IMG/VR virus record: IMGVR_UViG_3300025818_001787
Span: 1 to 36,561 of that record
Strand: one strand, 5' to 3'
DNA from: a virus
Length of the DNA: 36,561 nucleotides
Notes under the pieces: generated by a model
What the model saw: only the letters and a program-made list of their open reading frames with translations
Databases searched by the model: none
Told to the model about the DNA's origin: nothing
Shown: positions 1-36,561 of the stretch, piece by piece
Layout: each line of letters opens with the position of its first letter
How positions within the stretch are numbered: the stretch's first letter is position 1
Program-made: the position numbers and the translations under genes

Positions 1-47
1 TTCTTTGGCATATGGAAGAATGTGATATTGAGGTCTTCAACCCTCAC
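1..47 (-). CDS. Possible start of a further downstream gene (partial)
   Basis: An open frame runs off the left edge. A GTG at 47 would give a protein beginning MRVEDLNITFFHMPK, and an in-frame ATG lies at 11. A purine-rich GGGAAG lies about ten bases upstream of the GTG. It would overlap the end of the preceding gene by a few bases, as is usual in this genome. Only about 15 residues are visible, so no function can be proposed. Confidence 0.35.
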   Translation of the reverse strand, partial: MRVEDLNITFFHMPK

Positions 48-378
48 CATTCTCAGCTTCCCATTTTTCAGATTCCCAGTTGTTGATCAGATTAGAATAT
101 CCAATACCCATGCAACTATATTCATTCAGACTATCCCAAAACGCTTGCACTTCTTGGATATCTTCTTCAGTTAGTTCTGTAACTTCTTCTACACCAAAAT
201 GTTCAAATACATGATTGTATACCCATTCGGTAACTTCCTGATCAATATTCTCTTCAGCTTTGTGGATGCGGGGCCATTTGTATGCCATTTCACGTTCCTC
301 TTTCAGTTTGCGTATTATATAGTTGTGGTAGCGTTCTTGTGAAACGCTACCTTCATCATCATTATGCAACTGTGGCAT
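37..378 (-). CDS. Hypothetical acidic protein, 113 aa
   Basis: I do not recognise this protein. It is soluble, charged and mostly helical by composition, with an acidic middle (VEEVTELTEEDIQEVQ) and no signal peptide or membrane segment. The first ATG at 378 overlaps the end of the DUF932 gene by 17 bases but has no clear ribosome-binding site. An internal ATG at 288 (MAYKW) is preceded by AGAGGA at good spacing and could be the true start, giving 83 residues. It sits in a run of small early-type phage genes downstream of the DUF932 gene. Confidence 0.7.
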   Translation of the reverse strand: MPQLHNDDEGSVSQERYHNYIIRKLKEEREMAYKWPRIHKAEENIDQEVTEWVYNHVFEHFGVEEVTELTEEDIQEVQAFWDSLNEYSCMGIGYSNLINNWESEKWEAENGEG

Positions 379-1330
379 ATTCTACAGCTTTGTTAACCGC
401 TTTCAGTTTACGTGCTTGGTTTACACCGAACCATGATGACTGCATACGAGAGTCGTTGTTGCGACCCATCTTGTGATCTGTCAAGTATGTAACAGAGTTA
501 AGTGCCTGCCACCAAGTACCTTCACCATACTCAGCACCAGGTTGCGTCTCAAGAACTGCATATGCATCACGTGCATTCTTGGTAAGATCATCCATTTTAG
601 TTGGAGCATCCGCAGCCTTGTGAGTGTATGGGAACACTTCGTTGTAGTAGTTCATCAAAGTTTCTTTGGTGAAACGTTTGGTTGACAAGAACTCTGCCAT
701 GTCTTTGTACATGGTGAACTTCTCAGATGCTAGACCCATCTGTTGTTTAACCATCTCGGGATCAAACACTGAACGGTGATTTAGTTTAGTGAAGTTCTTT
801 GACGCAGACTGCAATGAGAACGTCAATGTATTTTTGCAAACAACACGAACAGGTGTAAAGCGAATATCGATTGCCTTACCATACTCATGTGGATTTGAAA
901 ACAACAGGTATGAGTCAACTTGGTCATCACCAAGAATAGCGAATGACTCTTTGACCTTAGCAAGAACAAACACGTTCTTACCACCCTTCAATGAACCAGC
1001 GACATTCATCTCCATATCGCCTGCCATTACATAGTCGTGAAAAAACTCAAATGCCTCAGAGTTTTGTACTGGGTTCCAACCCTCACCAACGTTTGTAAGA
1101 ACCTTATGATCTGTTGAGCGAATCAAAGACTTCTGACCTGTTGGGATGCGATCCCCTTCAAAGTCCACATAGGACTCTACTTCATGAACTGTCCAATCAA
1201 GTCCTGCTTTCTGCATCATTTGCTCAGGTGTCATATCATTTCGAACTTCGACACCTAGTCCATGCCATGGAACATCACCTGCATATGCAAGTTGAGCCTG
1301 ACCATTGATGATTTCTACTTCATGTGCCAT
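362..1330 (-). CDS. DUF932 (TIGR03299-like) phage/plasmid protein
   Basis: This 322-residue protein begins MAHEVEIINGQAQLAYAG and continues DVPWHGLGVEV, the typical N-terminus of the DUF932 phage/plasmid-like family. It has a KVFVLAKV-type core and a basic C-terminus. Family members are common in T4-like marine phages and plasmids and have no established biochemical role, though they often lie near DNA metabolism genes. The start is supported by AAGGAGAA eight bases upstream of the ATG. It is the last large gene of a short minus-strand cluster that begins near the promoter at 1737-1765. The family call is confident; the function is unknown. Confidence 0.85.
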   Translation of the reverse strand: MAHEVEIINGQAQLAYAGDVPWHGLGVEVRNDMTPEQMMQKAGLDWTVHEVESYVDFEGDRIPTGQKSLIRSTDHKVLTNVGEGWNPVQNSEAFEFFHDYVMAGDMEMNVAGSLKGGKNVFVLAKVKESFAILGDDQVDSYLLFSNPHEYGKAIDIRFTPVRVVCKNTLTFSLQSASKNFTKLNHRSVFDPEMVKQQMGLASEKFTMYKDMAEFLSTKRFTKETLMNYYNEVFPYTHKAADAPTKMDDLTKNARDAYAVLETQPGAEYGEGTWWQALNSVTYLTDHKMGRNNDSRMQSSWFGVNQARKLKAVNKAVEYATVA

Positions 1331-1342
1331 AATGTATTCTCC

Positions 1343-1483
1343 TTAAGCAACCATTTCTTTGAAGATTTTGAACAACAGATTTAGCTGTTGTGTTTCAGTC
1401 TTATTCATAAACCCATTAGTGGTGTCAATCGTGACACCGTTTTCAGCTAGAAACTCTAACATTTCTGTAACTTTCTCAGTCAT
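1343..1483 (-). CDS. Small hypothetical protein, 46 aa
   Basis: Short reading frame MTEKVTEMLEFLAENGV..., starting at an ATG with a strong AGGAG ribosome-binding site seven bases upstream. The frame stays open further upstream without a site of that quality, so I take the short form. It is helical and acidic, with no recognised domain. It lies 12 bases before the DUF932 gene and 13 bases after the preceding small gene, so the three are probably co-transcribed from the promoter at 1737-1765. Confidence 0.65.
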   Translation of the reverse strand: MTEKVTEMLEFLAENGVTIDTTNGFMNKTETQQLNLLFKIFKEMVA

Positions 1484-1496
1484 AACAAATCTCCTA

Positions 1497-1706
1497 TTAA
1501 TAAGTGTACTGATTACAAGCGTAACCATCTGAGTCTGCGAGTGCTTGCGATGCAATGTACTCAAAGGTGACAAGTTCGTTTTGCTTTTGCTTAAGCAAAC
1601 GTTCTAATGCCCAAATCGCCATACGCTTCTCATCACTCGCACCTTCGGTCAAGTTGATGATTGCATCTTCAAGGGTCTCGATATCTTGGCAAAGCTGAGT
1701 AGTCAT
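1497..1706 (-). CDS. Small hypothetical protein, 69 aa
   Basis: Begins MTTQLCQDIETLEDAIINL, with AAGGAG nine bases upstream of the ATG at 1706; an upstream in-frame GTG at 1727 lacks a site. The N-terminal half looks like a coiled or helical hairpin (LEDAIINLTEGASDEKRMAIWALERLLKQ is strongly amphipathic). It has no catalytic motif or membrane segment. It is the first gene after the promoter at 1737-1765 and is therefore probably expressed early. Confidence 0.7.
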   Translation of the reverse strand: MTTQLCQDIETLEDAIINLTEGASDEKRMAIWALERLLKQKQNELVTFEYIASQALADSDGYACNQYTY

Positions 1707-1736
1707 ACGAATCACTCCTTTTCTCACTACATTATT

Positions 1737-1765
1737 ATAATAGCAAATACTTAACTTAAAGTCAA
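1737..1765 (-). promoter_or_regulatory. Early sigma70-type promoter
   Basis: On the minus strand: TTGACT at 1765-1760, a 17-base spacer, then TATTAT at 1742-1737. It lies just upstream of the small gene starting at 1706. The -35 box begins an imperfect dyad (CTTGACTTTAAGTTAAG) that recurs at other early promoters in this window. Confidence 0.75.
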
Positions 1766-1768
1766 GTG

Positions 1769-2404
1769 TTAAGCCGCAATATTTTCACGTGCGGCTTCTA
1801 GACGTTTGTATCGAGTCAACCATGCATCTGGTTCTTGGATGCTTTGACGAATAGTCATCTTCAGACCCTGCTCTTTGAAACATTTCTTCAGAAACTTGGC
1901 AGGCTCAGCTCCAATGAACCGACTTGTCAAACGCAGGATGCATTGACGGAATGAGACATCGTGGTGCATGTGACCTGCACAGTGTGCCATCTCATGGAGT
2001 AAAGTATAGGCATCCATACCGTTACGTGCACACAGTTGGATTTTCCAACCATAGGCTCGACCTGCGGTGCGCCCACGGAAACCCGCAACTTCTAGGGTAG
2101 GGATTTTCGCATCACCACCACAAAGTTCTGCCCAAAGCTTTGACTTCAAGACACGCTTCATGAAACGTTCTGCCTCTTTCTGATTATCAAAGTCTTTGAT
2201 ATCGTACTTGTGTTTGGCTTGGAACTTCCACTCAGCTTTGTAAGTCTTAGTCTTTCCACTATCAGTGATAGCAGTTCGACCTGTACGCACTTCACGTTGA
2301 CGTGCAGATGCATAGTTCAAATACTTTTGGATGAGTTCATTATGCCAATGCTCTTTTCTAAGACGTTTGACAGTATCAGATAATGATGGATGATAAACTA
2401 GCAA
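1769..2404 (-). CDS. HExxH metallopeptidase-like protein
   Basis: The C-terminal half holds LLHEMAHCAGHMHHD, an HExxH zinc-binding motif (residues about 137-141) followed by further histidines, as in SprT-like and related metallohydrolases common in phages and actinobacteria. The N-terminal half is basic and lacks a signal peptide, so it probably acts in the cytoplasm. I chose the TTG at 2404 because it follows AGAGGA at nine bases and overlaps the preceding stop by seven bases. A GTG at 2443 would add 13 residues but has no ribosome-binding site. The zinc-protease fold is well supported by the motif; the substrate is unknown. Confidence 0.75.
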   Translation of the reverse strand: MLVYHPSLSDTVKRLRKEHWHNELIQKYLNYASARQREVRTGRTAITDSGKTKTYKAEWKFQAKHKYDIKDFDNQKEAERFMKRVLKSKLWAELCGGDAKIPTLEVAGFRGRTAGRAYGWKIQLCARNGMDAYTLLHEMAHCAGHMHHDVSFRQCILRLTSRFIGAEPAKFLKKCFKEQGLKMTIRQSIQEPDAWLTRYKRLEAARENIAA

Positions 2405-2583
2405 GTTACTTGGTCCTCTCGAGTCATTTGGATCATACCCCACAAGAAAAGACCGTTCTTGTCTTTTTCGTCATAGAGATCATTATAAAGTTGCTTGGCT
2501 TCGCCATAACACATAGCAGCAGAACTAAAGAAGTCACCTTTAGCGTTATTGGCTTTTACGAACCATTTGAAATCATTATTCAT
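2398..2583 (-). CDS. Small hypothetical protein, 61 aa
   Basis: Begins MNNDFKWFVKANNAKGDFFSSAAMCYGEA, preceded by AAGGAG eight bases upstream of the ATG. It is a compact single domain resembling short phage proteins that begin with a beta-strand and a helix (KAKQLYNDLYDEKDKNG-like region). No function is recognised. It is the first gene after the promoter at 2610-2638 and overlaps the start of the metallopeptidase-like gene, so the two are probably translated together. Confidence 0.7.
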   Translation of the reverse strand: MNNDFKWFVKANNAKGDFFSSAAMCYGEAKQLYNDLYDEKDKNGLFLWGMIQMTREDQVTC

Positions 2584-2609
2584 AGCAAATCTCCTTTCCT
2601 TACAGAATC

Positions 2610-2638
2610 ACTATATCAGAGATTTGACTTGAAGTCAA
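2610..2638 (-). promoter_or_regulatory. Early sigma70-type promoter with -35 dyad
   Basis: On the minus strand: TTGACT at 2638-2633, 17 bases, then TATAGT at 2615-2610. The -35 box lies in the near-perfect dyad TTGACTTCAAGTCAA. It is placed to drive the 2398-2583 gene and the metallopeptidase-like gene. Confidence 0.8.
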
Positions 2639-2646
2639 GAAATATT

Positions 2647-3309
2647 TTATTGTGCTAGGGGATTATCCAATGCTTCTTGGAGTTTTTCTGATAAAGATTT
2701 GTCCAGTGCTTTCATGTCAGCTCTTAAATCTTTATCTGATTGACGTATCACGCCTTCAACCTCTCTGATTGATTGTGTTACGTCTTTTTGCAGCTGGTTC
2801 ATCTCGTTACGGATACCTTCGAGTGTATCACCAATGCCAGCTTGTGTATCTTTGATTCTTGCCTCTGATGTTTCGAGATTACTTGAAATGCGATCTCTCA
2901 TATCAGCCATTGTGTCTTGATTTGATTTCAAAGTAAGTCTTAGACGTTCTTCGAATGTATCAAGTTTTTGATATACATCATTGCGTAATGTGCGAACTGT
3001 TTCTTCTGCCCTTGTGACTTGATCCTCAAGAACACGCACAGTTCCTTCGACACGTTCAACATCACTCGCCAAGTCTTTTCTGATCTCGACAGTGTATGCG
3101 ATTGCGTCATCTAGTTTCTGTAGTTGTAGTTCATTGGCAGCTTGGATTTCCTGAATGTCGATGTTCTGGATAATCTCTTTCATATCCATGTAGTCTTTGT
3201 AAAACTCAAAACCACCCCATGCAGCACCACCAAGTGTTGATAGCGCAGTAAGAACGGCAAACATTTTACCGCCCTTAAATGTCATTCCACCGAACTCTAC
3301 CTCTGCCAT
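2647..3309 (-). CDS. Membrane-anchored coiled-coil protein
   Basis: The protein begins MAEVEFGGMTFKGGKM, followed by one hydrophobic segment (MFAVLTALSTLGGAAWGG, about residues 16-33). About 180 residues of heptad-rich, charged sequence follow (RVEGTVRVLEDQVTRAEETV and similar). It looks like a single-pass membrane protein with a long coiled-coil rod; the side of the membrane is not certain. The ATG at 3309 lies two bases after the stop of the upstream small gene and has GGATGG upstream. A start at 3345 is possible but would overlap that gene. Similar membrane-anchored coiled coils are familiar in marine T4-like phages, with no assigned role. Confidence 0.75.
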   Translation of the reverse strand: MAEVEFGGMTFKGGKMFAVLTALSTLGGAAWGGFEFYKDYMDMKEIIQNIDIQEIQAANELQLQKLDDAIAYTVEIRKDLASDVERVEGTVRVLEDQVTRAEETVRTLRNDVYQKLDTFEERLRLTLKSNQDTMADMRDRISSNLETSEARIKDTQAGIGDTLEGIRNEMNQLQKDVTQSIREVEGVIRQSDKDLRADMKALDKSLSEKLQEALDNPLAQ

Positions 3310-3310
3310 T

Positions 3311-3451
3311 TTACCATCCGTACTTCTTCTTTGGATATGTCCCATACACACCTTCAATAGATTTGCCTATTACAGCGATCCCATACCCAACGTAATAACT
3401 AGCTATGAACATACCCACCAAGAATGCGATTCCCAGTAGTATGTTTTTCAT
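3311..3451 (-). CDS. Small membrane protein, 46 aa
   Basis: This short frame begins MKNILLGIAFLVGMFIASYY and ends GTYPKKKYGW, with its stop directly before the next gene. It contains one clear transmembrane segment (residues 4-28) and a basic C-terminal tail. It starts eight bases after the stop of the upstream exported-protein gene, with AGAGAG as a weak ribosome-binding site. It fills exactly the space between its neighbours, which supports it as a real gene. A small membrane protein beside a coiled-coil membrane protein could form a complex, but that is a guess. Confidence 0.65.
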   Translation of the reverse strand: MKNILLGIAFLVGMFIASYYVGYGIAVIGKSIEGVYGTYPKKKYGW

Positions 3452-3459
3452 TTTACTCT

Positions 3460-3882
3460 CTAGTTTTCAAATTGAAGTTCACGAAGTTGTTGTAGTTCTT
3501 TTTCTAACTTCATGACCTCAAGTTCCTTTTTCTTTAGTTCTAACTCGTACAGTCTATTACAATCAATGCGACTTTTAGTCTTTGCTCCTAATGGTATTAC
3601 GATCCTACTATACACCCCAATGTCACCTGTGCGTGTCTCATTGAAGTAGTTGTTCATAGCATCATAATGACCATTACTAATAAGACCTGTAACCCCAAAC
3701 TCCAGAGTTGTTGCAGACCCAATCGCATTCGAACAATCCAAATCACCTGCTCTAAACTTATCTGATTGATAGTTCAATGGTGCTCCTGGTAGAGCAAAGT
3801 TCAACGAGTTGCTTTCAGCAAACGAAGCCGATATCCATATCAATGTGCATATTAGAAATGCTAGTCCATACATAAATCTCAT
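3460..3882 (-). CDS. Exported protein with C-terminal coiled coil
   Basis: A 140-residue protein with a Sec-type signal peptide (MRFMYGLAFLICTLIWISASFA, cleavage after about residue 22). A beta-rich middle includes DIGVYSRIVIPLG, and the helical tail has heptads (YELELKKKELEVMKLEKEL). Two cysteines (DLDCSNA and RIDCNRLY) could form a disulphide in the periplasm. The start overlaps the stop of the upstream gene (TAATG) and has GAGGATGA as ribosome-binding site. It belongs to a block of exported proteins from 3460 to 6405. Its function is unknown, though it is of a type I associate with marine T4-like phages. Confidence 0.75.
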   Translation of the reverse strand: MRFMYGLAFLICTLIWISASFAESNSLNFALPGAPLNYQSDKFRAGDLDCSNAIGSATTLEFGVTGLISNGHYDAMNNYFNETRTGDIGVYSRIVIPLGAKTKSRIDCNRLYELELKKKELEVMKLEKELQQLRELQFEN

Positions 3883-4259
3883 TAATCATCCTCATTCACC
3901 TTAGAGCATATTCGAGACGCAATACCTGTTGAGGTCTCACTACTCTTTAATATTTTAGATACCGTACATATATAATGTACGTCATCTTTATCATCGTCTT
4001 TAACATATATATCAAAGTTTTTCTTATTAAGATATTCGACATATAATAATCTATTAGATGCAACGAATGGAATCGGTTTCCAATCCTTATCAAATACATC
4101 TATCTCATAGTATTCGATATCTTGTCGCCTGTTCCAAAAACTCATTTCAACAACAGAAACACCATCAACGAAAGATGGTTTGATATCAAAATAAGTAGGT
4201 GTCATTTCATGTGCATAAGCACCACTGGCAAATGCCAACAAAGCAATAATAACTCTCAT
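3882..4259 (-). CDS. Exported beta-rich protein, possibly PapD-like
   Basis: A 125-residue protein with a signal peptide (MRVIIALLAFASGAYA) and mature sequence starting HEMTPTYFDIKPSFVDG. The pattern of alternating strands (VSVVEMSFWNRRQDIEYYEIDVFD, then KPIPFVASNRLLYVEYL) and YICTVSK resembles an immunoglobulin-like N-domain of PapD-type periplasmic chaperones. This is a fold-level inference only. Two cysteines (YICT and RICSK) may pair in the periplasm. It lies between two other exported proteins and shares a one-base overlap with the next gene. A plain hypothetical exported protein is the safe call. Confidence 0.7.
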   Translation of the reverse strand: MRVIIALLAFASGAYAHEMTPTYFDIKPSFVDGVSVVEMSFWNRRQDIEYYEIDVFDKDWKPIPFVASNRLLYVEYLNKKNFDIYVKDDDKDDVHYICTVSKILKSSETSTGIASRICSKVNEDD

Positions 4260-4267
4260 AATATTAT

Positions 4268-4765
4268 CTAGTTAGCAATACACTCAGCGGTTGCGATAGC
4301 TGTATAGTTGCCAGCTGGGAAAGATTTCTGATAACCATATTGTGCATTTGATGTAACTTTAAACCAAGTCGTACCTGCCACCGTTAGATCAAACTCTGTC
4401 ACGTTATCGTATTGTACCTTTGCAGCTTCATATCCAGACATGTTAGTATCTGATACTGATGATACTTCTACATCGCCTGTCCATGTCACAGTGTCACTCA
4501 AAGATGGTGATGATGAGAAAGATGTTGGATAAGAAATCTTTGCAGTGTAAAAATCAGCTGATGCAACATCATAACGAATGATTGGTTGTTTACCACCATC
4601 CGCAGGTGTCGTGCTTAGTTCATAAGGATTAGGGTTTCCGTACACACCTTGAATGTCTGTAAAGATAGAACACTTAGATTCTACTGTACCACTAATGGGC
4701 GTGTCAGCTGCACTAACTGTAGTCGCTAAAGTCATAGCAGCTATAGTAAGAGTTATTTTTAACAT
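4268..4765 (-). CDS. Exported pilin-like beta protein
   Basis: A 165-residue protein with a signal peptide (MLKITLTIAAMTLATTVSAA), then PISGTVESKCSIFTD and a serine/threonine-rich beta domain. It ends SFPAGNYTAIATAECIAN. The N-terminal cysteine paired with the C-terminal AEC, and the final alternating strand GNYTAIATA, resemble chaperone-usher pilins or spore-coat-U proteins, but I see no close family motif. The ATG at 4765 has GGAG eight bases upstream; a longer frame to 4810 lacks a site and would disrupt the signal peptide. Nine bases separate it from the possible PapD-like gene downstream. Confidence 0.75.
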   Translation of the reverse strand: MLKITLTIAAMTLATTVSAADTPISGTVESKCSIFTDIQGVYGNPNPYELSTTPADGGKQPIIRYDVASADFYTAKISYPTSFSSSPSLSDTVTWTGDVEVSSVSDTNMSGYEAAKVQYDNVTEFDLTVAGTTWFKVTSNAQYGYQKSFPAGNYTAIATAECIAN

Positions 4766-4766
4766 T

Positions 4767-5648
4767 TTAATCTCCGTATTGTGAGCGTACCATAGTTCTA
4801 TGTTTAGCATCCCCAGCTAAGTTATTCAATGCTCTTCTGTTATCAGGCAATGTTGCGTCTTGCAACACTACGGTTTCTTGATAAACACCACCTGGTATGT
4901 CTTGCGTATAGTATTTATCAAATTGTGGAACGGTAGTTAACTCAATATACATTTGTGTCTGAGAGGTATCTACCAGTTTATCTATTGAAGCTTCAGCGTT
5001 AAGAGCAGCTATATCTTCATCTATTATTTCTTCGTTTTCATCTTGCTCTACTTCATAATCATCCTCTAAGTCCGTTTCGAGACTTAGTTGATATTGAACC
5101 CATTCATCATAATATGGATCGCCCACTTCAGGTTCTTTATCGAGTAATCCATTGTCCTTCAACCATTGATACAATGCGTCATAATATCCTGGACAACTAG
5201 GATCAGTAAGTGGGATATAGCATTCGTCATATCGATATTCATATATTACATTAGGATTGATTACAGAACCTTGTCCTTGAATGCTTATTTCACCATCCCC
5301 CCATAATGTAGTCGATGTTTCTGGTATGACAACTTTCTTGTTTATTGTATTGCCAGGAAGTCCAGACCAATCATCAGTATTACTAAAAATATATTCTCCA
5401 AAGTCTATTGCGTGTTTGTTTCGAATAGTAACCGTAAGATCAGAGTCAGGGTCTTTTTCAGTAGTATATTGATACAACATACCATTGATAGTCAAACCAG
5501 CTTGAGGTGGTAAGACATCTTCCATTCTCCATTGCATGCCATTTGATGCAGCGTTATTAGTAGACCCATATATTACATCAGAGTAACAATAGGAGTAAGA
5601 GACCACCGACAATACCGCCGCCCCAAAGGGTACTCTTAGTTTCACCAT
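4767..5648 (-). CDS. Large exported acidic protein, 293 aa
   Basis: Starts MVKLRVPFGAAVLSVVSYSYCYS, which reads as a Sec signal peptide. A beta-rich region follows (DLTVTIRNKHAIDFGEYIF, TLWGDGEISIQGQGSVINP), then a tyrosine- and acid-rich stretch (ETDLEDDYEVEQDENEE), and a conserved-looking tail (MYIELTTVPQFDKYYTQDIP, then GDAKHRTMVRSQYGD). It is probably a periplasmic or surface protein. Its start overlaps the upstream gene by 71 bases, an unusually long overlap here, but the signal peptide supports that start. The function is unknown. Confidence 0.7.
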   Translation of the reverse strand: MVKLRVPFGAAVLSVVSYSYCYSDVIYGSTNNAASNGMQWRMEDVLPPQAGLTINGMLYQYTTEKDPDSDLTVTIRNKHAIDFGEYIFSNTDDWSGLPGNTINKKVVIPETSTTLWGDGEISIQGQGSVINPNVIYEYRYDECYIPLTDPSCPGYYDALYQWLKDNGLLDKEPEVGDPYYDEWVQYQLSLETDLEDDYEVEQDENEEIIDEDIAALNAEASIDKLVDTSQTQMYIELTTVPQFDKYYTQDIPGGVYQETVVLQDATLPDNRRALNNLAGDAKHRTMVRSQYGD

Positions 5649-6120
5649 TCATCTTATCTTTCTTAGGATTATATCCTGGTTTCTTATTTGCATTCTTTTC
5701 CCAAGCTGCTTTGGCTTGGCTTCCAATCAATCCATCGTATGGACAAGGTGTACCTGCATTCATCATAGCTTCAAATACCTTTTCGTCTTGACACATAGTT
5801 GATACTGCTGCAACTTTCATGCCCATATCGTAAAGAGTCTTTGCGTTTTTTAGTCGCATGCAGTTTTCTTCAGTGAATGTAGTACCTGCACTAATGCCAA
5901 GTATTTGTGTTTGAACTGCACCTGCAACTCCAACAGTACATAGATCAGAGTTCGATGTATTGATGGATGGAGATACTGCTGATGGTGGTGGAGAAATGAC
6001 TTTAGTACGTGAATCAGATGTTGAGTCCACTGTACTTGTGGTAGTCGATTCCGTGACAATAGGTTCAGCGTATGCAGCACTAGCTAAAATAGCTAATATA
6101 GCTAAAACTCTATAGATCAT
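5578..6120 (-). CDS. Exported protein with C-terminal membrane tail
   Basis: A 180-residue protein with an N-terminal signal peptide (MIYRVLAILAILASAAYA) and a low-complexity Ser/Thr/Pro region (residues 20-57). A cysteine-containing helical domain follows (TEENCMRLKNAKTLYDMGMK, STMCQDEKVFEAMMNAGTPC), and the end is very hydrophobic (GGGIVGGLLLLLLL). The four cysteines suggest two disulphides. The closing hydrophobic run could anchor it in the inner membrane or form a surface-exposed tail. It is the first gene of the exported block after the candidate promoter near 6140-6169. Confidence 0.75.
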   Translation of the reverse strand: MIYRVLAILAILASAAYAEPIVTESTTTSTVDSTSDSRTKVISPPPSAVSPSINTSNSDLCTVGVAGAVQTQILGISAGTTFTEENCMRLKNAKTLYDMGMKVAAVSTMCQDEKVFEAMMNAGTPCPYDGLIGSQAKAAWEKNANKKPGYNPKKDKMNGETKSTLWGGGIVGGLLLLLLL

Positions 6121-6139
6121 AGTATGCTCCCTTCATCTT

Positions 6140-6169
6140 TATTTATTATTTCCAAGTTGAGGGTGTCAA
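6140..6169 (-). promoter_or_regulatory. Candidate promoter for the exported-protein block
   Basis: On the minus strand, TTGACA at 6169-6164 is followed by TAATAAATA. The spacer to TAATAA is only 15 bases, so sigma70 use is uncertain. AATAAATA at 6147-6140 differs by one base from the T4 late element TATAAATA. It lies about 20 bases upstream of the 5578-6120 gene. Confidence 0.4.
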
Positions 6170-6180
6170 AAAAATGACAC
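6163..6180 (-). repeat. Short inverted repeat after a stop codon
   Basis: On the minus strand GTGTCA, six T residues, TGACAC directly follows the TGA of the 6181-6405 gene. The loop is all T and no U-tract follows. It could be an mRNA end structure or an operator over the -35 box of the candidate promoter. Confidence 0.5.
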
Positions 6181-6405
6181 TCATAGTTTTTGTTTCTTTT
6201 CTTCAAGCCAGTTAATACATTTGGCATCAACTAACTCATATCCGACCTTCAAGAGATTTTGCTCCTGATATCTCACTTGTGTGTTCATTGCTGCCCAGCA
6301 CATTTCTTCATTTGGGTACTTAAAGTTAGCATTTATTACTTGGCATGTCGCATAACTACGTGGTTGATCTATCAAACATACCATTATTGCTGCTGTGAAT
6401 AACAT
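6181..6405 (-). CDS. Small exported protein, 74 aa
   Basis: Begins MLFTAAIMVCLIDQPRSYATCQVINANF, with a hydrophobic N-terminus of signal-peptide type, and ends with a charged helix (WLEEKKQKL). Three cysteines in the mature part (ATCQ, EMCWAAM, AKCINW) suggest periplasmic disulphides. It has the strongest ribosome-binding site of the region (AGGAGGT) five bases from the ATG and starts nine bases after the stop of the upstream hydroxylase-like gene. It is the first member of the exported cluster. Function unknown. Confidence 0.7.
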   Translation of the reverse strand: MLFTAAIMVCLIDQPRSYATCQVINANFKYPNEEMCWAAMNTQVRYQEQNLLKVGYELVDAKCINWLEEKKQKL

Positions 6406-6414
6406 TGTGACCTC

Positions 6415-6909
6415 CTAACCGTAAACGCATCCAACAATGTGTAGCCTCATACTCTGAGAAGCGTTTACTGCTGTGTGTCGTTTTGTTGTATCTGTCAAAT
6501 AAACTTTCCCTTTTTCTAGATGAAAAGTCTGATTGTCAAAAATCATTACACAATCCTCATTAGTAAGCAAAGGAATATGCACTCGTTTTGTCATATCGTG
6601 ATGAAAAGTGAGACAGGTTTTTGGATTACTTTTCATTAACCTTGTGCGCCGCAATCCATACTTATCGATCAATCTATTGATGTTAGGTATATCAAACAAG
6701 GGGTATTTAAAATATGTTTCAGGGTATTGCAGTTTGTTGAGTCTTTCGACAGACGCAGACCATTCCTCTTTAGGATCGAGATCAGGCTTATGACCCTGCA
6801 ATCCAACTTGATCAATATCTTTCCATCCTTTGCCAAGTGTTACTTTGACAGAGTTAGCTTCTTCAAGTATTTTATGATGGTCTATATCTTCTAAAATATC
6901 AACGTACAT
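6415..6909 (-). CDS. Aspartyl/asparaginyl beta-hydroxylase-like protein
   Basis: A 164-residue protein with the signature of cupin-type Fe(II)/2-oxoglutarate hydroxylases of the aspartyl/asparaginyl hydroxylase group. It has TFHHDMTKRVHIPL (H-x-D with the R-x-H-x-P strand), then a distal KRHTAVNAS and SMRLHIVG supplying the second histidine and the 2OG-binding arginine. Such enzymes oxidise side chains or small molecules with O2 and 2-oxoglutarate; the substrate is unknown. The ATG at 6909 has GAGGAT upstream. It lies just behind the terminator at 6921-6950, so it either starts a new transcript or depends on read-through. It is one of six jelly-roll oxygenase-like genes in the window. Confidence 0.75.
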   Translation of the reverse strand: MYVDILEDIDHHKILEEANSVKVTLGKGWKDIDQVGLQGHKPDLDPKEEWSASVERLNKLQYPETYFKYPLFDIPNINRLIDKYGLRRTRLMKSNPKTCLTFHHDMTKRVHIPLLTNEDCVMIFDNQTFHLEKGKVYLTDTTKRHTAVNASQSMRLHIVGCVYG

Positions 6910-6920
6910 AATATCCTCAA

Positions 6921-6950
6921 ATAAAAATAGGGGGCTAACCATGGCCCCCT
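6921..6950 (-). terminator. Intrinsic terminator after the outer-membrane-like gene
   Basis: On the minus strand AGGGGGC, an eight-base loop, GCCCCCT, then TATTTTTATTT. A seven-pair GC-rich stem with a following T-run lies 40-70 bases after the stop of the 6992-7351 gene. Confidence 0.8.
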
Positions 6951-6991
6951 GCGCACTTATTGAGTAGTGACCCTACTACTATATAGCAAGT

Positions 6992-7351
6992 TTAGAACTC
7001 GAATGATACGCCAAATGTTGCATCACCGAACTCGAAATCAGCGTCTGTGCCGATCTCGCCATATGCACGTAGACCTGTATTACCGATTGTGTAACCCGCT
7101 TCTAGATCAATACCTTTGAATACGTCATCTTCGTTTAGACCTAGAATATCAAAAGTTGTCGATGCTGCAAAGTCTACACCCCAACGATTGATACCTGCTT
7201 TTGGAACGAACTCCATTGCAAACTCTTCTGCGCCAGTGTCATACTTTGTGTCGAACTTACCGCCTAGTGACACGCCTGTGTTACCTAGTTCGATTGCTGA
7301 TGCTGATGTTGCTACCAATGTAGCTGCTGCTGCGAATGCTGCGATTTTCAT
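6992..7351 (-). CDS. Small outer-membrane beta-barrel-like protein
   Basis: A 119-residue protein with a classic signal peptide (MKIAAFAAAATLVATSASA). The mature sequence alternates hydrophobic and polar residues with glycines (TGVSLGGKFDTKYDTG, GIDLEAGYTIGNTGLRAYGE) and ends in phenylalanine (FGVSFEF), the C-terminal signature of outer-membrane barrels. About 100 mature residues would suit a small barrel of roughly eight strands. The ATG at 7351 has AGAAGGT upstream. It lies directly downstream of the tmRNA and is closed by a strong terminator. A phage-made outer-membrane protein could alter host permeability or receptor exposure; this is inference. Confidence 0.75.
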   Translation of the reverse strand: MKIAAFAAAATLVATSASAIELGNTGVSLGGKFDTKYDTGAEEFAMEFVPKAGINRWGVDFAASTTFDILGLNEDDVFKGIDLEAGYTIGNTGLRAYGEIGTDADFEFGDATFGVSFEF

Positions 7352-7389
7352 TTTTCTTTTACCTTCTAAGAATGTTAACATAAAATAAA

Positions 7390-7659
7390 GTGCTACTTTT
7401 CTGTTGCTAGGTAAGTAGCCAACCCCCTGTGATTATGCTGCTAGAGCAAATCCAGATGGTGCAAAGTTATCGTTTGCATTTGTGTTTCGTAGACTCAAAT
7501 ACCAGTCGATCCTATTTTCAGCCCCATCAGAAACACACCTTCTTGGCCCGATTAAGGGTTGTGTGCTGCACCACACCTATTGTGCAGATAGGCGAAGTGT
7601 GCTTTTGGTGGAGCTGTGCGGTACTGCCCCGCAGTCCTGAATATCCTCTAACATCTACA
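7390..7659 (-). ncRNA. ssrA: Circularly permuted two-piece tmRNA (ssrA)
   Basis: On the minus strand the acceptor piece comes first. A T-arm (TGCGG stem, seven-base loop, CCGCA; 7633-7617) is followed directly by CAGCTCC (7616-7610) and ACCA (7609-7606). After an 80-base spacer the coding piece begins GGGGCTG (7525-7519), which pairs fully with CAGCTCC to make the seven-pair acceptor stem, then AAAATAGGATCGACTGG as the D-arm equivalent. The tag frame at 7477-7433 reads ANDNFAPSGFALAA and a TAA stop. The tag start (A-N-D-N) and ALAA end match alphaproteobacterial tmRNA tags and the LAA degron read by ClpXP. The order acceptor-then-coding is the permuted arrangement known from alphaproteobacteria. 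A stem (GCTACTT with AAGTAGC, 7419-7392) closes the 3' side. The exact 5' and 3' ends are estimated. Confidence 0.93.
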
Positions 7660-7665
7660 GCTATA

Positions 7666-7694
7666 CTTATATCAAAAAAGGGGAGTATTGTCAA
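7666..7694 (-). promoter_or_regulatory. tmRNA promoter
   Basis: On the minus strand TTGACA at 7694-7689, 17 bases, TATAAG at 7671-7666; transcription would start near 7659, about 26 bases before the T-arm. The -35 box matches the sigma70 consensus exactly. Confidence 0.85.
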
Positions 7695-7705
7695 CCCCCT
7701 CTTTT
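7674..7705 (-). terminator. Terminator hairpin overlapping the tmRNA promoter
   Basis: On the minus strand AAAAGAGGGG pairs with CCCCTTTTTT around a 12-base loop, giving a ten-pair stem (one G-T) with a built-in T-run. It lies about 32 bases after the stop of the cotransporter-like gene. The loop contains the TTGACA -35 box of the tmRNA promoter. The reverse complement also looks terminator-like. Confidence 0.75.
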
Positions 7706-7736
7706 AGTTATCTTAAAGTGTGTCTATAATATCACA

Positions 7737-8210
7737 TCAGAACTTAGTTAAGAACTGTGCAAACCGACCTACGAATGGTAATAACATCAATGCCATTAAT
7801 AAGTTCATACCTGTATGCGCCATTGCTATTCGTAAGGTATCACCTTTGGGCATACCATCAGAGACTAATAACCCTGCAAGCCATATAGTTCCTGTTGTGC
7901 CGATATTAGCACCAAGAACTGCTGCGATTGCGGCGGGTAGTGGTACTGCACCTGAGGCAACAAGTGCAATAATAGCAGTTGTTGATAATGATGATGATTG
8001 CCAAAGCAAAGTCATTACAATACCGCCAATAAACATATAGAAAATATTACCTGTAAACCAAGCAAGATGGTCCATGTTTCCCATAGACTTCATTCCACCT
8101 GAGAATGTTTTAAGTCCAATATAAAAAATAACCAGACCAACTAGTGTTGTTACTACAGGGTTTCCTAAGTCCATTCTCTTTACCTTCTTCCAAAGTTTTG
8201 TTTTCGTCAT
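7737..8210 (-). CDS. Na+/phosphate cotransporter-like protein, single repeat
   Basis: The motif WQSSSLSTTAIIALVASG (QSSS at 71-74), followed by AAVLGANIGTTGTIW (GANIGTT at 100-106), is the signature repeat of the Na+/Pi cotransporter family (PF02690; NptA/YjbB type). Four hydrophobic segments are visible. The usual bacterial protein has two such repeats and 300-550 residues, while this one has 157 and one repeat, so it may work as a dimer or alter a host carrier. The first ATG at 8210 gives a basic N-terminus; an ATG at 8174 has a better ribosome-binding site (GAAGGT). It has its own promoter and is followed by a terminator, so it is a one-gene unit. Probable phosphate-uptake auxiliary gene. 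Confidence 0.85.
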   Translation of the reverse strand: MTKTKLWKKVKRMDLGNPVVTTLVGLVIFYIGLKTFSGGMKSMGNMDHLAWFTGNIFYMFIGGIVMTLLWQSSSLSTTAIIALVASGAVPLPAAIAAVLGANIGTTGTIWLAGLLVSDGMPKGDTLRIAMAHTGMNLLMALMLLPFVGRFAQFLTKF

Positions 8211-8243
8211 TTTTAGATTCTTTCAAGTTTAACGTCATTATGA

Positions 8244-8273
8244 TTTATATCTCAAATGTAACAAACGTGTAAA
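8244..8273 (-). promoter_or_regulatory. Candidate promoter of the cotransporter-like gene
   Basis: On the minus strand TTTACA at 8273-8268, 18 bases, TATAAA at 8249-8244. The -10 region reads TATAAATC, one base from the T4 late element, so early, late or dual use is possible. Confidence 0.6.
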
Positions 8274-8288
8274 AGTTATGTGAAATGT

Positions 8289-8432
8289 TTATGAAGTTTT
8301 CTCTTTACGTTTGAGAAGTTCTTCTAGGCACTCATCACAGAAGTGACCACCGTATTCTGCACAGTCTCTACAGCTTTCCAGTTCTTTTTGCCCAAGCTTC
8401 TTTGAATCCTTCTTCGTGGACAACTGCTTCAT
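8289..8432 (-). CDS. Small zinc-ribbon-like protein, 47 aa
   Basis: This short frame overlaps the end of the 8368-8565 gene by 65 bases. It begins MKQLSTKKDSKKLGQKELES and continues CRDCAEYGGHFCDEC, two CxxC pairs with a histidine between them, then LEELLKRKEKTS. Four cysteines and one histidine in 15 residues suggest a zinc-binding knuckle. A GGGGGA lies three bases before the ATG, which is close but usable. It fills the space that otherwise separates its neighbours. A small zinc-binding protein acting on nucleic acid or as a protein adaptor is plausible but not shown. Confidence 0.65.
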   Translation of the reverse strand: MKQLSTKKDSKKLGQKELESCRDCAEYGGHFCDECLEELLKRKEKTS

Positions 8433-8565
8433 GATTCCCCCACAATCGTTTCATATAACTGTAATATATTTGTTCAACTTCAAAATCAGAGTAACTCTCA
8501 GGAATGAGATGACCCTTTACTATCCAGTGAAATCTATTAGCTTCCTTTCTAAGGCTCTCATCCAT
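8368..8565 (-). CDS. Small hypothetical protein, 65 aa
   Basis: Begins MDESLRKEANRFHWIVKGHLIPESYSDFEVEQIYYSYMKRLWG; all-helical in appearance and soluble. AAGGAT lies nine bases upstream of the ATG at 8565. It overlaps the genes on both sides (46 bases with the DUF465-like gene upstream, 65 with the zinc-ribbon gene downstream), which fits a compressed early-gene cluster. No family is recognised. Confidence 0.7.
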   Translation of the reverse strand: MDESLRKEANRFHWIVKGHLIPESYSDFEVEQIYYSYMKRLWGNHEAVVHEEGFKEAWAKRTGKL

Positions 8566-8735
8566 TCTAAGTGATCCTTTATTCTAAGCTTTTCTTTCTT
8601 AGCATCACGAAGCTTTTTCATTGTAGTATCACTACGATCTAATCTACGATCATTCTCAATACTATCAACTATTTTTGATTGCTCTACGTGCTGCTTCTCT
8701 AGCCATGCGATTTTGCGTTGAAGTTCTTTTTCCAT
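8520..8735 (-). CDS. DUF465 (YdcH-like) helical protein
   Basis: A 71-residue helical hairpin: KIAWLEKQHVEQSKIVDSIE, then MKKLRDAKKEKLRIKDHLEW. The pattern of a first helix with H and two acidic turns, then a K-K-E-K-L-R-I-K-D second helix, is that of the DUF465/YdcH family of small bacterial proteins of unknown role. GAAGGT lies nine bases before the ATG. It overlaps the DUF1289 gene upstream by 71 bases. Members are common in alphaproteobacteria, so host origin is likely. Confidence 0.65.
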   Translation of the reverse strand: MEKELQRKIAWLEKQHVEQSKIVDSIENDRRLDRSDTTMKKLRDAKKEKLRIKDHLEWMRALERKLIDFTG

Positions 8736-8901
8736 AGCCCAACCTTCTCATAACTTTCATGCGTTCATAATATGAATATTGAGACCACTTAGTGATCTCA
8801 TCCGTTGTTCTTCCACATCCAATGCAAACACCTTTGTCTAATCTACAGACTTGTTTACACGGACTGATGTATAAATCAGAATGGTGGTTCTTCACCATCA
8901 T
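8665..8901 (-). CDS. DUF1289 cysteine-rich protein
   Basis: After a short N-terminus (MMVKNHHSDLYI) comes SPCKQVCRLDKGVCIGCGRT followed by TDEITKWSQYSYYERMKVMRR. The four-cysteine pattern CxxxC...CxxC, with RTxDEIxxW and an ER pair, is the DUF1289 signature. These small proteobacterial proteins are predicted to bind a metal or Fe-S cluster. I chose the ATG at 8901 with GGAAG upstream; the frame continues upstream only to a TTG. A basic C-terminal extension (about 20 residues) could bind nucleic acid. The function of the family is unknown. Confidence 0.85.
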   Translation of the reverse strand: MMVKNHHSDLYISPCKQVCRLDKGVCIGCGRTTDEITKWSQYSYYERMKVMRRLGYGKRTSTQNRMAREAARRAIKNS

Positions 8902-9118
8902 AGTTTGGCTTCCATGCTTGGTAGTCAAAAGGACTCTCCTTTTTCTCAGGCCATACTATATCAGGTTTCGAAGGCAAGTGTTCTTTGGGCAAGATGCCCC
9001 ACTTTAGCATCCAACACTCAAGTTCAATAGGTATATCTGTATTTAGTTCCAAGTTCCATCCCATGTATAAAATAAGTGACTTCCAATCACTTTGCTCAAA
9101 GTCATTTGTTTTGCCCAC
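8876..9118 (-). CDS. Small hypothetical protein, up to 80 aa
   Basis: The frame starts at a GTG (9118), or at an internal ATG (9064, MGWNLELNTDIPIELECWML) that gives 62 residues. Neither has a convincing ribosome-binding site. The sequence is rich in tryptophan and proline (KWGILPKEHLPSKPDIVWP) and ends DYQAWKPNYDGEEPPF. From the GTG it would overlap the end of the cell-wall hydrolase by 76 bases; from the ATG by about 20. No family is recognised, but the composition is protein-like and it is followed by an overlapping real gene. Confidence 0.6.
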   Translation of the reverse strand: MGKTNDFEQSDWKSLILYMGWNLELNTDIPIELECWMLKWGILPKEHLPSKPDIVWPEKKESPFDYQAWKPNYDGEEPPF

Positions 9119-9522
9119 TCAGGGTTTACCCAGTTAGCATGGTAAAACACTGCACCATAGGTAGGGTCTTCAGTGTTACCAATCATAACGTCACGTGCAA
9201 TAACTGTAGCATTTTTCCACGCTTTGATTTCTTTGGGGGTGTGGTCTTTAATCATATGCGTCCAACTGAACTGCTTTGGTTCGTAGACAACATCGCAGAT
9301 AGTCTCAGGCCAGTTGTCATGAGCAACACGATTAAGCGTCACATGTGCAACTGCCATTTGTCCTTCCATACGTTCACCACGTGCTTCGTGGTAGATATTC
9401 ATTGCGAGACATTTATGCTGCTCAGAGTCGATTTGGGGTGCAGACATCATAGCTGCTAACCCTATCCCTGCCAATAGACTCATAGTGATTAACCCACTTG
9501 TTATGTTTACGATTTTACTCAT
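9043..9522 (-). CDS. SleB-type cell-wall hydrolase
   Basis: A 159-residue protein with an N-terminal hydrophobic segment (LITMSLLAGIGLAAMMSA; signal anchor) followed by a complete Hydrolase_2 (PF07486) domain. CLAMNIYHEARGE, GQMAVAHVTLNRV, WPETICDVVYEPKQFSWT and GAVFYHANWVNPEWA are its hallmark blocks, with the catalytic glutamate expected in YHEARGE. The family cleaves peptidoglycan as a lytic transglycosylase or amidase in spore germination and in phages. The signal anchor suggests export by Sec without a classical holin, but the two membrane proteins transcribed divergently from 9597 may supply one. It probably acts as the phage endolysin or in DNA entry. Confidence 0.88.
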   Translation of the reverse strand: MSKIVNITSGLITMSLLAGIGLAAMMSAPQIDSEQHKCLAMNIYHEARGERMEGQMAVAHVTLNRVAHDNWPETICDVVYEPKQFSWTHMIKDHTPKEIKAWKNATVIARDVMIGNTEDPTYGAVFYHANWVNPEWAKQMTLSKVIGSHLFYTWDGTWN

Positions 9523-9530
9523 ATCTATAC

Positions 9531-9557
9531 TCTATATCATTTTCAAAATCAAGTCAA
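9531..9557 (-). promoter_or_regulatory. Weak candidate promoter for the hydrolase gene
   Basis: On the minus strand TTGACT at 9557-9552 is followed after 15 bases by TATAGA. The spacing is short, but the -35 box matches the other early promoters of the window and sits just upstream of the hydrolase ATG. Confidence 0.4.
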
Positions 9558-9568
9558 GCATTATTTTT

Positions 9569-9576
9569 TATAAATA
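9569..9576 (+). promoter_or_regulatory. T4-type late promoter (TATAAATA)
   Basis: An exact TATAAATA lies 21 bases upstream of the ATG at 9597, after a T-rich stretch and with no -35 box. In T4-like phages this element is read by the late sigma factor gp55 with the sliding clamp. It would drive the only plus-strand genes of the window. Confidence 0.7.
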
Positions 9577-9596
9577 TTCAAAAAGGAGGATTTAGC

Positions 9597-9812
9597 ATGG
9601 CAGAAGATTTAAAGAATGCCCCAATCGATATGCCTGAGGGTAAGATGGAGTTATCCCTAAGAGTTCTTGGAAATGAACTTGTAGGGATCAAAATGGTTGT
9701 AGATGACTTCAAGATGAAATGGGCTTTGATTGGTATTGCAGGTATTGCAATCCTACTTGGCGCAGTATCTTACTTTGGTCCTGCGATCACAGCAATGGTC
9801 CCTGCAGGATAA
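9597..9812 (+). CDS. Small single-pass membrane protein, 71 aa
   Basis: Begins MAEDLKNAPIDMPEGKMELS with the strong ribosome-binding site AAAGGAGG. An acidic soluble N-terminal half precedes one transmembrane segment (ALIGIAGIAILLGAVSYFG, about residues 43-61) near the C-terminus, ending AITAMVPAG. It shares a TAATG junction with the next gene, so the two are translationally coupled. Size, topology and placement opposite a cell-wall hydrolase suggest a holin or holin partner; a small virion or membrane protein is the alternative. Confidence 0.75.
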   Translation: MAEDLKNAPIDMPEGKMELSLRVLGNELVGIKMVVDDFKMKWALIGIAGIAILLGAVSYFGPAITAMVPAG

Positions 9813-10225
9813 TGGGCGAAAAGAATGCATTTGGAGTAGAGTTAAGAACAATGGCAGATAAAAAACAAGAAGCCAAAATGATGCAGGCAGATTCTATCTA
9901 TGCTCATTTGGACACAGATGGTGATGGGATTATCACTGACGAAGAAATGGCTCGTGCAAAAGAGATTGCAGAGTTTGAACATAAAAGAAAGATGCAAGAA
10001 AACGAAGACGCCAAAGAGGATCAAATCCGTCAAATGGCATGGTTCGCTTTATGGGGTATGTTATTGTACCCAGTGCTTATTCTTGTTACGGCTATCTTTA
10101 ATATAGAATCAGCCACAAGTACAATCGGTGACATTGCACCAACATACTTTGTGGCTATCGCTGGTTTGGTTGCAGCCTTCTTTGGTGCTCAGGCATACTC
10201 AAAAGGTTCTGCAAAGAAAGACTAA
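9812..10225 (+). CDS. EF-hand membrane protein
   Basis: A 137-residue protein with a canonical EF-hand loop, DTDGDGIITDEE (residues 34-45, with D1, D3, D5, G6, I8 and E12), preceded by a helix. A charged helix (RAKEIAEFEHKRKMQENED) and two membrane segments follow (FALWGMLLYPVLILVTAIF and YFVAIAGLVAAFFGAQAY). It therefore should bind Ca2+ on the cytoplasmic or periplasmic side of a hairpin membrane anchor. A second ATG at 9851 is possible, but the ATG at 9812 has CAGGA upstream and overlaps the preceding stop. Late expression and the neighbouring hydrolase suggest a role in lysis; this is inference. Its stop overlaps the convergent gene by two bases. Confidence 0.85.
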   Translation: MGEKNAFGVELRTMADKKQEAKMMQADSIYAHLDTDGDGIITDEEMARAKEIAEFEHKRKMQENEDAKEDQIRQMAWFALWGMLLYPVLILVTAIFNIESATSTIGDIAPTYFVAIAGLVAAFFGAQAYSKGSAKKD

Positions 10226-10437
10226 GCCCCTAGAATACGACGAACAGCTACTGGATCATCTGTAGTCAAACTACCACCTTGAGTGATGTGATCTACTAGC
10301 TGTTCGAAATAAAACCCTGCGTCTGTATCTTCACCGACAACATTGGCTGCCGTGCGAAAGAACGCTCGTAGTTTCATGTCATTCAAACCATCACGCATTG
10401 CAGCTGGTTTCCATTTACCACCACGTTGATTACTCAT
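10222..10437 (-). CDS. Small hypothetical protein, 71 aa
   Basis: Begins MSNQRGGKWKPAAMRDGLNDMKLRAFFRTAANVVGE, basic at the start, helical and soluble, ending DDPVAVRRILGA. AGGAG lies eight bases upstream of the ATG. The promoter at 10464-10492 lies just upstream. Its stop codon overlaps that of the convergent EF-hand gene, so there is no room for a terminator between them and the two transcripts must run into each other. No family is recognised. Confidence 0.7.
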   Translation of the reverse strand: MSNQRGGKWKPAAMRDGLNDMKLRAFFRTAANVVGEDTDAGFYFEQLVDHITQGGSLTTDDPVAVRRILGA

Positions 10438-10463
10438 AATATACTCCTATTCATACTTCACAT

Positions 10464-10492
10464 ATAGTAGTTGATTCTTGACTTAATGTCAA
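10464..10492 (-). promoter_or_regulatory. Early sigma70-type promoter with -35 dyad
   Basis: On the minus strand TTGACA at 10492-10487, 17 bases, TACTAT at 10469-10464. The -35 box lies in the dyad CTTGACATTAAGTCAAG. It overlaps the end of the 10489-10725 gene and drives the 10222-10437 gene. Confidence 0.7.
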
Positions 10493-10725
10493 GTTCTATC
10501 TACCGTCACTATATCATATGTACCTTCTTCAAGGTTCCATGCTTTCATAAGTTTTAGATACATCTCAGGTTTCAATGTGATAACATCAAACCTTTGACGC
10601 TTTTCATTCCATTGTCTGAAGTGACAATAATCATCATAAAGAAGTGCAGACACGTCCTCTAACTCACCTGAGTTGTCCATGACTGTAATCAATGTTTCGT
10701 CGTCTTCGAACTCTATCGTGAACAT
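10489..10725 (-). CDS. Small hypothetical protein, 78 aa
   Basis: Begins MFTIEFEDDETLITVMDNSGEL with AAGGAA upstream of the ATG at 10725. It is an alpha/beta domain with two predicted strands then YDDYCHFRQWNEKRQRFDVI, ending with a hydrophobic helix and strand (YLKLMKAWNLEEGTYDIVTV). I associate this type of small conserved protein with T4-like marine phages, but it has no known role. A 73-base gap separates it from the methyltransferase gene upstream, with no clear terminator in it. Confidence 0.7.
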   Translation of the reverse strand: MFTIEFEDDETLITVMDNSGELEDVSALLYDDYCHFRQWNEKRQRFDVITLKPEMYLKLMKAWNLEEGTYDIVTVDRT

Positions 10726-10798
10726 GCGCAGTTCCTTCCTTGATTGCAATCGTGTGTGCAATGCGGATTTGGTTTAAAGATAAGTTTTATAAGTTTTT

Positions 10799-11695
10799 TC
10801 AGCATAATCTTATTGGCTCTATACTAGAACTATATAGAAGTATTTCTTTGGCAGCCTTCGCAGATTTGCTTCCGTCATTGTTTGTACTGCGTCTCCCTGC
10901 GGTGTATTTTATATCGTAGTGGTGTGATAGCAGATTACCTCTATGAGTATCGAAGAAACCATCATTCGAGTCATCACGATTACAATAGTAGACATAGTGT
11001 CCATTTGCATCTTGTGTCTTACAAAAATCTATAAGTCGAATGTGTTCTTGGTCATCAAACACACTACCATATGACGTGAAGCTTTCACGATAAGGCGGGT
11101 CCATAAAGAAGAATGCTTTGCCCTCTACATTTTGAGAGGCGACTTCCCAATCATCATTGTGTATCTCAGCGAGTTGCAGAAACTTGTGCCACTCTAAAAC
11201 ATTGTGTTTGTCATACACAGAATCTTTTTGGTTCAATAAACCACATGGTGTTGCAAACCTACCGTTAGAGTTTTTGGTTGTTTGCCAAATACCATTGAAC
11301 GCTGTCTTCAATAGAAAATATAAAGTAGCAGTCTCATAGGTGGGTGTCCAGTGTTTATAGTCTGTGATGTATTCTTGTCTGAGACCATAATAGAAAAGCT
11401 TACGCTCTGGTTTTGCCATAGCCAAATAATCAAAGCTTAGATCATCCATGCGTTTGAGAAAAGGTTCAAGGTCATCTTTGATTGCCTTGTAGATACCCAT
11501 CAGCTCTTGCTTGTGGTCATTGATAATAAACTTCTTCACATTCGGACAGTTCTGATAAACCCAAATGGTCATGGCACCACCACCAAAAAAAGGCTCGACA
11601 AAAGTATCGAACCCAGTTTTTGGAATAGTAGGTGTTTCCAAATATTTGGGGATCATTTTGTTTTTACCCCCAGCCCAAATGTATAATGGTTTCAC
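10799..11695 (-). CDS. dam: D12-class (Dam-like) DNA adenine methyltransferase
   Basis: WAGGKNKM (motif X, near residues 7-14), FVEPFFGGGA (motif I, SAM binding, 32-41) and MDPPYRESF (motif IV catalytic, DPPY at 199-202) are in the order of alpha-class N6-adenine methyltransferases such as T4 Dam. Length, 298 residues, is normal for the class. I start at GTG 11695, which forms a GTGA overlap with the upstream stop and has GGAG eight bases before it; a TTG at 11701 is worse placed. T4 Dam methylates GATC, but specificity cannot be read from sequence. It is coupled to an EcoRI-like endonuclease gene, which suggests a restriction-modification pair. Confidence 0.93.
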   Translation of the reverse strand: MKPLYIWAGGKNKMIPKYLETPTIPKTGFDTFVEPFFGGGAMTIWVYQNCPNVKKFIINDHKQELMGIYKAIKDDLEPFLKRMDDLSFDYLAMAKPERKLFYYGLRQEYITDYKHWTPTYETATLYFLLKTAFNGIWQTTKNSNGRFATPCGLLNQKDSVYDKHNVLEWHKFLQLAEIHNDDWEVASQNVEGKAFFFMDPPYRESFTSYGSVFDDQEHIRLIDFCKTQDANGHYVYYCNRDDSNDGFFDTHRGNLLSHHYDIKYTAGRRSTNNDGSKSAKAAKEILLYSSSIEPIRLC

Positions 11696-12198
11696 TGACA
11701 AGACTCCAATGTTTTTTCCATTATATCATAAACTTCTTGTTTTGTAAACCCTTCGACTTTGTTGTAGCAAATGAAGTTATCACCCATCATGATTTTTGCT
11801 TTCCGACGAAGCTTGTCAAGGCACTTACCTTCCTCTGCACCCGCACCTGAGCAGAATGTAATATACTTTACATCTGGGTTGATGAACTTAGCAGTCATGG
11901 CATTATCCCACCACCGTTCATATGCGTTACCACCTTCACCTTGCTTCTTCGCTTCAAAGACTGCAACTAGTGTATCACCTTTGAACCATGCTCCACCGTC
12001 AGGGGCGAAACCAAAACAATCATCACCGACATATTTGATCTTCATGTCATAATCAAACTGAGTAACGACAGTGTAACCATCCATGGTTATTTCGTCTTTG
12101 CACTCTTTTAAGCATTTGTCTAGCCGTTTGCTTTCTTCGTCAAATGCAGTTGTACCATGTTGAATACCGCCTTTGAAATCTGATTCACGTTGTGACAT
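11692..12198 (-). CDS. EcoRI-like type II restriction endonuclease
   Basis: A 168-residue protein whose core reads FAPDGGAWFKGDTLVAVFEA, then KKQGEGGNAYERWWDN. This matches the order of the EcoRI/RsrI active site: PDGG supplies the first acidic residue (D67), EAK supplies E82 and K84 of PD-(D/E)xK, and the following QG...GNAxER block is the characteristic continuation. EcoRI is 277 residues, so this is a shorter relative. The ATG at 12198 has AAAGG upstream; a TTG two codons earlier is unlikely. It has its own promoter and its stop overlaps the methyltransferase start (GTGA). It could cut unmodified host or rival-phage DNA; the function is inferred from family motifs. Confidence 0.75.
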   Translation of the reverse strand: MSQRESDFKGGIQHGTTAFDEESKRLDKCLKECKDEITMDGYTVVTQFDYDMKIKYVGDDCFGFAPDGGAWFKGDTLVAVFEAKKQGEGGNAYERWWDNAMTAKFINPDVKYITFCSGAGAEEGKCLDKLRRKAKIMMGDNFICYNKVEGFTKQEVYDIMEKTLESCQ

Positions 12199-12228
12199 AA
12201 TCAATACCTTTCACACAAGTTACGAATC

Positions 12229-12257
12229 AATGTAACACACTCTTATTTTAAAGTCAA
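12229..12257 (-). promoter_or_regulatory. Early sigma70-type promoter of the endonuclease-methyltransferase pair
   Basis: On the minus strand TTGACT at 12257-12252, 17 bases, TACATT at 12234-12229. It overlaps the end of the MazG-like gene and lies about 30 bases upstream of the endonuclease ATG. Confidence 0.7.
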
Positions 12258-12682
12258 GATACTAAATCGCTCAGATCAGGCTTTTTATAGTTTGGTCCTT
12301 TCAGAACCTTCCCGTCTTCACGATAGATGGGTTTACCATCTTCACCAAGCTTACTCATATTAGATGCATGTACACGTCTAACCGCTTCATCTAAATCCCA
12401 ACCAAAGGTAGCAGCCATTCCATAGGTGACATACACTAGATCAGCGAGTTCCTTCAACAGGTTCTCTGTACTATCTGCGTCATGGACTTCTTTACATTCT
12501 TCTTCGATTAGTTTCAAACGCATTGTTTCAAGGTTTGTTGAATAACCATATTGCACACCGACATCTTGTCCCATTGCTGTGCCAAACTCAACTACCATAT
12601 CTAAAGGTGTTTGTTCCACTCGCACAGTAAACTCTTTTGCCATACTCTCTACTTCCTCTGTATCATAAAAAATGCCTGTCAT
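12254..12682 (-). CDS. MazG-like nucleotide pyrophosphohydrolase
   Basis: The helix pair KLIEEECKEVHDAD and NLLKELADLVYVTYGMA gives the EExxE...ELxDxxY metal-binding layout of the all-alpha NTP pyrophosphatase superfamily (MazG, dUTPase-like, PRA-PH). GWDLDEAVRRVHASNMSKLG and the C-terminal GKVLKGPNYKKPDLSDL are typical of the phage and bacterial phosphoribosyl-ATP-pyrophosphatase-like branch. It probably hydrolyses NTPs or dNTPs, or ppGpp as suggested for cyanophage MazG. The ATG at 12682 overlaps the preceding stop (ATGA); an ATG at 12643 is an alternative start. Confidence 0.85.
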   Translation of the reverse strand: MTGIFYDTEEVESMAKEFTVRVEQTPLDMVVEFGTAMGQDVGVQYGYSTNLETMRLKLIEEECKEVHDADSTENLLKELADLVYVTYGMAATFGWDLDEAVRRVHASNMSKLGEDGKPIYREDGKVLKGPNYKKPDLSDLVS

Positions 12683-12906
12683 GGGTGAGACCTCACCCAG
12701 TTTTCACGCATACGGTTTAAATACCAAATAGCTTTGTCAATATCTTCAAGACCATTTTTGCGCTCAAAACGCCACACATACTTCAAGACGTTAGCAGCAT
12801 GTGGTGCATAGCGCCCTGACATAGAACTTGTCATAGCTTCGATAGCATCAATAGCTTCAATACCGTCACGTGCGTAGTGAACAGGATGGTTTACATTGTC
12901 TGTCAT
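12679..12906 (-). CDS. DUF3310 protein
   Basis: A 75-residue protein beginning MTDNVNHPVHYARDGIEAID, with HAANVLKYVWRFERKNGLEDIDKAIWYLNRM. The NHPxHY...GIE start and the NxxKYxWRxxxKxxxxxDLxKAxWYLxR helix are the DUF3310 signature, common in phages; the family is unassigned though often annotated as nucleotide kinase. GAAGGT lies ten bases upstream of the ATG. It overlaps the MazG-like gene (ATGA), which fits a role in nucleotide metabolism. Confidence 0.85.
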   Translation of the reverse strand: MTDNVNHPVHYARDGIEAIDAIEAMTSSMSGRYAPHAANVLKYVWRFERKNGLEDIDKAIWYLNRMRENWVRSHP

Positions 12907-13136
12907 AATAAAGTACCTTCATATTGAGGATCGATTTTCTTGATACCCAAAGCCCAGTTCTCTGCTGCGTCTTCGACGTATCTTAATGATTTATTTGGGA
13001 ACTCTTCTCTGTGCATCCACTTCGAATCATGCCCTCTCCAATATTTAATATACAAGAGTTCTTCTTTAAAGTCAATATGAATCTCACAATAATCTTCACC
13101 ATTATCATGATAGTAAGTGGATAACTTTTTGCCCAT
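12903..13136 (-). CDS. Small hypothetical protein, 77 aa
   Basis: Begins MGKKLSTYYHDNGEDYCEIHIDFKEELLYIKYW, an alternating beta-hairpin with an aromatic face, then an acidic helix (RYVEDAAENWALGIKKI). The ATG comes directly after the stop of the preceding oxygenase-like gene and uses GGAG from the end of that gene as ribosome-binding site. It shares a four-base overlap with the DUF3310 gene. No family is recognised. Confidence 0.7.
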   Translation of the reverse strand: MGKKLSTYYHDNGEDYCEIHIDFKEELLYIKYWRGHDSKWMHREEFPNKSLRYVEDAAENWALGIKKIDPQYEGTLL

Positions 13137-13799
13137 CTAAATCTCCATTTCTATTTCTTCTATGAGTTGATCTTTCATAGCCAAGACTTGTTCTTTTAGA
13201 TGAGGCTTATCCCACCATCTGAAAAGAACACAAATAGTAATACGTGGTACGTTAGTGTAGGCAGAGTGCCAACAATGGTCAGGTTCATCTTTCCCAAAAT
13301 GATAGTACCTAGCATTCCAACCAGCCACATCAGGTATCTTTACAATCTCTTGCTTTTGCTTATCGTAGTATTGAAAATATCCATCACCCTTCTCAGAATA
13401 CGAAAAGATAAACTGATACCCTGAGTTGTTTTGATTAGTATGCCAACCTACAAATCCACCTTTGGGGTAATATAAAAATACTGCACTTGAGTTAGCCCCT
13501 AGATTTGAAATGAAATCAACACGACTGAAGTTATAGATTTCTTCTAGCTTTGGATCGTTATCTGTAATATGTTCAACTGGAATGGAATAGTGTTCCATAG
13601 GAAACCCCTTGTGGTCAGGGTCTCCCATATGTTTTTCTAGCCATTCTTTTGTTAAATATGACTCACCGTTTGTTTGAGCATCATCTGGTCTAAACATTTT
13701 AGCATCTTGATATTGCTCAATATTAGCGTTCATGACCGTAGAACGTACATACTCTAGCTGATCAAGAATGTCCTGATTACGTATTGTCAGTTCCGTCAT
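13137..13799 (-). CDS. 2OG-Fe(II) oxygenase-like protein with H-x-N site
   Basis: A 220-residue protein with a jelly-roll core: GGFVGWHTNQNNSGYQFIFS, then a distal HCWHSAYTNVPRITICVLFRW. The second histidine and the 2OG-binding arginine are in place, but the first metal pair reads HTN instead of HxD. It may still bind iron or may have lost turnover. I start at ATG 13799 (MTELTIRNQDILDQ) with TGGAG upstream; the longer frame would lie inside ThyX. It overlaps ThyX by 23 bases. Substrate unknown. Confidence 0.75.
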   Translation of the reverse strand: MTELTIRNQDILDQLEYVRSTVMNANIEQYQDAKMFRPDDAQTNGESYLTKEWLEKHMGDPDHKGFPMEHYSIPVEHITDNDPKLEEIYNFSRVDFISNLGANSSAVFLYYPKGGFVGWHTNQNNSGYQFIFSYSEKGDGYFQYYDKQKQEIVKIPDVAGWNARYYHFGKDEPDHCWHSAYTNVPRITICVLFRWWDKPHLKEQVLAMKDQLIEEIEMEI

Positions 13800-14478
13800 T
13801 GGTGAACTCCAGTACTTTTGGATAGATTCTAGCAATAGCTTCTGCCACTGCCAAAGCCAACTCCATGTGTTCTTTTTGTGTACCATTCGCAGAACGCAAC
13901 TCAATATAATGAATCCAAGAGCGAATAGTTCCATTCACATATAGACGTGATGGTGTGTTACCCTCAGGTAGAACTGCACGTGCTTGTTCCTTTGCAATGC
14001 CATTATCGATTGCCCACGAATAAGCTTTCATAGCTGCATTCCAAACTAGTCGCTGATGCGTTTCCCATGCTTGATGCAGTTTAACATCATCTGTGATCAC
14101 ACTATTTTGACGGTTCTTTTCATCCTGTAAACGTGCCTTACGGATTACAACAGAGTCATCAAGATCACGGATGTCAGCATACCTTTGAGAAAACTCTTGG
14201 AATGAAAACGATCTGTGTCTGAGGAGTTGTCTTGCGATATCTCTTGTGGTTTCGATTTCGATGCAGACGCTTGCCATTTCGAATGGTGACCAGTGCTTGT
14301 GTTTGATGAGATAGTCAAGTAGCTTTGACGTTGTTTTGGTGTTAGCTTGGTTTGACGGATTGGAGACACGGGCGCAATAGGCAACGAGGTCTTGGATGTT
14401 TTCAAGTCCCATGATTCCTGGTTCTCCAGAGTGGACATGGCGTACAGGTTGTGAGTGTGAGATGAGACGTGCATGCAT
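13777..14478 (-). CDS. thyX: Flavin-dependent thymidylate synthase ThyX
   Basis: A 233-residue protein with the ThyX signature RHRSFSFQEFSQRY (residues 87-100; RHRxxSxxExSxRY). It also has HWSPFEMASV and the C-terminal YVNGTIRSWIHYIELR block carrying the nucleophile-region residues. It methylates dUMP to dTMP with FAD, NADPH and methylenetetrahydrofolate, supporting phage DNA synthesis. Size is normal. The ATG overlaps the TAA of the small basic gene upstream (TAATG). T4 itself uses ThyA (Td), while many marine T4-like phages carry ThyX. Confidence 0.95.
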   Translation of the reverse strand: MHARLISHSQPVRHVHSGEPGIMGLENIQDLVAYCARVSNPSNQANTKTTSKLLDYLIKHKHWSPFEMASVCIEIETTRDIARQLLRHRSFSFQEFSQRYADIRDLDDSVVIRKARLQDEKNRQNSVITDDVKLHQAWETHQRLVWNAAMKAYSWAIDNGIAKEQARAVLPEGNTPSRLYVNGTIRSWIHYIELRSANGTQKEHMELALAVAEAIARIYPKVLEFTNDGTDNT

Positions 14479-14591
14479 TAAACTTTACCTTGCCCCCGAT
14501 ACTTTTTGAAGCTGCGTTTTTTGGATTTATTCATTGATGCCGTAGAAATATTCTTACGTCCTTGACTAGTTTTCTTATTGCCTTTAGCCAT
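14478..14591 (-). CDS. Very small basic protein, 37 aa
   Basis: This short frame, between two oxygenase/ThyX genes, reads MAKGNKKTSQGRKNISTASM and ends KRSFKKYRGQGKV. About a third of its residues are lysine or arginine. AAGGAG lies 12 bases upstream of the ATG, and the stop shares bases with the ThyX start. A nucleic-acid-binding or ribosome-associated role fits the charge. I associate such short basic proteins with T4-like marine phages. Confidence 0.75.
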   Translation of the reverse strand: MAKGNKKTSQGRKNISTASMNKSKKRSFKKYRGQGKV

Positions 14592-15051
14592 ATTGTATAT
14601 ACACTCCTTTGATTTTATCACGTACTTTTCTATAATCATCATCTTGAAATATTATAGAAAATATTAATCTCTTATGGTTTACTTTTGTTACCCAATGCTC
14701 GTATTCGCCAACATTCAATAAAGCGGTTATATATCTACATTCCCAACCCCCCATGTGTAATACACCGTCATCAGAACCTAGACGAACATTTATTCTACAC
14801 TTTGCAACACCATCAGTATGTGGTTTGATTTCAGTATTCGCAGGTTGTTCCCAATACCCTGCCATGACACGTCCATCTGCATATTGTTGAAAATGGTCAA
14901 CTAGTTCTTTTGCGTATGGACTGAATGCTTGAACTCTCTTCCAATTTGGATTAAGGTCTGAAAAAGACATAGCTTTATAAGAATCATATTCGGACACTAA
15001 TCTATGTATATCGAATGGATAATCCACGTGGTAGAGAAAGTCTTCTAGCAT
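14584..15051 (-). CDS. 2OG-Fe(II) oxygenase-like jelly-roll protein
   Basis: A 155-residue protein with EIKPHTDGVAKCRINVRL (H-x-D metal pair and the following strand) and, 35 residues on, LLNVGEYEHWVTKVNHKRLIFSI (second histidine and 2OG-binding arginine). This is the minimal aspartyl/asparaginyl-hydroxylase-like double-stranded beta-helix. The start lies directly after the next oxygenase-like gene, sharing one base (TAATG), so the pair is coupled. Substrate unknown; a role in protein, nucleotide or DNA oxidation is possible. Confidence 0.72.
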   Translation of the reverse strand: MLEDFLYHVDYPFDIHRLVSEYDSYKAMSFSDLNPNWKRVQAFSPYAKELVDHFQQYADGRVMAGYWEQPANTEIKPHTDGVAKCRINVRLGSDDGVLHMGGWECRYITALLNVGEYEHWVTKVNHKRLIFSIIFQDDDYRKVRDKIKGVYIQYG

Positions 15052-15536
15052 TATACAACCAAATCCTTTTCTTTTAGTTTATCAAGAACCGTATTCCAGT
15101 TGTGACGTAAACAAAACTTTAATATAAGTCTTGGATTAGGATCAGGTTCCACGCCATGCTCCACTCCACCAACATTTACAAATATCGCTTCATATGATAT
15201 TGGTTTATGTTCAAGATGAATAATAGGCACAGTATCAAACAAGTTGATATTAATAGACACTAGGTTGTCCTCATCTTTATGGTGAGGTAGTTTGGTATTT
15301 GGAAACTGATAACTAAATCTTGGGAAGTTATTCATACCCAAAATATTCAGATCAGCCTCAACCTCTTGTATGATTGGCTTTAAAACATGACTATCTTCAA
15401 TGAATAACTGATACCAATATAGGTTCTGATACTTTGGACAAGACCAGTGCCATTGTCCCATTTGGATATTATCGTAAAACACCTTACGATATTTTTCCTT
15501 ATCTATTCTATATTTTAGATGTATTAGGTGTTCCAT
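15051..15536 (-). CDS. 2OG-Fe(II) oxygenase-like jelly-roll protein
   Basis: A 161-residue protein with TKLPHHKDEDNLVSININLF (H-K-D metal pair) and AIFVNVGGVEHGVEPDPNPR, then LILKFCL (second histidine, arginine and closing strand). It shares the plan of the 14584-15051 and 16905-17366 proteins but is clearly divergent from them. Its ATG overlaps the stop of the gp41 helicase gene (TAATG), so it is made in step with the helicase. Substrate unknown. Confidence 0.72.
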   Translation of the reverse strand: MEHLIHLKYRIDKEKYRKVFYDNIQMGQWHWSCPKYQNLYWYQLFIEDSHVLKPIIQEVEADLNILGMNNFPRFSYQFPNTKLPHHKDEDNLVSININLFDTVPIIHLEHKPISYEAIFVNVGGVEHGVEPDPNPRLILKFCLRHNWNTVLDKLKEKDLVV

Positions 15537-16903
15537 TATTCCATCTTAAAATCTTTAAATCGTTCTGCTGCATCTGATTTATCAAATGTAGGCGTATCAT
15601 CAACCAAGCCACCTTCAGCATCTTCTGCATCTGACAACTTCATGCGTGATCTGTCGATGCCAATAACAAACCGTTTGTTGGTACTAGGATCATTATATCT
15701 ATTCTTAAGTTGCTTTACCATGATCTGACCAAGTGATTCTAGTTCTTCACTTGAAATCAAAGCAAACATCAAGTCTGCTGTGGCTGGTAGACCAAACGAC
15801 TCTGAGGTATCTTCAAGTCCAACATCAGAGTTTGAATATCCACTACGAGTTGTTTGGGTTGCAGTCACGATAGGCACATTAAACTCTACAGCCAATCCAC
15901 GTAACTCTTCAGCGATTGCTTTAATATATGTATAGGAGTTGATCGCTCCACCCATACCTTTCATACGAGATGATGCACAGATGTTGAGATAGTCAATAAA
16001 GATCATCTCTGGCACAAAGTTCTTCTTTAGCTTTAGTTCGTTTAGAAGTGCTCTGAAATGCCCTGTATGCGCACTACCAGTCGGGTATTCTTTAATGATA
16101 AGCTTACCATTGGTCTTTGCAGCTATATTGTGAACTTTAGTGGTCAACATCTCTTTTGAGAGGTGTTCAAGTTGATCAATAGGCACATCCAATAGATTTG
16201 CGTCAATGCGTTCTGCGATACGTTCCTCTGCCATTTCCATTGTGATGTATAGAACATTATGTCCTTGTGCCAATGCAGAACCTGCAACATGACACATAAA
16301 GAGAGACTTACCAACACCAGTGCCTGCCAATGCCACATTAAGAGTTTTGTTTGGCAATCCCCCCTTAGTGATCTTGTTAAAGTATTCAAGATCAAATGGA
16401 ATACGATCTTCATCTTCATGATAAAAGTCGTATCGGTTTGCTGCGTCTACCAAGTAATCGTGACCAATGTTCGTGTCAAAAGATACTGCCAATGCCTTTG
16501 ATAACAAATCGGGCAAAGCATTCTTGGTCAGGTTCTTGTGCTTACCGTCAATGATAGAGATGGACTCCATAATAGCGTTATGGATCGCTCTATCTTGACA
16601 CCATTTTTCTGTAGTATCCTCTAACCACTTATCATCTGCTTTCTCAGCAGAAAATATATTTGGTAGGATTTCCATGGCAGCTTGATACTGATCGTCATTG
16701 AACTTGTCACTCTGATCGATCTCTATCTTGAATGCATCGTGTGTTGGTAGTTTGTTATATTTGGCAACAAACTTTGCTACTTCTTTGAATAGCAGATTGT
16801 ATACGCCTTGGAAGTATTCAGGCTTAATAAAAGGAAGAACCTTACGCATGTAAGGCTCTTCTGTTAGTAGGTTCTTTAATATTGTTTGTTCGATATTACT
16901 CAA
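15536..16903 (-). CDS. 41: Replicative DNA helicase gp41 (DnaB family)
   Basis: A 455-residue DnaB-type helicase. The N-terminal domain starts MSNIEQTILKNLLTEEPYMRK, and the RecA-like core has Walker A AGTGVGKS (about 193-200), Walker B in MIFIDYLNIC and the motif TATQTTRSGYSNSD. T4 gp41 is 475 residues and unwinds DNA on the lagging strand with the gp61 primase. I use the TTG at 16903, which lies one base after the stop of the upstream gene and has AGGG six bases before it; the protein then begins at the conserved helicase start. A longer frame to 16960 would overlap the upstream gene by 56 bases. Unusually, oxygenase-like genes touch it on both sides. Confidence 0.93.
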   Translation of the reverse strand: MSNIEQTILKNLLTEEPYMRKVLPFIKPEYFQGVYNLLFKEVAKFVAKYNKLPTHDAFKIEIDQSDKFNDDQYQAAMEILPNIFSAEKADDKWLEDTTEKWCQDRAIHNAIMESISIIDGKHKNLTKNALPDLLSKALAVSFDTNIGHDYLVDAANRYDFYHEDEDRIPFDLEYFNKITKGGLPNKTLNVALAGTGVGKSLFMCHVAGSALAQGHNVLYITMEMAEERIAERIDANLLDVPIDQLEHLSKEMLTTKVHNIAAKTNGKLIIKEYPTGSAHTGHFRALLNELKLKKNFVPEMIFIDYLNICASSRMKGMGGAINSYTYIKAIAEELRGLAVEFNVPIVTATQTTRSGYSNSDVGLEDTSESFGLPATADLMFALISSEELESLGQIMVKQLKNRYNDPSTNKRFVIGIDRSRMKLSDAEDAEGGLVDDTPTFDKSDAAERFKDFKME

Positions 16904-16904
16904 G

Positions 16905-17366
16905 TTACACCCTGTACTTTTCTGGTATTTGTTCAATGACCTTTTCAAAAGGTGTGTCAAAAATACTTATTTTTAATAATATACGTTCTTCGTCACCATT
17001 CTTAACACTGTGTTTAAGAGAGGTATTTAAAAGACATTGTTCATAAACATAATCTGTACCCTCTATTGTAACAGGTGCAGGATCATTTGTCAAGATGAAG
17101 TTTACACTACACGTAGTTTTATTATCTACATGCTCAGGTATGGTGGTGTTAGGCTCAGTCCAATAAAATCTAGGCTTACCTTTTATATTCAAATCAAACA
17201 TCAAATCTTCTATGACTTTGTTTTGAACTCTGTATTGTTTCCAAAAATCGATAGTAGCATCATATCTTGGATCATAATAAGGTTTGCTATGGATTTTATA
17301 TTCCTCTGCCATCATCAAAAATAACTTTGTATCCAAAGGATAGTTTAGATGATATAGAGGCCGCAT
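16905..17366 (-). CDS. 2OG-Fe(II) oxygenase-like jelly-roll protein
   Basis: A 153-residue protein with PNTTIPEHVDNKTTCSVNFI (H-V-D metal pair) and QCLLNTSLKHSVKNGDEERI, then LLKISI (second histidine, arginine). The N-terminal MRPLYHLNYPLD resembles the start of the two oxygenase-like proteins downstream of gp41 (short helix, aromatic-rich), which suggests duplication. It ends one base before the TTG start of gp41 and starts in a TAATG overlap with the nucleotidyltransferase gene. Substrate unknown. Confidence 0.7.
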   Translation of the reverse strand: MRPLYHLNYPLDTKLFLMMAEEYKIHSKPYYDPRYDATIDFWKQYRVQNKVIEDLMFDLNIKGKPRFYWTEPNTTIPEHVDNKTTCSVNFILTNDPAPVTIEGTDYVYEQCLLNTSLKHSVKNGDEERILLKISIFDTPFEKVIEQIPEKYRV

Positions 17367-17776
17367 TAAAGTTTACCTTCTTGTCTCATAGCCATTCTTA
17401 TCTTGGTTGCAGAGATATTATGAATCTCTTCACCTAGATCATGTTGCGTGAATGTGTATCCAACACCTCTACCATAACTGATGTCAACGATGTTTGGAAC
17501 TTGCATAATAACATATTCTACACCCTCTGTAAACCCATGTTCTGCAAGACCTGCAACAATGTTTTGACGTACTTCATTCCATTTAAAAGGATTATCATAC
17601 TGTCCTTCAGTACGCCCACCACCAGCATCAATACCAATGATACCACCAACATCACGAACCATGATGACAACTTGTCCTGTTTCTGCTAACGCTTTCCTAA
17701 ACAAAGCAGTATGACCATCATGCCATGGTTGCCAACGACCTAACATTTGTGTAGTTGGTTTCTTGTAATCAAACAT
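17366..17776 (-). CDS. HxGH nucleotidyltransferase-like protein
   Basis: A 136-residue protein with GRWQPWHDGH (the HxGH ATP-binding motif, residues 13-22) and ISATKIR (121-127), the second signature of the cytidylyltransferase/NMN adenylyltransferase superfamily. It resembles adenylyltransferases acting on small phosphates or nicotinamide nucleotide rather than CTP enzymes of the TagD type. AAGGAAG precedes the ATG at good spacing. It overlaps the APS-kinase-like gene by eight bases, and the two recur together in marine T4-like phages as I recall. Substrate unproven. Confidence 0.75.
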   Translation of the reverse strand: MFDYKKPTTQMLGRWQPWHDGHTALFRKALAETGQVVIMVRDVGGIIGIDAGGGRTEGQYDNPFKWNEVRQNIVAGLAEHGFTEGVEYVIMQVPNIVDISYGRGVGYTFTQHDLGEEIHNISATKIRMAMRQEGKL

Positions 17777-18188
17777 TGTATTCTTCCTTTAGCATAGCTG
17801 CAAACTCTTCGATTTCTTCGTCACTCATAAAAGACTTTACAACGTGATGCGCATCTGTAGGTCTCTCGAAAATGTTATTAGTGTTTTCAAATCTACCCTT
17901 TTCGATGGTGTCCATCCAAATAGTAACATCTGAACTAAAGTTCTTTCGAGTTTCCGCAGTAGGACACACGAAGTCGCAGATGACGGTACGACCTCGTGTT
18001 CCTTCAAACAAGGCAATAGTGTTCATACGTTCACTTTGCCTACGTCTACCTACATCTGAAAAATCCCAATCGTTTGCCATTTTACGGACAGTATCCGCAT
18101 TATACCATGCACAGTTTAGAATGTTTTGTAGTCGCACGGCAAGATGCGTCTTACCCGCTCCTGGCAGACCCATTATCAGGATTATCAT
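17769..18188 (-). CDS. Adenylylsulfate (APS) kinase-like P-loop protein
   Basis: GLPGAGKTHLA (Walker A, residues 7-14 for GLPGAGKT) is followed by NADTVRKMANDWDFSDVGRR and RQSERMNTIA, the arrangement of APS kinases (CysC) where ADxVR...DL.FS...GR..N..R binds the nucleotide and APS. TVICDFVCPTAETR fits the C-terminal lid. At 139 residues it is shorter than bacterial CysC (about 200). The ATG at 18188 has AAAGG upstream and overlaps the previous gene by 38 bases. It may phosphorylate APS or a related small nucleotide; polynucleotide or other small-molecule kinases are alternatives. Confidence 0.75.
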   Translation of the reverse strand: MIILIMGLPGAGKTHLAVRLQNILNCAWYNADTVRKMANDWDFSDVGRRRQSERMNTIALFEGTRGRTVICDFVCPTAETRKNFSSDVTIWMDTIEKGRFENTNNIFERPTDAHHVVKSFMSDEEIEEFAAMLKEEYNV

Positions 18189-18447
18189 TTTCTATAGACC
18201 TTTCTAAAATATTTAATAAAATATTGCCTGTTGTTTCGTGCCAGTTCATATCCTCATCTGGGTTCCAATCTTCACCAAACTGATGTTCCTTAATCTCAGC
18301 AGAGTAGTTAAGACTTTCCCCATCATCAGATACTTTGATAGCACCAAAGTTGAATATGGTTTCAATAAATTCGCCAGTGAGGATACGAATATCCCAATGT
18401 TCGCCAAACTCACTAGGAACTAGTTCATAATCTTCATTCTCCGTCAT
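18151..18447 (-). CDS. Conserved T4-like small protein, 98 aa
   Basis: Begins MTENEDYELVPSEFGEHWDI, then RILTGEFIETIFNFGAIKVS, two beta-strands with a fixed WDIRILTGEF core, then an acidic tail (GEDWNPDEDMNWHETTGNI). I associate proteins of this type with marine T4-like phages near uvsX; none has a known function to me. The start overlaps the uvsX stop by 14 bases, and its C-terminal 12 codons overlap the APS-kinase-like gene, so the three are coupled. Confidence 0.7.
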   Translation of the reverse strand: MTENEDYELVPSEFGEHWDIRILTGEFIETIFNFGAIKVSDDGESLNYSAEIKEHQFGEDWNPDEDMNWHETTGNILLNILERSIENDNPDNGSARSG

Positions 18448-19483
18448 CTACAATATCATCCATATCTACTTCAGATTTATATCCAATAGAATATTGTTTC
18501 TTCAGAAACTCTTTGAAGTCTGTCTCTGCAAAGATTGGTTCCCAAAACTCTTTTTCTAGAGTTTGATCATACCTAACTTTGCCACCAACTTCACCAGTTT
18601 CCATATCAACCTTTGCATACCATCCATTCGAAGGTTTAGTAACGTACCCACCAGCAAGAGCCACGTCAAGCAAGCCAGAATAATTGCGAACACCACCGTC
18701 CCATGAAACAGTAATAGGAATCTTAGACTTCTCTTTAACATACCTGCTCTTCTCGACATTAATAACAAAATGGTATCCTTGGATTTCAGTACCTTTTTTA
18801 TCTTGTTGTCTACCGAGAATCCAAATATTGTCAGCGGAATAATAGATACCTGTACCACCACCAACAATGTCTTTTGGGAATAGCCCAATCTCTTTGTATG
18901 TGTGATTGATCGCAAGAAGTGGAATGTTCTTCATGGTTAGATATGGTGTTGCCATACGGAACAAACCTTTGAGTGCTTTGGCACGAGACATATCTGCCAC
19001 TGACTTTTCATCTAATGCATCATCAAGTTCTTTTTTTGATGCCAAGTTACCAATAGAGTCAATAACAATAATCACATCATCATTACGATCTAACTCTTCG
19101 AGTTGACCAATCAAATCAAACTTTAGTTCTTCTACGTTTGCAATGGGTGTATGCAACACACGCTCAGGGTCAATACCAAACTGTTCAAAGTATGATTGTG
19201 GTGAACCAAACTCTGAGTCATAAAATAGGATCACTGAATCTGGACGTGCCTTGAGATATGCACCTGCTATTAGCAATGCAAAAGAAGTTTTAAAGTGTTT
19301 GGATGGACCCGCCAAGACTGTAAGCCCTGGCGCAATACCACCGTCAACAGACCCTGAGAGTGCCACATTTACCATTGGCACATCTGTAGGAGTCATTTCT
19401 TTTTCGTTGAAGAACTTACTTTGATTCAGAATCTCCGTTGTCTTTATCTTGCTGTTCTTCTTCAACTTGTCCATAATTGACAT
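18434..19483 (-). CDS. uvsX: RecA-like recombinase UvsX
   Basis: A 349-residue RecA-family protein. Walker A reads GPSKHFKTS (59-67), the phage-type GPSKxFKS/T; Walker B lies in VIIVIDSIGNL; and a long KELDDALDEKSVADMSRAKA helix and LLAINHTYKEIG follow as in T4 UvsX. It makes the presynaptic filament in recombination-dependent replication. The ATG at 19483 (MSIMDKLKK) has GGGAG upstream and overlaps the end of the dehydrogenase gene by 68 bases; the longer frame has no site. The end is acidic (MDDIVDDGE), as in UvsX. Confidence 0.95.
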   Translation of the reverse strand: MSIMDKLKKNSKIKTTEILNQSKFFNEKEMTPTDVPMVNVALSGSVDGGIAPGLTVLAGPSKHFKTSFALLIAGAYLKARPDSVILFYDSEFGSPQSYFEQFGIDPERVLHTPIANVEELKFDLIGQLEELDRNDDVIIVIDSIGNLASKKELDDALDEKSVADMSRAKALKGLFRMATPYLTMKNIPLLAINHTYKEIGLFPKDIVGGGTGIYYSADNIWILGRQQDKKGTEIQGYHFVINVEKSRYVKEKSKIPITVSWDGGVRNYSGLLDVALAGGYVTKPSNGWYAKVDMETGEVGGKVRYDQTLEKEFWEPIFAETDFKEFLKKQYSIGYKSEVDMDDIVDDGE

Positions 19484-20354
19484 TTTGTTCTTTCTCCCGA
19501 TCTGATAGTTCGTACTGACTACGGATGTTATCATTAATAGTTTTCACTGTTTTCAATAGAGCAGGTTCAACACCTGTTTTCTTCTCAACAAAGTTGATAA
19601 AGGCTGACAAGTCTTTTGGGAAACATGCCCCACCAAATCCTGCTTTACCATCAGGTCCAGGGATTTTCATGTGTGAATAACCAATACGTTGATCTGCTGC
19701 CAATGCACGAGACATTTGGTTATAGCTACCACCATACTCATCCATAACTTCTTTGAGTTGGTTCATGAACGTAACCTTCATAGCCAAGAAGTTATTCACT
19801 GCATACTTAAAGAAAGATGCTTCTACAGGTGACATAGGAATCATCTGTGCAGGGTTTGCAATACTAAAGTAGTTGTATAACCCTTCCAAGTGTTGAGCAG
19901 CTTCTTGTTGTTGTACACCGACCAAACGGAATGGAGCGTTTAACATTTCCATTTTTGCATTGGCTTCGGTCAAGAACTCTGGATGATAGACGATACGACC
20001 ATCAATACGTGACAGACGATCAATCACATCAGGTGTTACAGTTGACTTGATTACAATAAATGCATCAGTTTGATTTACCAAACGCATTACCGCTTCATCA
20101 ATGTTTTTTGTATCAATGCTACCATCATCTTTCGATGGTGTTGGCAGACAGATGAATACACAAGACGGTTGCCAATCACAGAGGTCTTGCAAAGTATTTT
20201 CATTATACTTTGGGTCCACCACAAACTTTTCAACAGTCGGTGTTGTAAACACATAGTCTACTGCTTTACCTACAAACCCATGCCCAATAATGCCAAGCTT
20301 GAACTTTTGTTCACGGCGGCGCACCACAGGTTGGAGTTCCATGTCATCACTCAT
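19416..20354 (-). CDS. UDP-glucose/GDP-mannose dehydrogenase family protein
   Basis: The N-terminal Rossmann domain has GIIGHGFVG (GxGxVG, 21-29) and the middle domain SFFKYAVNNFLAMKVTFMNQ. The catalytic GFGGACFPKD (239-248, nucleophile Cys244) is the hallmark of nucleotide-sugar 6-dehydrogenases, which oxidise a sugar C6 alcohol to the acid with two NAD. At 312 residues it lacks most of the C-terminal UDP-binding domain (full enzymes have 390-440), as known for some phage and archaeal short forms. It is followed by a cytidylyltransferase and a phosphomannomutase-like enzyme, suggesting a sugar pathway. The C-terminus is a charged tail that overlaps uvsX. Confidence 0.85.
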   Translation of the reverse strand: MSDDMELQPVVRRREQKFKLGIIGHGFVGKAVDYVFTTPTVEKFVVDPKYNENTLQDLCDWQPSCVFICLPTPSKDDGSIDTKNIDEAVMRLVNQTDAFIVIKSTVTPDVIDRLSRIDGRIVYHPEFLTEANAKMEMLNAPFRLVGVQQQEAAQHLEGLYNYFSIANPAQMIPMSPVEASFFKYAVNNFLAMKVTFMNQLKEVMDEYGGSYNQMSRALAADQRIGYSHMKIPGPDGKAGFGGACFPKDLSAFINFVEKKTGVEPALLKTVKTINDNIRSQYELSDREKEQNVNYGQVEEEQQDKDNGDSESK

Positions 20355-20796
20355 TTTCTAGTTCCTTTAATGTTTGTATTGCATGAACTCTCCACCGCAA
20401 ATCGCTTGTGGAGAATCTATGATCTCTTGAGTTAAAATATAAATCTATACCACGCTTACGACAAATATCTTTGCCTGTAAAATCTTTATCCTTGTACTCA
20501 TTACCCATTATTTTAACAGAAATATTCAACATTTGCAAGAGGTCTTCTAAATCTTTTTCAGTTTCGTATGGAATAATTTCATCCACATACTTAACACCTT
20601 GCAGTTGAAACCACCGTTCAACAAGAGTTTGCACAGGTTTGTTCTTTTCGTCTCTATCTACTGATGGATCAACTTGTAACCCACAGATAAGATAGTCACA
20701 TTGTTCTTTTGCTTCACGTAACATAGCGATATGGCCTGCATGCAACAAGTCAAATGTGCTACAAGTAAATCCTACGATCCTTTTAGAATGTTCCAT
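20347..20796 (-). CDS. Glycerol-3-phosphate cytidylyltransferase-like (TagD)
   Basis: GFTCSTFDLLHAGHIAMLRE (HxGH at 19-22), YLICGLQVDPSVDR, VERWFQLQGVKYVDEIIPYE and FSTSDLRWRV fit the TagD/CTP:phosphoglycerol branch of the cytidylyltransferases. It would couple CTP to glycerol-3-phosphate or a related phosphate. I start at ATG 20796; an upstream TTG at 20808 is unlikely. No strong ribosome-binding site is seen, so translation probably depends on the upstream gene, which ends 24 bases inside it. Products of such enzymes feed surface-polymer or modified-nucleotide pathways. Confidence 0.87.
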   Translation of the reverse strand: MEHSKRIVGFTCSTFDLLHAGHIAMLREAKEQCDYLICGLQVDPSVDRDEKNKPVQTLVERWFQLQGVKYVDEIIPYETEKDLEDLLQMLNISVKIMGNEYKDKDFTGKDICRKRGIDLYFNSRDHRFSTSDLRWRVHAIQTLKELENE

Positions 20797-21476
20797 GTGT
20801 GTCGCCAACTATCCACCGTAAATACTCTATTTCTACCAAGACGATCTGAAACAGCTAATGCTATCTCATGATCATTTCCACCAAATGAAGTTTTATCTCC
20901 AAAGAACCATATTGTATCATAATCTGAGAAGTCTGTCAATATCTGAGATTTATTTGATCCTCTTGGGGTAATATCTATACCTGTCTCACCAGCGACCTTG
21001 AAGTCATAATCTTCCCATGCCTCGTTTAGTTTTTCTGCAATCAAGAAACGTTCACGTTTATGCTCATCCCATTGCTTATACATGGCACGAGTTTGCATAC
21101 TAGCATTTCTGCCGCATATACTAAAGTTGACAAGACCATCACGTCTTTCGATATGATAGCCTGTCTTTTCGTAGAACTTACTACTTGTAACTTCGTGCAT
21201 CAATGCATCTTCGAGTTCTTCGGATATATCAAAGTTTATTGTACGTATTCTAACATCTTTGATCCAAACATCATTGCCACTACACTGATAGACTTTCTTG
21301 GCTCTGTTATAAACAAGTTCTCCAACTTGCTCTATAGTCTTTGCTCTATCAGACCCTGTGACAAGATATACCTCATTCTCTTCAGCAAACTTAGAGAACC
21401 ATCGTTTAAACTCTAAATCTATTTTTCCTCTAGATGGTGTAAGAGTTCCATCAACATCAAAGATATATTTGATCAT
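20772..21476 (-). CDS. Phosphomannomutase-like HAD enzyme
   Basis: A 234-residue protein starting MIKYIFDVDGTLTPSRG, the eukaryote-type phosphomannomutase (HAD) N-terminus with the two nucleophile-loop aspartates (D7, D9). It also has the cap strand GLVNFSICGRNA and GDKTSFGGNDHE (193-204) with the metal-binding residues. It interconverts mannose-6-phosphate and mannose-1-phosphate or dephosphorylates a sugar. The ATG lies two bases after the upstream stop with GAGGACAG before it. It probably works with the cupin and the dehydrogenase family protein beside it. Confidence 0.83.
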   Translation of the reverse strand: MIKYIFDVDGTLTPSRGKIDLEFKRWFSKFAEENEVYLVTGSDRAKTIEQVGELVYNRAKKVYQCSGNDVWIKDVRIRTINFDISEELEDALMHEVTSSKFYEKTGYHIERRDGLVNFSICGRNASMQTRAMYKQWDEHKRERFLIAEKLNEAWEDYDFKVAGETGIDITPRGSNKSQILTDFSDYDTIWFFGDKTSFGGNDHEIALAVSDRLGRNRVFTVDSWRHTWNILKGS

Positions 21477-21477
21477 T

Positions 21478-21957
21478 CTACTGACAACTGTCCTCAACAC
21501 GAGTAAAAAAAGGACCGTTTTCATCACGACTTTCCTTAAACGTAGAACCACCTGGCGAAAAATCTTCTTCAACTGTAATTTCAATTGGATTGCCATTATA
21601 ATCGGTAAGTGGATGATTAATATGACCTACTGTCTCTCGCACAATATCATTGTGATTAAACTCTGCCCAATACAACTCGTATGCGATGCCAGATTGAATG
21701 CATTCAAACTGATGATAAAGGCCAGGCTTGACTTTGTGATAATCACCAGCATATAGCATCGTTTCATCAATTAAATCATAGTCACGTTGCCATGTTCGAA
21801 TCAACATTTGACCAGAATCTACATAGAAACCATTCCACTTATAGCGATGCAAATGCTTTGAGCACACACCACCCTTTTCCATTTCAATACGATGAAACTC
21901 TAAAGCACCATTTGCTTCGATTAGCTCAGTCGTACCCCATACTTTACCTGCTTTCAT
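21478..21957 (-). CDS. Cupin protein, sugar-phosphate isomerase-like
   Basis: A 159-residue single cupin. KVWGTTELIEANGALEFHRI is followed by GGVCSKHLHRYKWNGFYV (H-x-H...E-type metal strand), DYHKVKPGLYHQFECIQSG and YELYWAEF. The KxWG start and HxHxxKxNxFYV are close to type II mannose-6-phosphate isomerase and related sugar-binding cupins. GGGAG precedes the ATG by eight bases. The HAD phosphomannomutase-like gene downstream supports a hexose-phosphate substrate; the actual reaction is unknown. Confidence 0.8.
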   Translation of the reverse strand: MKAGKVWGTTELIEANGALEFHRIEMEKGGVCSKHLHRYKWNGFYVDSGQMLIRTWQRDYDLIDETMLYAGDYHKVKPGLYHQFECIQSGIAYELYWAEFNHNDIVRETVGHINHPLTDYNGNPIEITVEEDFSPGGSTFKESRDENGPFFTRVEDSCQ

Positions 21958-21972
21958 ATTATACTCCCAATA

Positions 21973-22179
21973 TCATATTATAACGTCCACAGTTGCGTGT
22001 GGCGTAGCCTTTACTAGTTGACCATTCTTATCGTATCTAATATAATCAACGTCTTCTATTCTAATGTAGCCATTATCCTTGATATGTTTAATATCAGTAA
22101 TAACCTGATGTCTATCAGCAGTGCTTATATTTGTATAATGGCTAATGACCTGAATTGGTGATATAGTTCCTATGTCCAT
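21973..22179 (-). CDS. Small hypothetical protein, 68 aa
   Basis: Begins MDIGTISPIQVISHYTNIST, then helices and a final beta-hairpin (YIRYDKNGQLVKATPHATVDVII). The ATG at 22179 has AAGG and GGAA upstream; a longer frame to 22215 uses a TTG. The N-terminal helix-turn-helix-like stretch (DRHQVITDIKHIKDNGYIRIED) resembles a small winged helix, which is inference. It lies between the glycosyltransferase and the cupin. Confidence 0.65.
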   Translation of the reverse strand: MDIGTISPIQVISHYTNISTADRHQVITDIKHIKDNGYIRIEDVDYIRYDKNGQLVKATPHATVDVII

Positions 22180-22205
22180 CGTTCCATACCTTTTTTCGTC
22201 TTTAT

Positions 22206-23129
22206 CTACTTCCAATAATCATCAATGGCACGTGTGCCAACATTTTCTCTACCAATATCGATAAGTTTCATACCATACTCAGGGTCTTCAGGGTATACAA
22301 TGTTATCGACTTTTTCTAAATAGTTTTTTCGGAATGCTTTCCAATCCACCCAATGATGCCAACGATTAAATCTCCAAGTGACTCTCGCTACGTCTGGATG
22401 CAAGCGTTCAAGCATCTGAGATTTTTCCATCTTGGCTTTACCATCATCATAAAGTTCTTGTGAGTTACCACCTTTGATCTTTAGTGTTGTAGCCTTATCA
22501 GCCAAGAATGCGTTAAAGAGCACTGTGCACCAACCCTCTTTCAAAACTCTCAAACACAAGTCAACATCTTCATTATATCTAGCTCTCCAACGAAATGGGA
22601 TATCGTTACGAACCATCATACAAGAATATACTTTTGTATTAAAATGAAGTGGTGGTATTGTCTTTCCATTTTTACCGTACTTGTGTGCGAAGTTACTATA
22701 GTTTGGACCTGCTACTGCAATGTTTTTATATCTATCAACAAAATCTTCTTGTGCTCTAAACCATGCGAATGTACGCACCGCAACTTTCTTGCTTTTATTT
22801 AGACGATGAAAATCATAGATGTTGTCATCCATAATCCAATGCCACTTAGAACCATACGTTTTGATAGAATGGTCCCACGCAAAGTTACGTGCAGGCCCTG
22901 AGCCTTTACTTTTAGATAACCCAAGATCATCACATGTATCATAATCCTCTTGGTATTGTTTATCTAGAATAACAAACTTATCTCTATCAAAGTTCTTTGC
23001 ATAGTTTTCGATTTGTTCTTCTTCAATCACAATATGATAATCAGCACCAAGTCGATTTAATAACTCAGCGGTCTTACAATCATTCCAACGGTTCTTAGAT
23101 AGAATGTAGATAGGATATTTGTTTTTCAT
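22206..23129 (-). CDS. Glycosyltransferase, TET-associated (TAGT/GREB1-like) type
   Basis: A 307-residue GT-A-like protein. PIYILSKNRWNDCKTAELLN is followed by HIVIEEEQIENY, GPARNFAWDHS (78-88), WHWIMDDNIYDFHRLN (metal-binding MDD at 100-102) and YNEDVDLCLRVLKEGWC. This order resembles the TET-associated glycosyltransferase group described in phages, which adds sugars to hydroxymethylated or otherwise modified DNA bases. It shares an ATGA overlap with a beta-class DNA methyltransferase gene, which fits DNA modification. A capsular or protein glycosyltransferase is the alternative. Confidence 0.75.
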   Translation of the reverse strand: MKNKYPIYILSKNRWNDCKTAELLNRLGADYHIVIEEEQIENYAKNFDRDKFVILDKQYQEDYDTCDDLGLSKSKGSGPARNFAWDHSIKTYGSKWHWIMDDNIYDFHRLNKSKKVAVRTFAWFRAQEDFVDRYKNIAVAGPNYSNFAHKYGKNGKTIPPLHFNTKVYSCMMVRNDIPFRWRARYNEDVDLCLRVLKEGWCTVLFNAFLADKATTLKIKGGNSQELYDDGKAKMEKSQMLERLHPDVARVTWRFNRWHHWVDWKAFRKNYLEKVDNIVYPEDPEYGMKLIDIGRENVGTRAIDDYWK

Positions 23130-24475
23130 GCAAAGAACTCTTCTAGTGTTGATTCTTCTATTATAGCATCTATTCTAGCTTTTGCAATCTCAAAATAATA
23201 AGGATCAAGTTCAACACCAATAAAGTTAAACCCACCTAGCTTTGCACCACGACCTGTTGAACCACTTCCCATAAATGGGTCTAGTGTTGTGCCACCCTTT
23301 GGTGTTACCATAGTCACAAGATAACGCATAAGGTCTGTAGGCTTTACAGTAGGGTGATTGTTCTTTTCAGGTGTCCAACGTCCATATGGATTACCGTCCT
23401 CGCCTTGCTCTGCTTTCTCTGCGTGATTTGGTCTGAACTCAGATGCTGCTGAAGCCTTTGCATTGAAGTTGTCTAGTCCATCATTACGGTCTTTCTTTGA
23501 AGTCTTTGGAACATAAAAGAAACGTGCAGCAGAACCTTCGTCGCCATAGTTAGCATCTGCTGAATAGTAACCCATTGTATTACCGAAAAAGCCAGCAACA
23601 TTTCCTTTATTGGGATTTTTATCCTTCCCGCTTTTAGTATTAGGAAACAACTCAGTAACTTCCTCAGAACCATCGTGAATAAGATTGGCAGGGAAACGTC
23701 CTTGACTGTTATGATAACCATTGTCTTGTGTGGCAACCTCTGAAGAGGGATTTCTATAAGAGTAAATCTCACTAGCCTTGCTTTTGTTATGCTCTTTGGC
23801 ATTAAGTCTTAAATTTTCATCAGCATCACTCATACCAACTCGGCTTTCATCAATATTGATAGCACCTGTGCCATACTTCAAGACATTAGCGGCAACAGTC
23901 TTTTCGCCTAATGGCTTTCTAGCAACTGTAATGGGTTCTAAGGCAGGTTTGAGTGCTGTTCCCCAACCATCCCATTGTTTGGCTTCATCTGTGGCGATAT
24001 TATCATTTGTAAAACTACCTTCACGCCCCCCAGACATAATACCGTTATTTGGCAGTGTGGATGTATTTCTACCTTTACCGGGTCTTAGACTATTAGTTAG
24101 TTTGATGTTTTTACTATGTGATCCACCTGTAAGAATCTTAGCATCAATAGCCTTACTAATGTTATGAGACTTAGGAAATCCGCTTCCATATACCCATGCA
24201 ATCATGTCACGGATTTCAAATCCTGCATCCTCAATACGAACTGCCATACGGTGTTGTGTTCGGGTTCCTGCGAATGCTAGTAAGTGTCCACCAGGCTTTA
24301 GGACACGAAAGCACTGTTCCCAAATAGCAGTAGATGGAACATCGTAGTCCCACTTCTTACCCATAAAGTCAATGCCATAGGGTGGGTCAGTAACAATACT
24401 ATCCACACTGTTGTCATCAAGTTCTTGTAGTTTTACAAGGCAATCACCATTCAATAATGTAATATTACTCATCAT
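23126..24475 (-). CDS. Beta-class amino DNA methyltransferase (N4-C or N6-A)
   Basis: A 449-residue protein with motif IV first (VTDPPYGIDFMG, DPPY at 30-33) and motif I at the C-terminus (TTLDPFMGSGSTGRGAKLGG), the permuted order of beta-class amino methyltransferases such as N4-cytosine and N6-adenine enzymes. A long insert of about 200 residues between the two, rich in Asn and Gly, is the likely target-recognition region. It starts ATGATG at 24475. It shares overlaps with the small gene before it and the glycosyltransferase after it. It probably protects phage DNA or prepares bases for further modification. Confidence 0.9.
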   Translation of the reverse strand: MMSNITLLNGDCLVKLQELDDNSVDSIVTDPPYGIDFMGKKWDYDVPSTAIWEQCFRVLKPGGHLLAFAGTRTQHRMAVRIEDAGFEIRDMIAWVYGSGFPKSHNISKAIDAKILTGGSHSKNIKLTNSLRPGKGRNTSTLPNNGIMSGGREGSFTNDNIATDEAKQWDGWGTALKPALEPITVARKPLGEKTVAANVLKYGTGAINIDESRVGMSDADENLRLNAKEHNKSKASEIYSYRNPSSEVATQDNGYHNSQGRFPANLIHDGSEEVTELFPNTKSGKDKNPNKGNVAGFFGNTMGYYSADANYGDEGSAARFFYVPKTSKKDRNDGLDNFNAKASAASEFRPNHAEKAEQGEDGNPYGRWTPEKNNHPTVKPTDLMRYLVTMVTPKGGTTLDPFMGSGSTGRGAKLGGFNFIGVELDPYYFEIAKARIDAIIEESTLEEFFA

Positions 24476-24728
24476 CTACCCATCGTAATGCTTTATCCAA
24501 TCCACGTTCTAGTTTAGGATATCTAATACTTTTTGTTTTAACATTAACTGTCTGTCCAATAAGTTCACCAAACTCTTTCAAAGCTTCTTTGGTTTCAAAT
24601 CGAACAATGATCTTTGCATAAGGTTTATCTACTTCTTGAACAAACTCAGGCATGTGAACCCATTCTTGTTCTACAAAGTTACCTTGTCGATCCGCATCTG
24701 AATCCAAAAACTCAAGTAATGTACTCAC
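24465..24728 (-). CDS. Small hypothetical protein, 87 aa
   Basis: Begins (GTG) MSTLLEFLDSDADRQGNFVE, then a ferredoxin-like stretch YAKIIVRFETKEALKEFGEL and IGQTVNVKTKSIRYPK. The GTG forms a GTGA overlap with the stop of the primase-like gene, and the end overlaps the methyltransferase start by 11 bases. This alpha/beta unit is often seen beside phage DNA methyltransferases, in my recollection, as a possible accessory. The function is unknown. Confidence 0.7.
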   Translation of the reverse strand: MSTLLEFLDSDADRQGNFVEQEWVHMPEFVQEVDKPYAKIIVRFETKEALKEFGELIGQTVNVKTKSIRYPKLERGLDKALRWVDDE

Positions 24729-25660
24729 TGTATCACTCCATTCTTATATGCATATTCTAGTGCGTTATTCGCTTCAGTTTCCATAGGTCTATTCTCATAC
24801 CAGTTACCAGTCTCTGAGTCAAACTGTCTGCACAACGTCACAATCTCAGTGGCAGTAATAGGATAACCTTTCTCAATAGCCTTACCTGCAATGGCAATCA
24901 TGATACGATACATCTGTCTGTACCAACCAGTGCCACTAATGGTGATATACTCCGCAGCCAAAGACTTAGGCCAGAACGGACAATCCGTATAACCACTCCA
25001 TACGTAACTGTTATTATCTAGCTTATCTTTACGATACTCTAGTATTTGCTTTTGCCATTCCTCAGGAAGTCTATCAAGGAAGTTCTTAGAATCTTTTTTA
25101 TCATTATACTCCCATTTCGACATTAAGTCAAGTGGGTCTATAGGATCGCCAATATTAGTAAAAATAAAGTTGAAAGCGTCATTGTACGTAGCAGGTACAA
25201 AGTACATTCGAGATAAGTCTTTAGTTTGTTTATCTCCGATTGATCCAAGTTCGCTGTTGAGTGCGAACCAGAAATGTTTGATATTGTCTGCCCCAACTTC
25301 TTCTCTAAGTGGGAAGACCAACCTAAACTTCGGTAGACCATGCTTACTGCTTGCAGTAGAATAACAAATATAAGTGTACTTACCATAGCGGCTACTAAGC
25401 TCATCTTTTAGGTTTCCCTTGAACTCATGGTCATCAACATCAACAGCAGCCCAACCTGCCCAAGCCAATACATTCTTGTTGGCTCTTGTAGTCCCATCCT
25501 GATAAACAGCAGGTGAAATAAGTTCAGCATCTTTTTTACCTTCCAATGGTCTCTCTGAGAGTTTATATAAAAACTTTTCGAAATGTTCCCAAGTGTCAAA
25601 ATCTAATCGCCTATGTGTCTGATTATCATATTGACTCTTGAATATCGTAACTGCGTACAT
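24725..25660 (-). CDS. Primase-like (AEP superfamily-type) protein
   Basis: A 311-residue protein. AWAGWAAVDVDDHEF (DVDD at 74-77) is followed by YSTASSKHGLPKFRLVFPL (S..H at 105-107) and KDLSRMYFVPATY. An acid pair, an SxH strand and a distal basic block in this order resemble archaeo-eukaryotic primase/prim-pol catalytic cores and VirE-N-like relatives. The C-terminal part (from about residue 180) holds SGYTDCPFWPKSLAAEY and helices such as IMIAIAGKAIEKGYPITATE, like primase-C-terminal domains. It lies next to the polymerase group. A replicative or repair primase is plausible; this is a motif-level inference. Confidence 0.6.
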   Translation of the reverse strand: MYAVTIFKSQYDNQTHRRLDFDTWEHFEKFLYKLSERPLEGKKDAELISPAVYQDGTTRANKNVLAWAGWAAVDVDDHEFKGNLKDELSSRYGKYTYICYSTASSKHGLPKFRLVFPLREEVGADNIKHFWFALNSELGSIGDKQTKDLSRMYFVPATYNDAFNFIFTNIGDPIDPLDLMSKWEYNDKKDSKNFLDRLPEEWQKQILEYRKDKLDNNSYVWSGYTDCPFWPKSLAAEYITISGTGWYRQMYRIMIAIAGKAIEKGYPITATEIVTLCRQFDSETGNWYENRPMETEANNALEYAYKNGVIQ

Positions 25661-26219
25661 GATATAAGTTCACTGTTCTTCTATGCATTAATCCATCATT
25701 ATTCTTAGTATAATACTCGAATTCTCTTACAAAGTCAAGATTGTTTTTCCAATAGTTCACTGCCCTTTGTTGTTCTTCAAGTTCCATGTTATCGATCAAC
25801 ACAACAGGTATCTCTAATATTAATGCAGATTTAATATCTTCTAATACGGCTCCAAATGTGTGACCACCATCTATGAATATAGCATCATATCTGCCTGACA
25901 CTTCATCCTGTCTAGATTGATCGCTAAAGCTGGGACTAAAATGAAAACGTCTCCCATATTTTTCCTTTTGCATAGGCCATATTCGTTCGTGATTATAGGT
26001 CAATTCTTTTGGATCGTATGATGTAAGCTCTGCATTCGGAAATGCTTCTAAGAACCAAGTAGAAGAATGTCCCACGTTGAAGCCAAACTCTAATATATTT
26101 TTAAAATCATAGTTGTCTTGAAGATAAGTGAACATATCTGCGATGTATTGGTCTCTTGGCAAAGAGCCTTTAAACCCTCTGCTTGCGCCTACAAAATGAT
26201 TTCTGCCTAATAATCTCAT
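25626..26219 (-). CDS. Class I SAM-dependent methyltransferase
   Basis: A 197-residue protein with [20 protein letters not shown] (motif I glycine-rich loop), AELTSYDP (acidic end of strand 2) and [12 protein letters not shown] (motif IV), close to the Methyltransf_24/FkbM-type group. These methylate small molecules, sugars or proteins. The ATG overlaps the polymerase stop (ATGA), and its end overlaps the primase-like gene by 35 bases. Context does not decide the substrate; a cap, surface sugar or tail modification is possible. Confidence 0.8.
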
Positions 26220-28708
26220 CCAAAGAAATCCTCTAAAGTTGCTCTAGGTTCAACATCCCAACCTACTGCATCAAGTATAAACTTTAATGGTTCGATGAAT
26301 GTTTTCTCAAACATGGTATCATAATCAACATAGTTATGTAGCCCAAACTCCTTGGGTAACACTAAAGGGAACGACACAATATTTTCTTTGATCGGATTTG
26401 GTTGTTTTAAATACAAGAACTTGATCTTTTCGCCGTTCTTGATTGTCTCGTACTTACGGTCAAGACTGTTATCTTTCACGCATTTGTTATACAGCAGTGA
26501 TCCTCTGACATGGATGGGTGTACCCTTGATATACACGTCACGCTTGTCTGCCCACTTTGAGATATCGCTGACACCACGTGGAAATGCAACTGACTCTGGT
26601 GGTAGTTTCTTGAACTCTTTTCGAAAGTCTGCAATAAACTTTTGAGTGTCTTGCTCCGTACCTTCGATGATGACCTTGAATATCTCTTTGAACTTATCAC
26701 GCACGACCTCAGGTGTGGATGACTTGATAGCTTCGATACCCATCATTTTGAGTTTTGGGGTAGCGTATTGAACACCTTCGTTGTTGTGTACGTTTAGAAT
26801 ATAACGTTTCTTGGCAGTCCAAATACCACGGTCAGCGATAGCTTCACGTGCCATGACCATGCGTGGCTTGAATGCATTCATCTTGTCAAAGAGTTCTGCA
26901 TATGCTTTCTCTAGGACTTTTTCAAAATGTTCTTCGCATATCTTGCTCAGTGCCTTTACAGGGTCATCGGGGTTTAACTTACTAACAAAATCACCGAAAT
27001 TAATATAAAGAGAATCGGTATCGATAGCCAATACATAATCTTTTCCTTTTGTTTTGAGAATACGGTTCATCTCTTTGTTGATAGCATTCTCTGCCCAACG
27101 AATAGACAACTGACCAGACAAGGTGATACCTTCTGCAATACGCTGATCAAAGTATCTGAAGTATTGATTACCCAAAGCACCATAGAGTGAGTTGAGTAGA
27201 ATTTTAATAGCCATTTGGCGATTTTCTAGTTGGTTGATAGTTCTTTCTAACTCAACTGTCTTGGTCTTTTCATACTGTTGTTGCGCCTCAAGCATTTGCT
27301 TTTTGACAACCTTACGTTCTTCATAGTAGCTTTCAATAATCTTGGGAAGAATACCTTGGAAGTCTTTACGATAACAGGAACCATTCGCTGCCACGGATAC
27401 GTCCTCATCTAAGTCAAAGTCTTGATTTAGATAATAGTCAACACCATGTGGATATGTACGATCACTGATCAATGTTTCAGGTGACATGTTATATTGAACA
27501 ATCAAGTTTGGATATAGTGAGTTCAAGTCAAACGACACCACCCAATCATGACCACCAACGAATGGGTCTTTCACATAACCACCTGGATATGATGTCTTGG
27601 TCTTGTTTCCATTTGGTGGCACGACAATATTTTGTTTGTAGAGTTCACGATAGATAATCGAATCCCATATTGCAGTTGTGCCAAAGGTATCGCTGTAGTT
27701 CACTCCACCCTTGTATGCCATGGTCATAGCCAATGCAATCAGACCCATTTTCTCATCAATACGTTCAATCAACTCAACATCTCGAATGTTATAGTCAATG
27801 AACTTCTGATGGTCTTCCTTGTATAGAGTATACAGGTTACCATGTTCTTCATATGAAAGTTTACGCTCTCCAAGGACAACGTAGGCGATGTGGTCTAGCT
27901 TGTAGGACTCTTGTGCGCCATAGGAATATCCAAACTTCTGAAACAAATCATAGTAATCAAGTTGTTGAATACCTGTGAGTTCGTAGGCATTCATTTGCTT
28001 ACCCTTGATCACAATGTTACGCTCAGAGATATGTTTCCAAGGCGACAAACGCTTTGCGCCATCCGCTGATCCCACACGAGTAATACGGTTGACAAGATAC
28101 GGAATGTCAAAAAGTCTTACGTTCCAACCTGTGATAACGTCAGGACAGTTATTAGCCCAATATTCAATGAACTTTGCAAGTAACTCTGTCTCACTTTTAC
28201 AGTGACGGTATTGTATGATAAGTTTATCAGAGTATGCATTCTCTGCGTCATATGAGTCCAAGCCCCACACGTGATACACATCACTAAGGCTAGACTTCAA
28301 TGCAATAGAGATCACTGGATGCGCTGCATCCTCTGGGAAAGGAAAGCCATCGTCAGATGCAACCTCAATATCGATATTAACAACATTGACTTTACTTGGA
28401 TCAAACTTTATTTCTTTTGGAAACTTTTCTGTGATGAACTGATGGATGTAGTTCGTGTTACCGTAAACACTAAAGTTCTCCACATCCTTATACTTGTCTA
28501 AAAAATCTCTTGCCTCAGACATGGAGGCAAGCTTGATAGCGTCAAGTGGCTGTCCGTCAAGTGATCTGTATGGTGCTTTTGGATTTTTTGAAATAAGATG
28601 AAGAGTGGGTTCAAACTTATGTCTTATCTGTACAGGTGTGCCACTCTCATTCACACCACGATATAAAATAGAATTGCCAATACGATTGACGCTAGTATAA
28701 AAGTTCAT
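26216..28708 (-). CDS. 43: DNA polymerase gp43 (family B)
   Basis: An 830-residue family B polymerase. The Exo I motif DIEVAS (113-118) and Exo III region ([12 protein letters not shown]) are present, along with motif [10 protein letters not shown] (394-402), motif [14 protein letters not shown] (502-514) and motif C DTDSLY (563-568). Length is close to T4 gp43 (898). The ATG has GGAGGT upstream and a consensus promoter lies 29 bases away, so it can be expressed separately from the clamp and loader genes. In T4 its message is a target of RegA and of gp43 itself; the leader here was not checked for the T4 hairpin operator. Confidence 0.98.
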
Positions 28709-28736
28709 ACAACCTCCAAACTTATACTCAGCTTAT

Positions 28737-28765
28737 ATTATAAACCAATGTTCTTATATAGTCAA
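28737..28765 (-). promoter_or_regulatory. gp43 promoter
   Basis: On the minus strand TTGACT at 28765-28760, a 17-base spacer, and TATAAT at 28742-28737, one base from the ideal sigma70 pair. It overlaps the stop of the QueC-like gene and drives gp43. Confidence 0.85.
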
Positions 28766-29412
28766 TACCCACCGTCATAGTTTCCAAATGCCCAATATCT
28801 TTCTTGACACCACCAACAAGTCTTACATGGAACTATATCATCCCCACAACAACTAACAGTAAGTAATGATAGGGGTTCAATACCTAGTTCTTTGTATTGT
28901 GATGCAACATATTTTTTATCAACATCAACGAATGGTAGCGATAACGGATATTGTTCACGATATTTTACAAAATCCTCTTGTGGAATAGAGCCTTTATTGA
29001 GTGGTCTTGCGCTGTGTGGCATCCCTTGAGTAGCACCAATGATAAACACATCGACACCAAATCTACGACGAATATATTCAACACCGTCCCATAAATATTG
29101 TCGAGTTCCTTCATTATCTGCTGTTTTTCTAAAAGCGACAATGTGAGGATCATGTATGTTTACATTTGGACAATGGCTTCTAACATAGTCAACTACTTTG
29201 TCAACAGCTTCATAACTCTTTGCTATTTTTCTATTAAGATCGTATCCGTGGATGGGATATATATCGGGTAGCTTAGAAATCTTTGCAAGAGAATAAAGAA
29301 TAAGAGCTGAATCTGCCCCACCAGACAAATTCAGCCCTACTTTATTTACATGCTTTGGTAAATCATAAAAATAATCAAGCACGATTGTATTTTTAGTCTT
29401 TTTTGGACACAA
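28762..29412 (-). CDS. QueC-like PP-loop ATPase
   Basis: A 216-residue protein with the PP-loop LNLSGGADSALILYSLA (SGGADS at 30-35) and a C-terminal cysteine cluster (VSCCGDDIVPCKTCWWCQER; Cys188/189, 196, 199, 202). These are the zinc ligands of the 7-cyano-7-deazaguanine synthase QueC family. QueC makes preQ0, precursor of tRNA queuosine and of deazaguanine DNA bases in some phages. The DIYPIHGYDL middle is unusual, so another PP-loop ligase is possible. The frame begins at a TTG with no clear site and overlaps the preceding gene by 20 bases. No QueD, QueE or DpdA partner is in this window. Confidence 0.75.
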   Translation of the reverse strand: MCPKKTKNTIVLDYFYDLPKHVNKVGLNLSGGADSALILYSLAKISKLPDIYPIHGYDLNRKIAKSYEAVDKVVDYVRSHCPNVNIHDPHIVAFRKTADNEGTRQYLWDGVEYIRRRFGVDVFIIGATQGMPHSARPLNKGSIPQEDFVKYREQYPLSLPFVDVDKKYVASQYKELGIEPLSLLTVSCCGDDIVPCKTCWWCQERYWAFGNYDGGY

Positions 29413-29617
29413 AAGAGTACATCTCTTTTGCCTTTTCCATTAGTTCATCCATAGAATACATTTGATTGGCTTTGCCAAACTCTTCCATAGTTGCTTTGCC
29501 TTGCTCAAACATTTTCTCAGCAAATTCACGGTTCATATGATATTGCTGGTCCATATAGTCTTTGGCAATTTGTAGCATTTCTGCACGAATCTCAAAAGGG
29601 TTTTTATGCGCCATCAT
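29393..29617 (-). CDS. Small helical protein, 74 aa
   Basis: Starts (ATGATG) MMAHKNPFEIRAEMLQIAKD, with alternating amphipathic helices up to MEKAKEMYSFVSKKD. It overlaps the preceding small gene by four bases and the QueC-like gene by 20. Helical with regularly spaced methionine and alanine, no cysteines. This and the next small protein look phasin-like, i.e. amphipathic coat proteins, but the match is only in general character. Confidence 0.7.
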   Translation of the reverse strand: MMAHKNPFEIRAEMLQIAKDYMDQQYHMNREFAEKMFEQGKATMEEFGKANQMYSMDELMEKAKEMYSFVSKKD

Positions 29618-29820
29618 TTGATCATCTTTGCCATTGCATCACCAACAGCATTTGCCCACGTGTTAGTGTGCATAAATGCGTCTTTGGTAAAAGATGTTTG
29701 TACTGTGATGAAATCATGCAGAGGTTTTGCAATTGTTTGATCTTTTACCCAAACGTCTACAAAACTTCTTTTTGCTCCTTGGATTGATTCAATCCACATA
29801 TTAATTGCATAAGGGTTCAT
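29614..29820 (-). CDS. Small helical protein, 68 aa, phasin-like
   Basis: Begins MNPYAINMWIESIQGAKRSFVDVWVKDQTIA, ending WANAVGDAMAKMIK. AGGAG lies ten bases before the ATG. Aromatic and amphipathic, similar in feel to the N-terminal part of phasins (QxxFxxxxW-type repeats) from alphaproteobacteria. It overlaps the next gene by four bases. A GC-rich hairpin lies 30-50 bases upstream. Confidence 0.65.
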   Translation of the reverse strand: MNPYAINMWIESIQGAKRSFVDVWVKDQTIAKPLHDFITVQTSFTKDAFMHTNTWANAVGDAMAKMIK

Positions 29821-29849
29821 TTTTTATTCTCCTGTGTTGTGTGTGACCT

Positions 29850-29870
29850 GAGGGGCCATTACAGCCCCTC
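29850..29870 (-). repeat. GC-rich hairpin in an intergenic gap
   Basis: GAGGGGC (29850-29856) pairs with GCCCCTC (29864-29870) around a seven-base loop, in the 66-base gap between two minus-strand genes. No T-run follows on either strand, so it is more likely an mRNA processing or stabilising structure than a terminator. Confidence 0.55.
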
Positions 29871-29886
29871 TGCTAAGACTTTTCTG

Positions 29887-30066
29887 TTAGCTTTTCAGCT
29901 TTGCGATTTGCATCATACATTCTTTAGCCTCTTTATGATAGCCAAGAGATGCAAGATGTGCTGCCGCTCTGCTATACCCAACAACTTCACACCATTTTTG
30001 AAATCCAGTATAAAGTTTTTGAGCAAATGAACGATGATCGATAGTTACTGATTCTGTATAAAACAT
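29887..30066 (-). CDS. Small hypothetical protein, 59 aa
   Basis: This frame reads MFYTESVTIDHRSFAQKLYT and ends EAKECMMQIAKLKS. Its ATG shares a base with the TAA of the DUF1127 gene (TAATG), with AAGGAT upstream inside that gene. The sequence is amphipathic and helical, with a DUF1127-neighbour character (KWCEVVGYSRAAAHLASLGY). It fills a gap that would otherwise be 200 bases long. Function unknown. Confidence 0.72.
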   Translation of the reverse strand: MFYTESVTIDHRSFAQKLYTGFQKWCEVVGYSRAAAHLASLGYHKEAKECMMQIAKLKS

Positions 30067-30290
30067 TAGACAAATCCTTTTAGGTTAGGGTTAAAAGGAG
30101 CGATAAGATGTGATTTTTTCATATCTGTATCTTGTCTAGCAATAGAATAGATATCACCTCTGTTAATACCAATATCGTTCAATTCTGCATCAGTTAGCCT
30201 ACGCAATTCATTTTCTGTTTGGCGAATGTCTTTGGCTAGTTGATAGTTGTTAATTAGCTTCAGTAAGAAGTTCTTTAGTGTCTGTGTCAT
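30066..30290 (-). CDS. DUF1127 protein
   Basis: A 74-residue protein whose centre, ENELRRLTDAELNDIGINRG followed by DIYSIARQ, is the DUF1127 core (RxLxxLxDxELxDIGLxRxxI). The family is abundant in alphaproteobacteria, where some members are small RNA-binding or phosphate- and carbon-responsive regulators. GAGGAAA lies ten bases before the ATG. Its start lies within the last codons of Hsp20, so the two are coupled. A host-derived regulator is likely; its target in the phage cycle is unknown. Confidence 0.85.
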   Translation of the reverse strand: MTQTLKNFLLKLINNYQLAKDIRQTENELRRLTDAELNDIGINRGDIYSIARQDTDMKKSHLIAPFNPNLKGFV

Positions 30291-30714
30291 TTGTTATTTC
30301 CTCGTAATGACCGATTTCGATTTTACGAGGACGCAGTTCTTCTGGGACTTCATATTTCAATTCGATTGACAATACTCCGTCCACTAAGTCTGCTCCGTTT
30401 ACTTTTACGTGTTCGGACAGCCTAAAGGTGCGTTTGAACTTCTTAGTGGAAATACCACGGTGAATGTATTCACGACCTTTACTTACATGTTCACCTGTAA
30501 CCGTTAGTGTGCGATCCTTGACTTCAATGTTAAGTTCGTCTTTTGTAAATCCAGCTACAGCAAGTTCGATAAGGTAATCTGTATCACCTGTTCTTAGAAT
30601 GTTGTGGGGTGGATAGTTATCGGATGAGTGTTTTGCAACATAGTCAAGTTCATTTAGTAGATGATCGAATCCTACGAAAGATGAACGTGGAAATAGTGAT
30701 TGTACGCCTGTCAT
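30250..30714 (-). CDS. Small heat-shock protein Hsp20
   Basis: A 154-residue alpha-crystallin-type chaperone. The N-terminal region MTGVQSLFPRSSFVGFDHLL is followed by NILRTGDTDYLIELAVAGFT (first strands of the domain), then GREYIHRGISTKKFKRTFRL and NGADLVDGVLSIELKYEVPE (closing GxLxIxLxxxxPE-type strand). Small Hsp20 proteins bind unfolded protein without ATP. They are frequent in T4-like marine phages, where they probably aid capsid or host-protein handling. AAGGAG precedes the ATG by eight bases. It lies behind tandem early and late promoters. Confidence 0.92.
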   Translation of the reverse strand: MTGVQSLFPRSSFVGFDHLLNELDYVAKHSSDNYPPHNILRTGDTDYLIELAVAGFTKDELNIEVKDRTLTVTGEHVSKGREYIHRGISTKKFKRTFRLSEHVKVNGADLVDGVLSIELKYEVPEELRPRKIEIGHYEEITNDTDTKELLTEAN

Positions 30715-30774
30715 GTTTATCTCCTTTATACAAGCAAGATTAAAGTGCAACCAGACCATTCTGCATTGCACTAT

Positions 30775-30782
30775 TATTTATA
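30775..30782 (-). promoter_or_regulatory. T4-type late promoter for hsp20
   Basis: An exact TATAAATA on the minus strand, 60-68 bases upstream of the hsp20 ATG, downstream of a sigma70 promoter. In T4 such sites are recognised by gp55. Confidence 0.6.
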
Positions 30783-30788
30783 AAGTTT

Positions 30789-30817
30789 AATATAGTATAT
30801 GTTATGCTAAATGTCAA
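30789..30817 (-). promoter_or_regulatory. Early sigma70-type promoter for hsp20
   Basis: On the minus strand TTGACA at 30817-30812, 17 bases, TATATT at 30794-30789. Together with the late element just downstream it would give hsp20 both early and late expression. Confidence 0.75.
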
Positions 30818-30835
30818 TACCTAATATGCAAAATA

Positions 30836-31357
30836 TTAAGACCAACCAAAAGAAAATCCAACTCGTGAACTATCAGGGAGTGCCACATGATATATGCCTG
30901 TTGGGACATATACAAAGTCACCTTGAGTTAATCTTCGAGAAAATGTTGACTTGGTAGTATATGATTGTGTCTCATCGCTGTAATCACAACCGTTCTCGAA
31001 TATCTTCCATGGCATTGATCCTTGAATCATCACGAAGAAAACTTCCATACCATCTTTGTGTGGTGGAGATGCGATTGCATTGGGACTAAAACCTGCATAG
31101 CAATGGCAAGAGATGTTGATCTTATTAAGAACCTTTGCCAGTTCAGTTGAAATCATTTTAACTATAGGAAAATCATTTCTGTCAACGTTCACAAAAATCT
31201 TGTGGGGGTCTCTTGCCCTTTTGTTTCCATTTAAAAACGACTGGTCAAAGTATGGTACGATTTGGTTCCAATCAGGGAAAGCTTCACTCGGCAAATCTAA
31301 CTTACCATGAAAAGCTTTCCTGCTTGCTATAGCTTCTGATAACCCCTCAGGTATCAT
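30836..31357 (-). CDS. Cupin/JmjC-like oxygenase
   Basis: A 173-residue protein with ASPPHKDGMEVFFVMIQGSM (H-x-D metal pair and strand), PWKIFENG, and LTQGDFVYVPTGIYHVALPD with closing RVGFSFGW. The distal histidine and surrounding YVPxGxYH are the signature of cupin_4/JmjC-type 2OG oxygenases, such as ribosomal-protein hydroxylases. The ATG overlaps the RegA stop (TAATG). Substrate unknown; a translation or nucleotide target is possible. It is another of the jelly-roll oxygenase-like genes of the window. Confidence 0.75.
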   Translation of the reverse strand: MIPEGLSEAIASRKAFHGKLDLPSEAFPDWNQIVPYFDQSFLNGNKRARDPHKIFVNVDRNDFPIVKMISTELAKVLNKINISCHCYAGFSPNAIASPPHKDGMEVFFVMIQGSMPWKIFENGCDYSDETQSYTTKSTFSRRLTQGDFVYVPTGIYHVALPDSSRVGFSFGWS

Positions 31358-31767
31358 TACTTGTTTCCGATATTATACTTTGGACAAAGTTCCCAATCGT
31401 GCTTTTCTTTATATGGAATGATCTTGATCATACGCAACGGTGCACAGGGAAACTCGTTAGATTCTACTGTCCAATCCAACAATCCCCAATCACTTAATAG
31501 TGTAGCGATTGTATTTCTACGCTCGATATCAGTCTGTTCTAGATTTGCTTTCTTTCCATCAAGCATGAACAACTCTTTGAAGTGTACGATAAAGTACCGT
31601 CCCTGCTTGTGTAGAATATGACAAGATTGATATAGTTTCTTGTCTTTGCGTGATGCAACACCAATGCGTGTTAACGTTTCTCTTATCTTTAAAAAATCAT
31701 CTGGTTCATTCAAAGTTACTTCTAACATGTCCGCTGGGGACCATTCAATAATGCTATTCTCTTCCAC
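31357..31767 (-). CDS. regA: Translational repressor RegA
   Basis: MLEVTLNEPDDFLKIRETLT, followed by RIGVASRKDKKLYQSCHILH and YFIVHFKELFMLDG, is close to T4 RegA (MIEITLKKPEDFLKVKETLT...). RegA binds the start regions of early phage mRNAs and blocks ribosomes. The frame opens at a GTG (31767) 13 residues before that methionine, with AAGGTGAG six bases upstream, giving 136 residues against 122 in T4. An ATG start at 31728 has no such site. It overlaps gp62 by 14 bases, as expected for the T4 gene order 62-regA. Confidence 0.93.
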   Translation of the reverse strand: MEENSIIEWSPADMLEVTLNEPDDFLKIRETLTRIGVASRKDKKLYQSCHILHKQGRYFIVHFKELFMLDGKKANLEQTDIERRNTIATLLSDWGLLDWTVESNEFPCAPLRMIKIIPYKEKHDWELCPKYNIGNK

Positions 31768-32131
31768 CTTTACTCACCTTCTTTTTTATTATAGTTATTT
31801 GTTCAGGTGATAGAAGGGATAATACTTGTCTAGCTTTCTCATTGCTATAGCCATAGTATTGCTTAACCACTTCAATATCACTTTCAGTCTCAGGTTTCAT
31901 CCATTTCGAAAAACGTTTCCGCTTTCGAATGATATTTATAAGAAAGTGATATTGGAGTTTATTGTCTAGGTGGTGATACTGGTTCATCACATTTGCAAGA
32001 ACAGCAGTGTCATTAAAGTAACTTAGTGACCGATTTACCATAAAGCTGTCATATGCTTTCTCAGTCACATCGTCAATCATAATATCTTTTTTAGTATCGT
32101 TGATACTAGTCACATATTGAAATGGGTTCAT
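31754..32131 (-). CDS. 62: Clamp-loader small subunit gp62
   Basis: Begins MNPFQYVTSINDTKKDIMID, with YDSFMVNRSLSYFNDTAVLA, the hallmark of T4-like gp62, and a basic C-terminal half (NIIRKRKRFSKWMK). It joins four gp44 subunits to load the sliding clamp. The 125-residue length is shorter than T4 gp62 (187) but usual for marine T4-like phages as I recall. The ATG overlaps the glutaredoxin stop (TAATG). In T4 it follows gene 44 directly; here four genes separate the two. Confidence 0.88.
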   Translation of the reverse strand: MNPFQYVTSINDTKKDIMIDDVTEKAYDSFMVNRSLSYFNDTAVLANVMNQYHHLDNKLQYHFLINIIRKRKRFSKWMKPETESDIEVVKQYYGYSNEKARQVLSLLSPEQITIIKKKVSKGGRE

Positions 32132-32421
32132 TATATACCTTGTTCTACACCACTGTCTTGCCATGGCCAGCTATCCATAGCTTCAGTGATTAGTTTATAA
32201 AGTTCATCTGATGTATAGTCTTGAGTATTCTTTTTGTTTAAATGTTTATCGTATGCATACAACTGAGGTACAGTACGATGTCCACGTTCCTTCATGAACG
32301 CTAATGCCTTGGGGTCTTCTTGAATGTTAATAGTATAATAGTTTAAGCCAGTCCTGTCAAGTTTCTCTTTCATAATTTCGCAATAAGTGCATCTTGGCTG
32401 TGTGTATAAAACTATTGACAT
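32131..32421 (-). CDS. Glutaredoxin
   Basis: A 96-residue thioredoxin fold with the redox site RCTYCEIMK (C11-x-x-C14), the cis-proline loop RTVPQLYAY (P52), and a GxxYYTINIQ strand after the first helix. It reduces disulphides or feeds ribonucleotide reductase, like T4 NrdC. The ATG overlaps the previous stop (TAATG). It is the last gene of the inserted cassette, next to a flavin halogenase group, and may keep a thiol or flavin partner reduced, though a role with ribonucleotide reductase is more usual. Confidence 0.93.
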   Translation of the reverse strand: MSIVLYTQPRCTYCEIMKEKLDRTGLNYYTINIQEDPKALAFMKERGHRTVPQLYAYDKHLNKKNTQDYTSDELYKLITEAMDSWPWQDSGVEQGI

Positions 32422-33014
32422 TACACTTCTCCTAACTTATTTAAAAAAGATTTATCTAATTCTTTATCGGGTTGCCAAGCATTAAAGTAATGAATATTTT
32501 GTAATATACCTTTAAATACTTGATTGTATTTATTATGAACATCATACCCATACCACCGTTTTCCGTATTTTGATCCAAAGTCATATTTCTTTTCATTATT
32601 AACAGCATCAGAATGTCTAGTAAAAAACATAGTGTCAATACCATCACTTCTTAATATAGGTACTAAATGTTTACTGTACATATAGTGCTCGTGTTTGATA
32701 AACTTAAGACTCAATGGATTATTTTTTCGATCAACAGTATACATTCTAACATAGAACCTCGCAACATTTTTAGGCAACTTAGTATATTGAGTTAGAAAAA
32801 ATCCATAAAAAGGCTCATCATCTTTCAACCACAATATAGAATACTTAAAAGACAATCTAGTCAGTTGTTCATATGTATATGGATCGTCAATCAAGCGATC
32901 TACATTTTGATTATCGGTAACAACTCTTAATATAAAATCTTGAAGATAATCATCTTTTGGGTTATCAGTAATATATAACTTATAATCAGAATGTTCTTGT
33001 GCTATTAAACGCAT
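32421..33014 (-). CDS. Unknown protein in the halogenase cassette, possibly GNAT-like
   Basis: A 197-residue protein. DEPFYGFFLTQYTKLPKNVA, then RFYVRMYTVDRKNNPLSLKF and GIDTMFFTRHSDAVNNEKKY, suggest a beta-sheet with an R-F-x-V-R-M strand followed by a helix, reminiscent of GNAT acyltransferases. I cannot identify the acetyl-CoA loop, so this is weak. The N-terminal half has a helical DYLQDFILRVVTDN segment. It overlaps the mini-ANL gene by ten bases and the glutaredoxin start by one. It travels with the halogenase and so may act on the same product. Confidence 0.65.
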   Translation of the reverse strand: MRLIAQEHSDYKLYITDNPKDDYLQDFILRVVTDNQNVDRLIDDPYTYEQLTRLSFKYSILWLKDDEPFYGFFLTQYTKLPKNVARFYVRMYTVDRKNNPLSLKFIKHEHYMYSKHLVPILRSDGIDTMFFTRHSDAVNNEKKYDFGSKYGKRWYGYDVHNKYNQVFKGILQNIHYFNAWQPDKELDKSFLNKLGEV

Positions 33015-33652
33015 TTATATATCTTCTCGACAATCTCAAACCCAGTAGCGGTTTCTCTAATAACATCATCACTAACCCACCAATCTTGTTGATGATTCCA
33101 TTTAACATGAAGTTTACTATCTACTATTTTTATATCTACGCTTGGTGTTACATGATCCCATCTGTAGTGATTGTCAGCTTCTGTGAAAGCAACAATAGGT
33201 GGTGTCTTTGTGCTACCATAAACACTGTAAACTTCTTTTGCACCTGCCATTCTTAAAAACGCTAAAGAGGTGATTGGCGTAAGATCAGTACCAACTAGAA
33301 GTTGTTCGCATTCTGAGAAGTCTATGTCATCAACCTCTATTCTGTTATATATGCACGGAAACATAAGAGTATGAGTAGGCTTGATAGTATTCATTGTCTT
33401 GACATAGTTCTTTGCGCTTGTCTTTATATACAAGTCACAATCAGAAAGCATAGAAGGAAACACTGCCATTTCTGTAAAGGCAATACTATCAGGACTGTAT
33501 AGACTTAGTAGTATGCTATTTGACTTTAATCCAAAGAACCCTGTGTTGAACTCACTTATTCTACTAGGTCTTTGTTCTAGTGCATTGATAACTGCACTTC
33601 TGTAAACATCGTTGTCACTTTCAATCCAAGGTACATCATCAATGTAAATCAT
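33005..33652 (-). CDS. Miniature ANL (adenylation)-like protein
   Basis: A 215-residue protein laid out like the middle of an ANL-superfamily (acyl-CoA synthetase/adenylation) enzyme. EFNTGFFGLKSNSILLS (35-51) stands where the STGTTGxPK P-loop (motif A3) belongs. KNYVKTMNTIKPTHTLMFPC is the usual helix-to-'vP' stretch. YSVYGSTKTPP (motif A5, YGxTE) lies at 142-152, and WWVSDDVI (A7, TGD) and TGFEIVEKI (A8 region) follow. It stops at the hinge, so the C-terminal lid with the catalytic lysine is missing, and A3 is degenerate. It may bind a substrate or carry out adenylation with another partner. It starts in an ATGA overlap with the halogenase gene. Confidence 0.7.
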   Translation of the reverse strand: MIYIDDVPWIESDNDVYRSAVINALEQRPSRISEFNTGFFGLKSNSILLSLYSPDSIAFTEMAVFPSMLSDCDLYIKTSAKNYVKTMNTIKPTHTLMFPCIYNRIEVDDIDFSECEQLLVGTDLTPITSLAFLRMAGAKEVYSVYGSTKTPPIVAFTEADNHYRWDHVTPSVDIKIVDSKLHVKWNHQQDWWVSDDVIRETATGFEIVEKIYKCV

Positions 33653-35313
33653 CTCTCAGCCAATGCTTGTTGCAATACCTCTTCATGTGTAGCACCATTA
33701 TGTAATCTTTCTCTAGACCAATCATATATATGCGGCAAATATTCAGCCAATGCTTTACCCTTTGATCTTATATAGTTAAAGTCAATGTCAGCAAGTGGTA
33801 GTAGCTTTTCATCAATGTTTAGGGTACATAGATCATCGTCCCATCTGTCCAAGTAATGTTGTTGCTGCGCCCACTGATAGTCTAAGAATATATTACGACC
33901 CAAGTAACCCCTTGGTGCTCTATATTCATGCCAGTTCATTTCTGTATGCTTAAACAACTTACCCCATGCACATGCCTTTCTCCACATAGGATTATCTTGT
34001 CTTTTACTTAATGTGAAGTGACACGCAATAAAATCGCTAATCTGATTTTCTAGTTTCTGCACTTGTCTACTGTAAGCTTTCTTGGCACTTTTTGTAATGG
34101 TTCTGCCTTTGTATTTTGTGATAGCTTTATCTAACATCTCCATACAACTTTGAGCAACGTAAATGCTATTAGCTTCCATTGGATCAATAAAGCCTTGACC
34201 CATACCAACACCAACAACGTTCTTTATCCAAGCATCTTTATAATACCCTTGTTCCCAATGTAGCATTCTAGGTTCACGAATAAACTCATAACCATCCCAA
34301 TACTTGATAAACCTTTCACGTGCGTCATCAGGATCTTCACTATTGATGTCAAAGATATAACCCGATCCCATTCTGCTGTATAAAGATATAATAAAGTTCC
34401 ACCCATTTGCTTGTGCATAGCTTTGTGTATAGGGTTTCATTTCTTTGTAGGGATCATTGTATTTAACAGGTGCAACCCATGCAGATTGGCATGGTAGTTG
34501 ATCTATACCAATCCATGGAGTATCCATGGTTTTCATTAGGACTCTGTTAAAGCCTGTGCAATCCACATATAGATCAGCAGAGAACGATCTACCATCTCTT
34601 AAGATAAGACTTGTTATATTACCTTCTTCGTCTTTACTGATATCTTCGACATGACCTTCAACCCACTCTACACCTGATGGTAGCGCAACCATATCTCTGA
34701 TCATGACTGGAAAACGCTCTGCATCAACATGCCATGCGTAACTCTTCCAATCACCCAGAGAAAGATTATCTTCCATATCATATGGGGATTTGTTAGCCAT
34801 GGCAGGAAAGTATTGTTCTGTGCAGTATTCAGATACTTCCCACCAGTTATATTTACCCTGTCTAACTAACTCAAGCCAATAGTCAAAGCTTTTATGGTCA
34901 ACACCAAACCTACCATCATTATCATAAAAGAAATCATCATCCTTGAGTTTATGATAAAAACTGTTCTTGAACACCTTATCTCTCATAGTAAAACTAAAAG
35001 AATAGAACTGTTGTTCGTATAGGGGTGCGTTCCAATGATTGGTCACATGAGGTTTTGGTAAGTCGCTATTCCAACCAACAAAATGGTTGCCTAGTTTGTA
35101 AATACCATGAGTGTTTTTCATCCATGTCTTTTCATCAATATCTAACCAACTCAACAAATCTCCAAGTTGAGGAATGGTGGACTCACCGACCCCCAATATA
35201 GGAACATATGGGGATTCAATTAATGTAATATTGATTTCTGGATGTCTCTTTTTCAAGAGGGCAGCGGTGAACCATCCGATTACACCACCACCTAACACTA
35301 CTATGTTTTTCAT
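33649..35313 (-). CDS. Flavin-dependent tryptophan-halogenase-like enzyme
   Basis: A 554-residue FAD enzyme. GGGVIG (8-13) is the GxGxxG dinucleotide loop, GVGESTIPQL (41-50) is the FAD-binding conserved block of PrnA/RebH-type halogenases, and HGIYKLGNHFVGW holds K73 at the catalytic-lysine position (K79 of PrnA). DPMEANSIY (377-385) contains E380, equivalent to the catalytic glutamate. The WxWxIP motif that prevents monooxygenation in classical members is changed here (GWNFIIS, 304-310). The closest described type is the marine cyanophage halogenase VirX1. It would need FADH2 from a reductase and make HOX for halogenating an indole or other ring. The gene is coupled (ATGA) to gp44 before it and to the mini-ANL gene after it. 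Confidence 0.9.
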   Translation of the reverse strand: MKNIVVLGGGVIGWFTAALLKKRHPEINITLIESPYVPILGVGESTIPQLGDLLSWLDIDEKTWMKNTHGIYKLGNHFVGWNSDLPKPHVTNHWNAPLYEQQFYSFSFTMRDKVFKNSFYHKLKDDDFFYDNDGRFGVDHKSFDYWLELVRQGKYNWWEVSEYCTEQYFPAMANKSPYDMEDNLSLGDWKSYAWHVDAERFPVMIRDMVALPSGVEWVEGHVEDISKDEEGNITSLILRDGRSFSADLYVDCTGFNRVLMKTMDTPWIGIDQLPCQSAWVAPVKYNDPYKEMKPYTQSYAQANGWNFIISLYSRMGSGYIFDINSEDPDDARERFIKYWDGYEFIREPRMLHWEQGYYKDAWIKNVVGVGMGQGFIDPMEANSIYVAQSCMEMLDKAITKYKGRTITKSAKKAYSRQVQKLENQISDFIACHFTLSKRQDNPMWRKACAWGKLFKHTEMNWHEYRAPRGYLGRNIFLDYQWAQQQHYLDRWDDDLCTLNIDEKLLPLADIDFNYIRSKGKALAEYLPHIYDWSRERLHNGATHEEVLQQALAER

Positions 35314-36245
35314 TTAAACTGTACCTGTGCCATTACTTCTGTCATACATGCGACTATATTTAGTTCATGATCAGCAACGAATGCATCTTTGTATTGGTAG
35401 TCAGCTAATATTAATACAAGCTGTGGAATAGATTGTGGTTCCACAAACTCATACATGTTATCATACATGCTTCTAAAGATAGCAGCAGTGTCTACGTCCA
35501 TGTGGTTTACCACCCATGAACGCATTTTCTTGAAGTCTTTATTCTTAAGAGCCTTAGTCAAATCAGCAATGGAGCTATTGCTAGACCCACCACTGCTACC
35601 ATTAATACCCACATTACTAATAGAGTTTCGTTGACCTTCATTTAATATCCTTCTCCAATCAGGAGCGTGTTTCATGATTAGGTCTGCAACACCTTTATTA
35701 TCATGGGACACGCCCTCTTGATCAAGTATGTATACAAAATGCTTAAAAAATTGACCAGATATCTCAACTAAATCTTTTTTAGATGTATTAAACTCATAGA
35801 CACCACAACGTGAATGTAACGGTTCAATGATACGGTTCTTAAAGTTACATGTCAGAATGAACCGACAGTTGTTTGAAAACTCTTCGATGAAACCACGAAG
35901 AGCAGGTTGGGTAGACTGAGGATTTAGGTAATCAGCCTCATCTAAAATGACGACCTTATACCCACCTTGCAAAGACACACTAGAGGCAAACTGCTTAATC
36001 TTGCCCCTTAGTGTATCGATGTTTCCTTCCTCTGAGCCGTTGATCAGAATGTAGTCCAAGCCAAGTTCATTACACAATGCTTTTGCAACAGTAGTCTTAC
36101 CTAGACCCGCCGTTCCTGTGAAAAGCATGTTGGGTAGTTCACCTGTGTCAACAATAGCTTGAAACACACTCTTCAAAGACTTTGGTAAAATAGTTTGTTC
36201 AATAGTCTTAGGACGATACTTTTCGACCCAAAGAAAGTCATTCAT
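35310..36245 (-). CDS. 44: Clamp-loader ATPase gp44
   Basis: A 311-residue AAA+ protein. The start MNDFLWVEKYRPKTIEQTIL is typical of clamp loaders. It has Walker A GTAGLGKT (44-51), Walker B VILDEADYL, sensor-type LTCNFKNRI and the SRC motif (145-147). It forms the ATPase tetramer that opens the gp45 clamp with gp62. T4 gp44 has 319 residues. A 14-base gap follows the small upstream gene, and the stop overlaps the halogenase start (ATGA). Confidence 0.97.
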   Translation of the reverse strand: MNDFLWVEKYRPKTIEQTILPKSLKSVFQAIVDTGELPNMLFTGTAGLGKTTVAKALCNELGLDYILINGSEEGNIDTLRGKIKQFASSVSLQGGYKVVILDEADYLNPQSTQPALRGFIEEFSNNCRFILTCNFKNRIIEPLHSRCGVYEFNTSKKDLVEISGQFFKHFVYILDQEGVSHDNKGVADLIMKHAPDWRRILNEGQRNSISNVGINGSSGGSSNSSIADLTKALKNKDFKKMRSWVVNHMDVDTAAIFRSMYDNMYEFVEPQSIPQLVLILADYQYKDAFVADHELNIVACMTEVMAQVQFK

Positions 36246-36259
36246 AATGTAAGATATCC

Positions 36260-36490
36260 TTAGTCTGCGTTAGATGCCATGTCTTGCTGATATGTCTCAG
36301 CCATTTGGATGAGTTGGACGGATTGATCACGTAGCTGGCCAAGTGTAGATAGTTCTTCACCTTTCACTGCGCCACGTTGAACCATAGTATCAATCACTGC
36401 CACTGTTGAACGGCATACACGATTTGCCATGTCATAGACAGGGGCATGCGACTCGTGCGCCATTTTCACATCATCTTCTTTTTTAGCCAT
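36260..36490 (-). CDS. Small hypothetical protein between gp45 and gp44, 76 aa
   Basis: Begins MAKKEDDVKMAHESHAPVYD, a helical protein with a Met/Gln-rich end (LIQMAETYQQDMASNAD). GGAG precedes the ATG by eight bases; the ATG lies two bases after the gp45 stop, and the gene ends 14 bases before gp44. In T4 gene 44 follows gene 45 without a gene of this kind, so it is a marine-phage addition. No family is recognised. Confidence 0.7.
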   Translation of the reverse strand: MAKKEDDVKMAHESHAPVYDMANRVCRSTVAVIDTMVQRGAVKGEELSTLGQLRDQSVQLIQMAETYQQDMASNAD

Positions 36491-36491
36491 T

Positions 36492-36561
36492 TTATTCTCC
36501 GTATGTTGATGACTTTTCTAATGCGACCCAATACTTTAAGGTCTCATCAGAGTTAGTAAAT
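36492..36561 (-). CDS. 45: Sliding clamp gp45, C-terminal end (partial)
   Basis: The 22 visible C-terminal residues read FTNSDETLKYWVALEKSSTY and end GE before a TAA at 36494-36492. T4 gp45 ends with ...ANYVVALEADSTHDF, and the YxVALExxST pattern matches, as does the position directly upstream of gp44. The rest of the gene lies beyond the right edge. gp45 is the DNA polymerase processivity clamp and the late-transcription coactivator. Confidence 0.75.
   Translation of the reverse strand, partial: FTNSDETLKYWVALEKSSTYGE

Follow-up and report, generated by a model that had tools for sequence, protein, structure and literature searches.

A compact two-piece tmRNA gene without pseudoknot 1 in a T4-like phage fragment and related viral contigs

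The window analyzed here, the whole 36,561-base stretch of one IMG/VR virus record, is part of the genome of a T4-like (Kyanoviridae-type) phage and carries a complete circularly permuted tmRNA gene of the alphaproteobacterial type on its minus strand, at about 7659–7392. A reading of the sequence alone had placed a phage-encoded, two-piece tmRNA with a ClpXP-type tag at this locus and predicted a minus-strand covariance-model match at about 7390–7660. Searching the whole window with cmscan returned that match with two Rfam models, both above cut-off: RF04321 (tmRNA_permuted) at 7658–7433 (80.5 bits, cut-off 47, E = 4.7e-14) and RF01849 (alpha_tmRNA) at 7698–7389 (75.1 bits, cut-off 50, E = 7.8e-19). 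These are the only two Rfam matches in the window, both on the minus strand at the tmRNA locus. RF01849 is the best match within the tmRNA clan, and the alpha-type T-loop and the terminal AACAGAA loop are present. The covariance models and the phage gene context both support the proposed assignment. A chance origin of the match is ruled out by the covariance-model scores together with helix conservation in 32 phage genes. The features of the locus, in the direction of transcription, are the following.

7681–7699, minus strand: intrinsic terminator of the upstream gene, GGGGGTTGACAATACTCCC then CTTTTTT
7666–7694, minus strand: predicted sigma-70 promoter, TTGACA (7694–7689), 17-bp spacer, TATAAG (7671–7666), 11 of 12 consensus matches
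7606–7659, minus strand: acceptor piece, with P2 5′ strand GTAGAT (7658–7653), T-arm, acceptor 3′ strand and encoded CCA; its 5′ end is placed from the position of the promoter
7526–7605, minus strand: internal transcribed spacer of 80 nt, from the covariance-model alignment, expected to be removed on maturation
7392–7525, minus strand: coding piece, with GGGGCTG 5′ end, D-loop region, P2 3′ strand, linker of about 10 nt in place of pseudoknot 1 (PK1), tag frame and terminal pseudoknot
7433–7477, minus strand: tag reading frame ANDNFAPSGFALAA-stop, resume codon GCA at 7477–7475, TAA at 7435–7433
7392–7425, minus strand: terminal pseudoknot, stem GCTACTT/AAGTAGC (7419–7413 / 7398–7392), second helix GGGT/ACCT (7425–7422 / 7412–7409)
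6992–7351, minus strand: downstream gene, predicted from its sequence to encode a 119-aa exported protein, outer-membrane-barrel-like, with C-terminal F-x-F
6929–6950, minus strand: intrinsic terminator closing the tmRNA and exported-protein unit

The anatomy can be read directly from the sequence. A T-stem TGCGG/CCGCA carries the T-loop GGCAGTA, and the acceptor 3′ strand CAGCTCC is followed by ACCA, with its last base at 7606. The CCA and the acceptor 3′ strand are encoded ahead of the 5′ end GGGGCTG, which starts at 7525, and CAGCTCC forms seven pairs with GGGGCTG including G3.U70. The spacer between them measures 80 nt, compared with 10–224 nt across the compact class described below. Within the coding piece the D-loop region is GGATCGAC, the tag frame has a GCN resume codon at its start and a degradation signal at its end, and the terminal pseudoknot lies 3′ of the tag stop codon. 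Every element listed in the sequence-only reading (T-arm, acceptor end, 80-base spacer, GGGGCTG, D-arm segment and tag) is real and was found in its place, but that list overlooked the terminal pseudoknot and the absence of PK1. Its concern that the T-loop was an oddity proved unfounded: GGCAGTA or GGCGGTA occurs in 28 of 32 related phage genes, the Rfam alphaproteobacterial consensus is GGCgGUA, and GGCAGTA is an ordinary alphaproteobacterial form.

The distinguishing feature of the gene is the region between P2 and the resume codon, where only about 10 nt are present and PK1 is absent, so that the coding piece has its resume codon 48 nt from its 5′ end. This compact form (45–50 nt) is common to about 40 viral contigs, from which 32 distinct sequences were analyzed. 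Among 105 parsed rows, which represent permuted tmRNAs from viral contigs with a few records present twice, the same distance falls into classes of 45–50 nt (41), 56–57 nt (13), 62–65 nt (17) and at least 80 nt (34), counts that are not natural frequencies because one search pattern had been designed to find short inserts. When the pattern made no assumption about insert length, only a few of the viral genes parsed belonged to the compact form. The intermediate classes are found on contigs L145, L151, L162, L179 and L191 (56–57 nt) and L003, L035, L085, L132 and L149 (62–65 nt). In 55 alphaproteobacterial host genes (those with an ANDN-type tag, one outlier at 113 nt being set aside and 29 of 97 host loci being unparsed) the resume codon lies 83–88 nt from the 5′ end and all 55 have inserts of PK1 length; most host sequences contain the PK1 motif CGGCATGGTACCGCCGTTATCGGGCC or variants of it. 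Measured from the 5′ end, the AACAG loop likewise lies at 110–120 nt in compact phage genes, 145–170 nt in phage genes with longer inserts and 149–196 nt in hosts. A weakly resolved tree of tmRNA cores, with too few columns to tell single from repeated PK1 loss, groups the compact genes into two clusters that also hold other phage genes, nearly all of them apart from the hosts. The earlier suggestion that the gene was taken from the host lineage is not supported in the form of a simple, recent capture, given this separation, weakly resolved as it is, and given a PK1-less form that is present in many phage contigs and was seen in none of the host genes scored. At least 120 stretches in IMG/VR match the tRNA-like end of the permuted tmRNA of Alphaproteobacteria, which suggests that phages commonly carry such genes. 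A blastn search with the window tmRNA matched none of 50,697 phage records, and a mixed query of compact genes matched nine phage records only, which share short stretches such as the T-arm and which, where fully read, have the longer insert.

Comparison of the 32 distinct compact genes argues that they are under selection. The pairing of the acceptor and T-stems in related phages, on which the sequence-only reading had staked its case, held in 32 of 32 genes with compensatory changes present. All seven acceptor pairs, with G.U at the third, occur in every gene; the acceptor stem is paired at 100% against 87.7% when partners are shuffled among genes, and the T-stem at 100% against 72.3%, and P2 is paired at 98.3% against 88.2% in the 30 genes where its register could be set, although these shuffles ignore relatedness and are supportive figures, not probabilities. 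The position of the terminal pseudoknot varies little from gene to gene, and its helices covary (GGGT/ACCT, GAGC/GCTT, GGGC/GCCT, GCGC/GCGT), the script finding no second helix in two of the 32 genes and an off-register one in a third. Of 1109 base differences counted between pairs of tag frames, 681 are at the third codon position, and synonymous and non-synonymous codon changes number 468 and 340, compared with 97:701 and 8:782 in the two wrong frames, a pattern that points to purifying selection on the tag in related phages. Compensatory changes in four helices (the terminal pseudoknot among them), a conserved frame and a well-placed sigma-70 promoter in most of the genes indicate, at the level of sequence, selection on the compact genes as a whole.

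In the window 60 nt separate the end of the −10 box from the CCA end of the tmRNA gene, a spacing from which transcription would be expected to begin at the P2 strand. A promoter-like site lies at a similar spacing (59–73 nt) in most compact phage genes. The loop of the upstream terminator (7681–7699) contains the −35 box of the tmRNA promoter, a tight overlap of terminator and promoter. The downstream exported-protein gene probably shares the tmRNA transcript. Its product has no match in Pfam or PHROG, and homologues lie directly or shortly downstream of the compact tmRNA in the same orientation on 15 phage contigs, at 31–54% identity except for one contig that is almost a copy of the window. 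A second arrangement, in which the compact tmRNA and a homologue of the window gene at 5578–6120 are oriented divergently and the exported protein does not follow, is found on contigs L139, L143, L148, L157, L161, L186, L200, L224, L226 and L240.

The surrounding genes are those of a T4-like phage. On one side of the tmRNA lie genes for a T4-like DNA polymerase, clamp loader, UvsX, DnaB-type helicase and endolysin, and on the other side phage-family genes; glucosyltransferase, methyltransferase and tryptophan halogenase genes are also encoded in the window. The best relatives of the polymerase and UvsX are those of phage C48C1 (Kyanoviridae), at 58% and 78%, followed by cyanophages for the polymerase and by Melnitz for the helicase. 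C48C1, the closest sequenced relative by these two proteins, is without a tmRNA, which shows that phages of this group can do without one. Two related contigs with a compact tmRNA carry gp23 capsid genes. None of the 23 virus records searched, whose contigs are fragments, contains SmpB, so the tmRNA would rely on SmpB of the host. Elsewhere on the minus strand of the window, a 157-aa Na+/Pi-cotransporter-like fragment (PF02690; 7737–8210), 86–87% identical in three other phage contigs, is a possible auxiliary metabolic gene. A tryptophan-halogenase-like protein (phrog_2928; 33649–35313) adjoins the clamp loader, and aspartyl/asparaginyl hydroxylase-like and JmjC-type proteins (6415–6942 and 30836–31357) make up two oxygenase-type proteins.

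We consider it likely, with a probability of roughly 0.8, that the locus encodes a functional minimal two-piece tmRNA of a T4-like phage, about 188 nt when mature, which rescues ribosomes by way of host SmpB. For transcription start, processing, charging, tagging and benefit to the phage we infer the following course. Host RNA polymerase would start from the adjacent upstream promoter and produce a transcript beginning at helix P2, from which host tRNA-processing enzymes would excise the 80-nt spacer, RNase P generating the end at the G at 7525 and other enzymes acting on the CCA side. The resulting acceptor piece of about 54 nt and coding piece of about 134 nt would be held together by the acceptor stem and P2, and host AlaRS would charge the tmRNA through G3.U70. 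Delivered by host SmpB and EF-Tu to ribosomes stalled on broken mRNA, it would allow translation to resume at GCA and add (A)ANDNFAPSGFALAA, freeing the ribosome and directing the tagged product to ClpXP-type proteases. Host mRNA is fragmented during phage infection, and a phage-made tmRNA may for this reason keep ribosomes available for late genes. PK1, and with it the spacing up to the terminal pseudoknot, appears to have been pared away. PK1 mainly stabilizes the junction of the tRNA-like and mRNA-like domains, so its loss could be tolerated, and such loss is plausible because E. coli tmRNA in which PK1 is replaced still tags.

The missing PK1 could also be read as decay, the locus being a degenerate or captured remnant of host ssrA, for example from use of that gene as an integration site, and non-functional. 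The window gene does score lower (80.5 bits) than most of the listed host genes (mostly about 98–167 bits, with a few divergent or partial ones lower), and partial ssrA copies are known in prophages (PMC9004378). Decay is nevertheless hard to reconcile with the 32 distinct genes, in which four helices show compensatory changes, the tag frame is intact and under selection and, in most, a promoter is well placed. These phages are T4-like, two contigs carrying gp23, and not integrating elements; a remnant has already been largely refuted and is in our judgment extremely improbable. A functional compact form might instead have come down from a host lineage outside our sample whose own tmRNA is compact, and so not be specific to phages. 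Our sampling of hosts covered part of the Alphaproteobacteria, with 29 of 97 loci unparsed and several streamlined genomes having divergent genes, and the result for a survey of 84,980 one-per-species genomes refers to the matches listed. In that survey, however, a structural filter recognized no tmRNA among the 117 compact-pattern matches listed, compared with about 116 expected by chance from base counts. Across 385 genomes of Alphaproteobacteria a single sequence fitted the compact pattern, and that one spuriously, whereas sequences fitting the PK1-length pattern occur in 95 of the genomes; most of these carry the PK1 motif and a few are visibly chance. Inheritance from such a lineage appears quite improbable.

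It is also conceivable that the phage RNA is specialized, competing with or replacing the host tmRNA and altering what is tagged or how fast, for instance by sparing phage proteins or degrading host proteins, rather than simply adding capacity. The distinct PK1-less structure, found here only in phage contigs, the host-type promoter and tags that are not identical to those of the sampled hosts are consistent with such a role, as is the inhibitory phage tmRNA without a tag known from DS6A (PMC11915505). The phage tags, however, mostly end in ALAA, AIAA or RLAA as in hosts, so tagged proteins should meet the same fate, and we regard specialization as improbable. A broader proposal, that T4-like alphaproteobacterial phages evolved their own minimal, PK1-free class of tag-coding tmRNA, optimized for infection and able to outcompete or redirect host trans-translation, is speculative and, we think, rather unlikely.

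The reading of the locus as a functional minimal tmRNA has consequences beyond this phage. To our knowledge nearly all tag-coding tmRNAs have PK1, and the case that it can be dispensed with has come mainly from work on E. coli mutants. A sizeable natural PK1-free family in which the tRNA-like domain, P2, the tag and the terminal pseudoknot are under selection illustrates how far a tmRNA can be reduced, and a small, well-defined RNA would make phage control of ribosome rescue testable. Detection is an additional issue. ARAGORN reported no tmRNA in the window, a false negative given the covariance-model matches, and it detected 1 of 40 compact genes, 1 of 12 in the 56–57 nt class, 12 of 17 in the 62–65 nt class, 21 of 34 long phage genes and 50 of 55 host genes. 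Phage tmRNAs are under-counted given the figure for compact genes, which may explain how the class went unnoticed; ARAGORN was the detector relied on in the Melnitz phage survey (PMC9004378). A search of the open-access literature, with subscription papers outside its scope, found no report of a natural PK1-less tmRNA class in phages. The novelty lies in this class, as phage permuted tmRNAs as such are already known.

Phage-encoded permuted tmRNAs have been published for some 50 phages, mostly aquatic, in addition to Methylophilales phage Melnitz (PMC9004378), and the 2025 tmRNA database includes bacteriophage sequences (PMC11915505). Like the window gene, the Melnitz tmRNA is phage-encoded, permuted and of the alphaproteobacterial type, and Melnitz is also a T4-like member of the Kyanoviridae. 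Melnitz, DSS3_MAL1 and RcXuper, however, have a PK1-length insert and a resume codon about 82–84 nt from the 5′ end; the distance is about 74 nt in HTVC008M, compared with 48 nt in the window. Melnitz also has a glutamine riboswitch, for which the window gave no match even at E values up to 1. With the two-piece tmRNA of Alphaproteobacteria (RF01849 / RF04321) the window gene shares the permuted order, G3.U70, the encoded CCA, the T-loop GGC[AG]GTA, the GGATCGAC 5′ region, an ANDN... tag ending in ALAA and a terminal hairpin with an AACAGAA loop, and it differs, with the compact phage class, in the absence of PK1 and in the shorter stretch from the 5′ end to AACAG. The tmRNA-like RNA of phage DS6A (PMC11915505) is likewise a reduced phage tmRNA but has no tag frame and inhibits the host tmRNA, whereas in the window gene the tag frame is intact and belongs to a type under selection. 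Tag coding without PK1 is shared with engineered E. coli tmRNAs, in which single-stranded RNA or a hairpin in place of PK1 still permits tagging (Wower 2009 and Tanner 2006, as described in PMC4236655 and PMC3968760); those are one-piece laboratory molecules with three other pseudoknots, and the window gene is natural, two-piece and has one pseudoknot. A 2005 survey listed few tag-coding tmRNAs that depart from PK1, those of Oenococcus oeni and one plastid, each of them missing one PK1 helix, and its shortest tag-coding tmRNA is 250 nt (PMC1168896), compared with a predicted mature size of about 188 nt for the phage RNA described here.
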